The position numbers and the translations under genes were made by a program. Of a stretch of DNA of 64,000 nucleotides, positions 1 through 64,000 are shown piece by piece; position 1 is the stretch's first letter; each line of letters starts with the position of its first letter. Location of the stretch: the NCBI GenBank assembly GCA_021789975.1, contig JAJYIT010000005.1:1-64000 (forward strand), given 5' to 3'. Below the pieces are notes generated by a model. The model was given only the letters and a program-made list of their open reading frames with translations. It searched no databases and was not told where the DNA came from. This DNA comes from Bacteroidota bacterium. Its GTDB lineage: Bacteria > Bacteroidota > Ignavibacteria > Kryptoniales > JAKASW01.

Positions 1-760
1 CGAAAGCACCTGCAATCTGTCTGGGCGTCTGACCCGCTCTAAGGATCTTCAGGAAATTCGTAACAAATTTTATCCAGAACATAACGCCTCCATGAAATGT
101 TCTAACAAGTCAGCACACGTCGGGCCCCTCATTTTCGGGCACGAACATATGGTTTCATTAATATTATCAAAAACTCAATGCGTTTCCAAATACCCCCATC
201 GGAAAGCACCGGCTCACTTTGAAGTATTCCACCATGTTGAACTCGGTTCAACATCTGGTTTTAGACCCCGAAACAAGCCTGACCTGGACCGTATCAGTCC
301 AGGGTTCGGGGTGACGTGTGAATTGAAATTTAGCCACTACTCATCGGAAGTGGCGAGCTCTTTTTGCTAACTGCATCCCTGGATGGGACAACCCACGTAC
401 ATATATAACTCACAAAAAGATATGCTCGCTGATCAGCTTAGCGTAAAAACACCTATCCTTGCTTCAAGCGCTAAGAAATTTGAGAGTGGCACATTACTCG
501 CTGACCCGGCTCTTGTTGCCTTTTGATCCTGACTTGACCATCACTCCCCTCCAGGTTATATTTTTCACGATTTTAATTCAAGGAAGTTGCCCGTCTACCT
601 GTGAGCCCAAACAAGCAATCAGAAAGCTCGATAGCCTTGGCAAGTTCCGTGTGACTGGAATATACCTGCCGGTTATCCGTTCCCGGAACTTCAAAAGAGT
701 GAAGTACCATCTTACCGGAATTTACCTTAATTGTTTTCCCGAATTAAACTAAGAACTGCC
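1..760. other. Gene-free stretch at window start
   Basis: I see no convincing gene here. Two short open frames (92-370 and 459-752, plus strand) have no signal peptide, no recognisable motif and no good ribosome binding site, and I do not regard them as genes. The only structured element is the nested inverted repeat at 236-312, listed separately. The region upstream of 761 must hold the promoter of the TonB receptor, but I found no confident -35/-10 pair. Confidence 0.6.
236..312. repeat. Nested inverted repeats (possible structured RNA or operator)
   Basis: A perfect 7-bp inverted repeat with a 3-nt loop (GTTGAAC/GTTCAAC) lies at 236-252. It is followed by a compound hairpin. The outer arms ACCCCGAA (265-272) and TTCGGGGT (305-312) enclose the inner arms CCTGGAC (283-289) and GTCCAGG (297-303) around a 7-nt loop. 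No T-run follows, so it is not a classic intrinsic terminator. It sits about 450 nt upstream of the TonB receptor start. Function is unknown. Confidence 0.5.
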
Positions 761-3085
761 ATGAAATTGTCCCTACGACACTATCTTTCTGTCCAGTTAA
801 TTTTTCCACTTGCGTTAGAACTTTGCGTTGCATTTTATTCACAAAAGCTGGTCGCGGAGGCCAATCCCGGCGTTGCAGGAGGCACCATTACCGGCGTAGT
901 AAAAAGCGGCAACAAACCGGTGGTAGGAGCCACGGTTAGACTGATTGGACTTGATCGCGCAACGTCGACCGGAAGCGAAGGTGGCTTTAGTTTCTCCGAT
1001 GTTCCCCCGGGGACATACAAAATATTCGTCCATTCTATCGGATACGCATCCGAAAGAAAATCAGCAAGGGTGGAAAACAATAGAGTTGAGCTTTCCTTTT
1101 CCTTGAGACAGACGGCGATCCAGTCGGAGGAGGTTGTAGTTTCAGCATCGCCGTACGCGAGACTCGCCAACGAATTAGCACAGCCGGCCGAATCGATGTC
1201 AAGGACACAACTCGAAATGGCAGCGGGACAAAACTTCTCCCAGGAAATCTCAGACATGCCGGGCGTGAGTGTTCGCTACAACGGGGCGGCTCCCGAGAGG
1301 CCGATGATAAGAGGTTTGAGCGATAATGAGGTGCTCGTTCTCCAGGATGGACTTCGTATGGGCGATGTTTCAACTTATGATCCGGCTCATGCAGTTCCCA
1401 TATTCCCACTCAGCATTTCGCAGATAGACGTGGTGCGAGGTCCTGCAAGCATAATGTATGGGCCAAACGCGATCGGCGGCTTAATAAACATCATCACAAA
1501 CACTGTTCCCGAGCCGTCAAACAGACCTTTTTCGGGAACGGTCTCCTTGACGGGCAACACTGTCAGCGATCTTTACTCGGGCTACTTCGACGGCGTTTAC
1601 AGCAATAGCGGAAATGCAGTAAGCGTTTCATTCGGTGGCTCGCACGCCCAGGACACACAGGTACCGCGGGGAAGCTACTTTGACGGGATCCGGAATTTTC
1701 AGTTAACCAGAATACCGCAGTCGTTTTATCATAATCAGCAGGAAGGCGCGGGCTACTCGTACACCGGAGGCTTCGGAATGATCGGCCTCGGTTACAAGCA
1801 CTTTCAAATGACTTACGGAATTCCGGGAACCCCTCCAAATCCTTACTGGCAGACTGATCCGCCGACAACATCACTCATCACGCAACAGCAGAATATGTAC
1901 GAGATGCGCGGGTTATGGGCAGTGGATGGTTCTCTTCTCAAACAAATTAGACTGAGTGCGGACTTGGTGAATTACCAGCATGCGGAGTATCCAACGGCAC
2001 AAGACTCCACGGGTGTTTCCAATCTGCAGGCCAATTTCTTCGCCAAAGAGACCTTTAATGCCTCACTCCAGTTGATGCACCAGCAATTCGGCCCACTCCG
2101 TGGTACAGTGGGACTATGGACGGAGATGGACAATCTCAAGATCGAGGGACAACAGCCGCTCGGTCCCAACTCTGTCACGTCTGACTTTGCCGGGTATATA
2201 TATGAAGAATATCTTCTCGGAGAGAACACACGGTTCGAGGGCGCGGTCAGGTACGACTTCAACAATATTCACACGCAGCCTTACGCCGCCTCGCTTGACC
2301 CTGTCTTTCAGACGCTCGATGTCTCCCGTTCTCACAACGCTCTCACAGCCTCACTCGGTGCCGTTCAGAATTTTTCGCGTCATATCGTCGGATCGCTCAG
2401 CATTGGAAGATCGTTCCGCGCTCCAACTGTGCAGGAACTATTCGCGCAGGGTTCAGACGCGGCAAGCAACACGTACTCTGTCGGAAATGCGAATCTTACT
2501 CCAGAGACGGCCTTAGAGTTGAACGCTTCGCTGAAGGCTCACTTTACAAACTTCTCAATTGAAGTGACACCGTTCCTCAATTACATCAACAACTACATCT
2601 ACGCTTACCTGACAGGCGACACAATTCAGAACCTTCCGGTCAGGCAGTTCTCCGCCACCAATGCCAGGCTCTACGGTTATGAGGCATCGGCGACGGTCGA
2701 GCCGCTCTCCGATATCGCATTGGAAGCGAGTGCCAGCTATGTGAATGCCGAGGACACAAAGAATAATGTCCCGCTTCCGTTTATCCCGCCGCTTCACGGT
2801 TTCCTGAGAATGACTTACCAGAGTAGCATTTACTCGGGCGTGATCGAGTGGCGTCTCGCGGCGGCGCAGACCAGGCTCGGTCAGGGAGATACTTATACTG
2901 CTGGCTACGGACTCATAAACTTAGGGTTCGGTGTTCGATTAGTAGCCGGCGGACTTGTGAACAACGTTAGCCTTAACTGTGATAATCTTCTGAACCAGAT
3001 TTACCGGGACAATCTTTCAGTCATCAAGGATTTTATACCGATGCCCGGACGAGGCTTCAGGCTGACCTACGACTTGATGTTCTAA
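761..3085 (+). CDS. TonB-dependent outer-membrane receptor with carboxypeptidase-regulatory domain
   Basis: This is an outer-membrane receptor for energised uptake of a ligand, with the TonB/ExbBD system as partner. The open frame reaches back to a TTG at 731, but the ATG at 761 begins a clean signal peptide (MKLSLRHYLSV...) and is preferred. After the signal peptide comes an Ig-like carboxypeptidase-regulatory domain (about residues 40-105: ITGVVKSGNKPVVGATV, then GGFSFSDVPPGTY). A plug domain follows (MIRGLSDNEVLVLQDG, then VVRGPASIMYGPNAIGG), and then a long beta-barrel with alternating aromatic strands ending in PGRGFRLTYDLMF. Length (774 aa) suits the family. No SusD-like partner lies next to it. 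The substrate is unknown; siderophore, vitamin and oligosaccharide are all possible. The two glycanases downstream are suggestive but not in an obvious operon with it. Confidence 0.93.
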   Translation: MKLSLRHYLSVQLIFPLALELCVAFYSQKLVAEANPGVAGGTITGVVKSGNKPVVGATVRLIGLDRATSTGSEGGFSFSDVPPGTYKIFVHSIGYASERKSARVENNRVELSFSLRQTAIQSEEVVVSASPYARLANELAQPAESMSRTQLEMAAGQNFSQEISDMPGVSVRYNGAAPERPMIRGLSDNEVLVLQDGLRMGDVSTYDPAHAVPIFPLSISQIDVVRGPASIMYGPNAIGGLINIITNTVPEPSNRPFSGTVSLTGNTVSDLYSGYFDGVYSNSGNAVSVSFGGSHAQDTQVPRGSYFDGIRNFQLTRIPQSFYHNQQEGAGYSYTGGFGMIGLGYKHFQMTYGIPGTPPNPYWQTDPPTTSLITQQQNMYEMRGLWAVDGSLLKQIRLSADLVNYQHAEYPTAQDSTGVSNLQANFFAKETFNASLQLMHQQFGPLRGTVGLWTEMDNLKIEGQQPLGPNSVTSDFAGYIYEEYLLGENTRFEGAVRYDFNNIHTQPYAASLDPVFQTLDVSRSHNALTASLGAVQNFSRHIVGSLSIGRSFRAPTVQELFAQGSDAASNTYSVGNANLTPETALELNASLKAHFTNFSIEVTPFLNYINNYIYAYLTGDTIQNLPVRQFSATNARLYGYEASATVEPLSDIALEASASYVNAEDTKNNVPLPFIPPLHGFLRMTYQSSIYSGVIEWRLAAAQTRLGQGDTYTAGYGLINLGFGVRLVAGGLVNNVSLNCDNLLNQIYRDNLSVIKDFIPMPGRGFRLTYDLMF

Positions 3086-3240
3086 AAAGAGATGCTTTGT
3101 CAATGCGGAGGGAAGCCGTCCCGAACACAACGGGATGCGCCCGCCGATCATTTTAAACGTCAAACTTTATCGCCGATGGATAAATAGTCCGGCGGAAAAT
3201 CAGAGTATCTTTTGACACCGGGGCCTTATATAATAAAGGA

Positions 3241-4557
3241 ATGAGTACGACGAGGACCCACCGTATCTCACGAAAAGTAAAGTATGGATTACTCTTTTCG
3301 TCACTGGTATTACTCTTCCAATCTCCCGAGGCAAGAGCACAATTCGCGAACGGCGCCGACGTAAGCTGGCTTCCTCAGATGGAGGCTGCCGGTTATATAT
3401 TCAGGAATCGGTCTGGAGTAGAAATGAACTGCCTGGAGATTCTGAAAGAGGAAGGGATCAATGCGATCCGCATAAGGGCATGGGTAAATCCAGATAGCGG
3501 CTATTGCGGCACAAGGTATATCACCAACCTGGCTCGTACTGCGGACAGCATGGGTTTTGACATACTTGTTGATTTTCATTGCAGTGATACCTGGGCCGAT
3601 CCTTCACACCAATCTACACCGGCCGCATGGGCGAACGATTCGTTTCCTCAATTGCTTACTGATCTTTACAATTACATCCACGGTGTCATGGATACGCTCA
3701 AACTGGCGGGGGTGATTCCAAAATGGGTGCAGATTGGGAATGAAACAAATAACGGAATGATGTGGCCACTGGGAAATGCTACTACACACATGTCAAACTT
3801 CGCTCACATGATCGACACAGGCTATGCTGCGGTAAAGGCGGTGGATAGTACGACACAGGTGATCGTCCATCTTTCTAACTCTTACGATGATGCATTATAC
3901 AGGTGGATGTTTGACAGCCTGCCAGCATACCATGCCAGGTGGGATATAATCGGGATGTCTGCATATCCATTCTGGGCAAATTTATCCTGGGAGACCGACG
4001 ACAGCCTGACACTTCTGACCATGAAGGACGTGATTACGAGATATCACAAGCAGGTGATGGTTGTTGAGGCCGGATATCAATACGACGAGCCTTTCGAAGC
4101 AAACCACTATCTGCTGGATCTGATTGCAAAGACAAGATCGGTAGGCGGCATGGGTGTGTTTTACTGGGAACCCGAATGTTACAACTGGCAGAACTACGGG
4201 ATGGGAGCGTGGGATCCGGCTACGGAGGAGCCGACAGTTGCACTGGACGCTTTCCTCGGAAAGGAAGCCACTGACATTATAGCAGCATCAACAGTCTCAG
4301 GCTACAGCTTGAACATCTATCCGAATCCGTTCAATCCGAGCACCGTCATCAGCTACCGGCTGTCAACAAACAGCTTCGTCAACCTCAAGGTATATGACGT
4401 TCTAGGCCGTTTGGTAAGGACGCTGGTCGATGCAAATCAACCGAAAGGAAAATATGAAATCAAATTCGATGCGAGCAGCCTGTCGAGCGGAGTGTACTTC
4501 TGTAGGATAATGGCGGGTAGCTACGCTGCAACACGAAAAATCCTCTTGCAGAAATAG
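3241..4557 (+). CDS. Secreted endo-beta-1,4-galactanase (GH53-type) with T9SS sorting domain
   Basis: Predicted arabinogalactan endo-beta-1,4-galactanase, cleaving beta-1,4-galactan side chains of pectin outside the cell. The ATG is preceded directly by AAAGGA. A signal peptide ends near ARAQF (residue 34). The GH53 TIM barrel is recognisable from NGADVSWLPQMEAAGY, from INAIRIRAWVNP, and from VQIGNETNNGMMWP, where E168 is the likely acid/base. E276 in VMVVEAGYQYDEPF is the likely nucleophile. The last ~80 residues are a T9SS type A sorting domain (YPNPFNPSTVISYRL, then SGVYFCRI and KILLQK), so export by the type IX system and surface attachment or release are expected. It is followed 640 bp later by another T9SS glycanase on the same strand. 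The family call rests on motif memory and I am fairly sure of it. Confidence 0.9.
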   Translation: MSTTRTHRISRKVKYGLLFSSLVLLFQSPEARAQFANGADVSWLPQMEAAGYIFRNRSGVEMNCLEILKEEGINAIRIRAWVNPDSGYCGTRYITNLARTADSMGFDILVDFHCSDTWADPSHQSTPAAWANDSFPQLLTDLYNYIHGVMDTLKLAGVIPKWVQIGNETNNGMMWPLGNATTHMSNFAHMIDTGYAAVKAVDSTTQVIVHLSNSYDDALYRWMFDSLPAYHARWDIIGMSAYPFWANLSWETDDSLTLLTMKDVITRYHKQVMVVEAGYQYDEPFEANHYLLDLIAKTRSVGGMGVFYWEPECYNWQNYGMGAWDPATEEPTVALDAFLGKEATDIIAASTVSGYSLNIYPNPFNPSTVISYRLSTNSFVNLKVYDVLGRLVRTLVDANQPKGKYEIKFDASSLSSGVYFCRIMAGSYAATRKILLQK

Positions 4558-5200
4558 TTGCGTGGATTCGGTATCACCCAAATAAGAAGCACGAAATTGT
4601 CCGAAGGGGAGACTGCTTCGCGCCGCTCGGTATGCTTCACCTGCTCCCACTATGTCATCCTTCGGGCAGGCGAGAACATCGATAGCTTCACATCACGGAT
4701 GCCCGATTACGACAACCTGAACTGGAAGAGGCATTCCTTTGGGAGCAACAATCTATCGCTCGGGTATAGTTACCGGCATGGGTTGCGCAGCGGATGGGCG
4801 GAGGCGGACCCTGAACCGTTCAATCAAGAGGAGAAGTGAAGTACCACCGGCTTTGCCGGTGGCTTCTGAGAGGCATCCGTCGAAGACGGACGCCTCGCGA
4901 AAAGCGGTAATCCGCCGTCGGCTGATTTTTGATCTGGACAGTCGTCCATTTCAATGGATGGCTGCTAGATGGCGGGACCCAGCGAAGCTGTCTTCCCATT
5001 ACCACTGCCATATACAGTGGGTTTCTAAGTCGGAACGGGATTGAACAAGTTAGTCCGGGTGTATGAGTGGGCGAAAAGACGTCTGACTCGAAACCGGAAA
5101 GAGAAAGAGCTTGAAGGGTTAAATCCGGCTTTTGCGTAATTTGAACAAGTACATAAGAAAGCTCAACATAAAGACAAGGGATGAGAAGGGTGCCAGGTAA
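4558..5200. other. Intergenic region between the two glycanases
   Basis: There is no credible gene in this 643-bp stretch. Open frames here lack motifs and overlap hairpin-rich DNA. The notable content is a hairpin-bounded element at 4841-5036 related to the IS200-like element at 42.6 kb. The ribosome binding site of the next gene (GAAGGG...AGGT) lies just before 5201. Confidence 0.6.
4841..5036. mobile_element. Short non-autonomous relative of the IS200/IS605-like element (PATE-like)
   Basis: The left end is a perfect hairpin, CCACCGGC-TTT-GCCGGTGG (4844-4862), followed by CTTCTGA. The right end is CCACTG-N7-CAGTGG (5002-5020), followed by GTTTCTAAGTCGGA. Both ends match those of the IS200-like element at 42571-43138, which has CCACCGG-N5-CCGGTGG with CTTCTGA and CCACTGCC-TTA-GGCAGTGG with GTTTCTACGTCGGA. 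Homology at the right end extends inward through GCGAAGC. There is no transposase. The interior instead holds further hairpins: GAGGC-TCCGTC/GACGGA-GCCTC around 4869-4894, a GCGG-TAAT-CCGC stem near 4903-4914, and an imperfect stem around 4938-4965. It fits a palindrome-associated element mobilised in trans by a TnpA. Confidence 0.72.
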
Positions 5201-6763
5201 ATGATTAAGCACATATCGATTGCTGCAATCTTCATTCTCGGGATAACCGTCAGTTCGGAAGCACAGCTTACTGCCCAGCAGGCCGTCGACGGGATGGCGC
5301 GAGGAATCAATATCGGAAATTCCCTGGATGCTTATCCAAATGAAACATCGTGGGGAAATCCTCCTATCATGGAAAGCTATCTTGCCAATCTCAAGAAGGA
5401 AGGTTTCGACGCGGTCAGGATTCCAATTACCTGGAATAATCACACGATGTATACACCTCCATACACGATCGACACCACTTTCATGGCACGCGTAGACTCC
5501 GTGGTGCACTGGGCGCTTGAGAACGGGCTGTTCGTAATAATAGATGCACACCATGAAACATGGCTGAAGGAATCACTTGCCGGCACGTCAGTCACTCTCG
5601 CCGACGGAGATTCAATCGCCCGATTCGATAGTATCTGGAGTCAGATCGCCACTCATTTCAAGGACGCATCCGATAGTCTAATATTCGAAATCTTGAACGA
5701 ACCGGACCCGATGACGCAGTCGAACGTAAATGCCTTGAACGTGCGTGAGCTGAAGATAATACGAAAGACTGATCCCACTCGCGTTGTCTCATATTCCGGA
5801 TATATGTGGTCGAACTCGGATCAGCTCGTTACCGCGGAAATCCCCGATTCAAGTTCGAAGTATCTTATCGGCTATTACCATTCATACGATCCGTATCCGT
5901 TCGGTCTCAAAGGGGGCGACACTACCGATGCGGCGATCTTATCTGCGGTAAATGGAAAGCTGGATCAGGTCACTGCCTGGTCGAAGAAAACACACATCCC
6001 GGTTATTCTGGATGAATTCGGGTTTATGAACAAGTGCATTTACAACACTCGGATGTACGCCTACGCTACGGTAATTGATCAGGCACTTCAACACGGAGTA
6101 CCGGCATTTGCATGGGACGACGGCGGAGATTTCGCCATTTACAACAGAAAGGCGGGTACATTCAACGAAATAGAGGATATACTAATCCACACCTATCCTC
6201 AATCGCCGGACGGGTTGAAGATAATTCAGATAACTCCGACATCGGTAGAACTCCAATGGCACAACCGGAATGCGGAGAGCGACAGCATAACCGTTGAGCG
6301 AAGTGTTGCCACTGATCTGGATTTCAACAGGTACGCCGTGGTCCCCCCGAACGATTCAATCCTCATCGACAATTCAATCTCAGGGGCGAATACATACTAT
6401 TATCGCTTGAAAATAATGATGAAGGATTCGACGGAGCTTCAATCTTATCCGATCATGGTTAATGCAACTCTGACAGGCATTCAATCTATGTCCCCTCTAA
6501 CGCAATTCGAGCTTTCGCAAAATTATCCAAACCCGTTTAACCCGAGCACAGTCATCGGCTATCAGCTATCAGCTAAGAGCTCTGTTACTCTCAAGGTATA
6601 TGATGTCCTTGGCAGGTTGGTAAAAACCTTGGTCGATGCAAATGAATCGATGGGAAACCATGAAGTCACGTTCAATGCAGGCAGCCTTCCGAGCGGCGTA
6701 TACTTTTGCAGGCTGCAGGCAGGGCGCTACAGCAAGACACGGAAGCTCTTGCTTCTGAAATAG
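5201..6763 (+). CDS. Secreted endoglucanase (GH5-type cellulase) with T9SS sorting domain
   Basis: Predicted endo-beta-1,4-glucanase or related GH5 glycanase acting outside the cell. A signal peptide (MIKHISIAAIFILGITVSSEA) precedes the TIM barrel. Barrel motifs are MARGINIGNSLDAY, FDAVRIPITW, VIIDAHHETW, EILNEPDP with E167 as acid/base, and VILDEFGFMN with E272 as nucleophile; AFAWDDGG near the end of the barrel is also typical. A fibronectin-like linker follows (about residues 340-420), then a T9SS type A sorting domain (NYPNPFNPSTVIGYQL, SGVYFCRL, KLLLLK). The upstream GH53 gene has the same architecture, so the pair probably serves plant cell-wall glycan breakdown. Exact specificity among glucan, xyloglucan and mannan cannot be told from sequence. 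Confidence 0.9.
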   Translation: MIKHISIAAIFILGITVSSEAQLTAQQAVDGMARGINIGNSLDAYPNETSWGNPPIMESYLANLKKEGFDAVRIPITWNNHTMYTPPYTIDTTFMARVDSVVHWALENGLFVIIDAHHETWLKESLAGTSVTLADGDSIARFDSIWSQIATHFKDASDSLIFEILNEPDPMTQSNVNALNVRELKIIRKTDPTRVVSYSGYMWSNSDQLVTAEIPDSSSKYLIGYYHSYDPYPFGLKGGDTTDAAILSAVNGKLDQVTAWSKKTHIPVILDEFGFMNKCIYNTRMYAYATVIDQALQHGVPAFAWDDGGDFAIYNRKAGTFNEIEDILIHTYPQSPDGLKIIQITPTSVELQWHNRNAESDSITVERSVATDLDFNRYAVVPPNDSILIDNSISGANTYYYRLKIMMKDSTELQSYPIMVNATLTGIQSMSPLTQFELSQNYPNPFNPSTVIGYQLSAKSSVTLKVYDVLGRLVKTLVDANESMGNHEVTFNAGSLPSGVYFCRLQAGRYSKTRKLLLLK

Positions 6764-6881
6764 AATCGATTCGACTGGTTTATCCGTCACGACGTGTCCG
6801 GGTAAAGTCTGGAATCCACCAGATAAAGTGAATGACAAATAGTTCCGTGAGGTTGGTGAGCCAGTCGGACACTTCGAGCTA

Positions 6882-7883
6882 TCACGGTGATATTCTGACT
6901 ATGCCGTTACCGGTTCCGGCCAGGAGCGTCGGTCCGTCAGATACAAGAGAACCAACAGACAGCGAGTCGAGTACTGTCCAGCTTGCTCCATAATCCGTTG
7001 ACCGGAAAATACAGGTATTCGATCCAGCAAAGAGAACCGAACCATCGGCATAGAGGAAGTTGATCATGTGGTTCGTCAAACCTGCATAGGCGGGTTGCCA
7101 GCTTGATCCGTTGTTCACCGATATAAAAACCCCTCCTGTGGAGTCATCAGAAAATGATGCGGCGAAAACAACCGTTCCGATAGATGCCAGTCCAAAAACT
7201 CCAACGTTGTTCAATCCATTATCAGCTTGCGCCCAATCCATGCCGTAGTCAGAAGATTCAAGAATTCCTTCACCTGGAGTGCCGGCAAAAAGCTCTGAGC
7301 CAACTGCCATTAATGTCCAGACCTGCGGGGCATGTCCGTAAGTGGTTTCGGAACTGGAAAACAGAGGCCCGTTGTTTACCGGCTCCCAACTCGTTCCGTA
7401 GTCTGTGGACAAATAGACTCCGTTGTTCGTTCCTGCAAAGACATTATTTCCGATTGAGGTGAAATCACTTACGTTCTGGTCAAAGCTCGAATCTTTCTCT
7501 TCCCAGGTAAGGCCGTTGTCGGCAGAGACATCGATGCTTCCCTCAAGTGCATTCGCCCCGGCAAAAATGTACGACCCGCTGTTGTAGAGCGTGACTCTGG
7601 TATCAATAGAAAAGTTTGCGCCCGGAACGCTGTTAACCGAATGAAGAGTGTCAACCGGTCTCCAGGTCAATCCATCGTCAGTAGAAAGAAAAACCGCACC
7701 TCCGACTGTACCCGCAACCAAGTTGTTTCCGCTGATACAAATGCTGGGTACAGAATAGTCTTTCAGACCGATGTTCGACATTCCAGGATTAGAAACCCCT
7801 TCAGGATTTCCCTCGTTCTGACAGGGTGGCAGAAAGAGGGTAAGAGAGGCTAAACCGACGCAAACAAATATCCTATTTATCAT
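6882..7883 (-). CDS. BNR/Asp-box beta-propeller lipoprotein
   Basis: A secreted or periplasmic beta-propeller protein of 333 aa. The N-terminus (MINRIFVCVGLASLTLFLPPC) resembles a lipoprotein signal, with C21 as possible lipidation site. At least six Asp-box (BNR) repeats are visible: STDDGLTW, SADNGLTW, STDYGTSW, SSDYGMDW, SVNNGSSW and STDYGASW. Each follows a 'VFAGT'-type strand. Such repeats build six- or seven-bladed propellers in sialidase-like and photosynthesis-type YCF48-like proteins. No catalytic sialidase residues can be assigned, so binding or structural roles are as likely as enzymatic ones. It is transcribed towards the GH5 gene and lacks a sorting domain. A GGAG lies 11 nt upstream of the ATG. 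Confidence 0.8.
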   Translation of the reverse strand: MINRIFVCVGLASLTLFLPPCQNEGNPEGVSNPGMSNIGLKDYSVPSICISGNNLVAGTVGGAVFLSTDDGLTWRPVDTLHSVNSVPGANFSIDTRVTLYNSGSYIFAGANALEGSIDVSADNGLTWEEKDSSFDQNVSDFTSIGNNVFAGTNNGVYLSTDYGTSWEPVNNGPLFSSSETTYGHAPQVWTLMAVGSELFAGTPGEGILESSDYGMDWAQADNGLNNVGVFGLASIGTVVFAASFSDDSTGGVFISVNNGSSWQPAYAGLTNHMINFLYADGSVLFAGSNTCIFRSTDYGASWTVLDSLSVGSLVSDGPTLLAGTGNGIVRISP

Positions 7884-8020
7884 GACCGTTTCTTCTCCAT
7901 CGTGATTTGTTCCTTGTGCATTCGAGCGTGATGCGGAAGCTCCTCATTCACATTCTATCTCAAAGTCAACACTGCCTTCGCATTTCTTTCAGACTCAATC
8001 CGATTTTTCCATCTCTCGGC

Positions 8021-8586
8021 TCATCGTCTGATACATGAATTGTAGCAGTAACCCAATCCCAGTGTCGAGTCGCATCCACAGTAGTCATCCTAATAAGTGC
8101 CGTTGTCGGGATCCATCCACTGCACGATGTATGCGCTGTCTATCTCTGAAGACGGAAGACTGCCAGGAGTTCCTTTGTAAATCAGTCTCACTTGTTCAAA
8201 GTAGGTGTCGTTGAGAGCACCGATCGTGTCGTAATCCCAAAGAGCCATTTGCTCTTCGATTCCAATAGGAGGCGATCCAAGGAGCGTATTTGAAGAGTTC
8301 GAGAGATCGTTGCAAACGAACCAGATCGTCTGAGCCGCACCAGGGATCCCGGGTATATCATGCGGGTTCGCGTAGTCAAATGTGTCGGTAGATTCGTTAT
8401 GCAGGACTATACCACTGGAGTCTGCGTACCATGGTGCGCCCTCATCCGCCGGCCAATCCTCCCAATCAGCAACATATTGCTGCCGGAGTTGATCGATTTC
8501 ATTAATGGTCACCTGGCTGACCGGTACTTGAAAATAGCAGGATGCATCGACTTTCAGATCAGGGACTGAACTCTCAGGCTGATTCG
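8021..8586 (-). pseudogene. 3' remnant of a secreted protein gene, with in-frame stop
   Basis: Read on the minus strand from 8586, the frame encodes a clearly protein-like segment (YPNQPESSVPDLKVDASCYF, then a run ending DSAYIVQWMDPDNGTY). A TAG stops it at 8092-8090, but the same frame continues with DDYCGCDSTLGLGYCYN before a TGA at 8023-8021. Cys/Asp-rich segments of this type (DPD..., DD..GCD.TL.LGY.YN) occur in large secreted proteins of T9SS bacteria, to my recollection. The 5' part of the gene is missing: the frame runs straight into the 319-bp duplicated oxidoreductase fragment at 8587. It is therefore truncated and interrupted. The original may have been the gene whose start survives at 9017-8906, but the two halves could also be from different genes. 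Confidence 0.6.
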
Positions 8587-8905
8587 GATACGCGCCGGCG
8601 CTATCGGGCGCATTACTATGATTCAGGAATTTGCACTCCAACCAAATGCGCTGGAGTCTTATCCTAAGTGGCAACAGCTGCCTGAGAATCTAGGGATATT
8701 TTTTGGCTATGGCATCCACAACATCGACAGACTGCGGTGGTTTCTTGGCGAGGAAGCGGAGAGTGTATCCGCGGAGATAACGAAGTCTTCCTCCGGAATT
8801 GAGATCTCCACCATGGCAGTGATAAGATGGCACAACAATGCAATGAGTTCAATATGGAGCAGTGGCGATCTTAAGACACCTGGCTTCCCTACAACCGCAT
8901 TCCGC
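8587..8905 (+). repeat. Perfect 319-bp copy of an internal piece of the oxidoreductase gene at 38.2-39.2 kb
   Basis: By direct comparison, 8587-8905 is identical to 38603-38921, with the same orientation and a constant offset of 30,016. The match begins at GATACGCGCC and ends at CATTCCGC; flanking bases then differ at once on both sides. It encodes, in plus orientation, the middle of a Gfo/Idh/MocA-type oxidoreductase (roughly residues 136-241 of the 340-aa protein). It contains no start or stop of that gene. No inverted or target-site repeats bound it. It is either a recent ectopic copy or an assembly artefact. Confidence 0.95.
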
Positions 8906-9017
8906 GCGACTTGTCATAGACGTAGCCGCTTATAGTGGACGTCTTTTCCCCCTGCGAAAATGCCGGCGCGATGAATACAGAAATACATAACAGTGTCGTA
9001 ACAGACTTTGTTGTCAC
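8906..9017 (-). pseudogene. 5' remnant of a secreted/TonB-receptor-like gene cut by the duplication
   Basis: On the minus strand a GTG at 9017-9015 opens a frame that reads as a signal peptide (TTKSVTTLLCISVFIAPAFS) and then QGEKTSTISGYVYDKS. This is the start of a carboxypeptidase-regulatory-like domain as found at the N-terminus of TonB-dependent receptors. The frame is lost abruptly at 8906, where the duplicated oxidoreductase fragment begins. About 37 codons remain. Either the rest of a receptor gene was deleted, or the gene once continued into the remnant at 8586-8021. The start codon choice is tentative: an in-frame TAG lies upstream and no ATG is available. Confidence 0.55.
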
Positions 9018-9903
9018 GTAAATCTCGTCGAATTTTGTTGACGTACCAAGATTTTCGTTCTTCTACAGAGATGTGGTAAGATTCAGTACGCGATCCCCTT
9101 CTGAAAGATAAACACTCTTTTCCGTGATTGATTGCTTCCTGTTTGATTCATCGTGCACAGCATCATGAAGTTAATGCTACAATGAAGATAAAAAAATGAG
9201 ATTCGGTTGACGCGGGCAGGAAAGTTAGGGAGATTAAGGCAACCAAGAAAAATCTGGAATAAAGACATCTTCGGAAAGTGGTCGCAACTTTTGTTTCCCG
9301 GACTCGACGACTTAACTTACCTCGAAATGTGAGTCCGGCTTATCAAGTTCTCTTTTTCAGCCGATGCGTTTGGCCGACATTGCAAATCGGACCGTACCGT
9401 TCAATTGAAGGACCATCTTACGAGAAACTTCATCGACCCGCCCATTAACTCAGTTCCACCTCGCATAAAGTCAGACAATCTTGATGGTCGATTATAGCCC
9501 CATTCTTCAAGGAGCAAAGCCGACAGTTGCATTTCACGCACGACGTTCGGCGTTTCTCAGGCAAACCGTGCTTCAGTGCCCGTTGAAGCCCGCCTTTCAC
9601 TATTTAAACGCCGCGTTATGTTTGAAGATTACTGCATTCGGGACCCTCTGTCGAGAGGAACATGACCAAAACTGTCGAATAAGGGACGCCGCCTTCTCGT
9701 TTCTTTAATGGAACGGCAGGCTCTCCGGTTCTTCCGGTTCCGAAAAAACTGTACGTTTGTTCAGTTGTTCCTGCGCCTGCCGCGCGTAACTTGGCCGCGA
9801 GTCAGGAAGCGAATATCATTTCCATCTCGGAGACGGCTCTGTCCGCCGTACGCTGCACATCGTGGTGCGGTCTCGGTTATTAAAGCAAATTGAAGGAGTG
9901 AGA
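9018..9903. other. Gene-free stretch
   Basis: Nearly 900 bp without a supportable gene. Short open frames (9083-9268 minus, 9481-9708 plus) have no family features. The final 20 bp hold the ribosome binding site GAAGGAG of the next gene. A GCGTTATG-like motif near 9615 recalls an integron attC end, but no matching partner was found. Confidence 0.5.
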
Positions 9904-11823
9904 ATGAAGTCTTTGAGAATTTCGGTCCGTGTGATCTGCACGGTCTTCTTCGTGATGATGGGTCGGTTCCGCGGCGCGTCCGCGCAGAACATAAACGGCG
10001 GCATGGGACCGCGTGTCGCTTTCTACGATTGCGATGTCACCTCCGCCGCGACAGACACTGGAAACGCGTACTCGTCGATGCAGCTCGTGTCTCACTATTT
10101 ATTCCAGGCAATCGGGAGCGATACGGGTACGTCTCACGTCATCCTCTTATCTTACGCGAACGCCGGCAGCGACACCATAGACAATCTGCTGATCAACGGC
10201 TATGCACCCTCGCCGGACACGAGCACGATATTCGGCGCCGACTACTACATAGCGAGTTCCGTCGCCGGGATGACTGGGAGCTACACACTTACAGTTACAT
10301 TGCGGGACGCGCGTTCGAGGGCTCAAATAGCGCAGGGCACCGCCGCCTTCTCGACTTCCGATACAACAAGCATCAGGACCGCCTGCGAAACGGCATCGAC
10401 ATCGATCCTTCCGCTCATAGCCGTAATCCGGGCGTATCAGGTGCAGGTCCGGAACGCGAATCCGGGGCTGAGTGTGGAGCCCTCGATAAACATATCTCTT
10501 CCCGAAAATAAGGTGCCGCTGAATGGAAGCGTGTCGGTCGCCCTGCAGGCCGTGGACTTCGATGGAGTCGGCCTCCCGGACCGGAGCATAACAGTGAGCA
10601 CATCGAAAGGACATCTGTCCTCAAAAAATGTCTGGACCGACAAGAGCGGCAACGCGACCGTAACATACACGCCCGACAGTACGAGCGGGATAGCCGTGCT
10701 CTCCGCGTCGATAGATACCGAGGTTACGGTCACAAACGATACCGAGAACGTGAATAAGCAGGCGTGGCTAATCGTCGGTGATGTGCCGGTTTCCGACAGC
10801 ACTCAATACTTTACGAGCCGGCTTTACGAGCTCGATTTCCAGGCAAGCCTCAAGGTGACAGGGTACAGCGACCAGGTCATCCTAGGGCCGACGGACCTGC
10901 AGTGGGTGCAGCTCGAATGGGCAGCTGTCTATTCCGCCAGCGGCTCGGTGCCCGGATATGGCGTGACCGCACCGACACCGGTAGGAAACATATTCTCCTT
11001 CTACGCCGACACTGGAGCCGTCTGGGGGAAAGTATTCAAAACGAAATTCCAGCATAATGTCTCGATTTACGACAACGACCCCTGCTACGACTCCGATTTG
11101 ATGGAAGCCGAGACTTACAATGGAACCGTCGACACGAGCCTGGTCATGCAATCGACCGTGGGATACCTCTCTTACATCCCGGCGAACCAGCCCGGCGATA
11201 TTTACGACTTCCACGGGACAATCCCATGGGTCTACAGCGGATCGGACATATCATGGGGCGAGGCCGCCGGCGTGAAGGACAGCAATGGAAACTGCAACCA
11301 TGGCAACGCGAACAACTATATCTACAGGGTCAGCGGGTACGCGATAGATCCGGAGTTCGATGACACGACGTCGGGTGCATCGTTCACGAAGGTGGGCGAC
11401 GAGTTTATAATCAGCTACACGAATGTGGAGATTCTTAAAGATACCTCCGATATCCAGTCGGGTATTTCTTACCAGGTCTTGACAACGAATTATACCGGTG
11501 TTCTCATGCCGATACAGCCTTTGACTTCCGTGAAGGACGGGAAGACAGGAGCGATACCGCGCGAGTATTCGTTGTCGCAGAACTTTCCGAATCCGTTCAA
11601 TCCAACGACAGCTATCAACTATCGGCTTCCAGCTGTCAGCAACGTAAGCTTGAAAGTCTACGACGTGCTCGGAAGGGAGGTGGCGACGCTGGTGGATGGA
11701 CGGCAGAATGCCGGAACGTATTCCGTGAAGTTCGACGGGAGCAGGCTGGCAACCGGGGTGTATTTCTACAGGTTGAAGGCTGGCGGTTACAGCGCCGTGA
11801 GAAAGCTGATGCTGGTGAAATGA
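9904..11823 (+). CDS. T9SS-exported protein with bacterial Ig-like (Big-1 type) domain
   Basis: A secreted protein of 639 aa of unknown activity. The ATG at 9904 follows GAAGGAG and starts a signal peptide (MKSLRISVRVICTVFFVMM...GASAQ); the frame is open further upstream to a GTG at 9862 but without a signal-like sequence. Residues ~200-290 look like an invasin/Big-1 Ig-like fold (LPENKVPLNGSVSVALQAVD, then GNATVTYTPDSTSGIAVLSA). The middle 250 residues are rich in Asp, Gly and aromatic residues with no motif I recognise. The last ~80 residues are a T9SS type A sorting domain (NFPNPFNPTTAINYRL, VYDVLGREVATLVDG, GVYFYRL, KLMLVK). Surface adhesion or matrix roles are possible. Confidence 0.85.
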   Translation: MKSLRISVRVICTVFFVMMGRFRGASAQNINGGMGPRVAFYDCDVTSAATDTGNAYSSMQLVSHYLFQAIGSDTGTSHVILLSYANAGSDTIDNLLINGYAPSPDTSTIFGADYYIASSVAGMTGSYTLTVTLRDARSRAQIAQGTAAFSTSDTTSIRTACETASTSILPLIAVIRAYQVQVRNANPGLSVEPSINISLPENKVPLNGSVSVALQAVDFDGVGLPDRSITVSTSKGHLSSKNVWTDKSGNATVTYTPDSTSGIAVLSASIDTEVTVTNDTENVNKQAWLIVGDVPVSDSTQYFTSRLYELDFQASLKVTGYSDQVILGPTDLQWVQLEWAAVYSASGSVPGYGVTAPTPVGNIFSFYADTGAVWGKVFKTKFQHNVSIYDNDPCYDSDLMEAETYNGTVDTSLVMQSTVGYLSYIPANQPGDIYDFHGTIPWVYSGSDISWGEAAGVKDSNGNCNHGNANNYIYRVSGYAIDPEFDDTTSGASFTKVGDEFIISYTNVEILKDTSDIQSGISYQVLTTNYTGVLMPIQPLTSVKDGKTGAIPREYSLSQNFPNPFNPTTAINYRLPAVSNVSLKVYDVLGREVATLVDGRQNAGTYSVKFDGSRLATGVYFYRLKAGGYSAVRKLMLVK

Positions 11824-11868
11824 TCGTGTCCCCGGGGCTGTCCGGTGTCCGGATAGACGGACAGAGGA

Positions 11869-12102
11869 ATGCGCGGCCGCCCCTATGTTATTAGTGAAAT
11901 GTCGCACACGCGCGACGGCCGCGGTGCGAACGAGACGCTCATTGGAATATGGGCGGATCACAAGTATGCTGGTGCCTCTCTTTCCGAGTCGATGAGTTTC
12001 TTCAGGGCCAACAAGCCTAACGTGCTCGTATCGACCGTGAAGAAGGCCGAGGACCGCGACGAGGCGATAGCGACGATCGTCGACACGGGAGGATCTGAGT
12101 AA
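11869..12102 (+). CDS. Small hypothetical protein
   Basis: A 77-aa open frame starting 45 bp after the T9SS protein. AGAGGA abuts the ATG, which is closer than ideal. The sequence contains a plausible folded core (NETLIGIWADHKYAGASLSE, then NVLVSTVKKAEDRDEAIATI), and base composition resembles the preceding gene. I recognise no family. It could be a fragment of a larger enzyme or a chance frame. Confidence 0.3.
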   Translation: MRGRPYVISEMSHTRDGRGANETLIGIWADHKYAGASLSESMSFFRANKPNVLVSTVKKAEDRDEAIATIVDTGGSE

Positions 12103-12296
12103 TAGTTTGTGATAGATTGCGCCTGTTTCTGCCTCTAAATGTTCATTGTTCTATTTATTCTCTCCGTATCAATATCTCCGCTCGCTTACCATGGTACACG
12201 ACAGGCAGGGTTATGCTCTCCAGTGACTCGTAGTATCGTTCGTTGTTGTAATAATCAACGACGTGTTAGACTTCAGAGCTTACCGGGAAGAATAAG

Positions 12297-12461
12297 ATGA
12301 ATTCAAAGCAGGGTCCGATAGAAAGCACATACTGGCATTGTTGGTTCATCGGCAATGGAATTGTCAAGAATCAAACTGAACTTGCAGATTATTTTGGAAA
12401 AAGCCGCGCGTGGGTCGGCAAAGTATGGAAAGTCCTAAACAGATCCATTTCCATCAGATGA
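12297..12461 (+). CDS. Small helix-turn-helix protein (54 aa)
   Basis: The frame encodes MNSKQGPIESTYWHCWFIGN, then GIVKNQTELADYFGKSRAWV and GKVWKVLNRSISIR. The segment TELADYFGKSRAWVGKVWKVLNR has the spacing of a helix-turn-helix (ELA-x-x-x-G-K-S-x-x-x-V-x-x). It resembles the HTH of ParB/KorB-like or phage-type regulators. GGGAAG lies about 8 nt before the ATG. It may be a free-standing small regulator or the surviving HTH piece of a larger gene. No neighbour shares a clear operon with it. Confidence 0.45.
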   Translation: MNSKQGPIESTYWHCWFIGNGIVKNQTELADYFGKSRAWVGKVWKVLNRSISIR

Positions 12462-12585
12462 AGACAACCCTTCGCGTCAGTCTGCAGTGCCTGACCAGAT
12501 TACCAACTTATCATTGGTAGAGCAAGTTCCTGGCTGTTTCATCCTGTTTACGGGAGTCCCACTTCCCTTCCGAAGGTTGGGTAGA

Positions 12586-12630
12586 AACAAAAAACCCGTC
12601 TCACCTTTTTACAGCGGGACGGGTTTACAC
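12586..12630 (-). terminator. Intrinsic terminator of the long minus-strand array
   Basis: AAACCCGTC (12592-12600) and GACGGGTTT (12618-12626) form a perfect 9-bp stem. Read on the minus strand the stem ends in a T-run (GGGTTTTTTGTTT), as expected of a rho-independent terminator. It lies about 100 bp downstream of the heparinase-like gene stop, so it probably ends transcription of the minus-strand cluster. Confidence 0.85.
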
Positions 12631-12732
12631 AATAGAATTCGGTACGGTCAGGGGATCCTGCGCATGTCCATGATGTTTAGCCGGATGTCATTTCTCGTTG
12701 GTGGATCATTTGCATACTCTATCGTCCCTGCC

Positions 12733-15700
12733 CTAAAATTCTATTTCAAGATCGTTTGCGCCCTTCGAGAGAAGGATATTGATTGAATGTCCATCAAACG
12801 CGAAGCTTGTCAGCATCTTGCCGTTGAGTTTTACTTCGTCCGGCTTGGATCGCGAAAAGATTGACGCTCTGCTGGCATCCGACGTAACTATCTTCCAATT
12901 CTCATTTCCGTCACCAATCTTCCCAACGAAAGTCGCTGGAGCTTCTGTCTTAATCAGATCGTTTCTTTTGAATCTAAAATACGTACAGCTGCTGGCAGCA
13001 AAGTGTGAAAGCTTCCGATCTCTTATCGAAACTTCGGCAATCCTTCCATCAGTTGCGACCTGTCCAGCTTCCAACCTGGTGCTGCCCGTTCTGAAGAGTA
13101 GCAAGTCAGATCCCATGCCGGTCCTCACATTGACACCAACGCACCCTTTTCCTTCTACTTTCACGATGTCTCCGGAGAGTTCATGCAGCTCACTAGTGCT
13201 CTTCACCGGGTAAAGTACAGTCAGGAAATTCTCGTCCTTGCTTTTCCTCGAATTGCTCACCTGCACGTATCCTGGTTCACGCATCGGCGGGCCGAATCGA
13301 GTCGGGGCTCCGCAGATTTTTATTTCCAGGTTTTGCGGATAAATTACCCGAGCAAATAGAGAAGCGCGGTCAGTCTTGAAAGTGAAGATGTTGTCCGGCT
13401 TCAGGCTGACCTCTTTATGGTTGTTGAAATGAAATAGAAGATCGTATTCATGAGACATACCAGAAGATTTCAGCTTATCATAGATTACAAAGCACTTCCT
13501 GTCCAAGAAAACAATATTTCTCTGGAACTCTCCCAGTTTCCCATAGTAAAGATCAGCCAGTTCCCCGGTAACGGACGAGAAATCGTCCGTTGAAATAAAG
13601 TCGGTTATTCTTGCCATCCTGTTTGCGGCTTTTATAAAGTGGAGATAGTCGCCGCTTTCCTGCGAACCCGCGTGATGATCCACGAGCAGAGTGTTGTGGC
13701 CTACCGGCTGGATGTAGTACCGCTGGTACCATGGATCGGCATAGTAGTTCACGTCACCAGCTTCCGGTATCAACGACTCACCGAACGCATTGAGCTGGAA
13801 ACTGCCCTGGTCGTAATGCTCATGGTTGTACCATGGCCCACAACGGAAGTTCATCACTATGTCATCCGAAGACCAGCCCGACCTGAATACAACGGCACCC
13901 AGCTCGGGAAATTCTTTCGATTCGGGAAGAGAATTCGGAGGTGTTTCGGCGCCGGAATCACTGCCAAACATGAAGTCCAGGATATTGTTGCGAGGACTTT
14001 TCATATAGAACCATTGGAACAATGGATCCTTTGAGTGAGTAGAAAGCCACGCGAACGATGAAAGAGTGCTCAACTCCGGATGGCTGTCGCCGTTGTCCAA
14101 TATTCCCGGCCTAGAATAATTGTAGAGGAAGTACTTGTAAGAGTTAAGTAACCCTTCGCTCGCCAAATCGGGTCCAAGGACATGCCTTATGGCCGAGATG
14201 GTCGGGAGGTCGTTTGATAATGCAAAAGCCTGATAACTTATCCCTTCTCCCCAGGCTCCGGCAGTATCCAAAGTGTTATCGAAATACATCTCAAATTTTC
14301 TTAATAACCCGGAAAGGTACGGCTCAAGATCGCCCAACTTCGGATTGTCACCGTATATTGCGAGAGCACAGCAAATTCCGCCGCCCACAGTGTTTCCGAT
14401 CCAGTTCGTTGTAGCAGACGGTGTCCTGTCGTGCAATACGTATTCGTCATAGGCAGGTATAATACAGTTCTTCAGCAAACCCTCGCTGACTTCGTCTCTC
14501 TCTTTCACAGTCATGAGAGGATAGACGATGTCATAACAGAACGCCGCACGGACCCCGAGCTCGCCCATCGGATAGTAGGTTTCTCTGTGTCTCGCCGCGA
14601 ACCAGGGGTGGTTCCAGGTCTTCCATTTCGCAATTCTAATCAAGGCATCCTTTGCGTAGTCGCCAGCCGACTTATCCCCAGTTACAGCATAGATGAGAGT
14701 GTTCTCGCGCAAAATTTTTCCCGCAGACTCCATTATGCTGAAATAATGCGAGAGAGTCGGAAGCAAATACACCGAATCGAAGACCGCGAAATTGACATCG
14801 GACAAAGATTGCAGACCCAGCTCTCTCGGCGGCACTTCTCTCAGGCTTGAACTTTCAGATCCGAATTTGATCGAACCCACTGTCGATGTTTCTCTCGACT
14901 TCGCCGCTTCTTCGACGAGAGAGTTCCACCATGCTTTCCAGTGTTCCGTCCCGATCTTCTCTTTACAGTTGTCAATCTCTTTCTGTCGAAAGAAAAGCCT
15001 CGGATGCGGCAGGTTCTCCTTTGCCAGCCACACGTTGAACTCGGTCTTGATCTTCTCTCCCTTCCGATTTTCGCCGTCAATCTTTACAGCCCATTGGCCG
15101 GGCAAATCGTGGTCCGAGAAAGTGTAAATATCCTTCTTTCCCCATGAGTTATCGGACAAATTCAAAACCAGGGGGACGTCTTTCATAACAGGTTTGTCTT
15201 CCGGATTGATAAGACTGACGTCCGCTTTACTCAATTTCACTCCACGGGGAAGCTTTGCAGAGAGACCGAGCGGCTCTCCCGCGGTGTAGTGGTGCAATGG
15301 AACTATCATCCCGAGATTCTTCAGGTAATAAGATACCGGCTTCTGAATTTCAAACTGCACGGCTTCCCGGGCGGCAATGCGGAAGTCGCTCAGAAACAGT
15401 TTGTAGGTAACATCCGGGTTGGTCTTCGGGATGTCGGTTGTGATAGAGAACCCACCGATACCGATGCCCGGTTTCATAGCTGCGCTTCCGGCTTTAAAGT
15501 CATCAAGGGACACATTTACCTTGTGCCATTTCCTGTCATCGTTGATCGAAGTGCAATAAGAATATTTACTTCCATCCGACCCATACAGGATCATCGTCAT
15601 CCCTTTGAAGTCGCCGTATCCGTTTGTCTTATAGAAGAAGGACACTTTCGTGGTCGGGCCTGCGACAAGCGCGAGCTTCCTCACAAAACCCATCTTGTGT

Positions 15701-15996
15701 TCAGTGACAAACGTGGGCCGGTATTCCAACATCAGAGAATACTCGCTTTTTGTCGGTCCGCCGGCTGCTTCGCAATGGAAATACGGATCGAAGCCGGTGT
15801 CTTGAAACGGAGGATATGACTCCCACCCCTGTACATTTCCCTCCCTGAAATCTTCTGAGTAGGTTACATGTTTGGTCATAATCGGGGATTCTCTCTGGTT
15901 AGGCTTACTCTCCTGCTCTTGAGCTGCCGCGAGGGCATAAACCTGCGCCAAAATCGAGAGGACGCATACTAAAGCAAGCCTCATTCTATCATGCAT
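12733..15996 (-). CDS. Secreted heparinase II/III-family polysaccharide lyase
   Basis: Predicted polysaccharide lyase for an acidic (uronate-containing) glycan, 1087 aa, exported by a signal peptide (MHDRMRLALVCVLSILAQVYALAAA). The ATG at 15996 has GGAG about 10 nt upstream; the frame also allows a GTG at 15999. Residues ~45-210 look like a carbohydrate-binding or jelly-roll module. A toroid-type alpha domain begins at LPHPRLFFRQKEIDNCKEK and includes TNWIGNTVGGG and GAWGEGISYQ. The heparinase C-terminal beta domain carries NHEHYDQGSFQLNAFGE and PVGHNTLLVD, with histidines typical of the family. There is no T9SS sorting domain, so it may be periplasmic. It is the last gene before the terminator. 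Whether it acts on heparin, alginate or another uronan is not evident. Confidence 0.85.
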   Translation of the reverse strand: MHDRMRLALVCVLSILAQVYALAAAQEQESKPNQRESPIMTKHVTYSEDFREGNVQGWESYPPFQDTGFDPYFHCEAAGGPTKSEYSLMLEYRPTFVTEHKMGFVRKLALVAGPTTKVSFFYKTNGYGDFKGMTMILYGSDGSKYSYCTSINDDRKWHKVNVSLDDFKAGSAAMKPGIGIGGFSITTDIPKTNPDVTYKLFLSDFRIAAREAVQFEIQKPVSYYLKNLGMIVPLHHYTAGEPLGLSAKLPRGVKLSKADVSLINPEDKPVMKDVPLVLNLSDNSWGKKDIYTFSDHDLPGQWAVKIDGENRKGEKIKTEFNVWLAKENLPHPRLFFRQKEIDNCKEKIGTEHWKAWWNSLVEEAAKSRETSTVGSIKFGSESSSLREVPPRELGLQSLSDVNFAVFDSVYLLPTLSHYFSIMESAGKILRENTLIYAVTGDKSAGDYAKDALIRIAKWKTWNHPWFAARHRETYYPMGELGVRAAFCYDIVYPLMTVKERDEVSEGLLKNCIIPAYDEYVLHDRTPSATTNWIGNTVGGGICCALAIYGDNPKLGDLEPYLSGLLRKFEMYFDNTLDTAGAWGEGISYQAFALSNDLPTISAIRHVLGPDLASEGLLNSYKYFLYNYSRPGILDNGDSHPELSTLSSFAWLSTHSKDPLFQWFYMKSPRNNILDFMFGSDSGAETPPNSLPESKEFPELGAVVFRSGWSSDDIVMNFRCGPWYNHEHYDQGSFQLNAFGESLIPEAGDVNYYADPWYQRYYIQPVGHNTLLVDHHAGSQESGDYLHFIKAANRMARITDFISTDDFSSVTGELADLYYGKLGEFQRNIVFLDRKCFVIYDKLKSSGMSHEYDLLFHFNNHKEVSLKPDNIFTFKTDRASLFARVIYPQNLEIKICGAPTRFGPPMREPGYVQVSNSRKSKDENFLTVLYPVKSTSELHELSGDIVKVEGKGCVGVNVRTGMGSDLLLFRTGSTRLEAGQVATDGRIAEVSIRDRKLSHFAASSCTYFRFKRNDLIKTEAPATFVGKIGDGNENWKIVTSDASRASIFSRSKPDEVKLNGKMLTSFAFDGHSINILLSKGANDLEIEF

Positions 15997-16028
15997 CACT
16001 ATGTTCTCCGGAAGATTAGCCGAAGACC

Positions 16029-16164
16029 GCGACTCACCCCGGGGGTGAGTCGCAATTTTCGTCTCGGAACGTGGACGAGAATCCTTGCGGCCTTAACGGA
16101 GTCTTTCTGTGAAAGCGAAATTATGCTGCAAACCTTCCTGGACGGAAGGATTCGTCCACGTCCC
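16029..16164. repeat. Strong palindrome plus long interrupted inverted repeat
   Basis: GCGACTCACCCC (16029-16040) and GGGGTGAGTCGC (16042-16053) form a 12-bp perfect inverted repeat around a single G. Immediately after it, GGAACGTGGACGAGAATCCTT (16066-16086) is nearly complementary to AAGGATTCGTCCACGTCCC (16146-16164), with about 60 bp between. Both sit in the gap between the beta-helix gene and the heparinase-like gene, 30 bp upstream of the latter. They could form an attenuator, an mRNA processing hairpin or a partial terminator within the array. Confidence 0.7.
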
Positions 16165-16178
16165 AAGTTCACTGGATA

Positions 16179-18017
16179 CTATTTAAGCAGCAACATCTTT
16201 TTCGTCAGGATATTGGCGCCCTCGCGGAGAGTGTAGAAATAAACTCCGCTCGCGTAAGTATCCATGTTGACATTGAAGGTGTAGTCGCCGGCGGGCTTGT
16301 ACCCCGAGTCCACAACCTTGACCAATTGACCAAGCACGTTGTATACCTTCAGGCTCATGACACCTGCCCGGTTCAAACTGACTCTGATGTCTGTCGACGG
16401 GTTGAACGGGTTCGGATAGTTCTGACTCAATCGGAATTTTGTCGGGACATCGGATACAGTCGATGCGATTCCGTTGACGCCACCGCCTTCCCACTCCTTC
16501 AGTTGGCTTGGGAACCAGTTCAGGTCTCCGACGGCGTAATTGTTGGTGCCTGCCGACTGGAGCGTCGTATTCGCGTACGTCAGGTTTTCAGGCAGAGTTA
16601 GCGGAGGCGGGTATACGCTCCCAGTCGGGTTGTACCACCAAAGGTATGAGCCGAGGCCCTTGGTTTTGCTCAAATAGATATAGTGGTCCAAACTGTCTAC
16701 TTGACTTGTTATGGACGAGGAGAACCCTGGATCGACGCTCATATTGCCCGTGTCCTCGAAATATGGATAACGCTTTGTGGTCGGAAATGTATTCACTATG
16801 CTGGTGGTATAAGTAATGACAGTGGTATCCGAGCTCACAGTGGTGTCAGCAGCGAAAGTGGTGTCCGGCGCAAATGAGGTGTCGGCAGCATAGAAGGATG
16901 TCGTATCTACCACCGTATCTTCGGATGTAGTGGTCGCACCGTTTATCGTAGTGTTCTGTGTAATATAGTTTGTCGAAATCGACATAAAGGTCGTATCATT
17001 GAACATTACTTGGGTAAAGCTTGTCATCCATCCTGGAGCGAATATCGAATCGGCCACCGATTTTGAAGTGTCGTTTACAGAGTTCCAGAAGTTCTGCATT
17101 TCCTGAGGCCAATAGTAATCATTATTGTCCAGCGTTACGTGTCTCTCCGCCTCAGTTATTCCGTAAGTTGTCCCGATAGCTCCGAGGCTACCAAGGCCTA
17201 TTATCGGAATGCTTCCGCCGGCGTCGGTCCCATAGAAGATGTTGTTGCTAATATTCGCCTGAGTTAGGAACGTGATGTACATTAAGTGTGCTCCACTAAG
17301 GAAAATGGTATTGTGATCGAAGTCCAGGTAGTTATTATAGTAGACATTCGCGAGTGCATATCCTTCATTACAGAATACTGTGTTGTTCACGATGTAGACT
17401 GTGTCCGTGGCAATCTTGCCCGGACTAAACAGAACGTCACCGTAATAGTAAGACGTGTAATCCTGTTGATTCCTGAACACGTTATTGGTCAGCCAGTAAC
17501 TGTTCCACTGTCCGTTATTGTAAAAGGCAGCGAGCGTCCATCCGTCAAAGGCACAGCTATCGGCTCTTACATTCATGCTGTCTCCGGAAACAAATATCGC
17601 TCTTCCGGGTCTGACGGGGGCCTGGTCCGGGGCGACTCCAAACAAGTAGAGTTGTCGAAGGGTAAGACCTCCCTTCTCAAGATTGATAAACATGTTAGGC
17701 CGCGAGTTGTCTGAGAGAATTGCGGGCTCTATCACGGGCAACGCTCCCTTGCCGGGGGCAGCGACTATCGTCAGCGGGAAGTTTATGTTCATCGTGCCGG
17801 TGAAGAAATAGATCGAGTCCCTGGACAGTTCATAAACTCGATTGGGATTCACCCTCGCACCGGTGGCAGTTGTGTCACCCATAATGAATGTGTTGATGCT
17901 GCCCGGCGGCATCGCAGGTACCATGACAGTATCCGGTACCTGGGCGAAGGAACTCGGTGGCATCGCGATGAGGATTACGATCGGCGTAACCAACAATGCT
18001 GCGAGTAGTTGTTTCAT
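16179..18017 (-). CDS. T9SS-exported right-handed parallel beta-helix protein
   Basis: A secreted protein of 612 aa, likely a carbohydrate-active or adhesive beta-helix. The ATG at 18017 follows AAAGGGAACCATC and begins a signal peptide (MKQLLAALLVTPIVILIAMPP...FAQ); the longer frame to 18065 would overlap the upstream gene. Residues ~80-280 contain repeating Asn ladders (YIVNNTVFCNEG, LDFDHNTIFLSG, NISNNIFYG) characteristic of pectate-lyase-type parallel beta-helices. A low-complexity linker of repeated Asp-Thr-Thr motifs follows at about residues 363-405. The T9SS sorting domain (NYPNPFNPSTDIRVSL, VYNVLGQLVKVVD, ASGVYFYTL, KKMLLLK) ends the protein. No catalytic residues of a named lyase family could be assigned. 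Confidence 0.85.
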   Translation of the reverse strand: MKQLLAALLVTPIVILIAMPPSSFAQVPDTVMVPAMPPGSINTFIMGDTTATGARVNPNRVYELSRDSIYFFTGTMNINFPLTIVAAPGKGALPVIEPAILSDNSRPNMFINLEKGGLTLRQLYLFGVAPDQAPVRPGRAIFVSGDSMNVRADSCAFDGWTLAAFYNNGQWNSYWLTNNVFRNQQDYTSYYYGDVLFSPGKIATDTVYIVNNTVFCNEGYALANVYYNNYLDFDHNTIFLSGAHLMYITFLTQANISNNIFYGTDAGGSIPIIGLGSLGAIGTTYGITEAERHVTLDNNDYYWPQEMQNFWNSVNDTSKSVADSIFAPGWMTSFTQVMFNDTTFMSISTNYITQNTTINGATTTSEDTVVDTTSFYAADTSFAPDTTFAADTTVSSDTTVITYTTSIVNTFPTTKRYPYFEDTGNMSVDPGFSSSITSQVDSLDHYIYLSKTKGLGSYLWWYNPTGSVYPPPLTLPENLTYANTTLQSAGTNNYAVGDLNWFPSQLKEWEGGGVNGIASTVSDVPTKFRLSQNYPNPFNPSTDIRVSLNRAGVMSLKVYNVLGQLVKVVDSGYKPAGDYTFNVNMDTYASGVYFYTLREGANILTKKMLLLK

Positions 18018-18043
18018 GATGGTTCCCTTTCTTTTTGATGTAA

Positions 18044-19117
18044 TCAAAAAACGTGCCCTCTGCAAAACTTTTTTACCAGGTCATAATTGGCCGTGCCACG
18101 ATACGGGGTGCGGAACACGAGAATGATTCCCGCCTGCCGAAAGGCGATTGCCATTGCATTTTCCAAATAGGAGGGAGTTGCCTTTCTGGACCATGACGAG
18201 TGGGGAGTAAAATATATGCATGGTATGAGCAGAGCCTTCGGAAACATCTTGCCGAAATCCCTGATATTGCCGGGCAGACTCTCAGCCGATATACCGTAAT
18301 TGGGGGACAAACCGGCTTTATGCTGGTATCCCCACTCAACTGCGTTTATGTACGGCAGGTATGGTCGAATCTCATTCTTTCTATGCAGCTGATTCTCGTA
18401 GATGGTAACCCCGAAGAGAAGATTTTGGTTCTCTCTTTTCAGAATCGCGTAAACCTTCTTGACATAGCCGGGAGTGAAGTGGTTTATGTTGTAGAGGAAA
18501 TCGTCAATCATTAATAGTGTAAGATTATCGTGTCTCCTGGAGATCTTCGCGATCGCTTCGGCCCACTTCTGATAATCAAGTCCGTGCGGCGGGTACCGCA
18601 CACCGCCTTCCGACTCGCGGCGCAATCCAGGCTCTTCGGTCGGCGGTACCAACACTACCCATACTTCTATGTGCGCCTTCGAAGCCAGCTTGCAAAATTC
18701 CGGCAGAGCATCGAGCTCTGCCTGCGAATGACTGTCTATCAGATAGCTATAACAATTTACTCCGAGATCCTCCAGCCTGGAGATCATCTCTTTGATTCTC
18801 GGCTTTCCTTCGGCGTCGTATTTCATGCCGGCGTATACAACTACTCTCCGATGGCGAAAGGGAAAAAGTTTTCTGTTGCGCATCAACCTGACAAGGTGCT
18901 CCTCGTTCTCTTTCGCGGTCAATGCCCGGTTACCTCTCGACGAAAGAGAATCCTCTTTCATCCCAGGGTCTGCACTTTCCTCGATGCGATCAGAAGCTCT
19001 AACGGATGATGTGCTTGATCGTACACCGGCATCATAGGCGAAGGCAATTTGACCATTCGTGATAGTTACGAAGCCGGCGATCGATAAGGCCAAGATCAAA
19101 TACCGTACTGATTTCAT
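18044..19117 (-). CDS. Secreted TIM-barrel-like protein of unknown function (IDDF family)
   Basis: A signal peptide (MKSVRYLILALSIAGFVTITNG) is followed by ~70 variable residues and a likely (beta/alpha)8 domain. Strand-like segments are RRVVVYAGMKYD, GVNCYSYLIDSHSQAE, IEVWVVLVPPTEE, LTLLMIDDFLYN, LLFGVTIYENQL and ALLIPCIYFTP. The IDDF and Y-E-N-Q-L motifs recur in the protein at 22117-23388 (IIIDDFFENF, VVVYEDQLG), so the two are probably distant paralogs. An Asp-Asp pair after a hydrophobic strand and a Glu in the next strand recall retaining glycosidases, but this is inference. It sits 26 bp upstream of the beta-helix gene and 60 bp downstream of the TonB receptor, in one transcription direction. 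Confidence 0.75.
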   Translation of the reverse strand: MKSVRYLILALSIAGFVTITNGQIAFAYDAGVRSSTSSVRASDRIEESADPGMKEDSLSSRGNRALTAKENEEHLVRLMRNRKLFPFRHRRVVVYAGMKYDAEGKPRIKEMISRLEDLGVNCYSYLIDSHSQAELDALPEFCKLASKAHIEVWVVLVPPTEEPGLRRESEGGVRYPPHGLDYQKWAEAIAKISRRHDNLTLLMIDDFLYNINHFTPGYVKKVYAILKRENQNLLFGVTIYENQLHRKNEIRPYLPYINAVEWGYQHKAGLSPNYGISAESLPGNIRDFGKMFPKALLIPCIYFTPHSSWSRKATPSYLENAMAIAFRQAGIILVFRTPYRGTANYDLVKKFCRGHVF

Positions 19118-19177
19118 ATTACCTGTCTTTCATGGTTGGAAGGTGTATTCGATGAGACGCTGGGGGAAACAAGTGAT

Positions 19178-22078
19178 TCAGAAACTTGTCTCGAGTCCAA
19201 CATCGGCTGTCATGCCGTAAGAATTCTCCGACTGCGGGAAGCTGGATCCACCATTCAGATAAATATCTTGAGCGCCGTTGATGTTGTTTATGTCGAAGAA
19301 AGCGCGGAGGTGATACCATGGCAAGCCCTGTTTAGTGGCAAGATCCCATCTCAGATAGTTTGCTCCATACTCTCTCAGCTCGGGCCAGAAATTTGCTCCT
19401 TGAAAAACATTGGACTGAAACAGCATAGACACACGAATTGAAAATTCTTTGTAATCGTAACCGATCGAGAGATTCGCAATGTCATCCGGCTGGTAAATCA
19501 TCCGGTCTGTATAAAACGTATCATTCACGACTTGCTGGTACTTTGGCAAATAAATGGTCGTGACCGTCGCACGTGGATACTTGGCACGCGAGAATATGTG
19601 AGTATAATTTGCACTTAATACCAATCCAGATAGGGGACCAGGAAGATACCAGAAGTGGGTTTCCCAATCTATCTCGGTCCCATAGAGATTGACAATGTTG
19701 GGATTATTCATGGATGTTGACAACGGTTCCCCTTTTGTGTTGCTCGGTATTCCCGGATAATCGGCCGGGTTTACCACGTAAGTGTTCACCGGGAATATCA
19801 GATTTCGAATATGCTTAAGGAAACCGTCCACTGTCAGTAAGCCAACGGTGTTGTTATAAATGGAAAAAATGGCGTCGTAATTTGTCGAATGTGCAGGCTT
19901 AAGGGCATAGTTATTCCAGACAACGCTCGCGTACCCGATATTGATCCTAGGAGTAATTGCATCATAGGATGGATATGTCAGAGTGTTGGTATACGCAAGA
20001 TGAACTTGCAGCCATGAAAGGGGTCTGACAATAAGATGTACCATGGGGAGCCAGAATCCGTGCGTTTCCTCGAAGGTTGTATCGTGGTACTCATAAGAAA
20101 GCGGAGTCTGTGTACCTCTGGGAGCCGTGTATGTAGTTGAGAGCTGCTGGAACCTTACTCCCGGCAGAAATGTCAAGTTCTGACCCAGGTTCAGTGTATA
20201 CATGATGTAAGCAGCGCTTTCTCGCTCAAATCCCGAATAGTTATTTGTCGTGGAAATAAAATCGTTTGTCGCAACATCAGTTTGATAGTCATACGACTGC
20301 GGAGGTGGAGCTTGGTTGATAACATTCATTACCTGATGCATCAATCCCACATTCAAGGGTGCCCCCATGGAGTATTGACCGTTCAAAAAATTCCCGTAGC
20401 TGAAATTAGGATCCACAAAAAGAGTCATCGGCAGATAGATACTGCCGGATGGAACCGAGCTCTGCATCCACGGAAAAGCATTTAGGATCGCCTGAATAGT
20501 CGTATCTATGCCGTTTATTTGGAAGCGGTTGGCTTGACTCGCGTAATTATAAGACTTTATTGTGTATCTATATGCTCCGCCGAATTTCAGGACGCTCGTA
20601 ATATCCCGCGAAAAATTGATATTTGACATGAAGTCGACCTGGGCCGATAGCTGGCGATTTCGGGAGAGGCTGCTCGACTGCTGGGCAGTTTGAAAATAGG
20701 TCTGGGACAGATCGTTCTTTGCAAGTGTCGGGACGACCTGGGGATTCAGACGCTGATAGTTCACGTTATTCAGGCCAACATTGGTCTGCAAAAAACTGAA
20801 CCTCAGAAGGTTCGGAACTGATGTCTGCGAATATGAGTGTGCCAGTTTCGCATCGACCGAGAAAAGCGGGAACGTCTTCCTTATGTCGAGGAGGTCGGTG
20901 ATGATGTCCAGTATGCTCTTCTCGTCTGTTGCGGAATAGCTGTGTGTATTGTCAACGAGATCGTAGCTCTCGTTTCTTATCTGTTCCTCGGTATTGCCTG
21001 AACTGAGGAAGTTCATGAAGCCGACCTTGAATGTGGGTTGCCTGTAGTCCATGACCACTTCAGCACCGTAACGTTCCCTATACCTCGGTATGTCGGTCAG
21101 ACCCAGGTACTGCATGTAGACGGGGTTGACTTTGCCAAGTTGGGGTGCGTTCAGGTTGTAGGAAGCACCGAGTTCATTTGCAGTCAAGTTGCGTCCTTCA
21201 ACGTTAGCCTCAGCAAATACTCCGAACCGATTATTGAAAAAGCGGGACTCTGCAGTACCTACGACTTTGTAGTCAGAATGAGTGCTCGTCAAAGCATTGT
21301 AGCCACCCTGAGCAAGCAAAGTGCTACGGATTCCCTTGACGGCTTCGCTCGCTTCTCTTAACTGAAGGTTCACCACTCCTCCAACGGCCGCCGCGTCCAT
21401 GTCAGGAGTAATCGCTTTGATTACCTGTATGCCTCCAAGCATGTTTGAAGATATGTCGCTCAAATCGACGGCTCGACTCGATGAGACGTTTGGAGGAACT
21501 TCAATTCCGTCAATCGTAATTTCATTATACTGTGGCGCCAGGCCGCGTATCACCACCTGTGCACCTTCCCCCCCCGACCTGACAAGAGAAACACCCGGGA
21601 GCCTTCCAATTGATTCAGCCGCATTTGCGTCGGGGAGCTCACGGATTCGTGCCGCTGAGACGACATTCATTATCTGGTCAGACGAAAGCTGCTGGTTGAT
21701 TGCAGAATTCTGACCGGCAGCCTGTGCTGTCACGACAACTTCTTTCCCTTTCACTCCAACCGCCCGCAGACTAAAGTCGCGTCTTGTGGCGCCATTTGAC
21801 AAAACTTCGATGCTGAATTCCCGGTTGTCATAGCCTACGTAGGAAGCTCGGATCCTGTATTTGCCTGCAGGCACGTCGTTCACCACGAAGTGACCATCCT
21901 CATTAGACACCGCACCCATACTCGTTCCGACGAGAAGTACATTTGCGCCAAAGAGAGGTTTGCCTGTTTGAGCGTCCCTGACGTATCCTTTGACTATGCC
22001 GCTTGCTGCAAATGCTTCCGGTGGAATTGAACACGCCGCCAACACCGCCAGGATCAGTGGTAGAATTTTTCTGTGCAT
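19178..22078 (-). CDS. Large TonB-dependent receptor (carboxypeptidase-regulatory fused)
   Basis: A 966-aa outer-membrane receptor, probably for oligosaccharides released by the neighbouring secreted enzymes. Start ATG at 22078 follows AGAGGGC. A signal peptide (to about AFAAS) leads to a regulatory Ig-like domain (VKGYVRDAQTGKPLFGANV, NEDGHFVVNDVPAGKYRIR) and then a plug (ESIGRLPGVSLVRSGGEGA, VVIRGLAPQYNEITIDG, DMDAAAVGGVVNLQLREA). The plug style resembles TonB receptors of carbohydrate-scavenging systems of the Caulobacter/Xanthomonas type (TIGR01782-like), not SusC. A beta-barrel of ~700 residues follows. No SusD homolog is seen anywhere in the array, so the import system differs from a classic Bacteroidetes PUL. 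Confidence 0.92.
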   Translation of the reverse strand: MHRKILPLILAVLAACSIPPEAFAASGIVKGYVRDAQTGKPLFGANVLLVGTSMGAVSNEDGHFVVNDVPAGKYRIRASYVGYDNREFSIEVLSNGATRRDFSLRAVGVKGKEVVVTAQAAGQNSAINQQLSSDQIMNVVSAARIRELPDANAAESIGRLPGVSLVRSGGEGAQVVIRGLAPQYNEITIDGIEVPPNVSSSRAVDLSDISSNMLGGIQVIKAITPDMDAAAVGGVVNLQLREASEAVKGIRSTLLAQGGYNALTSTHSDYKVVGTAESRFFNNRFGVFAEANVEGRNLTANELGASYNLNAPQLGKVNPVYMQYLGLTDIPRYRERYGAEVVMDYRQPTFKVGFMNFLSSGNTEEQIRNESYDLVDNTHSYSATDEKSILDIITDLLDIRKTFPLFSVDAKLAHSYSQTSVPNLLRFSFLQTNVGLNNVNYQRLNPQVVPTLAKNDLSQTYFQTAQQSSSLSRNRQLSAQVDFMSNINFSRDITSVLKFGGAYRYTIKSYNYASQANRFQINGIDTTIQAILNAFPWMQSSVPSGSIYLPMTLFVDPNFSYGNFLNGQYSMGAPLNVGLMHQVMNVINQAPPPQSYDYQTDVATNDFISTTNNYSGFERESAAYIMYTLNLGQNLTFLPGVRFQQLSTTYTAPRGTQTPLSYEYHDTTFEETHGFWLPMVHLIVRPLSWLQVHLAYTNTLTYPSYDAITPRINIGYASVVWNNYALKPAHSTNYDAIFSIYNNTVGLLTVDGFLKHIRNLIFPVNTYVVNPADYPGIPSNTKGEPLSTSMNNPNIVNLYGTEIDWETHFWYLPGPLSGLVLSANYTHIFSRAKYPRATVTTIYLPKYQQVVNDTFYTDRMIYQPDDIANLSIGYDYKEFSIRVSMLFQSNVFQGANFWPELREYGANYLRWDLATKQGLPWYHLRAFFDINNINGAQDIYLNGGSSFPQSENSYGMTADVGLETSF

Positions 22079-22116
22079 TTTGCCCTCTTGGAGTAGATAA
22101 TGCCTATTCGATCATG

Positions 22117-23388
22117 CTATTGCTTTAATTGTATTTCAGGCAATACGATTTGCATTCCTGGTTGCAATTCAACGTCAAATGTCCTCGGTTGATATGGAGC
22201 CTTAGCAACCGCGACTTCATATGACGAGCCGCTATTTTTTCCGGCCCAGCCACCGAAGCTATATTCGCCGCCGTCCGAAGTGAACTTTCTTGAAACGAGC
22301 TGAATGTATTTTCCTGTTAACCTTTGTACCGTCACGAGTGCATTTGCCACCGGGTTGCCGGTATGAGCGTCGATCACCGTTCCGGTCGCCTCGCCAAGAT
22401 TTGGATAATAAAGGCTGTCCAGGAACGGAGGAATTGCCAGTGAGTCCCAGCGCTGCTGAGTTATGTACTGTTGGGTCAACCATGGCGCGGAGAAGAGAAG
22501 CACTCCATTGATCTCTCCCTGATCATACATGTCTATGGAATTTTGAATCAAGTACTTAATCCCGACCGGCGTCATTTGCTCGAGAGAATTCTTGAAATAC
22601 ACACCCACTATTATCCTCTTGCTAGGATAATTCTGCTTGACGGTACTTATGTATTGATCAAGATTCGTATAGTTCTCGTTCTGATGGTGCATCCACAAAT
22701 TCACGCCGTCGATAGAGTTGACGACCGACTGGCTGGAAATGCCGAGTTGATCCTCATACACAACCACATAGAGTTTCAGATTCGGAGTAGTGGCCTGAGA
22801 TGTATCCTCAACATTCCCGTTTCCATCCAGTGTTTTTCCTTCGAGCGCCTCCCTGATCTGCTGCAGTTGAGCAAGAGTTATCTTCCCTTCCTGAAAATTC
22901 TCAAAGAAATCGTCGATGATAATGCCCGAAATCTGTGGATACTCCTTCGACAATTCCGAGAACCGGTGGGCGCCCTGGATCATCCCGGGCGATTGTGCGA
23001 AAGGCTGGAGAGCTGAGGTATCCCCCGGCTGATTGACCACCCCGCCTTCCGAGGGCGGCCGTAATATTCCGTAGACTTTGTTTGTATTCCAAACCGTGCA
23101 ATTGTCCACAAGGTTTGTTTGGAACGTATATCCGTAGTACTGTGCTTGAGAAATGACGGCATTGATTCCAAAGTTGAATGCGGTTTGAATCAATTCTCCC
23201 GAAGGCCAGCCCCAGCCGCCGTATATCGTTCCGGTCGAGTTGTGGTACAGTCCGATGAAGCCCGGTATATTTTGAGTGACCGGAGTTGAACTTGTAGGAC
23301 TGACTATCCCGCTGCAATACGGCGATTTTGAACAGCTATCGAGTATTACAAAAGAAACGCACAAGAAAACGATCGCCCATTTAAGCAT
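22117..23388 (-). CDS. Lipoprotein with TIM-barrel-like domain and C-terminal regulatory Ig-like domain
   Basis: Unknown function; surface or periplasmic lipoprotein of 423 aa. The ATG at 23388 has an excellent GAGGTG six nt upstream and opens a lipoprotein signal (MLKWAIVFLCVSFVILDSC, lipid Cys at residue 19); the longer frame to 23484 would start inside the previous gene's 3' end. The body has barrel-like strands: FIGLYHNSTGTIYGGW, ISGIIIDDFFENFQ, LKLYVVVYEDQL, DGVNLWMHHQNENY, RIIVGVYFKNS and GVLLFSAPW. It shares the IDDF and Y-E-x-Q-L signatures with the protein at 18044-19117. The last ~90 residues are a carboxypeptidase-regulatory-like fold (ATGTVIDAHTGNPVANALV, GGEYSFGGW). It sits 38 bp upstream of the TonB receptor, so a surface glycan-binding or glycan-cleaving role is plausible. 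Confidence 0.8.
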   Translation of the reverse strand: MLKWAIVFLCVSFVILDSCSKSPYCSGIVSPTSSTPVTQNIPGFIGLYHNSTGTIYGGWGWPSGELIQTAFNFGINAVISQAQYYGYTFQTNLVDNCTVWNTNKVYGILRPPSEGGVVNQPGDTSALQPFAQSPGMIQGAHRFSELSKEYPQISGIIIDDFFENFQEGKITLAQLQQIREALEGKTLDGNGNVEDTSQATTPNLKLYVVVYEDQLGISSQSVVNSIDGVNLWMHHQNENYTNLDQYISTVKQNYPSKRIIVGVYFKNSLEQMTPVGIKYLIQNSIDMYDQGEINGVLLFSAPWLTQQYITQQRWDSLAIPPFLDSLYYPNLGEATGTVIDAHTGNPVANALVTVQRLTGKYIQLVSRKFTSDGGEYSFGGWAGKNSGSSYEVAVAKAPYQPRTFDVELQPGMQIVLPEIQLKQ

Positions 23389-23455
23389 ACTAAACACCTC
23401 TGAATTGTGATTGCGGCATGAGGAGACTCCGCCAACCCGCATTACCATGATATTC

Positions 23456-25657
23456 TCATTTCCCGGTTTGTTCAGACATTCCAATCAACCTGTAACCGCG
23501 AGGCATGACTTGTATCTTGAGTGCCGCATTATCTTTCGACTTCGCTAATTCTTTTCCAGTGACGAGATCTTCCCAATCTTGTGTCTCTCCTTTTGAAAAA
23601 GGAGTCAGCGGTCTGAGATCAACCTTAAGCTTCGAATCGTTATGGTTCACTACTGCGGCAACGAAACCCGTTTTCGTCTTCGAAACCGCCACGTCACAAT
23701 TCTGATTTATTCCCACGATGTCAACGTAGCGCTGTACCCCTATGTAGTTTAGTACATCGCGGACAAGGTTCGGGAACTTTCGAGCGGCAATCTGCGCATC
23801 TGTCAAAACTGAAACTACTTTTCCCTTTCCATAATCATTCAAAGCTATCGCAGGAGATCCATCTTCAAATTTCGCAATGACGTTTGCGCCCTCGGTTCTC
23901 CACACCGGAAGTGTCACCCTTCCGAGCTCCCATTTCTTGCCAGTCAGTGTTCTCCTTCGGAAACCAAATTGGTCTATAACGGCGGTATGTGTCTGGCTTC
24001 TCCCGGTTTTTCCTATCCCAAAGAAAAGAGTACGGTTGTATGTCGTACCCATCGGTATCCTGGGGCCGAATGCGATAATGCTGCCTCCTCCCTCAACGAA
24101 GTGCTTTATCAACTGGCTGTCCGTTTCATTTAAACCAGATAAGCTTGGGAACACCAATACTTCTTTCTCCTTCAACAACCGCCTTAATACCCGACGATTT
24201 TCTTGGAGAGGGTAATATGGTGGGTAAGATTCGTCATGAATTGGTCCCCATGGAAGAATGTCAACCGGGATTCCCATTGTCCTGAATGCATCGAGGGCAC
24301 TGTAATAGCGGCGTTCCCAATTGTATTCCTGAAAGTCCGTCCAGGAAACATAGACAGCCAGTTGGTTCCGGTGTGCGGAAGCCTTGCCGATCAAATCAAA
24401 TGCCTTCATCCCGTCAAAGACTGCTTCACGACTCCGATTGAATTCCTCCCGGTACTGGGGATATCGCCTGATTGTATTGTAAATGACCCCGCTGTAATTG
24501 AACATGATGATGCCATTATTACGCGGAACCGTCGCGGCGCTCAGGAATTGCTGGTAGATGTTGTTATAACCGGCGATATACAAATGCTTCAGGGCGTTCT
24601 CCAGGTAACCGAAAATCTCAACATGTGTCAGGACTATCTTGTTCTGAAGTTCACATGCGCCCGAGGCAATCGAGCCGAAGTCCTTCACCCTCCTGAATGG
24701 AAATTTGATGCGGTTGTCCGGCCGGTAACTTGCCATCACCATCCCCTGGTAGATAATTATGTCGAGACTCCTGATGGCACTCAGGTAACCGGCGAGCAGC
24801 GGGTTATCCATGTACGGCGCGCACGCGGTGAGCAATCCCGGATCTACCTTCTTAACGTAGTTGCAGAACTTCCTCACATATGGAGCGTAGTAGATGCCGC
24901 TCCCTTCCTGATAGGAGTAGAACCCGACAAGAGATGGATGACTCCCGTAAAGGTTGTATAGCTCCTTGATGATTTCATTTGTGTTTTCCATTCGCTCGTG
25001 GGGCGGGATCTTTCCGGTCATGTCCCAGCTGACCGACAGCATGACAGAGATCCCGTTTTCGTCGGCGCACTTCAATAGAGTGCCGAGGTAACTCTGATCG
25101 ATTGCAGGAGAACTATCCATGTTGCAGATTTTCGATCTGTAGTAAACTTTCCGGGAAGTAATTATGGTGTGTGCTATAAGAAAGTTCGCTCCAAAGTCCT
25201 TAATCTGTCGGATGTATTTGTCCATATCGGCTTTGAGATCTTTCGGATCGAAGACTCCTATCATACAGAAATCACCGATGATCTTCTTGAGCAGGAATAT
25301 CGATTTTCCAACGGCCGTCGGATTGGCCTCTTTCCCGATCCATGCCTTAATCGCATAAAGTCCCTGGGGAGCATTTTTGCCGACAATGAAGCGTGAATCG
25401 TAGAGGGAACTCTTCACTTTTGTCAGGCTGAGCGGAATCGCACCTTTGTCGGGAATAAGAATCTCAGCGTTGAGCGGTCTTTCGTCCGAGGATTTGATTG
25501 TGATTATCACGGTGTCGCCGACAGTCACTTTGGTCGGGTTGGCCGTGACTCTAATAACCTGAGCCGATAGTTTGATAACCGGGAGAGCGGTGATTAGAAA
25601 CACGGAAACGGCAATGAGCCGGAGAATAATGCGGATGGAGATGTGTTCAGATGTCAA
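23456..25657 (-). CDS. Secreted glycosidase-like protein (TIM barrel plus GATase-like domain)
   Basis: A 733-aa exported protein of uncertain activity. Translation probably starts at TTG 25657, overlapping the stop of the upstream epimerase gene by four bases (TTGA). The N-terminus is a signal-anchor (IILRLIAVSVFLITALPVI). After an Ig-like segment (PTKVTVGDTVIITIKSSDER), a TIM-barrel region runs from IIGDFCMIGVFDP through VMLSVSWDM, LVGFYSYQEGSGIYY, LLTACAPYM and IIIYQGMVM, resembling DUF4434/GH42-like folds. A domain like the class I amidotransferase or beta-galactosidase trimerisation fold follows (EVLVFPSLSGL, FVEGGGSIIAFGPR). The gene at 27134-29998 shares this architecture. The candidate catalytic acid is the Glu in YSYQEGSG; this is a guess. 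Confidence 0.75.
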   Translation of the reverse strand: MTSEHISIRIILRLIAVSVFLITALPVIKLSAQVIRVTANPTKVTVGDTVIITIKSSDERPLNAEILIPDKGAIPLSLTKVKSSLYDSRFIVGKNAPQGLYAIKAWIGKEANPTAVGKSIFLLKKIIGDFCMIGVFDPKDLKADMDKYIRQIKDFGANFLIAHTIITSRKVYYRSKICNMDSSPAIDQSYLGTLLKCADENGISVMLSVSWDMTGKIPPHERMENTNEIIKELYNLYGSHPSLVGFYSYQEGSGIYYAPYVRKFCNYVKKVDPGLLTACAPYMDNPLLAGYLSAIRSLDIIIYQGMVMASYRPDNRIKFPFRRVKDFGSIASGACELQNKIVLTHVEIFGYLENALKHLYIAGYNNIYQQFLSAATVPRNNGIIMFNYSGVIYNTIRRYPQYREEFNRSREAVFDGMKAFDLIGKASAHRNQLAVYVSWTDFQEYNWERRYYSALDAFRTMGIPVDILPWGPIHDESYPPYYPLQENRRVLRRLLKEKEVLVFPSLSGLNETDSQLIKHFVEGGGSIIAFGPRIPMGTTYNRTLFFGIGKTGRSQTHTAVIDQFGFRRRTLTGKKWELGRVTLPVWRTEGANVIAKFEDGSPAIALNDYGKGKVVSVLTDAQIAARKFPNLVRDVLNYIGVQRYVDIVGINQNCDVAVSKTKTGFVAAVVNHNDSKLKVDLRPLTPFSKGETQDWEDLVTGKELAKSKDNAALKIQVMPRGYRLIGMSEQTGK

Positions 25658-27033
25658 TTATGATTTTCTTTTTTCGCCGCTGCAGGCCAAGCAGGCCGCC
25701 CGTCATTTCTTATCAACTCATCAAGTGCTAAGTACGTCAACATGAGATGGCGGGGCAAATGGTAATTCTCTATGCGGTCATAATGAGGGGTGAAAGTGAC
25801 TTTTCTGTCCGCCGCCGTTATCCATAAATGGTATCCATAACGCTTGAGCCAGTATTTGTCAACCATATACTGGTACATATTCGCGAACCACCTTTTTGCC
25901 CATTCGTCCCCGGACTGTTCAATGAGCACCATCATGCCGTTCAAAGCTTCTTCCTGCGCCCAGAGAACTTTTGGGGTCCTTTTGATTTCCCAAAGGTCGA
26001 GGTCTACGTTGTTCAGGCTTCTGAGTCCTCCCGAATAGACCTGGTCCCACGCGACTTCCACATGGCGCTTGAATCTTTCCGCGGCGGTTCGAAACAGATT
26101 CAAATCCTTAGAACTGGCCGCCTGCTCCATTATCGGTCGAAAGGTCTCGATAGAGTGACCCGTATACACAAACTCAGAAAGATAATTATCCGGACGCGAG
26201 TAATCGTGATTGAGAAGCTCGTTGTTCAGCCTGAATTCCGGGTTGAAGTGTTTGTTTATCACGGCGTCGATGCACTTTGATCTTATTTCTTCGAGATCCG
26301 GGTCGCTTCGGTGTTCAAGCATTTCGTTGATCGTCGTGATCATCACCATCGCATGGCCCTGGATCCTGGCTCCCGGAAAAGTAATTACTTTTGGACCGGA
26401 GTAGTCCGCAACGATTCGCGGGTAATAGTCTGGTCGGTTATAGACCTTCCAGCATTTCATCATGATCTCTTTCGCAGTGTTCCAGTACTTCTGTTCGCCG
26501 GTGGCAAAAGAATACTCCGTTAGTCCTTCGGCCACGAAAACACTTCCGTAGATTCTCTTCGACGGGGGCGTAAGCGGTTTGCCTTCACGAGAGATCACCG
26601 ACGGCCAGAGATTGTCACCCGAAGGCTTGGTTTTCATTATCAACTTCAAAGAGTCGGTCGCTACATCAAGGTACTTTTCATCTTTGCCAAAATGTCTGTA
26701 CAGGAATGAGTAGACCCAGATCCCCCTTCCTTCGAACCAGGTTCGCTTCTTCGTGTTGATCCTCGTCCCATCCCTGTCGTCGTTGCACATAAATCCGCCA
26801 TATTTATGGTCAATGACGTACTTATCCATGAAAGGAAGGAAATCGTCAAAGAGATAGTAATGATAATCTTCGCGGAGTTTCTTCAAGGACAGGTCGCCGA
26901 ACATCAGTTGAGTGGATTCTTCCATTCTTTTCTGTTGGCCGAGATCGTCTTCTTTTGCCAGGTTCTTGGCTCCGACATACTTTGCTGCCAGGATGCTTCC
27001 AATTGAAGCAGCAACAAACTTCCGCCTGTCCAT
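25654..27033 (-). CDS. AGE-family (N-acylglucosamine 2-epimerase-like) protein with Tat-like signal
   Basis: A 459-aa member of the N-acylglucosamine 2-epimerase/cellobiose 2-epimerase fold. This (alpha/alpha)6 barrel interconverts C2 epimers or isomerises sugars. The N-terminus MDRRKFVAASIGSILAAKYV has a twin-arginine-like signal, suggesting export to the periplasm, unusual for characterised AGE enzymes. Family-like segments are GGFMCNDDRDG, RTWFEGRGIWVYSFLYRH, RIQGHAMVMI, VYTGHSIETFRPI and KVLWAQEEALNGMM; the His and Arg/Glu residues of the barrel centre appear present. Its stop overlaps the start of the next gene by four bases, so the two are translationally coupled. In this context it may act on oligosaccharides from the secreted lyase or glycosidases. 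Confidence 0.82.
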   Translation of the reverse strand: MDRRKFVAASIGSILAAKYVGAKNLAKEDDLGQQKRMEESTQLMFGDLSLKKLREDYHYYLFDDFLPFMDKYVIDHKYGGFMCNDDRDGTRINTKKRTWFEGRGIWVYSFLYRHFGKDEKYLDVATDSLKLIMKTKPSGDNLWPSVISREGKPLTPPSKRIYGSVFVAEGLTEYSFATGEQKYWNTAKEIMMKCWKVYNRPDYYPRIVADYSGPKVITFPGARIQGHAMVMITTINEMLEHRSDPDLEEIRSKCIDAVINKHFNPEFRLNNELLNHDYSRPDNYLSEFVYTGHSIETFRPIMEQAASSKDLNLFRTAAERFKRHVEVAWDQVYSGGLRSLNNVDLDLWEIKRTPKVLWAQEEALNGMMVLIEQSGDEWAKRWFANMYQYMVDKYWLKRYGYHLWITAADRKVTFTPHYDRIENYHLPRHLMLTYLALDELIRNDGRPAWPAAAKKENHN

Positions 27034-27133
27034 CTTTTACAACTCCGTCTCAAAGTACGTGCTTGAAGGAACACAGCAAAGGGTGTGACTATCGTTCAAA
27101 ATTAGGACAACCATCAGAGTTTCAAACCTAACT

Positions 27134-29998
27134 CTATTTTGTGCTTCGTAAGTAATCCGTTTTGCCGAAAGGGGCAGAGAACGCCTTTCTAACATCAATA
27201 CTCGCTACGGAGATTTGCGGAATATGGAATTCCACGAGAGCATCAACGTTACCGGTGCCGGCGGCGTTTGCGAATCCACCACCAGGCAAGACACATTCGA
27301 GCGTGTCATAGGATTGAGAAATCGGTATCTCAGAAAAGGCTTTGAAGAACGATCCGTTCCAAACCTGCAAGTCGCCCGAGTGGCTTGTGCTATAAACTAT
27401 TCTTATTTCGTAGTTGGCATGTCTGTCCAACCCATTTATCCAAAAGCGAGGTCCGCCCGTGAGAGTTGAGTAGGTTCCTATTCGGAATGTCATCCCGTTC
27501 TCCGTTTGCGGAGCGGACCACTGACCGTTGTAGTAGAATGAGACACCAGGATCGTGGTCGTACTCATTATTATCTATGTATGCAATTCCGCCATAACGGA
27601 GCTTACCAGTTTCTCCGGCAGTGACCCCACTCCATCCGTACCCGATCTTCCCTCTCGGTGGCAATGGGGTTGGAGCGACTTGCCCTTGCATGATGAGCCT
27701 CGGTTTACCGTCGACTGGGATAAACATTTCGCGTTGTGTCAGACCCAGAGTCGTGAAGCGAATGAAGTATGTGTCGTGTTCAGCGTTGTCTGGAACAGCC
27801 AGATCGAACCAGAATTTTCGCTGTTCTCCAGGCAACAGTGTGTAAGGCTTTCGCACGGATGTTGTCTCCTGACTCCATTGACTCGGCAAAGTCATGGTCA
27901 AGGTATCATGGATGGCTGTGCTCAAAGCATTAAACAATGTGACCGACACTTTTTGCCTGCTTCCGGTTAACACGTATCTGGTCGACTCGCCGGGATGGAG
28001 GATCGGGAAAGTGTTGTTGGACATTACCAGCGCGCCATAATTTCTGATCGTGGGCAGGTGAAGGATGATGTGATCGCCTCTCTTGTCGGGTCTTATGACA
28101 CACAAATTGTGGTTGTCGAAAAAAACCACGAACCTCCTCCTCATGCTTGAGGGAAGTTTCAGCTCCACATGTTCTGCGATGCTCCCCTTCTTGCTGCCGA
28201 GGATTAGGAACAGTGTGTGTGCGTATGGTCCTTTTGTCTGATAACGTTCCAGGATGTAGCTGCTTGGTAAATTGCGAACGGTCATCGGCATTTTTATGTT
28301 TTCTTGCACCAGCAACGGCAAAATCTTTGAGAGAAAAGATAGACCTCCAGGGATTATGTAGTGAAGTCCTTTACCTACATGTCTTACGATCAAGGCAGGT
28401 TTTCCGCTTGGCCATCTCGCGAAGATGATATCTCTCGGTTTAGCTTTCAATTCAAACCCGCTGGCTATCAGTCCCTTTTCGCTCGATAAGGTCGGTATCC
28501 GAGATGAGAAACGTATTGTGTCATCAACGTAGTGAGTGTAATTACACTGCAGCAATTTCTGATAGCCCGGCGAGATTTGATTCTCGCCTTTTCCTACTGT
28601 GTACTTCGCCAATGTGAAATCGAAATCTTCATTCGGACTAGGAATAATGTCCGTCTTCGGATCAAGCACAGAAATCAACGTACCGCCACCTTTCACGAAC
28701 CTGGTTATCGAAGATGTCTGTTCCTCTGACAATCCGATCGGCAAAGGTACTATCCAGATTTTGCTACGAACGTTTGCAAGATTTGTCGCAAACGCTTGTG
28801 GAATGTGTGCCACCGTGAGAGGCGTCCACGCCATGTTGACGAAAGTCGTTCCGCCCAGGTAAGTCTCCCGGGGAATAACCGTGGTTACATCGCCTACCAG
28901 TTTCGAGCCAGCATAATACGGGACATACCTTTGAACATTCAGAACTCCTTTGCACCAAGCTGCCCACCGCCAAAATGCATTTTTATGTGTAATAATATCG
29001 TAGCCGTTAAAGAGATCGAGGTAATTGAAAAAGTGAATGCCGTAGGTTGTTGCGGTAAGCAAGACGCCCTGCGAAACCCTGTACGCCTGATCTTTCGGTA
29101 TGGCGTGTTCTCCGTATCCATTCATGTAATGTGTGTGAACTATAGTTTTCACTTGGTTCGAAAGCCCCTGAACAAAATCGGTGAGACCACGAAATCCCTC
29201 CATCTCCCGATAGTTCGACAGGAAGTAGCTGAATTCGGAAAAATTTCCAATATAGAACTGCACATTTTCGATATTTACTTTACCGGAGTGAACATGATCC
29301 AGGATCGTTCTGACTACCGAAGGAAAAGGTCCGTTCGGAAAATCCATTACTTTCAGACCCGGTTTGATCCGTACTGCAGCCTCCGCCAAATCTGAAAACC
29401 GCTCGGTATTGAGATTAGGCGATCTGGATTCCACCGGGGGTACAAAGCCTTTGAACGCAGGATAGTTCTTAAATCTTGTTATTACGTCTTCAGTAATATC
29501 TTTCAGGTAATCGAAGTACTTTTCATGGGACAATCCCGCAGGCACCACGGCTAAGCCGAGATACCCTGACATATGGTGGACTTCACATTCATCAAGAAAG
29601 TCTCTTACAGGTGTATGGCCGAGCCAGAGCTTAACCTGATGTTTCAGTTTCGGATTGTCATTCGGGTACACAGGACCGGTATTTCGATACACGTATGCAT
29701 ACGTCATCATGTTTATCCCGACTTGCTCTAACCTCGTAAAGAGCTTTTCCCTCATCCCGCTTGTTGATATATCCCAGGCTGGCCGTGAGCGAGGCCCATC
29801 CTTTGGAGCCGATCCCCAATAGAACGATCCGATATAGTAAGGTGGCACAGGAAGTTTTGAACTGGCGTGAATTTCCTCGATGCGGTGGCCACCAGGTGCA
29901 GGAGAAGTCGGCGAGATAACACTTAAATCTTGCGAAGCAACGGAGTTAGAAGCAGCCATGAGAATTAGGCCCAAAAATAATGACGCCATCACGTTCAT
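27134..29998 (-). CDS. Large secreted glycosidase-like protein of unknown specificity
   Basis: A 954-aa exported protein (signal MNVMASLFLGLILMAASNSV). Residues ~50-330 look like a TIM barrel (PPYYIGSFYWG, VGINMMTYAYVYRN, GYLGLAVVPAGL, KGFVPPVESRSP, LKVMDFPNGPF, VNIENVQFYIGN). A class I amidotransferase-like domain follows (KIWIVPLPIGLSEEQ, FVKGGGTLISVLDP), as in GH42-type galactosidases and in the neighbour at 23456-25657. The C-terminal ~250 residues are beta-rich, possibly a carbohydrate-binding module (GVSFYYNGQWSAPQ, FWINGLDRHANYEIRI). No T9SS sorting domain is present. It begins 8 bp after the RraA-like gene. I cannot assign a GH family; PPVESR may include a catalytic Glu. Confidence 0.75.
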   Translation of the reverse strand: MNVMASLFLGLILMAASNSVASQDLSVISPTSPAPGGHRIEEIHASSKLPVPPYYIGSFYWGSAPKDGPRSRPAWDISTSGMREKLFTRLEQVGINMMTYAYVYRNTGPVYPNDNPKLKHQVKLWLGHTPVRDFLDECEVHHMSGYLGLAVVPAGLSHEKYFDYLKDITEDVITRFKNYPAFKGFVPPVESRSPNLNTERFSDLAEAAVRIKPGLKVMDFPNGPFPSVVRTILDHVHSGKVNIENVQFYIGNFSEFSYFLSNYREMEGFRGLTDFVQGLSNQVKTIVHTHYMNGYGEHAIPKDQAYRVSQGVLLTATTYGIHFFNYLDLFNGYDIITHKNAFWRWAAWCKGVLNVQRYVPYYAGSKLVGDVTTVIPRETYLGGTTFVNMAWTPLTVAHIPQAFATNLANVRSKIWIVPLPIGLSEEQTSSITRFVKGGGTLISVLDPKTDIIPSPNEDFDFTLAKYTVGKGENQISPGYQKLLQCNYTHYVDDTIRFSSRIPTLSSEKGLIASGFELKAKPRDIIFARWPSGKPALIVRHVGKGLHYIIPGGLSFLSKILPLLVQENIKMPMTVRNLPSSYILERYQTKGPYAHTLFLILGSKKGSIAEHVELKLPSSMRRRFVVFFDNHNLCVIRPDKRGDHIILHLPTIRNYGALVMSNNTFPILHPGESTRYVLTGSRQKVSVTLFNALSTAIHDTLTMTLPSQWSQETTSVRKPYTLLPGEQRKFWFDLAVPDNAEHDTYFIRFTTLGLTQREMFIPVDGKPRLIMQGQVAPTPLPPRGKIGYGWSGVTAGETGKLRYGGIAYIDNNEYDHDPGVSFYYNGQWSAPQTENGMTFRIGTYSTLTGGPRFWINGLDRHANYEIRIVYSTSHSGDLQVWNGSFFKAFSEIPISQSYDTLECVLPGGGFANAAGTGNVDALVEFHIPQISVASIDVRKAFSAPFGKTDYLRSTK

Positions 29999-30006
29999 CG
30001 TGGATT

Positions 30007-30675
30007 TCAGAGGACCTGGTATTTCTTCCAGACTTCAGCCATAGTTCGACCCTCAGCTAATTCCTTTCGAACGACGTTCTCTGTACTTATTCTCTCGATC
30101 ACCTTTTCTACTACTTCTTTCTCGAGATCTCTTGGAATTACCACCGTTCCGTCAAAGTCAGCAAAGACAAGATCAGCTGGAGAAATACGAACGCCACCGA
30201 TAATAATTGGAATATTGTAGCTGGTAACTCTTGCTCTTCCGGTTGTATCGATCGGTGAAGGTCCCCATGCGAAAGTGGGAAACTTCATTCCTATCAATTT
30301 CCTGACATCGCGGCTGTAACCGTTGACGATCGCGCCTCTGCTCTTTCTGGCGCGCAGTGCGGTGGCGGTTAGTTCGCCCATGATTCCGACATCGAACGTG
30401 TCGCTGCCCGTTGTGACAAGTATGGAATCGGGGGGAAGAGAGTCTATGCATTTTATAACCGCATCGTACGGTTCATCCTCGTTGTCGTCCTTCTCATTGA
30501 GAAGCGTAACTGCCCTTCCGATAGCAACGAAGGTGCTCTCAAGAGGGTGGATTCTTGAATGTGGGGAGACAACCTGGAAACGCTCCCCCAACTCATCCAA
30601 CACGTCGGAAAAGGCAGCCGCATATGCGTGTGCTTCAAGGTAAGAGAACAGTTCCGAATCAGATTCAAAGTTCAT
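30007..30675 (-). CDS. RraA-family protein (HMG-aldolase-like)
   Basis: A 222-aa member of the RraA/4-hydroxy-4-methyl-2-oxoglutarate aldolase family. Enzymes of this fold cleave or decarboxylate 4-carboxy-4-hydroxy-2-oxo acids in a divalent-metal-dependent way; others in the family have no known activity. The ATG at 30675 follows GAGGATTGAAA; the open frame extends to 30708 without a better start. Diagnostic stretches are FSDVLDELG, RGAIVNGYSRDVRKL (the Arg-Asp pair) and PADLVFADFDGTVVIP. The name RraA (RNase E inhibitor) should not be transferred: here the gene sits among sugar and acid catabolism genes, so an aldolase or lyase role towards pyruvate is more likely. Confidence 0.85.
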   Translation of the reverse strand: MNFESDSELFSYLEAHAYAAAFSDVLDELGERFQVVSPHSRIHPLESTFVAIGRAVTLLNEKDDNEDEPYDAVIKCIDSLPPDSILVTTGSDTFDVGIMGELTATALRARKSRGAIVNGYSRDVRKLIGMKFPTFAWGPSPIDTTGRARVTSYNIPIIIGGVRISPADLVFADFDGTVVIPRDLEKEVVEKVIERISTENVVRKELAEGRTMAEVWKKYQVL

Positions 30676-31035
30676 TTTCAATCCTCGGGATAATTTCGAT
30701 AGTATCAACTAGCAGACATCAGAAGCTCGGGACAAGATGGCAGCCCCGCTTGGGCCAGTGTTCCGATTGAAAATAATGTCCTGGCACAGCTTCGCCACCT
30801 CACTCACAGCGTATCACATCGTGAAACAGTATCTCGTATTCAAGTTACGACATCCCTTGCCCTATGTCAAGAGAAAATCGATTTCCCCCACAGCACCTTC
30901 ATTCCAGATGCCGAATAACACAAAACACTGCGATGAATAATGAAATGCTATTCCAATTTTTCTGAAAAGAGATGTCGCTATCAGTTCCAACGCATTTCAG
31001 ACGCGGTTCTCTTCTCAAGTCCGGCGACGGTGGGC
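30676..31035. other. Intergenic gap in the minus-strand array
   Basis: 360 bp without a gene. It separates the VOC protein from the RraA-like gene and could hold an internal promoter or processing site. I saw no clear -35/-10 pair, terminator hairpin or conserved element. Confidence 0.5.
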
Positions 31036-31422
31036 TCACCACTTTGCTGTTCCAAATCTTTGCACAAAGTGGAGTAAATTCCCTTCAGGGTCCTTGAAAA
31101 AAGCCAGCTTCATCTCTTCGTTTCTCACGGTCATCTCCGGAATCAGATTCTCTCCCCGCCTCGTCAGCCTTTCACAATCTCCCTCGAAATCGTCGGTGAA
31201 GATTGCCAGATGTCGAAGACCAGAATTCAGATTTTCGACCGGCAAAGTTGCCTTTGTAGCTGGATACACTTCAATCATCCCGCCGCCTGGAAAGCGAAGA
31301 AAGTAGGTCGACCTTTCGTTTATGGAGTGAACGACTTCACACCCGATGACCGAAGTATACCACGCTACCAACTTCTCAGGATTTACTGCGCAAAGCCCTA
31401 TGTGCTCTATGCCTTTTATCAT
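31036..31422 (-). CDS. VOC (glyoxalase/bleomycin-resistance fold) family protein
   Basis: A 128-aa single vicinal-oxygen-chelate domain protein with two beta-alpha-beta-beta-beta modules. Putative metal ligands are the His in IEHIGLC, the Glu in MIEVYP, the His in LRHLAIF and the Glu in DPEGNLLHFVQ. That full set suggests a metal-dependent enzyme such as an epimerase, lyase or dioxygenase-like activity rather than a binding protein. It lies 73 bp downstream of the Gfo/Idh/MocA gene in the same direction and probably takes part in the same catabolic pathway. The ribosome binding site is weak. The substrate is unknown. Confidence 0.85.
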   Translation of the reverse strand: MIKGIEHIGLCAVNPEKLVAWYTSVIGCEVVHSINERSTYFLRFPGGGMIEVYPATKATLPVENLNSGLRHLAIFTDDFEGDCERLTRRGENLIPEMTVRNEEMKLAFFKDPEGNLLHFVQRFGTAKW

Positions 31423-31495
31423 CGGTTCGCGTTATAACTATATCGTACTTCCCATCAATCGTTGGGACTCGTGACGGCTCCAGTCCTGATCATGA

Positions 31496-32512
31496 TCACG
31501 CCACATTCTCCGGTTTTCCCGAAGTGAGCGATCGATGAATTGCATCCAGTATGGCCGTTACACGACGACCATCTTTGGCAGTCACATAGGTCTCCCTGTT
31601 CTCCGTTATCGCATCGATGAAACTGTACATACAGGATGGCAACGCACCCTGCCATTTGTCGAAGACTCTATAATTCAGAAGAGTCCGCGGATAGGTGTAG
31701 GCTTCTTTCTCTGCCAGCTCAATGGCTTCTGCTTTTCTGTCGGAGAAAACATGTCCCTCTGTCCCAACGACTTCCATGAATGAGTCAGGCATGTAGGGAC
31801 TCTTGTTGGAATAAATCCAAGCTGATTCAAACGTGGCGAAGAAGCCATTTTTGAATCTCACCTGAGCCTGAATGGCATCATATGTATCGATCCCACGTTT
31901 CTTCAAAACCTGCTTCGCTCCGCTCGCATATACTTCATCGCCGTCGCTATCGACCCACCAGCTGATGAGATCAATATCGTGTGAAGAGAGAAACCATGCG
32001 GAGGTGCTTTTCCCTGACCAAGGCAGCCATTCTGTCGGAACAAGGATCGGATCACTCTTCTTAGCGTATCCCATCAGACACGTACCGATTTTCCCTGCCT
32101 TTATGTCGCTGTAGATTTTGTGGTAGACAGAGAGCCACCTGTGGTTGAACGAGACCTGGAATTTCTTCCCGGTTTCAGCAGCTACTTTTACGATCTCATC
32201 GGCTTCAAGAATATCTGTGGTCATGGGTTTCTCGACGAGCACGTGCTTACCGGCTCTTAAAGAATCCACCACCGGATTACGATGAGCCCAATCAGGAGTG
32301 TTTACATGCACAGCATCAATATCCCCGTGTTCAAGCATTTCTCTGTAATCGGTATAGTATTTAGTGATTCCCAATTCCCTTGCAACGGCAGCAGCTCGCT
32401 CGCCGTTCTTGTCGCAAACCGCTATCACTTCCACGCCGGGATGACGCTGCCACACCATGACAGCGTTCTTTCCCATGATGCCTGTTCCGACGACTCCGAT
32501 CTTGATCGTCAT
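31496..32512 (-). CDS. Gfo/Idh/MocA-family NAD(P)-dependent oxidoreductase
   Basis: Predicted cytoplasmic sugar, inositol or amino-sugar dehydrogenase, 338 aa. The ATG at 32512 is preceded by GGAG with good spacing; ATG 32524 and a longer frame to 32569 are alternatives. The Rossmann fold starts at IKIGVVGTGIMGKNA, followed by the family signature HVLVEKPMTT, whose Lys is the catalytic EKP lysine. The substrate domain includes SFNHRWLSVYHKI and FLSSHDIDLISWWVDS, the H-D-x-D motif with a catalytic His. A second, only distantly similar member lies at 38199-39221. The neighbours (Zn-alcohol dehydrogenase upstream, VOC downstream) suggest successive oxidation steps on one substrate. Confidence 0.92.
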   Translation of the reverse strand: MTIKIGVVGTGIMGKNAVMVWQRHPGVEVIAVCDKNGERAAAVARELGITKYYTDYREMLEHGDIDAVHVNTPDWAHRNPVVDSLRAGKHVLVEKPMTTDILEADEIVKVAAETGKKFQVSFNHRWLSVYHKIYSDIKAGKIGTCLMGYAKKSDPILVPTEWLPWSGKSTSAWFLSSHDIDLISWWVDSDGDEVYASGAKQVLKKRGIDTYDAIQAQVRFKNGFFATFESAWIYSNKSPYMPDSFMEVVGTEGHVFSDRKAEAIELAEKEAYTYPRTLLNYRVFDKWQGALPSCMYSFIDAITENRETYVTAKDGRRVTAILDAIHRSLTSGKPENVA

Positions 32513-32552
32513 CTTTTTCTCCATTACTCTCGCGTTTGAGTTTCCTGATCCT

Positions 32553-33584
32553 TCAAAAGACAAAAACATCCTTCAGTGATTCGCGGCTGCGCGGATTCTT
32601 GAACACCCCCTGCCAATCGTCGATCTTCCTCTTCCCTGTAACTATTTTGTCGTATGGAATGTATCCACCTTCGAGGAGTGCTAGGGACCTGTCCCAGGAC
32701 TCGAACTTCGTGGAGATATTGAAGAAGAATTTCACACCTTTCATCATGAGCTGCCTGTAGGGAAAATCAATCGTGTCGTTGTCTGAAAAGCCTATTGCTG
32801 TGAAGGTCCCAAGCTTCCTTATCAGATGTGCACCGACTGCCAGTGCCTGAGCTGACCCGGATGCGTCGATGAACACATCGGCACCGCGTCCATCCGTCAA
32901 CTCCATTACTGACACCACGACATCATTTGAACTAATACTTAGTACTTGATTGATGGCGGATAGATTTCTGGCTATCGCCATCTTGAATTCATTTCGGCCG
33001 ATAAGTATAACATGTCGCGCGCCCGCCTGTCTCGCAACCACTGCCGCCATGATCCCTATCGGTCCGGTTCCTGCAACGACCACTACATCGCCCACGGTAA
33101 TAATGTTGTTCAGAGCCACATCGCTGACCACATTTGCAAGAGGTTCGCATAAGACCGCCTCTTCCAATTGCAGCGATTCAGGCACGCGGTGGAGCAAACG
33201 GGTTTCGGGCCAACGCATGTAGGCGGCAAAAGCGCCGTCTATTCCCCAGCCGGGTGAACGTTTCGATGCACAAATCTGCGGATTTCCGGTCCTGCACAAG
33301 TAGCATTTGCCACATGCCATCGTGTGAGGTTCTCCGACGACCCGGTCGCCCACTTTCCAGTCTGCGACGTCTTTTCCCGTAGCGGCAATTGTACCTGAGA
33401 ATTCATGCCCAAGAATTACAGGCGGCCAGTACGGGAATTCATCATTGTATATATGAATGTCTGTCCCACAGATTCCGGCAGACTGAACTTTTATGAGGAC
33501 CTCGTTGTCTCCGATTTCGGGAACTGCGACTTCCTTTAACTCGAGATAGCCTTTCCCTTTCTGAGTCTTAACTAAAGCCTTCAT
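32553..33584 (-). CDS. Zinc-dependent alcohol/polyol dehydrogenase (MDR family)
   Basis: A 343-aa medium-chain dehydrogenase resembling sorbitol or threonine dehydrogenases, oxidising a secondary alcohol with NAD(P). The ATG at 33584 overlaps the stop of the M20 gene by four bases (ATGA), so translation is coupled. Catalytic zinc ligands are C39 (GICGTDIHIY) and H60-E61 (GHEFSG). The structural zinc site has four cysteines, C91, C94, C97 and C105 (CGKCYLCRTGNPQIC). The nucleotide-binding motif is VVVVAGTGPIGIMAA. The order in the transcript is aminotransferase, 2-hydroxyacid dehydrogenase, M20 hydrolase, this enzyme, Gfo/Idh/MocA. Confidence 0.93.
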   Translation of the reverse strand: MKALVKTQKGKGYLELKEVAVPEIGDNEVLIKVQSAGICGTDIHIYNDEFPYWPPVILGHEFSGTIAATGKDVADWKVGDRVVGEPHTMACGKCYLCRTGNPQICASKRSPGWGIDGAFAAYMRWPETRLLHRVPESLQLEEAVLCEPLANVVSDVALNNIITVGDVVVVAGTGPIGIMAAVVARQAGARHVILIGRNEFKMAIARNLSAINQVLSISSNDVVVSVMELTDGRGADVFIDASGSAQALAVGAHLIRKLGTFTAIGFSDNDTIDFPYRQLMMKGVKFFFNISTKFESWDRSLALLEGGYIPYDKIVTGKRKIDDWQGVFKNPRSRESLKDVFVF

Positions 33585-34867
33585 GGTACAGCGATATCCT
33601 CCAGCCCGCACCACCGGTCGATGAAATGGATCAGCGTCATCGCCATTTTTTGCATGTCGACAATCTTGATTTGCTCTTCGTTGGAGTGCGCATGCTTGAG
33701 GCTTCCGGCTCCCATGACAATGGTTGGAATTCCAAGCTGATTGTTATAGAACCATGCGTCGCAGGATGCAGTCATAGCGGACACCTCCGGTTCGAGACCC
33801 GATTTTCTCGACGCATCCTCCAAACATTTCACAAGCGGGTGGTCGATAGGAATTTCGTTCCCGTCACTTGCAAGCATGTCGAACTTCAATTCAAAATGTT
33901 CCCGAAGCCACTCGTCTCCTTGATTTCTTAGAGCGTCAGCCATGCCATCCTGAACTTCCTTCATGTGCACGTTGGGCAGAAAGCCGAACACGCCCTTGAC
34001 AGTCGCGGTTGCCGGGACAGTGGCTGGCCAATCACCGGCATTCATCTGACCAAAAGTCACCGGCATTGGATTCTCAAACTGATCGAACAGCGGATTCTTT
34101 CCGCGCGACCTAGCCAGCAAGTCTTCATGATACTTTTCAAGTGCACTCATCGCTTTCACGGCAAGCTTCAGCGCACTAACCACATCGGCAGATCTTCCAC
34201 TGTGACCAGGTTTTCCTATGCACGTGAGCGTGAACCAGACTGCTCCTCGAACAGCAGGAATGATCTTCAGCTCTGTCGGCTCCATGACGACAGCCACATC
34301 TGCTCTCGGAGGTTCCTGGATCGCGAACAACGTGCCGTTCCCGCCGTTCTCCTCTTCGATCACTATATCGACAGTTACCTTTCCCTTTGGTTTCAGTGCC
34401 AGCGCCTTGAGGGTTTTGAATGCAAGATAAATGGCGGCTATCTGTCCCTTGTCATCACATGCTCCACGACCGAACACGATGCCATTTTCAATCATCGGCT
34501 CGAAGGCGCCGACTTGATTCTTAGATGCCGGTACCACATCGCTGTGCGCGTTCAATGCCAGACTCCTGGCATTAGCGTCATGGCCGCCGAGAGTCAAACG
34601 AACATTTTGAGTGTCATGATAGCTTAGTTCGCTGATAAGCCATCTATATTCCTTATGCTGCTTAAACATCTCGGGAATCTGGACCAAATTGGCTTCGTTC
34701 ACAAGTTCGCGCATCTTGTCGCGAATGAACCTATTGACGGGACCTTCCTTCCCCCTTGTTGAGGGAAACCGGATGAGATCACAGAGAAACGCAGCGGCAT
34801 CTTCGGTAATCCTCGTAAGGACATCTTCAAGTCCAACATTTCCCGCAAGTAATTCTTTCTTACCCAT
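33581..34867 (-). CDS. M20-family metallohydrolase (ArgE/DapE-like)
   Basis: A 428-aa dizinc amidohydrolase or peptidase, likely deacylating an N-acyl amino acid or amino sugar acid. Metal and catalytic motifs are clear: ALNAHSDVVP (H108, D110), GRGACDDKG (D138), the general-base region IVIEEENGG (E171/E172), MEPTEL (E196) and HAHSNEEQI near the C-terminus. A lid/dimerisation domain with PGHSGRSADVVSA lies in the middle. It overlaps the preceding gene by 8 bp and the following gene by 4 bp, so it belongs to one operon with the aminotransferase and dehydrogenases. An N-acyl group on the imported substrate is therefore likely. It should not be called argE or dapE: biosynthesis genes are absent around it. 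Confidence 0.9.
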   Translation of the reverse strand: MGKKELLAGNVGLEDVLTRITEDAAAFLCDLIRFPSTRGKEGPVNRFIRDKMRELVNEANLVQIPEMFKQHKEYRWLISELSYHDTQNVRLTLGGHDANARSLALNAHSDVVPASKNQVGAFEPMIENGIVFGRGACDDKGQIAAIYLAFKTLKALALKPKGKVTVDIVIEEENGGNGTLFAIQEPPRADVAVVMEPTELKIIPAVRGAVWFTLTCIGKPGHSGRSADVVSALKLAVKAMSALEKYHEDLLARSRGKNPLFDQFENPMPVTFGQMNAGDWPATVPATATVKGVFGFLPNVHMKEVQDGMADALRNQGDEWLREHFELKFDMLASDGNEIPIDHPLVKCLEDASRKSGLEPEVSAMTASCDAWFYNNQLGIPTIVMGAGSLKHAHSNEEQIKIVDMQKMAMTLIHFIDRWCGLEDIAVP

Positions 34868-35843
34868 TCGCGCTTATCTTATTCAACGGAAACCTCGGAG
34901 GTTTACCTTTGACGTACCTTTCCACGTCTTCGATTATCTTTTTTCTTATTTCCCAAGCGGCATCCTCCGAGAACCAGCTGAGGTGAGGGGTCAGGATCAC
35001 GTTTTCCAATCCTATCAATTCAAAGTTCTCCTTGGGAGGTTCACTCTCAAAGACATCGATGCCCGCGCCGGCCATACGTCCTTCCCTGCAGGCATTAGCC
35101 AGGGCTTTCGCGTCAACGAGCGGGCCTCTGGCAGTATTGACCAGGACGGCATCTTTCTTCATCAGACTGAGTTCTCTCTCTCCAATTAAGTGACGCGTGC
35201 TGTCATCGAGCGAGCAATGGATACTTATCAGGTCGGCTTCCGATATTACTTTATCAAGTGGAAGTGTTTCAACCCTCAACTCTTTCTGCCGCTGTTTTGT
35301 CAAATAAGGATCGCAGACCAGGACTTCGAGTCCGAGGCTCCGCATTATCGTGAGAACCCGGCTTCCGATCCGTCCGCAACCTATCAGTCCTCCTTTCTTT
35401 CCGCGCACTCTTTTGACCCCTCCCATGCCGGAAAAATCCCATTCACCTTTCTTGATGGAGGAATTCATACTGTCAATTTGCTTTCCGAACTTGCGGTAGA
35501 CTGCAAGAAGCAGCATAACGGCCTGCTCCGCCACTTCATCCGCACAATAGTCGGGCACGTAACATACCTGGATTTCACGTTCCGTTGCAGCCGGGATATC
35601 AATGTTGTCATACCCGACCCCGTGCCTTATTATCAACTTGCATTTTTTCATCTCGTTGAGCACACTGCCGTTGATCTTAGCCATATTTACGATCACAACT
35701 TCGGCATCTGATAGGACACCAGCGAGATTAGCCGATGTGGCAGATTTCAACTGGTAAGACTTGAGTGCACCTCCTAGCGCCGCTATTTGCTTTTCTTCCC
35801 AATCTAGATCAGGCTCAATATAATCCGTAACGACAACTCTCAA
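34860..35843 (-). CDS. D-2-hydroxyacid dehydrogenase (PGDH-like)
   Basis: Predicted NAD-dependent D-2-hydroxyacid dehydrogenase of ~327 aa, without the regulatory ACT domain of true phosphoglycerate dehydrogenase. The frame is open to a GTG at 35918, but AGGAG lies just before 35843. A TTG there gives the family-typical N-terminus (RVVVTDYIEPDLDWEEKQI) and avoids a 56-bp overlap with the aminotransferase, so TTG 35843 is preferred. Features are IIRHGVGYDNIDI, the nucleotide motif KKGGLIGCGRIGSRV, the catalytic Arg in VNTARGPLVD, the Glu in GIDVFESEPP and the His in TPHLSWFSEDA. It probably oxidises or reduces an acid intermediate of the same pathway as the class III aminotransferase upstream. 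Confidence 0.9.
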   Translation of the reverse strand: MRVVVTDYIEPDLDWEEKQIAALGGALKSYQLKSATSANLAGVLSDAEVVIVNMAKINGSVLNEMKKCKLIIRHGVGYDNIDIPAATEREIQVCYVPDYCADEVAEQAVMLLLAVYRKFGKQIDSMNSSIKKGEWDFSGMGGVKRVRGKKGGLIGCGRIGSRVLTIMRSLGLEVLVCDPYLTKQRQKELRVETLPLDKVISEADLISIHCSLDDSTRHLIGERELSLMKKDAVLVNTARGPLVDAKALANACREGRMAGAGIDVFESEPPKENFELIGLENVILTPHLSWFSEDAAWEIRKKIIEDVERYVKGKPPRFPLNKISANG

Positions 35844-35862
35844 ATTAATGGAACTCCTTTTC

Positions 35863-37182
35863 TTATATTCGGGACACTTCTTGCATTGCTTTAGAAAAGA
35901 TTTCAACCGCGATGTCACATTCCTCCTGCTTAATCACGAGCGGCGGAGCAACCCGAATAACATTACCGTACATGCCGACTCGTCCGAGCATAAGGCCGAA
36001 TTCTGCACAGCGTTTGATGATCTTTCTGCATAAATCCGGATCCGGATCGCGACTCTTTTTGTCTTTCACTATTTCGATCCCGATAACCAGACCCATTCCG
36101 CGGACGTCGCCCACAAATTCAAACTTCTTCCAGAGTTCAGTCAGTCGGGAAAGAAGATATTCTCCCTGAATCCTGGAATTCTCAGGAAGGTTTTCTCTTT
36201 TCATAATATCGATGACTGCAAGTGCTGCGGCACTTGAAAGCGGATTGCCGCCTGTGGTACTTGACATTTCACCCGGAAGCATGCTCTCGAACACTTTGCT
36301 CTCACCGGCCAGTGCGGAAGTCGGGACTCCGCTCCCGATTCCCTTTCCAAGACATATCATTTGAGGTTTTATCTGCTCCCATTCGATTGCGAACAACTTC
36401 CCTGTTCTGCCGAACGACGACTGGACTTCGTCGACTATGAGAATCAGGCCTCGACTTGCGGCCCACTTCTCCAACTCTTTCAGCCATCCTTTCGGAGGAA
36501 ATATGAAGCCCGCTGTACCCTGGTACGGCTCGACGATTACCGCTCCCAAATCTCCCGTCGTACTTGATTCAATGATTCTATCGAGAGCTTTGATGCAGTA
36601 GTAGTCGCACTCGGGAAAAGTTTTTTCGTAGACGCATCTGTAACAATTTCCATACGGTGCCATCACTCCACCGGGGAGCTGCGGCCCAAACTTGCGCCGG
36701 GTGTTAACGCTTCCGGAGACACTCATCGGCCCGTAGGTCCTGCCGTGGAACGCACCGTAGAACGCAAGGATCTCATGCTTACCGGAGTACCTCTTCGCGA
36801 TCCGTATCGCAGCTTCCGTTGCCTCAGCACCGGTCGTCAGAAGAAAGACTTTGTCGATATTGTCCGGGAGCAGCTCAACAAGTTTCTGAGAGAGATTAAT
36901 TCTCTCGGGAGTTGGGAACGAATAACAATTGAGAAGTCTGTGCGCCTGCCTTTCGATCGCGGCGACATGTTTCGGATTCGAGTGCCCGACGTTTGTCACG
37001 AGAACTCCGGACGTAAAATCCAGGTAGAGATTTCCGTCGACATCAGTAATCCAGACCCCCTCGGCGTGATCCCACACTACAGGGATTTGATCTGCCATAC
37101 TCGGGGGTTCATACTCTTTTGCGGTCCGCAGAAATTCTAGAGAACGCGGACCGGGGACTGACCTTTCTACCAATTTAGCCAC
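35863..37182 (-). CDS. Class III PLP-dependent aminotransferase
   Basis: A 439-aa aminotransferase of the GABA/ornithine omega-aminotransferase fold type, moving an amino group from a substrate to a 2-oxo acid. GTG start at 37182 follows AAGGTGA. The PLP lysine is K280 in MICLGKGIGSG; D251 in LILIVDEVQSSFGRTG binds the pyridine nitrogen; GAEATEAAIRIA and FHGRTYG are further signatures. A Cys-rich insert (YGNCYRC ... ECDYYC; C180, C183, C192, C196) recalls a subgroup of class III enzymes that may bind a metal or form disulfides. It is the first gene after the minus-strand promoter at 37224-37252, opposite the IclR regulator, so its substrate is probably close to the inducing compound. Confidence 0.92.
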   Translation of the reverse strand: MAKLVERSVPGPRSLEFLRTAKEYEPPSMADQIPVVWDHAEGVWITDVDGNLYLDFTSGVLVTNVGHSNPKHVAAIERQAHRLLNCYSFPTPERINLSQKLVELLPDNIDKVFLLTTGAEATEAAIRIAKRYSGKHEILAFYGAFHGRTYGPMSVSGSVNTRRKFGPQLPGGVMAPYGNCYRCVYEKTFPECDYYCIKALDRIIESSTTGDLGAVIVEPYQGTAGFIFPPKGWLKELEKWAASRGLILIVDEVQSSFGRTGKLFAIEWEQIKPQMICLGKGIGSGVPTSALAGESKVFESMLPGEMSSTTGGNPLSSAAALAVIDIMKRENLPENSRIQGEYLLSRLTELWKKFEFVGDVRGMGLVIGIEIVKDKKSRDPDPDLCRKIIKRCAEFGLMLGRVGMYGNVIRVAPPLVIKQEECDIAVEIFSKAMQEVSRI

Positions 37183-37193
37183 ACATCACCTTG

Positions 37194-37208
37194 TTTCGTA
37201 TTGCGAAA
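37194..37208. promoter_or_regulatory. Candidate IclR operator palindrome
   Basis: TTTCG-N5-CGAAA is a symmetric 15-bp site. It lies just downstream of the predicted minus-strand transcription start (about +9 to +23) and directly upstream of the aminotransferase ribosome binding site. A repressor bound here would block the minus-strand array. IclR-family sites are often short A/T-flanked palindromes of this sort. Assignment to this regulator is inference. Confidence 0.4.
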
Positions 37209-37223
37209 TAATATCTCGTTTCT

Positions 37224-37252
37224 AATCTAGCAACATTGTCGCAATCTGTCAA
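37224..37252 (-). promoter_or_regulatory. Strong sigma-70-like promoter of the minus-strand array
   Basis: On the minus strand TTGACA (37252-37247) is followed by exactly 17 bp and TAGATT (37229-37224), an excellent -35/-10 pair. Transcription would begin near 37217 and the first gene starts at 37182. Bacteroidota housekeeping promoters usually differ (TTG/TAnnTTTG), so this match is notable, but related FCB lineages use more canonical elements. Confidence 0.6.
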
Positions 37253-37299
37253 GATCTAACTCGCAACGCCATATATCATACACCACGAGGACTCATCGC

Positions 37300-37328
37300 T
37301 TGCATTCGGCATTAAGCCATTTTATATT
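37300..37328 (+). promoter_or_regulatory. Sigma-70-like promoter of the IclR operon
   Basis: TTGCAT (37300-37305), a 17-bp spacer and TATATT (37323-37328) precede the IclR gene, whose GTG start is at 37380. The arrangement with the opposite-facing promoter at 37224-37252 makes a shared control region of about 200 bp. Confidence 0.45.
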
Positions 37329-37379
37329 GTGATATGACTGTCCAAATCAATCCTCGCATCAACGGGCTGTGGAGGCAAT

Positions 37380-38159
37380 GTGACAACTAAAGTAAAAGTG
37401 GTCTCTAAGACTTTCGAAATTCTTGAGGCTTTAGGCGAAGGCACCCGGCTGGGATTAAGAGAGATTACGGAGCGGGTTTCCTACCCGAAGCCTACGGTCT
37501 TCAGATTGCTCAGCACACTTGAGCAACTCGGCTACGTCGAGCAGGACAAAAAGGATTTCGCTTACACGCTTAGCTCGAAGCTTGTGCTCCTGACTCGAAG
37601 TCTAAGCGGCGGCAGCGGACTGATCGCCGTAGCACGTCCGCACATGGAGATGCTGCACAAGCGCTTCGGGGAGACAGTAAATCTCGCACGGCTTGTAGAT
37701 GACCGCGCGGTCTATGTAAGCATATTGGAATCAAAAGAAGCGTTCAGGATCAGCGACAGCGTTGGAGACGTCGCACCGTTTCATGCGACTTCGATCGGAA
37801 AAGCAATTGCGGCTTTTCTTCCGAAAGAGAAACGTGCCGCTCGCTTCAAGAACTATGATTTCTCGGCATTCACACGAAAAACAATTTCTGGAATTGAAGA
37901 GCTGCAGGAACAGCTGGACGAGGTAAAGAAAGCAGGGTACGCATTGGACAATGAAGAAGGACACGATGGAGTTATTTGTGTCGGGGCCCCGATCTTCAAT
38001 AATGAACATTATGCATTCGCCGCGTTGAGCATTTCAATGCCGAAAGTTCGGGCGAAAAAATCCGTCATGGACGAAGTTAAGGAACAGTTGCCGCGGGAAG
38101 GAATTGCCATTTCACTCGAACTCGGAGTCACCGACATTGCAAAGTGCTTTGCAGCCTAG
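37380..38159 (+). CDS. IclR-family transcriptional regulator
   Basis: A 259-aa ligand-responsive DNA-binding protein. GTG start at 37380 follows GGAGG with ideal spacing; the overlapping ATG reads directly into a stop. The N-terminal winged helix-turn-helix spans about residues 5-65 (VVSKTFEILEALGEGTRLGL, then PKPTVFRLLSTLEQLGYVEQ). The GAF-like IclR effector domain follows, with GETVNLARLVDDRAVYVSI, PFHATSIGKAIAAFLP, GYALDNEEGHDGVICVGAPI and AALSISMPKVR. It is divergent from the large catabolic array and heads the operon of oxidoreductase, symporter and amidohydrolases. It therefore probably controls both, with a pathway intermediate as effector. Members of this family can activate or repress. 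Confidence 0.95.
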   Translation: MTTKVKVVSKTFEILEALGEGTRLGLREITERVSYPKPTVFRLLSTLEQLGYVEQDKKDFAYTLSSKLVLLTRSLSGGSGLIAVARPHMEMLHKRFGETVNLARLVDDRAVYVSILESKEAFRISDSVGDVAPFHATSIGKAIAAFLPKEKRAARFKNYDFSAFTRKTISGIEELQEQLDEVKKAGYALDNEEGHDGVICVGAPIFNNEHYAFAALSISMPKVRAKKSVMDEVKEQLPREGIAISLELGVTDIAKCFAA

Positions 38160-38198
38160 CGCTGCCATCAACGGATCTTGTCATTGCACACTTGATCG

Positions 38199-39221
38199 AT
38201 GACTCCAATCAGGATCGGCATAATAGGTTCCGGGTTCATCGCTCGCACTCATGCGGTCTCCATAAAGAGATATCTGAAGGGAGCGGTGCTGGCAGGAGTA
38301 TCCGGAGGCAAGAGAGCTGCGACTCTCGCTGCAGAATTTGGCGTGACGAACTTCCCTTCAGTCGAACATCTGGCGGCAGACAAGGATATCGACGCCGTAA
38401 TCATCACATCACCTCACTCAATTCACTTCACGCACGCCCTGATTTGCGCTGAGGCTGGCAAACATGTACTTGTCGAAAAGCCGATGGCAACAACTGTGGA
38501 CCAATGTGAGTCAACCGAGAATGCGTTTAGTTCGCGCAAACTCGTGCTCATGGTCGCTTTCACTCAAAGATACAGAGAAGCCAACCGAAGAGCATTTGAA
38601 CTGATACGCGCCGGCGCTATCGGGCGCATTACTATGATTCAGGAATTTGCACTCCAACCAAATGCGCTGGAGTCTTATCCTAAGTGGCAACAGCTGCCTG
38701 AGAATCTAGGGATATTTTTTGGCTATGGCATCCACAACATCGACAGACTGCGGTGGTTTCTTGGCGAGGAAGCGGAGAGTGTATCCGCGGAGATAACGAA
38801 GTCTTCCTCCGGAATTGAGATCTCCACCATGGCAGTGATAAGATGGCACAACAATGCAATGAGTTCAATATGGAGCAGTGGCGATCTTAAGACACCTGGC
38901 TTCCCTACAACCGCATTCCGCTCGCTGGTTATAGGTGAAAAAGGGATGCTGGACGTTGACGGATACGGCGCTCTACGAATGAGCGTCGACTCAAAACCGT
39001 GGGAGACATTATTTCAGCAGCCGCCGATAGACTGGCGGGGCGAAGGGATGTTCGCTGAGATCAGGATGGGATCGTTCAACGCGCAGGACCAGGAATTTGT
39101 AAACTCCATTTTGGAAGGCCGCAAACCGGCGATCACCGGCGAGGACGGACGAAAGTCAGTGGCCATTGCTCTCGCAGCCTACCAGGCGGCAGCGGAACAC
39201 AAAGTGATTCAACTTAAATAA
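38199..39221 (+). CDS. Gfo/Idh/MocA-family oxidoreductase (source of the duplicated segment)
   Basis: A 340-aa NAD(P)-dependent oxidoreductase. The Rossmann domain starts IRIGIIGSGFIARTHA; the EKP motif is HVLVEKPMATT; the substrate domain has FTQRYREANRRAFEL and FFGYGIHNIDRLRWFLGE, with the catalytic His in GIHNID. The middle of the gene (38603-38921) is present as an exact second copy at 8587-8905. The gene itself is intact and in frame, 39 bp after the IclR stop and 16 bp before the symporter. Together with the paralog at 31496-32512 the locus encodes two such enzymes, suggesting a double oxidation, or oxidation and reduction with epimerisation, of a cyclic polyol or sugar acid. Confidence 0.93.
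   Translation: MTPIRIGIIGSGFIARTHAVSIKRYLKGAVLAGVSGGKRAATLAAEFGVTNFPSVEHLAADKDIDAVIITSPHSIHFTHALICAEAGKHVLVEKPMATTVDQCESTENAFSSRKLVLMVAFTQRYREANRRAFELIRAGAIGRITMIQEFALQPNALESYPKWQQLPENLGIFFGYGIHNIDRLRWFLGEEAESVSAEITKSSSGIEISTMAVIRWHNNAMSSIWSSGDLKTPGFPTTAFRSLVIGEKGMLDVDGYGALRMSVDSKPWETLFQQPPIDWRGEGMFAEIRMGSFNAQDQEFVNSILEGRKPAITGEDGRKSVAIALAAYQAAAEHKVIQLK
38603..38921 (+). repeat. Second copy of the 319-bp perfect repeat (inside the oxidoreductase gene)
   Basis: Identical over its full length to 8587-8905. Here the sequence is in its natural context, reading through codons ~136-241 of the intact oxidoreductase, so this is the donor copy and the one at 8.6 kb is the derived copy. Confidence 0.95.
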
Positions 39222-39237
39222 CCGGACAGGCTGAAAA

Positions 39238-40998
39238 TTGGACACCGGAAAGGCCCTTCAATCATACGACTATATTATTATTGCCGGATACTTCCTGATT
39301 ATCCTGGGCACCGCCGCCTACTTTTCAAAAAGGACAAAACTGTCTCGGGACTTCTTCATCGCCGGCGGTACGATGCCGTGGTGGCTGGCGGGAATTTCTT
39401 TTTTCATGGCAAGCCACAGTGCACTTAGCTTTGTAATGTACGGTCAGCTCGGATACAAGTACGGTATCACCGCAGTGCTTATATTCCAGGTCAGCGTAAC
39501 TGGACTTGTCCTGGCGGGCCTCTACGTTGCCAAAAGATGGCGCAGATCTCGCACAGTCACACCGATTCAGTTCCTCGAGCGGCGCTACAGCCTCTACATG
39601 AGGCAGGCGCTCGCCTGGACCGGTTTCCCCGTCAGGATAATGGATGACGCGATGAAGATTTTCTCCACCGCAATTTTCGTGTATGTCGGGATGAAGCTTG
39701 CCGTCATCAGTCTCCCGGCGGCAATCACTCTTGTAGGAATTGTGATGATCATCTACGCTCTCACCGGGGGACAGAAAGGCGTAATCGTCACAGACTTCCT
39801 TCAGTTTATTATAACCATGATTATAGTCATTGTGATTCTGGTACTCACAATTCTACGGTTCTACAAATCGGGTTTTTCGGTTAGCCAGCTACCGTCAGGT
39901 TTTCTGAGTCCATTCTCCGGTCCCTATCATGCCTTCGACTATCTTTCTTTTATAGCCCTCATGATAATCTCCTACAACACAATGTGGTCACTGGTCCACA
40001 AATTCAATTGCGTTCCGACTGAAAAAGACGCCAGCAAGGTTGCATGGCTTGTCGCTGTATTGAATCTCATTGCCCCGATAATATTCTTTTCGCCCTCCAT
40101 ATTTGCCCGGTTAATCTTGCCCAAACTGGCACACCCCGAATATAGTTATGCGGCTATCGCTTTCACTGTCCTTCCCACCGGAATGATGGGCATTCTGGTC
40201 GTCGGAATGTTTGCTTCGACAATCGCCACTATGGGGTCTGAGTTTAATGTGCTGGCCGGCATACTTACCAATGATCTCTACAAACGAATCTTCAAACCCG
40301 ATGCGAGCGACCGACAACTTGTAAAGGTAGGCAAGATTGCCACGATTGTAGCAGGAGGGTTGATCATCCTCATGGCAACGATTGTCGCTAACCTCAAGGG
40401 ATTCAATCTATTCGACATAATGTTGAAATCGTTCGGAGCACTCCTTCCAGCAACGGCTCTCCCAATCCTTATGGGCTTTTTCTGGAAGAGGATCTCTGCC
40501 CGCGGAGCTCTCTACGGCCTAATCGCAGGTGCAATAACAGGAACGGTGCTGGTTATAATAAACGCATTACTGATGGACGCAAATGCTTCGAGGTTCGCCA
40601 GCGATCCCACTCTGCAATACTGGTTGAAGCAGGGATGGGATTCCGGAGCGATACTCTTCAACAGCGGTGTAACGATCCTGGCGATGTACTTCGCGTCACT
40701 TCGCTATCCCGGCTCAACTGAAGAGAGGAAAACCGCAGAAAGTTATTTCAAAGATCTCGATACGAACATAGTGGTGGATGCTGCAGACTCAGTAATAGAA
40801 ACGAAGCTGTCTAACGGACAGATAGTCGCTGTCGCTACACTTTTGTTCGGAGCGCTCGTGATAGTGATCGGTGCCCTGCTTGCATTACACGGTGGCTACA
40901 ATACGGCACCCGCTATGAACATCGGCACCGGCGTTTTCCTCTCTCTGATCGGAATTGCAATATACATCAAGGAGCATCGTGACAAAAGAAAACGATGA
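39238..40998 (+). CDS. Sodium:solute symporter (SSS family)
   Basis: A 586-aa inner-membrane transporter with about 14 transmembrane helices, using the sodium gradient to import a solute. It starts at TTG 39238, 16 bp after the oxidoreductase. Family features include the first helix with a following SRDFFIAGGTMPWW motif, AGISFFMASHSALSFVMYGQ, YALTGGQKGVIVTDFLQF (the SSS signature region) and the later VVGMFASTIATMGSEFNVLAGI. The C-terminal extension (about residues 490-586) has two further hydrophobic segments. It is in the IclR operon and is the only inner-membrane importer near the catabolic genes, so it likely brings in the monomeric product of the secreted lyase and glycosidases. Confidence 0.93.
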   Translation: MDTGKALQSYDYIIIAGYFLIILGTAAYFSKRTKLSRDFFIAGGTMPWWLAGISFFMASHSALSFVMYGQLGYKYGITAVLIFQVSVTGLVLAGLYVAKRWRRSRTVTPIQFLERRYSLYMRQALAWTGFPVRIMDDAMKIFSTAIFVYVGMKLAVISLPAAITLVGIVMIIYALTGGQKGVIVTDFLQFIITMIIVIVILVLTILRFYKSGFSVSQLPSGFLSPFSGPYHAFDYLSFIALMIISYNTMWSLVHKFNCVPTEKDASKVAWLVAVLNLIAPIIFFSPSIFARLILPKLAHPEYSYAAIAFTVLPTGMMGILVVGMFASTIATMGSEFNVLAGILTNDLYKRIFKPDASDRQLVKVGKIATIVAGGLIILMATIVANLKGFNLFDIMLKSFGALLPATALPILMGFFWKRISARGALYGLIAGAITGTVLVIINALLMDANASRFASDPTLQYWLKQGWDSGAILFNSGVTILAMYFASLRYPGSTEERKTAESYFKDLDTNIVVDAADSVIETKLSNGQIVAVATLLFGALVIVIGALLALHGGYNTAPAMNIGTGVFLSLIGIAIYIKEHRDKRKR

Positions 40999-41773
40999 GC
41001 CGATCCAAATGAGCGAAGCTACCGATCTTCAATTGTTCGACTGTAACTGCTTGGTGGGGAAAAGGGCAGATCGTCGGGAGGGCGAGCCGTGGTCGCTTGA
41101 CCAATTGAAAACAGACATGGGGTATTATCACATTTCAGAAGCTCTCGTGTCCCATGCGCTGAGTCGCGACTACGATCCGGCGGCTGGAAACAGAGAAATA
41201 GTCGAACTCCTCAAGGGATCGGACAGGATCTACCCCGTCTGGGCAATACTTCCGACGGCCAGCGGAGAATTAAGTGACGCCGAACAATTCATCCGGGATA
41301 TGCTCGACAGTGGTGCAAAAGCTGTGATCGCCTTCCCAAGGTTTCAGAGCTATTCGCTCGCATCATGGTCTCTCGGTAAATTGTTGTCAGCTCTTGAGCA
41401 TCATCGGATACCGATGCTGTTGCCGTTTCAACAGTTTGACTGGAACGAAGTTTACACACTGTGCCATGAACATCCAGCTCTGCCGGTAATAACAACCGGA
41501 ATAAATTACAGACAGCTGAGGTATCTCTTGCCATTGTGGGAGACAAACAGGAACCTTTACGTCGATACATCGTGGTTCTCCCTTGCGGACCTTCTCCCCT
41601 TTCTCAAGGAGAAAGGATATCTAGGTCAGCTTCTTTTTGGGACTAATTATCCAGCATATACGCCGGCAGCGGCCATCTCTATGATCACATATGCCAATGT
41701 TGGAGTGGAAGAAAAGAGACAGGTCGGGAGCGGAAACCTTCGTGCTCTCATCAAAAATATTAGAATCGATTAA
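40979..41773 (+). CDS. Amidohydrolase-fold protein lacking metal ligands (probable pseudoenzyme)
   Basis: A 264-aa TIM-barrel protein of the amidohydrolase_2 type. The GTG at 40979 has AAGGAG in front and overlaps the symporter end by 20 bp; ATG 41009 is an alternative. Compared with the next gene, the same architecture is present but every metal-site motif is altered. The first-strand HxH is DCNCLVG (C22, C24), the barrel His motifs are replaced (MLLPFQQFD, VITTGINY), and the final FGTD is FGTNYP (N223 for Asp). It therefore probably cannot bind the usual divalent metal and may be a partner subunit or regulator of the active paralog encoded immediately downstream. It is not broken: the frame is full length. 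Confidence 0.8.
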   Translation: MTKENDEPIQMSEATDLQLFDCNCLVGKRADRREGEPWSLDQLKTDMGYYHISEALVSHALSRDYDPAAGNREIVELLKGSDRIYPVWAILPTASGELSDAEQFIRDMLDSGAKAVIAFPRFQSYSLASWSLGKLLSALEHHRIPMLLPFQQFDWNEVYTLCHEHPALPVITTGINYRQLRYLLPLWETNRNLYVDTSWFSLADLLPFLKEKGYLGQLLFGTNYPAYTPAAAISMITYANVGVEEKRQVGSGNLRALIKNIRID

Positions 41774-41778
41774 GGAAC

Positions 41779-42570
41779 ATGCTCACCCTACCCCTTGTCC
41801 GCAATCTGTTTATAGGGGGACCACTCCGTGACGAAGTTATCATTGACGCTCACATGCATATCGGCAAGTACTACAATTTTCTGATCCCAAGCACGGGAGT
41901 CGCGGCCGTAATAGAGAACGCAAAAAGGATCGGTATCACACGATTGTATGGATCGAGTCTGTTGTCACTCAGAAACGATGCGATTGCTGGGAACAATATG
42001 GTCATTGAGGCTCACAAAGCCTATCCTGGGGTGTTCTTCCCGTATCTGGTTGTGAAACCGAACTACGCGGAGGAAACGAGAGACATATTGGATTTAGCCG
42101 AAAGAGAACACACGAAGCAGTTCAAGATACACGACGACGGCAATGGCATCCCGTTCGACCATAAGAATTATATCCCGCTTTACGAGTATGCTGATCAAAT
42201 CGGCGCGGTCATTCTCGCGCATACATATGGAGAGATGCACGTGGCTCCACTCATTAAAGTGGCGATGCAGTTCAAGTCGGTGAAAATACTTCTCGGACAT
42301 TCTGGAATAACTGATGAAGATGCCTACTACCTCGCAGCCCGCTCATGTCCGAACATTTTCCTCGAGACATGTAATTCCCTGGCATGGTACGGCCTTATCG
42401 AACGCTTGGTAAAAAAAGCTGGTGCCGATAGGATTTGTTTTGGAACGGATATGCCTTTCATGTCACCGGATCAACAGATCGGACGTATCCTCGGAGCGAG
42501 GATTAGCGATGAAGATAAACGTAGAATACTAGGACTGAATGCACTAGAAGTGTTCCCCAAGAAGCTGTGA
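41779..42570 (+). CDS. Metal-dependent amidohydrolase (amidohydrolase_2 family)
   Basis: A 263-aa TIM-barrel hydrolase or decarboxylase/lactonase-type enzyme. AAGGAAC precedes the ATG, only 5 bp after the degenerate paralog. Metal-site motifs are intact: VIIDAHMHIGK (H25, H27), QFKIHDDG, ILAHTYGEMH, ILLGHSGITDEDAY and ICFGTDMPF with D224. Family members hydrolyse sugar lactones (fucono- and rhamnono-lactonases) or act on aromatic acids. Downstream of two dehydrogenases of the Gfo/Idh/MocA type, a sugar-lactone hydrolase is a reasonable inference. The stop codon abuts the left end of an IS200-like element. Confidence 0.88.
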   Translation: MLTLPLVRNLFIGGPLRDEVIIDAHMHIGKYYNFLIPSTGVAAVIENAKRIGITRLYGSSLLSLRNDAIAGNNMVIEAHKAYPGVFFPYLVVKPNYAEETRDILDLAEREHTKQFKIHDDGNGIPFDHKNYIPLYEYADQIGAVILAHTYGEMHVAPLIKVAMQFKSVKILLGHSGITDEDAYYLAARSCPNIFLETCNSLAWYGLIERLVKKAGADRICFGTDMPFMSPDQQIGRILGARISDEDKRRILGLNALEVFPKKL

Positions 42571-43138
42571 ACTACCACCGGCAAAACCGGTGGCTTCTGA
42601 AAAACACTTTGCATCTATAAGAAGTCAAAACTCCCCTGCTGTTGTTCTTCCTTCTTCTCCTCTTTTTCCTGGTACTTCACGTACCTCCTGATCATCTCCT
42701 CGTCTATTCCAACCGTGCTCACAAAGTATCCTCGTGCCCAAAAGTAGTTCCCACAATATGGCTTCTTTCGCAATCCACCGTAACTCTTGAATAGCTTTAT
42801 CGCCGTCTTTCCTTTCACTGTCCCCACGTATTCTGACAACGATACCTTCGGTGGTATCGATACAAGTACATGAACATGGGCTTCCTGTACATTCAATTCC
42901 TCCACTTCACATCCAAGCCATTCGCTCATCCCCTTTATGTCCCGTTCCAACTCCTCTTTCACTGCTCCTTTCAATATCCGGTACCGATACTTCGGTACCC
43001 ACACTATGTGGTACTTGCAGTAGTAGATCGCATCTGAAAGCTTCTTGTATTTTCCTATTCCGCTTCAATCTAACGCCTTTCTACCGGCGAAGCCACCTTT
43101 ACATCACCACTGCCTTAGGCAGTGGGTTTCTACGTCGG
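42571..43138 (-). mobile_element. IS200/IS605-family insertion element
   Basis: A compact element of ~568 bp carrying one HUH transposase gene on the minus strand and subterminal hairpins instead of inverted repeats. The left hairpin is CCACCGG-N5-CCGGTGG (42574-42592) followed by CTTCTGA. The right hairpin is CCACTGCC-TTA-GGCAGTGG (43107-43125) followed by GTTTCTACGTCGGA. It begins directly after the amidohydrolase stop codon. Both copies in the window are preceded by TGAA(C/G), perhaps the insertion tetranucleotide or pentanucleotide. Exact ends are estimated from the shared sequence with the element at 4841-5036. Confidence 0.85.
42615..43004 (-). CDS. tnpA: IS200-type HUH transposase TnpA (start codon problem)
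   Basis: A Y1 HUH single-strand transposase that cuts and joins the hairpin ends of its element. The HUH motif is H43-V-H45 in EAHVHVLVSIPP and the catalytic tyrosine is probably Y108 in EEMIRRYVKYQE. From the GTG at 43004 only 129 aa are made, beginning inside the conserved first strand (VWVPKYRYRIL). The frame upstream (to 43064) still encodes the expected family N-terminus (KYKKLSDAIYYCKYHIVWVP) but offers no ATG, GTG or TTG, only an ATA at 43058. The start codon has either mutated, leaving a shortened or inactive protein, or a rare ATA start is used. The C-terminal EKEEKKEEQQQ tail is charged. Confidence 0.85.
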   Translation of the reverse strand: MWVPKYRYRILKGAVKEELERDIKGMSEWLGCEVEELNVQEAHVHVLVSIPPKVSLSEYVGTVKGKTAIKLFKSYGGLRKKPYCGNYFWARGYFVSTVGIDEEMIRRYVKYQEKEEKKEEQQQGSFDFL

Positions 43139-43230
43139 ACTAAAGTCTAACACCCTTGACCTTAATCCACCTGACTCTGATGTGTGAGTGTTCCATCTTT
43201 TTGAGGTCAAATGATCAGGGTCATTTCATA

Positions 43231-43380
43231 CTACTTCACGAGCATACGCTTCTTTGTGGACGCGTAATTCCCCGCCTGGATCCTGTAGAAGTAGACTCCG
43301 CTTGGCAAATTGGTCGCCTTGAAAGTCATTGAATGACTGCCTGAATCAGCCGTCAGCTTATCGCCGCAACCTTGCGAAGG
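43231..43380 (-). pseudogene. Orphan C-terminal T9SS sorting-domain stub (first)
   Basis: Minus-strand reading gives DKLTADSGSHSMTFKATNLP, then SGVYFYRIQAGNYASTKKRM and LVK followed by TAG at 43233-43231. This is the last ~45 residues of a type A sorting domain. Upstream the sequence breaks into an inverted repeat (43369-43413). The protein it once ended is gone. Confidence 0.75.
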
Positions 43381-43413
43381 TCGCCGCGCTTAGTCTCAGT
43401 TACCTTCGCAAGG
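43369..43413. repeat. 12-bp inverted repeat between the two sorting-domain stubs
   Basis: ACCTTGCGAAGG (43369-43380) and its reverse complement CCTTCGCAAGGT-type arm (43402-43413, ACCTTCGCAAGG) are separated by about 20 bp. It marks the junction between the two unrelated stubs and may be a recombination scar or the end of another small element. Confidence 0.5.
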
Positions 43414-43424
43414 CAACTTGCTCG

Positions 43425-43628
43425 TTATTTCAAAAGCAGCATCTTCCTCACGGCGCGGTACGCACCGGCTCTGATCTGATAGAAATAGACTCCACTCGCA
43501 TACCGTGAGCCGTCAAATTGAACGGCGTGACCCCCTGCTGTCTGTCTCCCATCCACAAGTGCCGCCACTTCTCTCCCAAGAACATCGTAGACCTTCAACG
43601 TGACAAAGCTATTCGCTGTTATATAGGC
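43425..43628 (-). pseudogene. Orphan C-terminal T9SS sorting-domain stub (second)
   Basis: Minus-strand frame encodes NSFVTLKVYDVLGREVAALV, then DGRQTAGGHAVQFDGSRYAS, GVYFYQIRAGAYRAVRKMLL and LK. This is the sorting domain without its YPNPFNPST start. The missing front coincides with the left end of the IS630-like remnant at 43629, so that insertion or a later deletion separated it from the rest of the gene. Confidence 0.8.
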
Positions 43629-44221
43629 TTGCATAAATAAGGCAGCACGTAATATAATAAAAAAAGCCAAAAACGAAGGGGCGGTCATTCTCTTCGAAGA
43701 CGAGGCGAGTTTCCGACAAGACCCTACACTCTACCGCACATGGGCGCGCATAGGATCTCAACCAGAAATACCGACCACTGGCAAGAGAAACACCCTCAAG
43801 ATTTTCGGCACCATAGAGTTGTACTGCGCCCGTTTCCTTTATTATTTCCAATCGGTGTTCAACGCCGAAACCTACGTTGCCTATCTCGAAAGAATCGTGC
43901 GCTGCTATTTCCGGCGAAAGATATTCTTGATTCAGGACAATGCCTCCTACTACAAAGACCGAGGTGTTTGGATGTGGTTCTCGGACAATCGGAAACACAT
44001 ATAGGTATTCAATCTTCCTCCGTACTCACCGGAACTCAACGCTCTGGAGAGAATATGGCATCACACACGCTTGCACGGGACACACAACGGGTATTTCCCG
44101 ACTCAAGACGAACTCCGCTCCGTTTTAACCTCAACTTTTCGAAGCATCCAGAAAGATCCCTCTCAGGTTTTTGGATACCTCCATCCATATCAGTGATTGT
44201 TATGTCGCTTTATTTATGCAA
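43629..44221 (+). mobile_element. IS630 (Tc1/mariner-type) remnant with inverted ends
   Basis: TTGCATAAATAAGGC (43629-43643) and GCTTTATTTATGCAA (44207-44221) are inverted repeats matching at 14 of 15 positions. Between them lies the catalytic half of an IS630-like transposase. The N-terminal DNA-binding half is missing, so the element has an internal deletion next to its left end. TATA-rich bases flank both ends, consistent with the TA target preference of the family. Confidence 0.75.
43642..44196 (+). pseudogene. IS630-family transposase fragment with in-frame TAG
   Basis: The frame encodes a DDE domain: AVILFEDEASFRQDPTLYRT (first Asp), IFLIQDNASYYKDRGVWMWF (second Asp) and, after a TAG at 44002-44004, VFNLPPYSPELNALERIWHH (final Glu). 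Reading continues in the same frame to a TGA at 44194. The TAG lies between the second and third catalytic acids, so the protein is dead unless suppressed. The N-terminal helix-turn-helix is absent. Confidence 0.85.
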
Positions 44222-45101
44222 TGATATAAAGCAAATGAATGCCTGAGACTATGAAAATACAGCAACGGATTTAATTTTGCTTTTCTTATGAATTTCTTGA
44301 ACTCCTTGTTCATCTTATTCGGCTCAACTTGCACGCCTTCAAGAGTAAATACAAATTCGCAGTTTAACTCCTTCTTCCGTCGCGCTAACAATTCGGTTGC
44401 GGCTTTGTTTAGAGGTATTGATCTAATCTTTTGGGATTTTGTCATGTAACCTCGGTTTTCCAAAATCAGCCTTCGTTTGACCAAATCCACCCGACTCCAT
44501 CTTAGATTAATCACTTCTCCCTGCCGACAGCCCGTATTTACTGCGAAGTTGACAAGGTCTGCCAGTCCTGGATTATCAATGACGGACATAAGAACGTGAA
44601 GTTCATCTCTGCTTAGAAACAAAGGCATCTTCTCCGGCAACATTGGAGTTCGTATGCCAGCACACGGATTTTCCATGATGTACCGTCTATCAACCGCGTA
44701 TTTGAAAGATGCAGATAAGTAGGCAAGGCCTTTTCACCCGGCATATATTGAAGTCTCACGGTACGTTTCTCTATAAAGTCTTCGATGAAAGGTTTTGTGA
44801 AAGTACTTAACGGAACATTGCCAAAGTGATACAGCAGATACTTGAAAGTAGTCCGGTAGTTGCTGGTGGTCTTCGGACTATGAACTGATTCGGAGTGATT
44901 CAGTATCTCGTTCCTGAATTCAGCAAGCGACATTTGAACTGTTTTCTCTCCACATCTTAGCTTTTGTTGTTCTCTGAATTTCACGAGGAATTCTAAATCA
45001 TCCGATTTCAGTTTTGACTTCGTGGATTTTTTATTCCGTTTTCCATCCTTTTCTACAAAGTAAAGGTAGTAGAAACCGTTCTTTTGTTTAGCGAGGAACA
45101 T
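44222..45101 (-). pseudogene. Tyrosine recombinase/integrase, frameshifted and 3'-truncated
   Basis: An ATG at 45101 with AGGAGGTG before it starts an integrase: MFLAKQKNGFYYLYF, then a SAM-like core-binding domain (LAEFRNEILNHSE, KTTSNYRTTFKYLLYHFG). Near 44725 the frame shifts: the sequence LAYLSASFKYAVDRRYIMEN that should follow is in another frame, consistent with loss of one G in GAAAAGGCC. The catalytic domain has Arg I (NTGCRQGEVINLRW) and the H-x-L-R-H box (FHSLRHSFA) but stops there: the right end of the IS630 remnant replaces the segment with the nucleophilic Tyr. The gene points away from, and lies next to, tRNA-Met, the usual position for an element integrated at a tRNA 3' end. 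Confidence 0.85.
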
Positions 45102-45244
45102 GGAACACCTCCTGTGAATTTTGGAGGCAGAAGCACCAAAAGATTGGGCACCCAATTGGCCACTCTCACTCCAAATTTTGTCCTTAAAAATCTTAAAGTG
45201 GAATAAGCCGAAGCTAAAAAATGGGATGGATTTTGAGATTTTCG

Positions 45245-45318
45245 TAGCGGAGGAGGGACTCGAACCCCCGACACGTGGATTATGATTCCACTGCTCTAAC
45301 CACCTGAGCTACTCCGCC
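45245..45318 (-). tRNA. tRNA-Met (anticodon CAT)
   Basis: The minus strand folds as a 74-nt cloverleaf. The acceptor arm is GGCGGAG/CTCCGCT (one G-T pair) with discriminator A. The D-arm contains AGCTCAGGTGGTTAGAGC, the anticodon stem is GTGGA/TCCAC with loop ATCATAA (anticodon at 45284-45282), and the T-arm contains GGGGGTTCGAGTCCC. CCA is not encoded. It resembles elongator tRNA-Met; tRNA-Ile(CAT) with lysidine cannot be fully excluded. Its 3' end faces the integrase remnant. Confidence 0.95.
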
Positions 45319-45350
45319 AATGGATTATTAATTTAAAGAATCAGGGGCTG

Positions 45351-45956
45351 TCATTCCAGATATTTTTTGCTGACAACGTGCTCCCCGCTGAATTCGTAGA
45401 CGAGGGGCACCCCGGTAGGTATGTTGAGTTCCAGCACCTGTTCCTTTGTCATGTTGTCCAAAAACATCACCAGCGATCGCAAGCTGTTTCCGTGCGCTAC
45501 AACAAGCACTTCTTTCCCTGCCTTCACATCGGGCTGTATCTTGAATCTCCAGTACGGAAGAACACGAGCCGCAGTATCTTTAAGACTCTCCCCGTTCGGG
45601 GGCGGAACATCGTAGCTTCTTCGCCATATGTGAACCTGTTCTTCGCCGAATTTCTTTGCCGTCTCAGCTTTGTTCAATCCCTGCAAGTCGCCGTAGTGTC
45701 TCTCGTTCAGCGCCGTATCGTACTCCACGGGAAGATTTTTCTGCCCTGTTCTGCCCAGAACAATCTTCAGAGTATCGATCGCGCGCGTGAGTTTTGAACA
45801 ATACCCCTGATCGAATCTATAACTCTTCAGCTTCTCACCTGCGGACTCAGCCTCTTTTATGCCGCGCTCCGACAGCGGCACGTCGACCCAGCCTGTGAAA
45901 CGATTTTCAAGATTCCATTGCGATTCACCATGACGAATTAGAACAAGTTTAGACAT
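45351..45956 (-). CDS. gpmA: 2,3-bisphosphoglycerate-dependent phosphoglycerate mutase
   Basis: Interconverts 3- and 2-phosphoglycerate in glycolysis and gluconeogenesis, in the cytoplasm. At 201 aa it is a short form compared with the ~250-aa enterobacterial enzyme. The catalytic phospho-histidine is H9 in [12 protein letters not shown]. Further signature segments are [28 protein letters not shown] (E85) and [12 protein letters not shown] (H155). It lies 32 bp beyond the tRNA-Met 5' end and starts a run of housekeeping genes. Confidence 0.95.
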
Positions 45957-46011
45957 TTCTTACTCCATCAATAATGTTATTTTCTAAATGAAGAGGGATA
46001 AAATTATCACT

Positions 46012-46653
46012 TCACATTGATTTGAAAGCTACAGCGACTCCATCTCGTACCGGCACAATCGAAGAAGTGAATTCTTTCATCGAGAATAGGTTTCTGTTAA
46101 ACTCCTTGATAGCTTCGGTGGATGCATCGCCTTTTTCCTCCACAACTTTTCCCGACCACAGCACATTATCCGCAACGATAAGACCGCCGGGTCTGACTCT
46201 TCCGGCCGCCTTTTGGAGGGCAATCGGGTATTGTTGTTTGTCGGCGTCAATGAACACAATATCGAACTCACCGGATACTTTATCAATTGCAGCGAGCGCG
46301 TCGTCTCCGGCATACTGCGCGAGGTGTCCGAGCCCCGCACGATTGAGATACGCCTCTCCCTCTTTTCGGTTCGACTCGCTTCTCTCGGTCATCAAAACTT
46401 CACCGCTACCGTTTCCCATACTTTTCATGGCGCTAGCCCACCAGTATGCCGAATAGCCATATCCCGATCCCATCTCAAACACGCGCCTGGCGTTTATCAT
46501 TTTTGCAAGCTGGTACAGCAACCGACCTACAAGTGGACCTACTATTGGGAACTCTCTCTTTTCGGCTTCCTTCTCCATCTCTCGAAGCACTCCGCTCCGA
46601 TCGCCATACACCTGGTTAAGGTAATTTTCAATTTTGATGTCCAATGTATTCAC
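46012..46653 (-). CDS. SAM-dependent O-methyltransferase (class I, caffeoyl-CoA-OMT-like)
   Basis: A 213-aa methyltransferase that probably methylates a catechol-type or phenolic hydroxyl with a divalent metal. GTG start at 46653 follows GGAG. The SAM-binding loop is FEMGSGYGYSAYWWA; IVFIDADKQQYP and VADNVLWSGKV contain the metal- and substrate-binding Asp and Asn residues of the family. It sits between gpmA and the flippase gene, with no obvious pathway partner. Substrate unknown. Confidence 0.9.
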   Translation of the reverse strand: MNTLDIKIENYLNQVYGDRSGVLREMEKEAEKREFPIVGPLVGRLLYQLAKMINARRVFEMGSGYGYSAYWWASAMKSMGNGSGEVLMTERSESNRKEGEAYLNRAGLGHLAQYAGDDALAAIDKVSGEFDIVFIDADKQQYPIALQKAAGRVRPGGLIVADNVLWSGKVVEEKGDASTEAIKEFNRNLFSMKEFTSSIVPVRDGVAVAFKSM

Positions 46654-46702
46654 AAGTACTCTCCGATTTGGTGCTTAACACAACAACAAAAATCCAGGCG
46701 AG

Positions 46703-48154
46703 TCAATTCACTTCGAAATGCAGTTTGCGCAGGTCAACGATGCGGACAAGTCCGGCACCCAGAGCAATCAACCCGAAAACGATTACAAAGGTCAGTCCTT
46801 CTGTCACAAATCTCAGGTAGATGTTGTCAATCAGATTGCGTAGAAAAAAGAGCGGAGCTATCCCCGCAACGGAGATCGCGACAATCTTAGAAAGCTTTGC
46901 CCACGGAAAGAAGGCAGTGACCTTAGATTTCAGAATTACAAGCAACACGCTCACGAGGAACGCGACCTCTACGTAAGAAACGAGCACCTTCCCAAGTGCC
47001 GCCCCTTCCATGCCGTACAGGCGAAGCATCAGATACGATACCATCCCGCTTAGTATCACTTCAACTGTAGAAGAATACATATAGAGTCGCTGTTTTCCCA
47101 ATGATAGAAGTGCCTGGCTATAGAACGCCAGTCGCAATGGGAGAAGAAGAAGAAAAATCCGGAAGATTGCGGCACTCGCACTATATTTACTCCCAAAAAA
47201 GAAAACCATGAAGTCTTTGGCGGTAAAGAACAAGAAGAACATCAAGGGCAAAAGGAACAGGCCGGTTTTCGACATGGCGTTGCGCCAGAGTTCGACAAAT
47301 CTCTCGCGGGCGTCAGTGGCACCCAGCTCGCTGAAGACCGGGAATAATACAGCAGATGCAGAACCTGTAATGATACTGATGAACGGGACATCTTTCGAAC
47401 CTATTGAATAAATGGCAAACTTGTCAGCGGAAAGAAATATGGATACGAGATACCTGTCAACCTGTTTGCTGATTGTCCCCGCTATTCCGCTGACGAAAAT
47501 CGGAAGCGCATAGATTATCTGTGCCCTCATATTAAGGCCACCTACCGCACTACCGGTCTTTGCCGTGAACAAATACTGCATTAGGAACAAAGACTTTGCG
47601 CCCCCGACAATCGCGATCGAAATGAACACAGCAGTCAGGTTGTGGAAAACAAAGGCAGACAGCAGGATACCGGCTGCGAAAAGGACCGAAAGGACGGCAT
47701 TGCCGGCCACGAGCAACCCGACTTTCTTTTCCGTCACAAATACCGATTCAAAGATCAGGGAAGGAGACGCAAGAACGGAGTAGACCGCAAATATCCGAAG
47801 GTACTCGATTAAATTGTCCGATCTAAACCAATGTGCTATGGCAGGGGCCAAAACTGCCAGTGCTGCACCGAAGACCACACCAATTGAAGCGGTGACGACT
47901 GCTGCACCGGAGTAGATCCGCAACTTGTTGCTGCGCGACGAAAAATAGTAGACTGAGCTGCTTATGCTGTTGCCGACGAGAGGCAGGAAGGAATTGTAAA
48001 CCATCCATACCTGCTCGTAATTGCCATATTCCGCGCGGTTGAGCAATCTTGTAAGAATCACCGACGCGATGAGAAGGCCCAGGATGTTAACAAGCTTGGA
48101 GATTCCCACAAGGCCGGCACTCTGGGTCAGAGAATAGTCTTCGCCTTGTGACAT
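46703..48154 (-). CDS. Polysaccharide/oligosaccharide flippase (Wzx-like, MATE superfamily)
   Basis: A 483-aa inner-membrane protein with 12-14 hydrophobic helices, resembling O-antigen or polysaccharide exporters that flip lipid-linked oligosaccharides. The N-terminus has SLTQSAGLVGISKLVNILGL and LTRLLNRAEYGNYEQVWMVY, typical of the family. The start codon directly follows the stop of the upstream acyltransferase-like gene (TGAATG), so the two are co-translated and probably act together in envelope polysaccharide assembly. No glycosyltransferases are nearby. Confidence 0.88.
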   Translation of the reverse strand: MSQGEDYSLTQSAGLVGISKLVNILGLLIASVILTRLLNRAEYGNYEQVWMVYNSFLPLVGNSISSSVYYFSSRSNKLRIYSGAAVVTASIGVVFGAALAVLAPAIAHWFRSDNLIEYLRIFAVYSVLASPSLIFESVFVTEKKVGLLVAGNAVLSVLFAAGILLSAFVFHNLTAVFISIAIVGGAKSLFLMQYLFTAKTGSAVGGLNMRAQIIYALPIFVSGIAGTISKQVDRYLVSIFLSADKFAIYSIGSKDVPFISIITGSASAVLFPVFSELGATDARERFVELWRNAMSKTGLFLLPLMFFLFFTAKDFMVFFFGSKYSASAAIFRIFLLLLPLRLAFYSQALLSLGKQRLYMYSSTVEVILSGMVSYLMLRLYGMEGAALGKVLVSYVEVAFLVSVLLVILKSKVTAFFPWAKLSKIVAISVAGIAPLFFLRNLIDNIYLRFVTEGLTFVIVFGLIALGAGLVRIVDLRKLHFEVN

Positions 48155-49123
48155 TCAGCTCTTCTTTAGCAACAAGGCTAATCTGGTAATCGCACTGTTA
48201 GCCTTCATGATCCGGAAGTAGACTTGCAGTTCCGGTCCGAACGCGGATTTAAAGAGATTGATTGATGGAGTGTTGGCTCCGCAGAAGTCTACCGAAGCCA
48301 TCCCATTTTCCTTTTCCGATTTCAAAATCTCATGGTAAAGCAAATGAGATGCACCCCCCGCACCGCCCGCTTCCATCCCACCAACAAACAGGTAGGAGTC
48401 TTTGCCTGCACGCAGCGCCGCTATGGCAGATAATAACCGGCCGGACCTATCTTTGGCTCCGGTAGTTTTGAGCAGCCCGCTCGTGTCTAATTTCTCCAGC
48501 AGAACCTTCAATGTCTCGGTCGGTATCGGGGGGGTCCGACCATGTCTCCCGTAGCTCGACTTCTGCAAAGCAGCCAGCTCATCGATCCCACACTTCTGCG
48601 CAGTCAAACCCGATTCCTTTGCCGATCTTAATTCCTTTATAAGAGATTTTGTGTATCGCTCTTCTGAAAAAGTACTCAGATTAACCTTGTAGGTATACTG
48701 AGGCTCGACTTTTGCACCGGCCCATTGGAAAGCCCGTATGTCTGTCATGATAGGCGGGAAGACAATCTGATGAAATGCAAAATTCCTTTCGAGGAATTCC
48801 TCGAGAGCCTGGAGGGACAGGAGCTTCTCGTACTCCTGCTTCTGATTTGTAGATTCACCCAGTTTCCTGAATTGAACTCCGTCGTAGGTTCGACCGGGGA
48901 TCAGTTGGATGAGAGGGACGCCAAAACGCTTCCCGACTGAGAATGATGAGACCCCTATCGGTGTGCCATTCTTGAATATCGAAAGGAAGATGGGCTCGAC
49001 ATGGAAAGCTTCTCTGCATGCGAGAAGAAAAGGGAGGAGTGAAAACGGATCATCGGGAGGATTTTCTTCCAGGAATTTGCCGTACGTGGTCTCGTCGATT
49101 TCTTCTATCTTGAATTCAGCCAT
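48155..49123 (-). CDS. FemAB/GNAT-like acyltransferase
   Basis: A 322-aa protein of the acetyltransferase (GNAT)/FemAB-like superfamily, likely adding an aminoacyl or acyl group to a surface polymer or peptidoglycan precursor. Segments of the fold are FSLLPFLLACREAFHVEPIF, VPLIQLIPGRTYDGVQF, RYTKSLIKELRSAKESG and KDSYLFVGGMEAGGAGGASHLLYHEIL, followed by MASVDFCGANTPSINLFKSAFG, the characteristic end of this group. It is immediately upstream of the flippase gene, which supports a role in exopolysaccharide or cell-wall modification. No substrate can be assigned. Confidence 0.8.
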   Translation of the reverse strand: MAEFKIEEIDETTYGKFLEENPPDDPFSLLPFLLACREAFHVEPIFLSIFKNGTPIGVSSFSVGKRFGVPLIQLIPGRTYDGVQFRKLGESTNQKQEYEKLLSLQALEEFLERNFAFHQIVFPPIMTDIRAFQWAGAKVEPQYTYKVNLSTFSEERYTKSLIKELRSAKESGLTAQKCGIDELAALQKSSYGRHGRTPPIPTETLKVLLEKLDTSGLLKTTGAKDRSGRLLSAIAALRAGKDSYLFVGGMEAGGAGGASHLLYHEILKSEKENGMASVDFCGANTPSINLFKSAFGPELQVYFRIMKANSAITRLALLLKKS

Positions 49124-49273
49124 CTCGGGGAAGAGAAATCTTAGATCCTAAACTCGAAATCTCAAATAGGTCCCAATCATAAAAACTCAACTGCCGAACC
49201 GCTCTCCTTCCCAATTCTCGATCCTGAGTTTTGAACATCGGTCAGGATTTGGAAATCAGGGCTTCGATTTCAA

Positions 49274-50695
49274 TCAGAGTATGTATTTGCTGAGATCTCT
49301 GTTTCTGACAATATTACTCAGCCGGTCATCGACCATCACGCGTGTGATCCTGATGCTCTTCTCGACGACTTTGTCGGGAACGTCGAACAAGATTTCCTCG
49401 AGCAGAGTTGTCATTATTGTGTGCAGCCGCCTTGCTCCGATGTTTTCCACCTGTTCATTTACCTCTGTCGCTATTTTCGCTATTTCCCGGATGGCGGCGT
49501 CGTCGAAACCAATCTCAACTCCCTCCGTCGCAAGCAAAGCCGTGTACTGTTTTATAAGCGCATTTTCCGGCACCGTCAGAATCTTGTAGAAGTCATCCTC
49601 ATTCAGACTGTTGAGCTCGACCCTTATCGGGAATCTTCCCTGGAGCTCCGGAATGAGATCTGACGGCTTTGCGGTATGAAATGCGCCGCTCGCAATGAAT
49701 AGTATGTGGTCGGTCTTCACCATGCCGTGCTTTGTCATTACCGTTGAGCCTTCGACGATCGGCAGGAGATCCTTCTGGACTCCCTCGCGCGAAACATCCG
49801 GGCCGCGGCCTTCCCCGCCGGTACTTGCGATCTTGTCTATTTCATCGACAAACACTATCCCGCTATTTTCCACTCGTCGGAGAGCCTCTTTCACAACGCC
49901 GTCCATATCGACAAGCTTCTGAGCTTCCTCCTGTTCGAATATCTTCAGCGCTTCTGTTATCTGCACCCGTCGCGACTTTGTCTTCTTCGGTACGATATTG
50001 CTCAGAAGGTCCTGGAAGTTCGCACCGAGATCCTCCGATCCGAACGGGCCGAAGACCTGCATCATCGGGAGAACTTCAGCGTTTACCTGTACTTCAACCG
50101 TACGCGAGTCAAGTTCGCCACTCTGGAGCATCTTTCTGAGTTTTTCCCTGGTTTCTTTCCTTACTTCCTCTTCTTCGCCGTTGTCCGGAATTTCCGGTTT
50201 GACTTTCTTCGGCGCCTTTGGAGGTATCAGCTCGTCGAGCACCCTTTCCTCCGCGAGTGCCTTCGCGCGGTCTCTCACTTCGGCAGTCTTCTCCGACCTG
50301 ACGTTCGCAACCGCGATTTCGACAAGGTCTCGGATCATGGATTCCACATCGCGGCCCACATAGCCGACTTCTGTAAACTTCGACGCTTCGACCTTTACGA
50401 AAGGTGCATTCGCCAGCCGGGCAAGTCTTCTCGCGATTTCAGTTTTGCCGACTCCGGTGGGTCCTATCAGGATTATGTTGTTCGGCATGATCTCCTCCCG
50501 GAGGTCTTCCGTTACCTGCTGCCTTCGCCACCGGTTCCTAAGCGCAATTGCGACAGACTTCTTAGCCGCGTCCTGGCCGATTATGTATTTGTCAAGTTCA
50601 CCGACGATTTCACGCGGAGTTAGCTCACGTCTCCCTGCATCGCCCTTTGATTGAACCTGCAGGAGACGTTCTGATTTAAGACTCTGCTTTGGCAT
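49274..50695 (-). CDS. hslU: ATP-dependent protease ATPase subunit HslU
   Basis: AAA+ unfoldase that feeds substrates to HslV in the cytoplasm. The start region is [20 protein letters not shown], followed by Walker A GPTGVGKT (residues 78-85), the pore region [20 protein letters not shown] and Walker [13 protein letters not shown]. The intermediate I-domain lies at about 135-220. The sensor region [23 protein letters not shown] and the C-terminal LSKYIL tail that docks into HslV are present. At 473 aa the length is normal. It starts one base after the hslV stop, so hslV and hslU are a coupled pair. Confidence 0.97.
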
Positions 50696-50696
50696 C

Positions 50697-51227
50697 TCAA
50701 ATTTCTTCTATCGAAAAATTCTTGTTTGTATATATGCAAATATCTGAAGCGACGTTGAGGGATTCCAGCACGACATCTTTTGCCGACATGCCGGTATGCT
50801 TCAGCAGCACGCGCGCTGCGGCAAGCGCATAATTCCCGCCTGAGCCGATCGCGACAATTTTATCGTCAGGTTCGACAACATCGCCGCTTCCTGAAATGAG
50901 GAGAGATGTGTCTTTGTTCATTACCGCCAGAAGAGCTTCAAGCCTGTGAAGATACTTGTCCAGTCGCCATTCTTTCGTCAGTTCTACGGCTGCCCTGCTC
51001 AAGTTACCGTGGTACTGCTGCAATTTATCCTCAAACCTCTCGAACAACGCGAACGCATCTGCAGATGCGCCCGCAAAACCCGCCAGGACAGTGTCGTTAT
51101 AGAGTTTCCTTACTTTCTTGGAATTATGTTTCATGACAGATTGACCGATAGTCACTTGGCCGTCGCTGCCAATGGCACACTTGCCATCTTTGATAACGCC
51201 GATCACAGTTGTCGAGAGAATTTTCAT
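50697..51227 (-). CDS. hslV: ATP-dependent protease peptidase subunit HslV
   Basis: Threonine peptidase of the HslUV complex, 176 aa. The ATG at 51227 has AAGGAG with ideal spacing; the open frame extends 81 bp further without merit. After removal of a short propeptide (MKILS) the N-terminal threonine starts [11 protein letters not shown]. Family motifs are [59 protein letters not shown] and [12 protein letters not shown]. It is encoded directly upstream of hslU, the usual order. Confidence 0.97.
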
Positions 51228-51365
51228 ACCGCTCCTTGATACTACAGACATACTATCAATTGAAAAGGGAGGCAATCCTTCCGGCTCCGACGACCTGATG
51301 TTTATCAAGTTCTATCATCCCGGCCAAAACGCTTCCGAGGATTTCACCGGATGGAGCAAGGCAAT

Positions 51366-52817
51366 TTAGGATTCACGCCTCATCCGGGCAGGTGCAATCT
51401 TTAGGTGCTCACGATATTTTGTCACCGTCCGGCGGGCGACCCTGTATCCCTGTTGATTCAATATCTCCGTGATCTTCTCATCGTTAAGAGGACTGCTCTT
51501 CTCCTCTGATTCAATCATACTCTTGATCTTGTTCTTTATCTCGCGGGTGGCAACTTCGTCACCGTCAGCAGTCTTGAGGCCTTCACTGAAAAGCTCGCGC
51601 AACCGGAACACCCCGTAGTCGGTCTGAACATATTTTGCGCTTACAACCCGACTTATGGTGGATATGTCGAAGCCTGTTCGGTCCGCAATGTCCCTGTATA
51701 TAAGAGGTCGGATATTATCGGGCCCTTCGGTAAAAAACTCACGCTGGGTTTCCATGAGCGCCTGCATTACAGCGGTCATGGTCTGCCTTCGCTGCTGGAG
51801 CGCGTTGACAAACCACTTTGCCGATTCAAGTTTTCTCTTGAGAAAATCTTTCGTCTGAGCATCGGTTTTGTTCCCGCGGGCTTTCTTCATCATGTCCAGG
51901 TATCGCGGACTGATCCTGACCTGCGGCATATCCCGTTCATTCAACATGAGGATGAGTTCACCCTGCTCACTTTCACGGACCACAAAATCAGGAACGACCA
52001 TGGAGGTTTCAAGCGGTAGTTGGAAGCCTTCACCGGGTTTCGGATTCAATTTCTTGATAATTGTATCGGCGGCCCTGATGTCTTCCTGGGCGATGCACAA
52101 TTTCTTGGCAAGTTGATCGTAGCGATGATTCGAATAATCTTCAAACCCCTCTTCAATAATTCGGAGTGCCAGCACCCTTTCGTTTGCTGCAAGATCTGTT
52201 CTGGCCTTTAACTGTACAAGCAGGCACTCTCTGAGGTTCCTCGCTCCAACGCCGATCGGGTCCAGAGTCTGTATTCCAGCCAATACTCTCTCAGCATCCT
52301 GCACAGTCATATTCATCTGGAATGCGAGGTTTGCATCCTCAACAATCTTCTGGAGATCCTCGCGCAGGTAGCCGTCGTCGTCTATGTTGCCGATGATTTC
52401 TTCCCCCAGCCGCTTTTCATCCCCGTTGAAATCGAGAAGTTGAAGCTGCTGAAGCAGATGGTCATACATATTCTCGATCGCTGGCGGGGCAAACTCAAAT
52501 TCCTCATCTTCTTCGGACCGGCGTTTGAGATGCGTGTCTGTCTCATCGTTCCTAAATTCATCAAGATCCACGTCGCTGAACTCCGGCTCGTCTATCGGAT
52601 CTTCTGTCTTGTCGTCGGCTTCCTTCAACTCCGTCTCAGGTTCTTCAACAAGGTCTTCGGTTTCTTCCAGTTCAAGGACAGGATTCTCATCAAGTTCAGT
52701 CCTGAGCCTTTGCTGCAAAGCGAAGATCGGTTGCTGTAGCAAATCATAATAAAGTATCTGCTGAGGCTGCAGCCGCAGCTCCTGACTAAGTCGCTGTGTC
52801 TGTCCAAACTTCAACAT
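51366..52817 (-). CDS. rpoN: RNA polymerase sigma-54 factor
   Basis: Sigma-54 directs RNA polymerase to -24/-12 promoters and needs bacterial enhancer-binding proteins. ATG 52817 gives the family-typical N-terminus (MLKFGQTQRLSQELRLQPQQ); an ATG 12 bp earlier is also in frame, with GGAGGAG abutting it. The glutamine-rich activator-interacting region is followed by an acidic linker (~45-95). A core-binding domain (GVGARNLRECLLVQL, LNPKPGEGFQ) and the DNA-binding domain with the RpoN box near the C-terminus (VARRTVTKYREHLKIA) follow. It is the second gene of the run ending in hslVU. Confidence 0.95.
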   Translation of the reverse strand: MLKFGQTQRLSQELRLQPQQILYYDLLQQPIFALQQRLRTELDENPVLELEETEDLVEEPETELKEADDKTEDPIDEPEFSDVDLDEFRNDETDTHLKRRSEEDEEFEFAPPAIENMYDHLLQQLQLLDFNGDEKRLGEEIIGNIDDDGYLREDLQKIVEDANLAFQMNMTVQDAERVLAGIQTLDPIGVGARNLRECLLVQLKARTDLAANERVLALRIIEEGFEDYSNHRYDQLAKKLCIAQEDIRAADTIIKKLNPKPGEGFQLPLETSMVVPDFVVRESEQGELILMLNERDMPQVRISPRYLDMMKKARGNKTDAQTKDFLKRKLESAKWFVNALQQRRQTMTAVMQALMETQREFFTEGPDNIRPLIYRDIADRTGFDISTISRVVSAKYVQTDYGVFRLRELFSEGLKTADGDEVATREIKNKIKSMIESEEKSSPLNDEKITEILNQQGYRVARRTVTKYREHLKIAPARMRRES

Positions 52818-52853
52818 ATCAGCACACATCTCCTCCCATCGAAATCCTGCAAA

Positions 52854-53474
52854 TCACTTTTCATCGGTCCATTCAGGTCCCTGCCGTAGAGCACGCCTTG
52901 CCGGCACGGGAGTCAAATTACTGATCGATTCCAATTTTCTATACCATTCTTCCCCATATTGTCTCACCAGTGCACTTTTGAGAAACTCTATGACACCAGT
53001 GTTTTCATCCTCCCCTTTCTTCACCGCGGGCCTGCACTCCGGAATCTCGTGGTACCTAAGCGAATCTCCACCGAATTTGTTGACCCTAATCGGATAAAGG
53101 TGGCACGAGATCGGCTTCCTGAATGTCGTCTTTCCTTCGTTGAACGCCTTCTCAAGCGCACATTTGGCAATGCCATTCTCCCTGTACACGAAAACACAAT
53201 CTTCATCGTCGATACAAGTGGTTGCGTAGTTGCCCCGCTCGCCCTCAAAGAAGTCTTCTCTTTCAAGCACCAGTTTGTTGACGGTACCCAAGATGGGAAT
53301 GACCTGAGGCAATGCGCTGCGAATTTCTTCGATTTCATCATCAAGCAACGGTGCGCCCCTCCCGCCTGGAAGACTGCAGCACGCCCCCTTGCACTTCAGC
53401 AGATCACAGGAGAATTTTCTGTTTAATAAGTTCCCTTCGATCACCACATTATCTATCACCAATAACTCCCGCAT
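52854..53474 (-). CDS. DUF3109-type Cys-rich protein
   Basis: A 206-aa conserved protein, known widely in Bacteroidota but without assigned function. The N-terminal segment FSCDLLKCKGACCSLPGGRG has four cysteines spaced like a metal-binding cluster. CIDDEDCVFVYRENGIAKCALEKAF, ISCHLYPIRV and IPECRPAV add further cysteines. This set suggests an iron-sulfur or zinc site, as in YkgJ-like cysteine-cluster proteins. It lies 37 bp upstream of rpoN on the same strand and could be cotranscribed. My family name is from recollection of these motifs. Confidence 0.85.
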   Translation of the reverse strand: MRELLVIDNVVIEGNLLNRKFSCDLLKCKGACCSLPGGRGAPLLDDEIEEIRSALPQVIPILGTVNKLVLEREDFFEGERGNYATTCIDDEDCVFVYRENGIAKCALEKAFNEGKTTFRKPISCHLYPIRVNKFGGDSLRYHEIPECRPAVKKGEDENTGVIEFLKSALVRQYGEEWYRKLESISNLTPVPARRALRQGPEWTDEK

Positions 53475-53563
53475 AGCATTTACAAAATAACAACTCGGAT
53501 CTTAACATGAAAGAAACATGGAACATGACGGAGGTGAGAAGATCTGAAAGGTCTTAAGAGAAA

Positions 53564-53950
53564 TCAGGGAGTCGGTTCGAGGAAATCCGTGTTGCGGATC
53601 AACATGAGGATTGAGGAATGACTGAGGATGAAATACTTGTCGCCTTCGTATTCGATCTCCACAGCCTGATCGCGGAGAAAGAGTGCATAGTCGCCGGGCT
53701 CTGCCTGAAGTGGTATGTATTTCACAGGATCTCTCTGAGATGTCGACCAGGGCTCTTGATCAATAAAATTAGGGTTGGCAACGGCGTAGCCGGGTCCCGA
53801 CTGGACAACGACGCCTCCTTGGACTTTCTCTCTGTCTTTGACTCCTGGAGGCAAATACAGACCGTGTTCAGTCCTTTCCTGGTTTTTGTCTGGTGAGATG
53901 AGCACCTTGTCCCCCACAAGCACAATCTTCCTCTTGGCTCTAATCTCCAT
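53564..53950 (-). CDS. Cpn10/GroES-like protein, not adjacent to groEL
   Basis: A 128-aa co-chaperonin-fold protein. The start VLVGDKVLISPDKNQERTEH, then GLYLPPGVKDREKVQGGVVV matches GroES strand order, and the end GDKYFILSHSSILMLIRN resembles the GroES C-terminal segment. It differs from canonical GroES (~97 aa) by an insertion of ~30 residues after VVQSGPGYAV. No groEL accompanies it. Such stand-alone versions occur in Bacteroidota; whether it binds GroEL is unclear because the mobile-loop region is altered. Confidence 0.82.
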   Translation of the reverse strand: MEIRAKRKIVLVGDKVLISPDKNQERTEHGLYLPPGVKDREKVQGGVVVQSGPGYAVANPNFIDQEPWSTSQRDPVKYIPLQAEPGDYALFLRDQAVEIEYEGDKYFILSHSSILMLIRNTDFLEPTP

Positions 53951-54283
53951 TGAAATCGTATCAATATAACAGATTCAGGCACATAATCTCATGACCGCCG
54001 GTTTGAATTTTCGGCACAAATCATATAGAATAAGGTCGTGCTTTGCTCAACATCCCAATAACTAAACGTACCCGAAAGGATCCTTTTCCCAAAAGGGATG
54101 GAAACTGTGTAGAAAGCATAGGATGATGATTGAGATAATAGGCGTGAAAGCTATGAAAGAAGGGTAAAAGGGACAAGATGGAACATAGAAGACGCATCAT
54201 TCCGTAGCAACTGTTCACACCCCTTTCTAAGTGCTGCAACTTAGGCGATCCACGCCCGGATCGGTGAGTAGTGGAACCTTAGG
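53951..54283. other. Intergenic stretch
   Basis: About 330 bp without a gene between the Cpn10-like gene and the thioesterase gene. A 72-codon minus-strand frame at 54021-54239 has no protein-like features. No hairpin or promoter stands out. Confidence 0.5.
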
Positions 54284-55024
54284 CTACCAACTCACTTTAG
54301 CCCTGCAGAGCTCCACCCCATCATTTTCCCGAATTGACTCGCAATAGAAGTAATCCCCTTGGTTTGAAGTGGAAACTATAACCTTATCCCCTACCTGCGC
54401 TTCCGACAGGAAATTTATCTCGAGGGAGCGAATGTCTTTCTCTTCCAGAACACTCCGCGGAAAGCTGTCCAATATCCATTTTACATATTGCGAGGAGTTC
54501 ACGTGGTTGTTCACGTCAATATCTGAATACCTGACGATATGTTCAAAGTCCGTCCTGCTCGTCTCAGTAAGCTCAAGCTTCTCCAATCTCACATCAAGCT
54601 CATGCTTGTCCTTTTGAACCGGGAAATCACTATGCAAGAGATCTATTCTCTGGATACGAGACGTTTTTCTGTCGATCACGAGCCACGCGGACGTAGCCGA
54701 GACAAGTTTTTCTTCAGAATCGGAATGAATTACAAAATCTCTCAAGCCGAATAGTCTATCTGTTCCCCTGCTCCATGTCTCCACATTTATTTCGTCGTCC
54801 CACTTTGGAAACGCGTGGAATGCCGAGAAGAACCTCGAGAGCACCCACAGTTGTCCTTCCTTCCGAAGAGCATCGTAGCTGAACTCGGAATTATTCGCGT
54901 GTGCCCATGCGCTGTCTAACATGAAAGACAGTAGAACATCCGCCCTGGCCCGACCCTTCTGATCCACTTCATATGAGTGAAGTCGGAAAGCTCGACGAAG
55001 GACGGGCGGTACCGAATTATTCAT
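54284..55024 (-). CDS. Acyl-ACP thioesterase (Fat family)
   Basis: Hydrolyses acyl-acyl carrier protein to free fatty acid, in the cytoplasm. A double hot-dog protein of 246 aa. The first domain includes ADVLLSFMLDSAWAHANNSEF and LWVLSRFFSAFHAFPKWDDE. The second carries VRYSDIDVNNHVNSSQYVKWILD, the diagnostic D-x-N-x-H-V-N motif of plant FatA/FatB and their bacterial homologs. ATG 55024 was chosen over an upstream in-frame TTG at 55039; neither has a strong ribosome binding site. Confidence 0.92.
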   Translation of the reverse strand: MNNSVPPVLRRAFRLHSYEVDQKGRARADVLLSFMLDSAWAHANNSEFSYDALRKEGQLWVLSRFFSAFHAFPKWDDEINVETWSRGTDRLFGLRDFVIHSDSEEKLVSATSAWLVIDRKTSRIQRIDLLHSDFPVQKDKHELDVRLEKLELTETSRTDFEHIVRYSDIDVNNHVNSSQYVKWILDSFPRSVLEEKDIRSLEINFLSEAQVGDKVIVSTSNQGDYFYCESIRENDGVELCRAKVSW

Positions 55025-55128
55025 TGCAGCTTGCAGCAAAGAGGTTACATTTCATGGTACACTCCATCAGTCGGGAAGGATGTCCCAAACCGTCACCACA
55101 TTATCATTGTTGCGTTTCAACTTCAACA

Positions 55129-55682
55129 CTATTTGCGGGGTTTCTTTCGGGGATTATATTTCATTTTAGTTTCACCGACTCTGAACCCGATCGGGTTCTT
55201 CGGCTTGTCGATGCGTCGGAATAGCTCACGCATTGCTTCGAAGACACCTTTGAACTGTCCATCGTACTTCACTTCCAGTGCATCGATGCGTCTCGACAAA
55301 TCAGCGTTCACCACCATCAATTCCCGCAAGTGTATGAAAGCACGGACCACTTCAACACTAACATGGATTGCCCGCCGACTTTTGAGGACGTTTGCAAGCA
55401 TGATCGCCCCGTGCTCGGTGAATGCATAAGGAAGGTTAGAGAGTACTTGATATTCTTGAGGTGGTCGCAATTTGCGACCACCTCGGATTTCTCCTCAGGC
55501 GTTAGCTGAAACATGAAATCAGGTGGAAACCGATCTGCGTTCCCCTTCACCTGTTCATTCAGCCGTTTCGTTGATACGCCGTACAGATGCGCAAGATCGG
55601 CATCAACCATTACCTTACTTCCACGGATAACCAGAATTCGTTTTTCGATCTGGTATCCCAGTTTCAAAGTTTTCCCTGACAT
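55129..55682 (-). pseudogene. ORF6N (KilA-N-type) domain protein, frameshifted
   Basis: The first part (from ATG 55682) is an ORF6N domain: IEKRILVIRGSKVMVDADLA, LYGVSTKRLNEQVKGNADRF and PPDFMFQLTPEEKSE. Near 55455 the frame is lost after CDHLKNIKYS. The expected continuation SNLPYAFTEHGAIMLANVLK, then SRRAIHVSVEVVRAFIHLRE is in a different frame, consistent with loss of one base in the CTCTCT run. The rest is a coiled-coil-like tail ending in a basic PRKKPRK. Proteins of this type are DNA-binding and often found on phages or mobile elements. It may be a real pseudogene or a sequencing slip. Confidence 0.85.
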
Positions 55683-55778
55683 TATGGTTCGATCCTTTCC
55701 GACAGCAGTTGTCTAAATGGACATAACCTGTCAGGTAATTTAGTTCAACAACTGCCCTAATCATATCGGAAAATCGAA

Positions 55779-55799
55779 GGCGGTCGATTGCCGACCGCC
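55779..55799. repeat. Hairpin GGCGGTCG-N5-CGACCGCC
   Basis: A perfect 8-bp GC-rich stem between the frameshifted ORF6N gene and the M16 protease gene. It lies downstream of the M16 stop when read on the minus strand and could be a terminator without a T-run. Confidence 0.45.
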
Positions 55800-55884
55800 C
55801 GGGATCTGACTCGTACAATTCAAGCTTCCCGTGGGCAACACACCGTGCTTGGCTGCATGAAGCGTCGCCATGGTAAGCTTTCTT

Positions 55885-58626
55885 CTACTTCGGACTCGGT
55901 CCCTCGGTCACTTCTACGAAGTCAACAGGACGGATCCATTTCGCAAAAGCGGCTCTGACATCCTTCGCATTCAACTTTAAATATTTCCTGGCCGCTATTA
56001 TCGGTTCGTCGAGTGGACGGCCATTGATTGCTCGTCCGAGCAATCCGTATGCAATGCTGTTCTCGCTCGATTCAGAGAGGGGGATCTCGCGCAGAAGCAG
56101 CCCCTTTGCCTGCGTCAGTTCCTTGGGGGCCACGTCTTTCTCCTGCATTTGCTTCAAATCACGAATAATTATGACATGGGCTTTCGTTACGTTTCCAGGA
56201 TCACATGCGTATCTAATATCGTACTGTCCCCGAGTTTTGTTAACATCGACACTGGCGCCGACATAGTAGACCAGTCCGGTATTCTCACGGAGATCCCGGT
56301 AGAATCTTGTGGCGTAGAACGCTCCGCCGAGGACATGGTTTCCCAATTGAAGAGCATAATAATCGGGATTTGACCTGGTCATTCCGATCTCCTCCGAAAG
56401 GAATACTTTGTCCTGAACCCGGCTCACATCAGGGACTTCTGCGATCGACGGTTTGTTGAGCGGGACTGGAGATAATTCCGTCGGTGGTTTCGGCCCTGAT
56501 GCTTTCCATCCCTTGAAGGCATCCCATATAACTTTTTTCGCGAATGCCGGATTTACGTCGCCGATAACTACGATGGTCGTCATGTCCGGCCTGAACACTT
56601 TGTTATAATAAGCCTTCTCATCCTGAAGGGTAAGCGAATTGACGGATGTAGGTGTGGTCTGTCGCAATACAGGATCGTTTTTCGGAAGAAGACGCGAATT
56701 CAAAGCACGCGTGGTGAGGTAATCCGGGCTCTCAAGCTGTCCCGCAACAGTAGCAGATGTTTGACGCTGCAGTATCTTGAATGCACCTTCAGGCAGCGCA
56801 GGATGCAACTCGTTATCGGCAAGGAGTTCGACTCCCTTCTGAAAATTACTCGCGAGCAGTCGCAAAGAAAAGCTTGTTCCTCCAGATTCGTCGGCACCGA
56901 TATCGTCGAGCGCTTTCTGGAACGCGACTCTATCCAGAGTTGTGGAGCCATACTCAAACAACTGGTCGAGGATATCCCCCGCGCCATCCTGTCCCTTTGG
57001 CTGTTCCAATTGGGGATTGTTCTTTACGCCGCCTATTACGGTAATTGTGTTGCTTATGGATTCAGGCTGTACTATCAGCTTGATGCCGTTCGGCAAAATT
57101 GACACCGTCGGTTTGATAGTCGAGTGGGGAACGGACAGCTTACCAACCGCGACCTCTGCCCAGGGAGGCAATTTGACGGCTCTCGTTTTGCTCGGAGCGA
57201 ATGATTCCGCTCCTCCAAACCCGTGGGAAGAGATCGGCTTCCCCGATACCTGGGGAGTCAGAACAGCAACTATAGAATGTTGAGGAAGCAAATATTCCCT
57301 AGCTACTCGGTCAACGTCAGCGGTCGTCACCTTCTCGATCATCTTTAGATCATCATTCGGCGAGTTTCTTCCCTCAACCGCTACGGCATCCGACCATGCC
57401 TGTGCAAGACCCGATACCGAATTCTTTTCAAACTGCGCGTCGGAGATTTGATGTCGCTTCGAGGCTTCAACGAGATCCGATGGTACACCCGTCTTGACTT
57501 CTTCACTCAAGATGTTACCGATTTCTGATGTGAGTTGATCCGTGTTATATCCCTTTGGGAAAGCCGCAATAGCGAAACCAAGTCCCGACTTCGGTAATGG
57601 ATCATACTCGAACCCTGCGAACAATGCCTTCCCTTGAGGCACCAGACCGTACAACTTTCCCCGCCTGTTGCTAAGCACGTCTGAAAGAACCTGACAGGCA
57701 GCATAGTCCGGACTGTTGGTGCCCGGCATCCTGTAGGCTAGGACTGCCAAACCGTAAGGAAGATCTGTTGTGGAGTGGATTGTATCGGATTTCACCTTCT
57801 CAAAATTAAAATCGGGTCGAGATGGAATCTTGCCCGACGGAATATCTCCGAAGAGGCTCATGACTTCACTGAGAGCTGTCTGCGGGTTGACATCTCCGAC
57901 TATGATAAGGACTGCATTGTTCGGCACATACCACGTTTCGTGAAAATTGCGAAGCATCTTCGCCGGAGTAGCGTTGAAAGAAGGTCGAGTCCCGAGAGCG
58001 TCGTGGGCATACGGCGTCCCGTCGAACATCGCCGAAAGCAATTTTGTGTAAAGCACATACTCAGGGCTGGAAAGATCCTGAGCAACTTCCTGTTCTATTG
58101 CACCGCGCTCTTTGCTCCAGAGGCTGTCGGTACAGAGAATCGACCGCATCCGAATCGATTCGACATGTAGTGCCACGTCGAGATCGCTTGCGGGGATCGT
58201 GAAAAAGAACTGGGTAACCATTTGTTGTGTGTCGGCGTCGAAGTCCCCGCCCATAGCGGCAGTTATGTCCGCCAGTTGGTTCGCATTCATGCCCGGGCTA
58301 CCGCGAAACATCATGTGTTCCAGGGCATGTGCGGTGCCTGGGAATCCCTTCGGTGCCTCGTCAGAACCGACAAGGTAGTTGATTTCGGTGGTGACGACAG
58401 GAGCCAGAGGATTCCTGACTATCACGACCCTGAGCCCGTTCTTCAGTGTGGCTCGCAAAACGCTTTCATTGTTCGGTCCGATCTCACGCGTGATCTTTGC
58501 ATAGCCGGAAACCGGTAAAACCGATACTGCAGCCAGCAGGAAACCGGAAAGCAATAGAAAGATTGACTTTGTCCGTCGAATTGACAACCCGAAAAGACAG
58601 CCCCTGAAAAAGGAATCACTCGACAT
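55885..58626 (-). CDS. Two-domain M16 (insulinase/pitrilysin-type) zinc protease
   Basis: A 913-aa exported metalloprotease of the M16 clan. A hydrophobic N-terminal segment (SIFLLLSGFLLAAVSVLPV) indicates a signal peptide or anchor. The inverted zinc motif H100-A-L-E103-H104 (TAHALEHMMFRG), with the downstream Glu in ERGAIEQEVAQD, makes the first half catalytic. The second half (from about 480, IKLIVQPESISNTITVIGGV) is a degenerate M16 repeat with IVVIGDVNPAFAKKVIWDAF, as is usual for non-catalytic partners fused in tandem. It probably degrades peptides in the periplasm. It is flanked by unrelated genes. Confidence 0.92.
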   Translation of the reverse strand: MSSDSFFRGCLFGLSIRRTKSIFLLLSGFLLAAVSVLPVSGYAKITREIGPNNESVLRATLKNGLRVVIVRNPLAPVVTTEINYLVGSDEAPKGFPGTAHALEHMMFRGSPGMNANQLADITAAMGGDFDADTQQMVTQFFFTIPASDLDVALHVESIRMRSILCTDSLWSKERGAIEQEVAQDLSSPEYVLYTKLLSAMFDGTPYAHDALGTRPSFNATPAKMLRNFHETWYVPNNAVLIIVGDVNPQTALSEVMSLFGDIPSGKIPSRPDFNFEKVKSDTIHSTTDLPYGLAVLAYRMPGTNSPDYAACQVLSDVLSNRRGKLYGLVPQGKALFAGFEYDPLPKSGLGFAIAAFPKGYNTDQLTSEIGNILSEEVKTGVPSDLVEASKRHQISDAQFEKNSVSGLAQAWSDAVAVEGRNSPNDDLKMIEKVTTADVDRVAREYLLPQHSIVAVLTPQVSGKPISSHGFGGAESFAPSKTRAVKLPPWAEVAVGKLSVPHSTIKPTVSILPNGIKLIVQPESISNTITVIGGVKNNPQLEQPKGQDGAGDILDQLFEYGSTTLDRVAFQKALDDIGADESGGTSFSLRLLASNFQKGVELLADNELHPALPEGAFKILQRQTSATVAGQLESPDYLTTRALNSRLLPKNDPVLRQTTPTSVNSLTLQDEKAYYNKVFRPDMTTIVVIGDVNPAFAKKVIWDAFKGWKASGPKPPTELSPVPLNKPSIAEVPDVSRVQDKVFLSEEIGMTRSNPDYYALQLGNHVLGGAFYATRFYRDLRENTGLVYYVGASVDVNKTRGQYDIRYACDPGNVTKAHVIIIRDLKQMQEKDVAPKELTQAKGLLLREIPLSESSENSIAYGLLGRAINGRPLDEPIIAARKYLKLNAKDVRAAFAKWIRPVDFVEVTEGPSPK

Positions 58627-58875
58627 TTTCCGCTCCTATACTTAGGTTGGTGGTGGTTCTTAACTTATGATTATCGTGCCATGATAGCTCAAGGTCGAAT
58701 TCATTTTAACTATTCGAACGGACATTTCATAGGCACCAGATTCTCCATTCGATTCGTCCGTTGGCAGGCGCGCTGCTGAAAAGGACTAATTATCGTACCC
58801 GTGTGCCGCGCAAAAAACAGATTGTCGGGACAAGAATCGCCCAAGGCAGAAGGCGGGTGAGAATGCGATCCTGGA

Positions 58876-59377
58876 ATGGAAAATTTTGAAAATCTCAATC
58901 GGGAAGAACTAGTCGGACTTGCGAAAATGTTTGCTAAGAATTGGCTGGCACATGATGGAAGATGGTTTCTCGCTGTCGAACAGAAGTATGGGATGGATGC
59001 GGCAATCGAGCTTGACGCGGCATCGTGGGAAAGATTCGCGGCAGCAGAAGCGAATAGAATCAAAAAGGGACTTCAGCTTCCGGAGAAGAGCGGCTTGCAG
59101 GGGCTGGCAAAAGCACTGCAATACAAGATATATGCAGCTATAAGCGGAGTTCTTGGATGATGGTACGCTTCTCTTCAAGATGATTGAATGTCGCGTCCAG
59201 GCTGCGCGGAAACGGAAAAACCTGCTGCCTTTTCCATGCAAGCCGGTTGGACTCGTCGAGTTCGGCAAGTTCGCCAAGACCATAGATCCGAGGATCAAGA
59301 CATCCGTGGTTCTTTGTCCACCCGATGCGGTGACGGACTTCTATTGCGGCTGGAAATTCACGCTCGAGGCTCCCTGA
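58876..59377 (+). pseudogene. DUF6125-like protein, frameshifted
   Basis: The first frame (58876-59160) encodes ELVGLAKMFAKNWLAHDGRW, then FLAVEQKYGMDAAIELDAAS and WERFAAAEANRIKK before a TGA. A second frame (from about 59153) continues with the conserved Cys-containing end: DDGTLLFKMIECRVQAARKR, PFPCKPVGLVEFGKFAKTID, then TSVVLCPPDAVTDFYCGW. Together they match the layout of a ~200-aa cytosolic family I remember as DUF6125, but several residues expected between the two halves are missing. It is therefore a short deletion with frameshift, and probably a pseudogene. Function of the family is unknown to me. Confidence 0.75.
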
Positions 59378-59409
59378 GGAATCAGGGCAGTTACTTCGAA
59401 GCAACTCTA

Positions 59410-60999
59410 TTATCGAGATCGACCGTTGTGACGTTCGCCGCCACTTCTTTGATGCTGCCCTTGCTGACGATTCCCACCCTGGCGGTGAAATCGTTTATTC
59501 GGCTTGCTCTTCGGCGGAAGGGGAAACTTTGGTTCGGGCAGCGGCGTCAGTAGATCATCTTCGGGATAACTTGAAGGCACCTCCTCACCGAGAAATTTCT
59601 TTATCGCAGGTATGAAGTACGCATCCGTCTCACTAGCAAAACTTATCGAGGTACCCAGTGCGCCTGCTCTGCCGGTCCGACCGATCCTGTGAACATAGTC
59701 TTCAGGGTTTTCAGGCAGAGTGTAGTTCACGACGTGACTGATACCCTCAACATGCAGACCGCGGGCAGCAACATCAGTAGCAACCAGGACCTTGATGTTG
59801 CCGGAGCGGAAGCTCTCCAGGCGCTTGATTCGTCGAAGCTGCTCTACGTCTCCCGACAGCAGTGCGCAGTTTATTCCGTGAGATGTCAGCCGATCCTTCA
59901 AGTCTCTCGCTTCATCTTTGCGGTTCGTGAAAACAAGCACGCGGTCAAGACCACGGTTGGTCACCAGATTAAAGAGGATTTTGAATTTCTCGGAATCTGT
60001 AGTAAGGTAAAATACCTGCTTGATAGTTTTCACGACCACCTGTTCGGGTTCTATCTCCACTATGTTCGGCTCCGTGGTCCATCGCGCAGCGAGCCTGTTG
60101 ACTTCGGGCGTCAGTGTTGCACTGAAAAGCATCGTCTGCCTGTTCGCTTTCGGGGGAGTGCTCTCAATTATCCTCCGCACGTCCGGGATGAATCCCATGT
60201 CCAGCATACGATCCGCCTCGTCGATGACGAGTATCTCAACTTTGTCGAGCCTGATGTTTCCCTGCTTTTTGAAATCGAGGAGCCTCCCCGGCGTCGCAAC
60301 CACGATATCGACCTTCTCACCGGAAAGGGTTTCTCTCTGCTCCCTGTATTCCATGCCCCCAAGGACTGCGAGGACCTTAAGGTCGGTGTATTTCGTCAGA
60401 GAGTCGGCGTCCTTCTTTATCTGGAGTGCAAGTTCCCTTGTGGGTGCCAGTATTAGAACGCGAGGAGCTTTGCGGTTTGGCTGTTTGAGCGGCAACTTCA
60501 AAAGCCTCGTCAGGATGGCAACCAGAAACGCGGCGGTCTTTCCTGTACCTGTCTGTGCTCGCCCGGCGGCATCGAGCCCTTCCAGTAACTTCGGCAGTAT
60601 TGCTGCCTGGATCGGAGTGCAGTACTCGAAATTAAGATCTGCAATTGCATGCATTACATCCGGATGAATCTCAAAATCATGGAACCTTGATTTTCCCTCT
60701 GCCGGTGGTACCACGTATGCCGAGACGCTCCACGCCGCTTTCGGGCGCTCGGCCACCTTAGTTTTCTCTACCGGGCGGCGCGGATCGTTGTGCGGTTTCC
60801 GTTCCGACCTTGGGTTTCTCTGACCTTGTGGCTGACCGCCCTGACGGTTCTGCCTCTGGTTTTGGCTCCCTCTCTGATCTGTCTGCTGATGAGATTTACT
60901 CTTGTCGCTGCTCTGCGGAGGTACACTCACCTCAATCTTCTTTATGTCGGTCTGTTCTTTTGAACGGCCGAAAAGCTTCTTTATTAGATTTCTTAGCAA
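59410..60999 (-). CDS. DEAD-box RNA helicase (RhlE/RhlB-like)
   Basis: ATP-dependent RNA helicase, 529 aa, likely in RNA decay or ribosome assembly. TTG start at 60999 follows GGGAG. The N-terminal ~95 residues are a basic, Gln/Arg-rich low-complexity tail. The core has the Q motif (EYCTPIQAAILP), motif I AQTGTGKT, Ia PTRELALQ, DEAD box VIDEADRMLD, SAT (LFSATL), motif V ATDVAARGLHVEG and motif VI HRIGRTGRAG. The C-terminus is again basic and Gly/Gln-rich, suiting RNA binding. Confidence 0.95.
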   Translation of the reverse strand: MLRNLIKKLFGRSKEQTDIKKIEVSVPPQSSDKSKSHQQTDQRGSQNQRQNRQGGQPQGQRNPRSERKPHNDPRRPVEKTKVAERPKAAWSVSAYVVPPAEGKSRFHDFEIHPDVMHAIADLNFEYCTPIQAAILPKLLEGLDAAGRAQTGTGKTAAFLVAILTRLLKLPLKQPNRKAPRVLILAPTRELALQIKKDADSLTKYTDLKVLAVLGGMEYREQRETLSGEKVDIVVATPGRLLDFKKQGNIRLDKVEILVIDEADRMLDMGFIPDVRRIIESTPPKANRQTMLFSATLTPEVNRLAARWTTEPNIVEIEPEQVVVKTIKQVFYLTTDSEKFKILFNLVTNRGLDRVLVFTNRKDEARDLKDRLTSHGINCALLSGDVEQLRRIKRLESFRSGNIKVLVATDVAARGLHVEGISHVVNYTLPENPEDYVHRIGRTGRAGALGTSISFASETDAYFIPAIKKFLGEEVPSSYPEDDLLTPLPEPKFPLPPKSKPNKRFHRQGGNRQQGQHQRSGGERHNGRSR

Positions 61000-61069
61000 A
61001 TTACTCCCACCACTTCATTTTGTTATGTAGATTCGATAACTGTTGATCAACTTCATGGGCCCGTCGATA

Positions 61070-62197
61070 CTACTCCACTATGACTGCCTCCCTCTCTAAT
61101 TTAATTCCGAACTTTTTAAGAACTTTCGCTTCAATCTCTGAAGCAAGTCCTAGTAGATCGGCTGATGTACCACCAAAGTTAACCAGCGCCAGGGCGTGAT
61201 TTGCGGAAATTCCCACTCGACCGAAACGATATCCCTTATGATAGCCCGCCTTCTCAACGAGCCAACCGGCAGGAATCTTCCTGCCATTTCCGTTGCCGAA
61301 TGTCGGAGGCACACCCATACCCAGGTCATTCACCTTAGAAAGAAAACCTGCGTACTGACAATCGTCGAGAACAGGATTCACGAAAAATGAGCCGACAGAG
61401 CGCGAGTTGGTATCATAAGGATCTATCACCATTGATTTCTTCTTTCGGAGTGTCATCACAGCTTCCCTCACCGCTCCAAGAGTCGTCTGATCGTGTCCCG
61501 TTCCTGCACGCCGAAGTGCGGCGTTTCGGCGCTCAGGGGTGCTCTGTGTTCCGTCTTCAGTTTTTCCCAGCAGATCCTTCAGCTCTTTATATTTAACACT
61601 CGGCTCCCCATCTCTCTTCAATCTGAAACTCACTTCGACAACGATATACCTATCCTTGTCTTCACGTTTGAACCTGCTGGAACGGTAACCGAATTTGCAG
61701 TCTGAGGAGTTGAAGTCAATCAGTTCGAGAGAGCTTCTTTCCAGGACCTTTACCGAGGTGATCGTTTCTCTTACTTCCTGTCCGTACGCCCCGACATCCT
61801 GTATCGGAGTCGCACCGACTGTACCCGGAATTCCCGAAAGGCATTCGATGCCTGCGAGAGATTTATCAACTGACAACTTGACAAAATCATCCCAGATCTC
61901 ACCCGCCTGAGCCGTTACAACTACGCAGTCTCCATCCTCGACGAAGCTAATCCCTTTCAGACTCACTCTGAGCACCAGGCCGTCGAACCCGTGATCTGAA
62001 AATACCACGTTGCTCCCGCCGCCGAGCACCATTATCGGATCACCGATAGTCTGAAAGAAATTGATGGCAGAGATGATTTCATCGATAGAGCGACAGTCAA
62101 CGAAATGACGGGCATTACCTCCAAGATGAATCGTGGTAAGATCCGCGAGGAGAACGTCGGTCCTGAATTCCGCCAATTTGTCGGGCGCCACTTTCAT
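61070..62197 (-). CDS. murB: UDP-N-acetylmuramate dehydrogenase MurB
   Basis: FAD-dependent reduction of UDP-GlcNAc-enolpyruvate to UDP-MurNAc in peptidoglycan synthesis. The open frame extends to 62509, but homology starts at the ATG 62197 (MKVAPDKLAEFRTDVLLADL), giving 375 aa. FAD-binding features are TTIHLGGNARHFVDC and MVLGGGSNVVFSDHG; GIECLSGIPGTVGATPIQDV and GAYGQEV match the phosphate-binding region; SRSVGSFFVNPVL carries the catalytic Ser. The domain layout is that of the longer E. coli-like type. It is divergent from the PorV-like genes. Confidence 0.95.
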   Translation of the reverse strand: MKVAPDKLAEFRTDVLLADLTTIHLGGNARHFVDCRSIDEIISAINFFQTIGDPIMVLGGGSNVVFSDHGFDGLVLRVSLKGISFVEDGDCVVVTAQAGEIWDDFVKLSVDKSLAGIECLSGIPGTVGATPIQDVGAYGQEVRETITSVKVLERSSLELIDFNSSDCKFGYRSSRFKREDKDRYIVVEVSFRLKRDGEPSVKYKELKDLLGKTEDGTQSTPERRNAALRRAGTGHDQTTLGAVREAVMTLRKKKSMVIDPYDTNSRSVGSFFVNPVLDDCQYAGFLSKVNDLGMGVPPTFGNGNGRKIPAGWLVEKAGYHKGYRFGRVGISANHALALVNFGGTSADLLGLASEIEAKVLKKFGIKLEREAVIVE

Positions 62198-62333
62198 GCA
62201 CTTAAAGATAAGGAAGTTAGAGGAGATAATTAGGCCTTGATCTGCGGTGCCAGACAGGCTCCCAGAGCGGCCTTGGCAAACATGACTGCCAAGCATATTA
62301 TCAACCAGGATAACAAAGAACGAGGTCCTGAAA

Positions 62334-62988
62334 ATGAAGGCCAAGATCGCAGCGTGGTGTTCTCTTTTGATTCTCCTGCCCGGTATCTCTAATGCACAGG
62401 TACAAACTGCCGTGCCTTTCTTAACCCTTACGATTTCGGTCGAAGGAAACGGCATGGGTGGAATCTCAGCCTCCTTGATATCGGGCGATGCGATCTCGGC
62501 TATTTCCAACCCCGCTCAACTCGGACTATTCGGCCAGGACAATTTATTCAGCGCAAGTACGTACACGCCAAAGACGATGTGGCTTCCCAGCTTCGGAGGG
62601 GATCTGAGCCTCGATGCAAGCGCGGTGACCGCAGGCCTGCGGCTGGACCGATACATGAAGCTGCCTGCTGCAATCAGCATCGGCATCGGATATTTGCACG
62701 TCTATTTCGACCTCGGGACTTTCAACCAAACGCTTATCAACAACCCAACGGTAATTTACACCTGGTACGCTTTTGAAAAAGCGGATATGCTGGCATTCGG
62801 AATCGAGATCAATTACTTTGTGAAATTCGGATTGGGCTACAGCTACAAATGGATCGACTCCCAGCTTGCACCGTTTGGAGCCGGGCAGGCAAATGCCAGT
62901 GGTGCAACGAAGGCACCGGCTCACGATTTCGGAACGCTGCTTCAAATCCCTGTCGTCAACATCGTATCGCGTCTGCGGCATAAACCTC
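62334..62988 (+). pseudogene. PorV/PorQ-like outer-membrane protein, 3'-truncated by a MITE
   Basis: ATG 62334 follows GAGG and opens a signal peptide (MKAKIAAWCSLLILLPGISNA). A PorV/PorQ-like beta-barrel start follows: GNGMGGISASLISGDAISAI, then SNPAQLGLFGQDNLF. Barrel strands continue through SIGIGYLHVYFDLGTFNQTL and KFGLGYSYKW to LLQIPVVNIVSRLRHKP. There the 125-bp MITE begins at 62989 and adds only LAGC and a stop, so the last third is missing compared with the second copy. Proteins of this type include T9SS outer-membrane components and related OMPs. Given the four T9SS cargo genes in the window, a link is possible but unproven. Confidence 0.75.
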
Positions 62989-63113
62989 TAGCAGGCTGTT
63001 GAACAATGGGAAATAACGGCCCGCGAAACACAGCAAACACGCAAAAGCACTTTGCGTTCGTGTCTTTTCGCGTCTTTCGTGGGCATACAAAAAGGCATTT
63101 CAACTGCCTGCTA
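62989..63113. mobile_element. 125-bp MITE with 15-bp terminal inverted repeats
   Basis: TAGCAGGCTGTTGAA (62989-63003) and TTCAACTGCCTGCTA (63099-63113) are inverted repeats with one mismatch, each ending in TA as expected for Tc1/mariner (IS630)-type target duplication. The interior is a long imperfect palindrome (GCCCGCGAA ... TTCGTGGGC) with CGCGAAA/TTTCGCG-like motifs and no coding capacity. It separates the two damaged PorV-like copies. Confidence 0.85.
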
Positions 63114-63116
63114 ATG

Positions 63117-64000
63117 ACAACCTTCGTTTCCGCCGATGCTAACGGCATTGCTAACGTTGCTGCGTCGGCCATCTCCGACAATGCGATGGCCACAATCACG
63201 AACCCTGGACAGTTGGGCATTCTCAGCCTTACCGATAATTTCATTGCCGCAACTTTCCTGACCGGAACGAATCTGAACATGTTCGGGTCTTCCTATATCG
63301 AGACCTTAAACGCTTCTGCTGTCAATGTCGGTTTCAATCTGGAGGGAGTTTTTCACGGCCCATTTCAGCTTGGCATTGGAGCGGGCTAGTCCCATCCAGG
63401 AATCGATGCTTCGAATGAACAATCAAGCTGGTGGGAGCATGATAACAACAACTCGGTTGGAATCGGAATCCGTTGGGGTGGTCCGGCTGGGGATAGGTTA
63501 TGAACTGTCATCTCTCGGCTCTGAGATAAGCAATATCGGCGGTTCAGGCGACAACGACGAATTCACAATAGGAAGTTCAACTTATGGGGCAATTCTTGAT
63601 CTCCCGATAATCGACCTTGTCTCGATGATTCAACGGCACCCGATGGAAATTTCAGATGAAATTCGTCCTGTGGTGGACTGTACTCTTGCATGGGCGGAAC
63701 GGAACGTGGGACGAAGTAGCTTGGTAGCTTCACCGTTTATCTCGGAGCCGATCCCGCGTCAAGCTGTCCTCGGTTTAAACATCAGGCTGGGTCTCAATAA
63801 TGAAAGTCACAGAAGAAAATGGAAGATCATATCGTTCATCTGGGCAAGGCAAGTTGAAGACGTTCTGACAGCGATTGAAAGTTTCATCATCCGTTTGGAC
63901 GGCATGCCTCCGATTGCCCGAAGTTATGGATACAAGGGCGGGCTGGGAGATATCGTCCCTATCGAAAATCTGATCCTCGGCAGATCAAACGGCAAAGTCG
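63117..64000 (+). pseudogene. Second PorV/PorQ-like outer-membrane protein copy, damaged and running off the window
   Basis: From 63117 the frame reads TFVSADANGIANVAASAISD, then NAMATITNPGQLGILSLTDN, homologous to the same region of the first copy; the signal peptide is missing next to the MITE. A TAG interrupts at 63387-63389 (GIGAG*SHPG). After about 63475 the reading frame changes: from 63479 it encodes RLGIGYELSSLGSEISNIGG, then TYGAILDLPIIDLVSMIQRH, RPVVDCTLAWAERN and AVLGLNIRLGLNN, staying open to position 64000. An ATG at 63440 is in this last frame. The gene thus lacks its start and has an in-frame stop and a frameshift. The 3' end is outside the window. Confidence 0.7.

Follow-up and report, generated by a model that had tools for sequence, protein, structure and literature searches.

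In Acinetobacter baylyi, short-patch double illegitimate recombination replaces chromosomal DNA with a short non-homologous patch that is joined by microhomology at both ends; these patches fall far short of 319 bp in length. At the amplification junctions of the E. coli lac system, Hastings and colleagues describe microhomology of 2–15 bp, and they name sequence stretches from elsewhere at a junction as the mark that separates MMBIR from end joining (PMC2621351). For the insertions of numts in primates, Ku-dependent NHEJ has been invoked, and no deletion accompanies more than half of them (PMC2567098). The locus described here, in a natural uncultured bacterium, carries a 319-bp tract copied from a gene located ~30 kb away and set between two truncated genes.

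The window (the whole stretch of 64,000 nucleotides that was analyzed) contains at positions 8587–8905, on the plus strand, an exact copy (R') of the middle of a Gfo/Idh/MocA gene, corresponding to source codons from about 136 to 241. Base-by-base comparison within the window revealed that 319 of 319 bases are identical to those at 38603–38921 (source tract R, plus strand), in the same orientation. The first base beyond the two tracts differs at both edges, with zero matching bases outside the 319, and the identity between the flanks of R' and those of R is ~25%, which equals the chance expectation. The perfect identity, sharp ends and common orientation reported in the initial annotation were thus confirmed, and the same is true of the missing start and stop codons, as R' at 8.6 kb is a bare gene interior. 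Once the 4-bp microhomology at each edge (see below) is set aside, the unambiguous copied tract is 8591–8901. Neither tRNA genes nor Rfam elements were found at the patch site, a search for the patch locus in plasmids gave no match, and nothing points to a function of the patch.

R' and R are the only exact repeat of at least 30 bp in the window and, genome-wide (4.7 Mb, 85 contigs), the only two copies of this sequence, both located on one 185-kb contig. In a screen for repeats of at least 90% identity, which covered a 495-kb sample of the 4.7-Mb genome, the next-longest repeats were 137 and 131 bp in length (93% identity each), and no other repeat in that sample reached 140 bp. The 137-bp repeat joins window positions 204–340 to positions 118255–118391 of contig C83, where it is found just downstream of an integrase-like gene (116761–117792, recognized by eye), and the segment at 116392–116522 of C83 is repeated at 89289–89419. 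Both of these repeats may mark the ends of an integrated element or be relics of one. A mobile-element origin of the patch itself was considered and rejected, since the near-identical short repeats on the contig adjoin the integrase-like gene, lie far from the site and exclude the patch.

The source gene (38199–39221, plus strand) is intact and encodes a Gfo/Idh/MocA oxidoreductase of 340 aa. It is accompanied by genes for an IclR regulator, a sodium:solute symporter and an amidohydrolase, and the region, including R, is syntenic in two relatives, whose proteins share 84% and 81% aa identity with that of the source gene. In comparison with relatives, second codon positions are 92–95% identical and third positions 54–58%; judging from this excess of divergence at third positions, the gene is under purifying selection. 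Since the source gene is both conserved and syntenic, the direction of copying was from 38.6 kb to 8.6 kb. The absence of differences between R' and R (0/319) gives, by the rule of three, a 95% upper bound of ~0.9% divergence, whereas the source gene and its nearest relative differ at ~42% of third codon positions. On a genus-level scale, the patch is thus of recent origin.

To the left of the patch lies fragment A (8036–8586, minus strand), an internal stretch of ~183 codons with an in-frame TAG near 8090. It matches the interior (about residues 140–325) of secreted proteins of ~1,100–1,350 aa, with 55–64% aa identity, and the homology stops within one codon of 8587, at the edge of the patch. 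At the other end of the fragment, at ~8036, the homology stops abruptly as well. This left end (window 8036–8040) adjoins the promoter of a BNR-repeat gene (6882–7883) and suggests a second deletion junction, one that has no recognizable patch. Further to the left, window positions 3241–6763 hold adjacent GH53 and GH5 glycosidase genes with type IX secretion tails, a pair that suggests a plant-polysaccharide-degrading member of Bacteroidota or a near relative.

To the right of the patch, fragment B (8906–9143, minus strand) comprises the promoter region, the signal peptide and the first ~40 codons of a protein that was named a TonB-dependent receptor after visual identification of carboxypeptidase-like and plug motifs. 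Fragment B shares 81% nt identity with a sequence from one of the relatives (G005:C56:1327–1568), in which the frame runs on for at least 480 codons; the version found in the window ends exactly at the copy, and the homology ends at 8902–8906. The next ~720 bp (window 9144–9861), up to the gene for a secreted protein at 9862, contain no convincing gene and have no match to any relative; this segment may hold further remnants.

Fragments A and B are both found on the minus strand, both are cut exactly at the patch and, read 5' to 3', the receptor precedes the secreted protein. Receptor and secreted-protein genes were observed in this order and orientation in clusters of this genome (contig C9) and of a relative (G002:C32), in which ~7.5–10 kb lie between the start of the receptor gene and the corresponding part of the secreted-protein gene that follows. 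Since both flanking genes are cut exactly at the copy, the simplest reading is that the patch bridges the ends of a multi-kb deletion; its size, as well as the former membership of A and B in one cluster, we infer from homologues. The missing bodies of genes A and B were not found elsewhere in the assembly, which is 98.4% complete, and the paralogues that this genome does contain are full-length genes with clear divergence. Neither A nor B has an identical copy elsewhere in the genome, for which reason we rejected the idea that they, too, are filler DNA taken from other parts of it. The nearest homologues of fragment B (on G005:C56 and on contig C74 of this genome) are not located beside an A-type gene in the sequence seen, and A and B may therefore never have stood in one cluster. 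The stop codon in fragment A and its second abrupt end, at 8036, may also mean that the locus was already decaying when the patch was laid down. The 12 other genomes of the family were searched for a syntenic locus, and none could be aligned across the patch; the many matches of the flanking proteins, which are members of large families, were uninformative here.

According to the initial annotation, the copy has no flanking repeats. This holds for the present sequence, but homologues of the lost target imply a short microhomology at either junction. At the left junction, the source reads GCGTATCAG, and the tetranucleotide GATA (8587–8590; TATC on the minus strand) is common to the source and to three of the five aligned homologues of fragment A, in which it occurs within TATCCG. 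At the right junction, at least CCGC (8902–8905) is shared, as judged from CCGCTCGACTTG in the G005 homologue of fragment B, CCGCTCGCTGG in the source and CCGCGCGACTTG in the product. Thus, the source and the lost target would have had 4 bp in common at each junction, the pre-event sequence being deduced from homologues that are 66–81% identical. Among simulated random junctions in the window, a microhomology of at least 4 bp arises by chance with a frequency of 0.017 per junction (1.7%), and for both junctions jointly the value is ~3 × 10−4, given the ancestral target deduced as above.

Taken together, the locus is probably best explained by a deletion of recent date and its repair through template switching primed by microhomology (MMBIR/FoSTeS-like), and not through Ku-dependent end joining. 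According to this explanation, the minus-strand cluster of receptor and secreted-protein genes would have been broken, with the loss of several kb, and a 3' end would have paired over ~4 bp with a stretch of the Gfo/Idh/MocA gene that was exposed as single-stranded DNA. From this gene, which is situated ~30 kb away and is unrelated to the target, a polymerase would then have copied ~311–319 bp, and the extended end would have returned to the opposite side of the lesion, again by pairing over ~4 bp. The tract would thus have been copied rather than ligated, and deletion and insertion would represent one event. The locus shows marks known from such events, namely sequence from elsewhere at a rearrangement junction (the 319-bp copy from 38.6 kb between the truncated genes) and, with GATA and CCGC in the deduced target, microhomology at each junction that falls within the range of about 2–15 bp. 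Ku (PF02735) was not found in this genome (98.4% complete) or in 13 relatives by a search that was positive in the B. subtilis control, and Ku-dependent (Ku/LigD) end joining is therefore disfavored. The suggestion in the initial annotation that filler DNA from a distant locus was placed at a break is supported, and it is strengthened by flanks that are gene remnants cut exactly at the copy and by the putative microhomology at both junctions.

The same end product, i.e., an exact copy with microhomology at both ends and a deletion of the target, would also be expected if microhomology-mediated alternative end joining, which likewise does not need Ku, had captured a free fragment of ~319 bp at the break. 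Such a fragment might have been left by nucleases degrading a sister chromosome, or it might have entered the cell as DNA of a dead sibling. As far as the sequence goes, nothing separates fragment capture from template switching; we consider the former rather unlikely, as it is somewhat less economical, with two independent end-to-fragment joinings at 4 bp each. Less probable still is an artefact of library or assembly, in which the patch would have been placed between the two fragments by chimeric molecules or by an incorrect path in the metagenome assembly. The genome is a draft of 85 contigs, very likely a metagenome bin judging from its relatives, template switching during library PCR also uses short homologies, and 319 bp is close to the usual length of library fragments. 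However, graph-based assemblers join sequences at shared k-mers of at least 20 bp, while the overlap here is only ~4 bp, and reads crossing both junctions must therefore have existed. Moreover, a wrong path through a repeat would break the source gene, which is intact and syntenic, and the artefact would need two independent chimeras together with the loss of several kb, the lost parts of which are nowhere else in the assembly. With no overlap of k-mer length at either junction and the missing gene bodies not present elsewhere in the assembly, the chimeric assembly join raised in the initial annotation is judged unlikely.

Two further proposals made at that stage fared worse. Ongoing gene conversion could have prevented an older insertion from diverging from its source; the perfect 319-bp identity is compatible with this, and recombination is possible between direct repeats at a distance of 30 kb. 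Conversion tracts are, however, expected to leave diverged edges, whereas the identity observed here reaches the last base at both ends, and no observation requires this process; we regard it as highly unlikely. The least probable of all is a retro-copy, i.e., an mRNA fragment of the source gene that was reverse-transcribed and captured at the break. Only a part of one gene was copied, as such an origin would have it, but instead of an active reverse transcriptase the genome has a single RVT_1 match, a partial remnant (positions 96–203 of 205) with three stop codons, which makes this origin extremely improbable.

As a probable natural case of deletion repair with a templated patch, in an uncultured bacterium with no detectable Ku, the locus is unusually clean: the source of the patch, the direction of copying and the microhomologies can all be read. 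The finding alone leaves the knowledge of repair unchanged, the event being of a known kind. As a direct repeat of 319 bp, R' and R flank ~30 kb (window 8906–38921), and homologous recombination between them could delete that segment. It is conceivable, though quite improbable, that bacteria of this lineage, for which the Ku search was negative, regularly heal breaks with patches of a few hundred bases copied from distant genes; if so, their decaying loci would keep a readable trail of templated insertions.

Among the papers searched, there was no direct precedent for bacterial templated insertions of ~319 bp. The patch resembles the numt insertions (PMC2567098), which also close a break with a piece of another locus and have microhomology at some of their fusion points, but it differs from them in that Ku was not found and in that a multi-kb deletion appears to have taken place. 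The short patch with microhomology at both ends recalls the double illegitimate recombination of A. baylyi. With MMBIR/FoSTeS events, the locus shares an insert from elsewhere at a putative deletion junction and short putative microhomology at both switches, the jump being ~30 kb here; unlike them, the case in hand is an isolated short patch with no amplification, deduced from one genome of a natural uncultured bacterium.

Follow-up and report, generated by a model that had tools for sequence, protein, structure and literature searches.

Enzyme–pseudoenzyme pairs are best known from eukaryotes. In trypanosomes, the AdoMetDC prozyme (PMC5201418) and its counterpart in deoxyhypusine synthase (PMC3663545) are described as dead paralogues that hetero-oligomerise with, and activate, a weak or inactive enzyme. 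These systems resemble the bacterial pair examined here, P0001 and P0002, in that a dead paralogue stands beside a live homologue, but they concern other enzymes in eukaryotic parasites and their activation was measured, whereas an activation of P0002 by P0001 is one that we infer (PMC5201418, PMC3663545).

For amidohydrolases, our literature search on tandem, two-domain, inactive or pseudo amidohydrolase pairs, including pseudoenzyme heterodimers, found no such pair among the papers it covered, in keeping with the first-pass annotation of this DNA, which had called the arrangement little explored for the family. Dihydroorotase is a member of the amidohydrolase superfamily. A dead partner from this superfamily is, however, described in the Pseudomonas ATCase-pDHO complex, where the dead pDHO subunit is needed for the activity of its partner and a homologous fungal pDHO domain is reported to be without zinc ligands (PMC7053772). 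As described there, that complex has a dead amidohydrolase-superfamily protein as an obligate partner, as P0001 would be, but the protein it serves is an unrelated transcarbamoylase, whereas P0001 is partnered by an active paralogue of its own family, to which its relatives are often fused (PMC7053772). The pseudo-dihydroorotases of class A2 ATCases are defined by an aspartate transcarbamoylase partner, and the partner of P0001 is an Amidohydro_2 protein; among the 13 neighbouring genes scanned against Pfam (three at 37380–40995 and ten at 12733–37182), no transcarbamoylase was found.

A live model is offered by ACMSD which, like related Amidohydro_2 decarboxylases, is described as holding a single metal with four His and one Asp (PMC9021598), the ligand set that P0002 also has. 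On its own, an ACMSD monomer reportedly shows no activity because the substrate-binding arginine is contributed by the neighbouring subunit, and the enzyme is described as a homodimer of two live protomers (PMC9021598), whereas in the arrangement proposed here one protomer type would be dead. P0002 matches no NCBIfam ACMSD model. Against this background we propose, with a probability of roughly 60%, that P0001 is a dedicated non-catalytic partner (a prozyme) of P0002 in an obligate heteromer, in which it completes the single active site of P0002.

The gene pair and its surroundings

The two genes close a same-strand run in the window, by which we mean the whole stretch of 64,000 nucleotides analysed:

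35863–37182, minus strand: class III aminotransferase (PF00202, 355.8 bits), divergent neighbour, association only
37380–38159, plus strand: IclR-type regulator (PF01614, 145 bits; PF09339), head of the strand run
38199–39221, plus strand: Gfo/Idh/MocA oxidoreductase (PF01408), probably in the same operon; same gene run in genomes G009 and G010
39238–40998, plus strand: sodium:solute symporter (SSS; PF00474, 117.7 bits), upstream of the pair and on the same strand
40979–41773, plus strand: P0001, metal-less amidohydrolase-like subunit (Amidohydro_2), 264 aa, GTG start, TAA stop
41779–42570, plus strand: P0002, intact metal-dependent amidohydrolase subunit (Amidohydro_2), 263 aa, ATG start, TGA stop

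The run thus reads, in order, regulator, oxidoreductase, symporter, P0001 and P0002. The start of P0001 overlaps the 3' end of the symporter gene by 20 bases, and translational coupling between P0001 and P0002 is plausible, as only 5 bases separate the stop of the former from the ATG of the latter and an AAGGA motif overlaps that stop. The next feature after the pair is a small minus-strand ORF (42615–43004) that by eye looks like an IS200-type transposase; further on, at 44200–45155 and also on the minus strand, are two overlapping ORFs that, again judged by eye, resemble one phage-type integrase split over two frames.

Homologues of the symporter are found near the pair in G009 and G010 (∼87–89% identity) and near a split pair in G743 and G703 (∼61%). 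The make-up of the run and this recurrence of the symporter suggest a neighbourhood that imports and degrades a small organic compound.

Class III aminotransferases recur around the pair as well. A cluster of 11 of them spans 11 of the 18 stretches compared; by clustering, one adjoins the majority of the class's fused copies (L052, L055–L058 and L060–L062, with none clustered in L059), and one is annotated near the fused copies of a haloarchaeon (L087). As a clue to a shared pathway this association was set aside: the aminotransferase of the window is only 22–25% identical to those beside the fused genes, and we therefore claim no common pathway.

Metal site and family assignment

Both proteins belong to the Amidohydro_2 family (Pfam: PF04909; cut-off 26.4 bits), P0002 with a strong match of 84.5 bits and P0001 just above the cut-off with 29.3 bits. 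The five metal ligands are all present in P0002 (H25, H27, H148, H174 and D224). P0001 has none of the five: N23 and L25 occupy the HxH positions (‘DCNC’), H148 is replaced by P, H174 by G or a gap, and the Asp by N223 (‘FGTN’), so that it lacks what would make it a metal-dependent enzyme. The first-pass annotation, made from the DNA alone, had already described an intact second protein with HxH, barrel His residues and FGTD and a first protein devoid of a metal site, and our results bear it out on both, as well as on the coordinates, frames and sizes of the two genes. Among NCBIfam models, P0002 gave only a sub-cut-off TatD-type match and P0001 none.

The P0002-type profile matches ACMSD-type structures; among solved proteins, the metal-less profile comes closest in sequence to PDB 3IRS (E 5e-14), the uncharacterised TIM-barrel protein BB4693 from Bordetella. 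The single-chain models, built from two-row alignments, are of low confidence (pLDDT 52.8 and 47.6); a Foldseek search with that of P0001 returned nothing at an E-value of 0.001 or better, and its best, weak fold match was again 3IRS (E 2.9e-3). 3IRS is thus the top match of the metal-less type in both sequence and fold, but it also matches the intact profile (E 1.2e-17). None of our conclusions draws on the models.

Split and fused relatives

Relatives of P0001 were found in 14 of 100 related genomes. In two genomes of the same genus (G009, G010) the same split pair occupies the same operon, while most other relatives are single proteins of ∼530–600 aa, with an N-terminal half like P0001 and a C-terminal half like P0002. 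Across 14 aligned fused proteins, the C-terminal halves are invariant at the D and both H of a D-x-H-x-H motif, at another two His and at the FGTD Asp (the motif itself varying somewhat), and the N-terminal halves are without metal ligands. The genome of the window itself encodes a second, fused copy on another contig (L062 10609–12207, G000:C17), which adjoins a class III aminotransferase and a gene clustering with a GH38-type protein.

For a wider genome census we used a profile of 20 metal-less domains (A6), all 20 of which match PF04909 at E 0.01. It matched 60 of 391 genomes of the class (E 1e-12; 38 of them, counted by reading the table, with a high-scoring metal-less-type match), 13 of 150 in the family of G232 (E 1e-8), 7 of 128 in the order of G240 (E 1e-12), 10 of 395 across the phylum (E 1e-15) and 3 of 248 in the order of G232 (E 1e-15), some of these matches being intact enzymes. 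Altogether, the pair was found in Bacteroidota and in three further lineages from a plasmid collection: 1) one Clostridia record with a split pair (L046, metal-less gene at 7998–8753 and intact gene at 8671–9561), 2) one actinobacterial (Nonomuraea) record with pairs present (L086), and 3) one haloarchaeon, Halomontanus (L047, L087), whose proteins are fused, one of them in the order C then N. The plasmid search also gave a weak match to a Klebsiella plasmid (H3); searches of viral contigs and of phage records found no relatives.

Individual loci vary further. On one (L051 3336–6951, G240:C112), a fused copy lies beside a divergent split pair; on another (L185 1327–3863, G1086:C40), a metal-less gene precedes two intact-type genes in a row, of which the latter gives a partial match. 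A fused homologue of 473 aa (L021 823–2241, G014:C10) has lost the HxH part of its C-terminal domain, through either decay or an assembly fault, and was left out of the loci used for the pairing census.

Pairing and ligand loss

For the pairing census, 111 sequences (the relevant part of the window and 110 loci) were scanned with profiles of both types, each domain being assigned to the better-scoring type; domains covering fewer than 80 profile positions and substring duplicates were dropped. Part of these data had gone into the typing profiles, but ligands were scored in a separate step, from an alignment. The census gave 67 non-redundant metal-less domains. Fusion to an intact domain accounts for 40 of them and a same-strand intact neighbour for 25; the remaining two are truncated where their contigs end, and not one stands alone. 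The pairs occur as 39 fusions in the order N–C and one in the order C–N, with 16 split pairs in the order N then C and nine in the order C then N. For one of the two contig-end cases (G019), a second contig carries an overlapping metal-less end followed by an intact domain, and in G1086, a genome not used for profile building, all five metal-less domains are paired.

The table also contains 23 unpaired domains, reached via weaker matches and kept as ordinary single enzymes; all are of the intact type, and matching domains that stand alone are thus of that type. The first-pass annotation had suggested searching for conserved adjacency across genomes and had seen a metal-less protein found mostly alone as fatal to a pseudoenzyme partner. 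Adjacency or fusion holds for 65 of the 67 domains, which leaves the idea standing, and metal-less domains thereby share with prozymes the constant co-occurrence with a partner. Apart from the two contig-cut cases we found no partnerless metal-less domain (n = 67), and we reject a lone or relic copy on this ground.

For the ligand counts, domains covering fewer than 190 profile positions and identical sequences were removed. All 88 intact-type domains have the four metal His; D224 is conserved in 81 of them, and the seven others, from the divergent group typified by L051, have an H in its place. Of the 66 metal-less domains, among which near-copies from overlapping loci may remain, 54 keep no ligand, ten keep one and two keep two, so that none retains more than two of the five.

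Origin and selection

The two domain types are homologous (hhalign probability 99.9%, E 4e-35) and, together with the ligand counts, this gives the metal-less type two features of a prozyme: homology to its partner and a lack of catalytic residues. In a tree of 77 domains, retained after dropping rows at least 68% identical to a kept row within their group, a single branch (SH-aLRT 86) has all 33 metal-less rows together on its one side, in a topology with long branches and many weak forks. A single origin of the metal-less domains is thus likely. Over 23 split pairs, the evolutionary distances of the two partners correlate with r = 0.96 (one pair without a matching row dropped; none of 5000 permutations as high), a correlation that co-inheritance of neighbours alone would also give.

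Selection was assessed between the window and the two genomes of its genus. For P0001, dN/dS is 0.10 and 0.11 against G009 and G010, and 0.25 between G009 and G010; the same comparisons give 0.09, 0.07 and 0.19 for P0002, with synonymous sites near saturation in both comparisons that involve the window. By these ratios (∼0.1–0.25) the P0001 gene is under purifying selection. Given this, and its recurrence in all 66 metal-less domains, the ligand loss goes beyond chance. Read from the sequences, the pair is an old and recurrent arrangement.

What the metal-less domain may do

Conservation of H59, Y65 and E97 is confined to the metal-less clade of P0001 (40/42, 40/42 and 41/42, respectively) and could point to a pocket of its own; two alternatives to a prozyme are retained on this account. 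The first is an allosteric ligand sensor, a subunit that would bind substrate or product in its barrel without a metal and tune the active partner. The clade-specific polar set, of which these three residues are part, would suit such a role, as would the full barrel length kept under purifying selection. The set is mostly lost, however, in the divergent metal-less clade (H59 in 4/24, E97 in 5/24), where pairing is equally strict; we consider a sensor unlikely.

The second is that the metal-less domain is an enzyme in its own right with a new chemistry, metal-free or based on other ligands, making the pair or fusion bifunctional for successive steps. Fusion and adjacency would also fit two consecutive reactions, and in many fused members another site could be built from H59 (44 of 66 metal-less domains), an H at position 123 (49 of 66) and an E at the old H148 position (32 of 66). 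P0001 itself, though, has Q at position 123 and P at the H148 position, the divergent clade is without most of the set, and no alignment column offers a His or Cys, shared by all 66 metal-less domains, to stand in for the missing ligands. This rules out a conserved alternative metal site in all members, and a second enzyme seems to us rather improbable. The first-pass annotation had noted that alternative ligands in the first protein would count against a pseudoenzyme; none is general to the type, while some members, given H59 and the H at position 123, may have a different pocket.

Chance retention of a decaying duplicate next to the gene it came from is hardly credible: one degenerate fused copy (that of G014) would fit it, but the metal-less domains group on one side of the tree although they come from several phyla and from both bacteria and archaea, none of 67 stands alone, the gene is under purifying selection and fusions occur in both orders.

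A proposed enzyme–prozyme heteromer

The prozyme reading, which we prefer, would have P0001 and P0002 form a pseudo-symmetric heterodimer, or one continuous chain in the fused versions. This would correspond to a homodimer of the ACMSD type with the metal site lost from one of its protomers. The only metal centre, and with it the chemistry, would reside on P0002, and P0001 would provide a partner surface by which the one active site is stabilised and made complete, so that one live and one dead protomer would retain one complete site. The substrate may be a sugar- or carboxylate-type catabolite imported by the neighbouring symporter. Pairing alone speaks for co-selection and not for contact. 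A physical partnership is favoured by the natural fusions in both orders, and we infer that the two proteins touch and that catalysis needs the partner. Since many bacteria and one archaeon have the dead copy next to a live one or fused with it, P0001 is more likely to be a partner that the enzyme needs than a relic. The first-pass annotation's proposal of an obligate heteromer or an allosteric, ligand-sensing subunit finds partial support in the constant pairing and in the two fusion orders.

By analogy to ACMSD, one might guess that R181 of P0001, on the helix after strand 6, is part of the active site. It follows directly on the strand of a lost ligand His and is invariant in its clade (42/42), and P0002 has a D in this column. 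As an arginine given in trans and specific to the dead subunit its case is weakened, as intact proteins often have R in this column too (29 of 41 among paired domains, 17 of 22 among lone enzymes), and only 6 of 24 divergent metal-less domains do. The partner role is likely; for the arginine, with R so common in intact enzymes and so rare in the divergent clade, any role is a guess.

Whether these pairs amount to an ancient class of bacterial and archaeal amidohydrolase prozymes that has so far gone unrecognised, of single origin, always paired (fused, or split in either order) and with one composite active site, we judge to be evenly balanced; if so, the current annotation as two separate ‘amidohydrolase family proteins’ would miss an obligate heteromeric enzyme. 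As the pair occurs in bacteria and a haloarchaeon, both split and fused, what a dead protomer does in a family of symmetric enzymes is directly testable: fused members are a ready 1:1 complex, and split members let each subunit be removed. In practice, the intact gene expressed alone may yield an inactive protein, and a single-enzyme annotation covering both genes may be called for.
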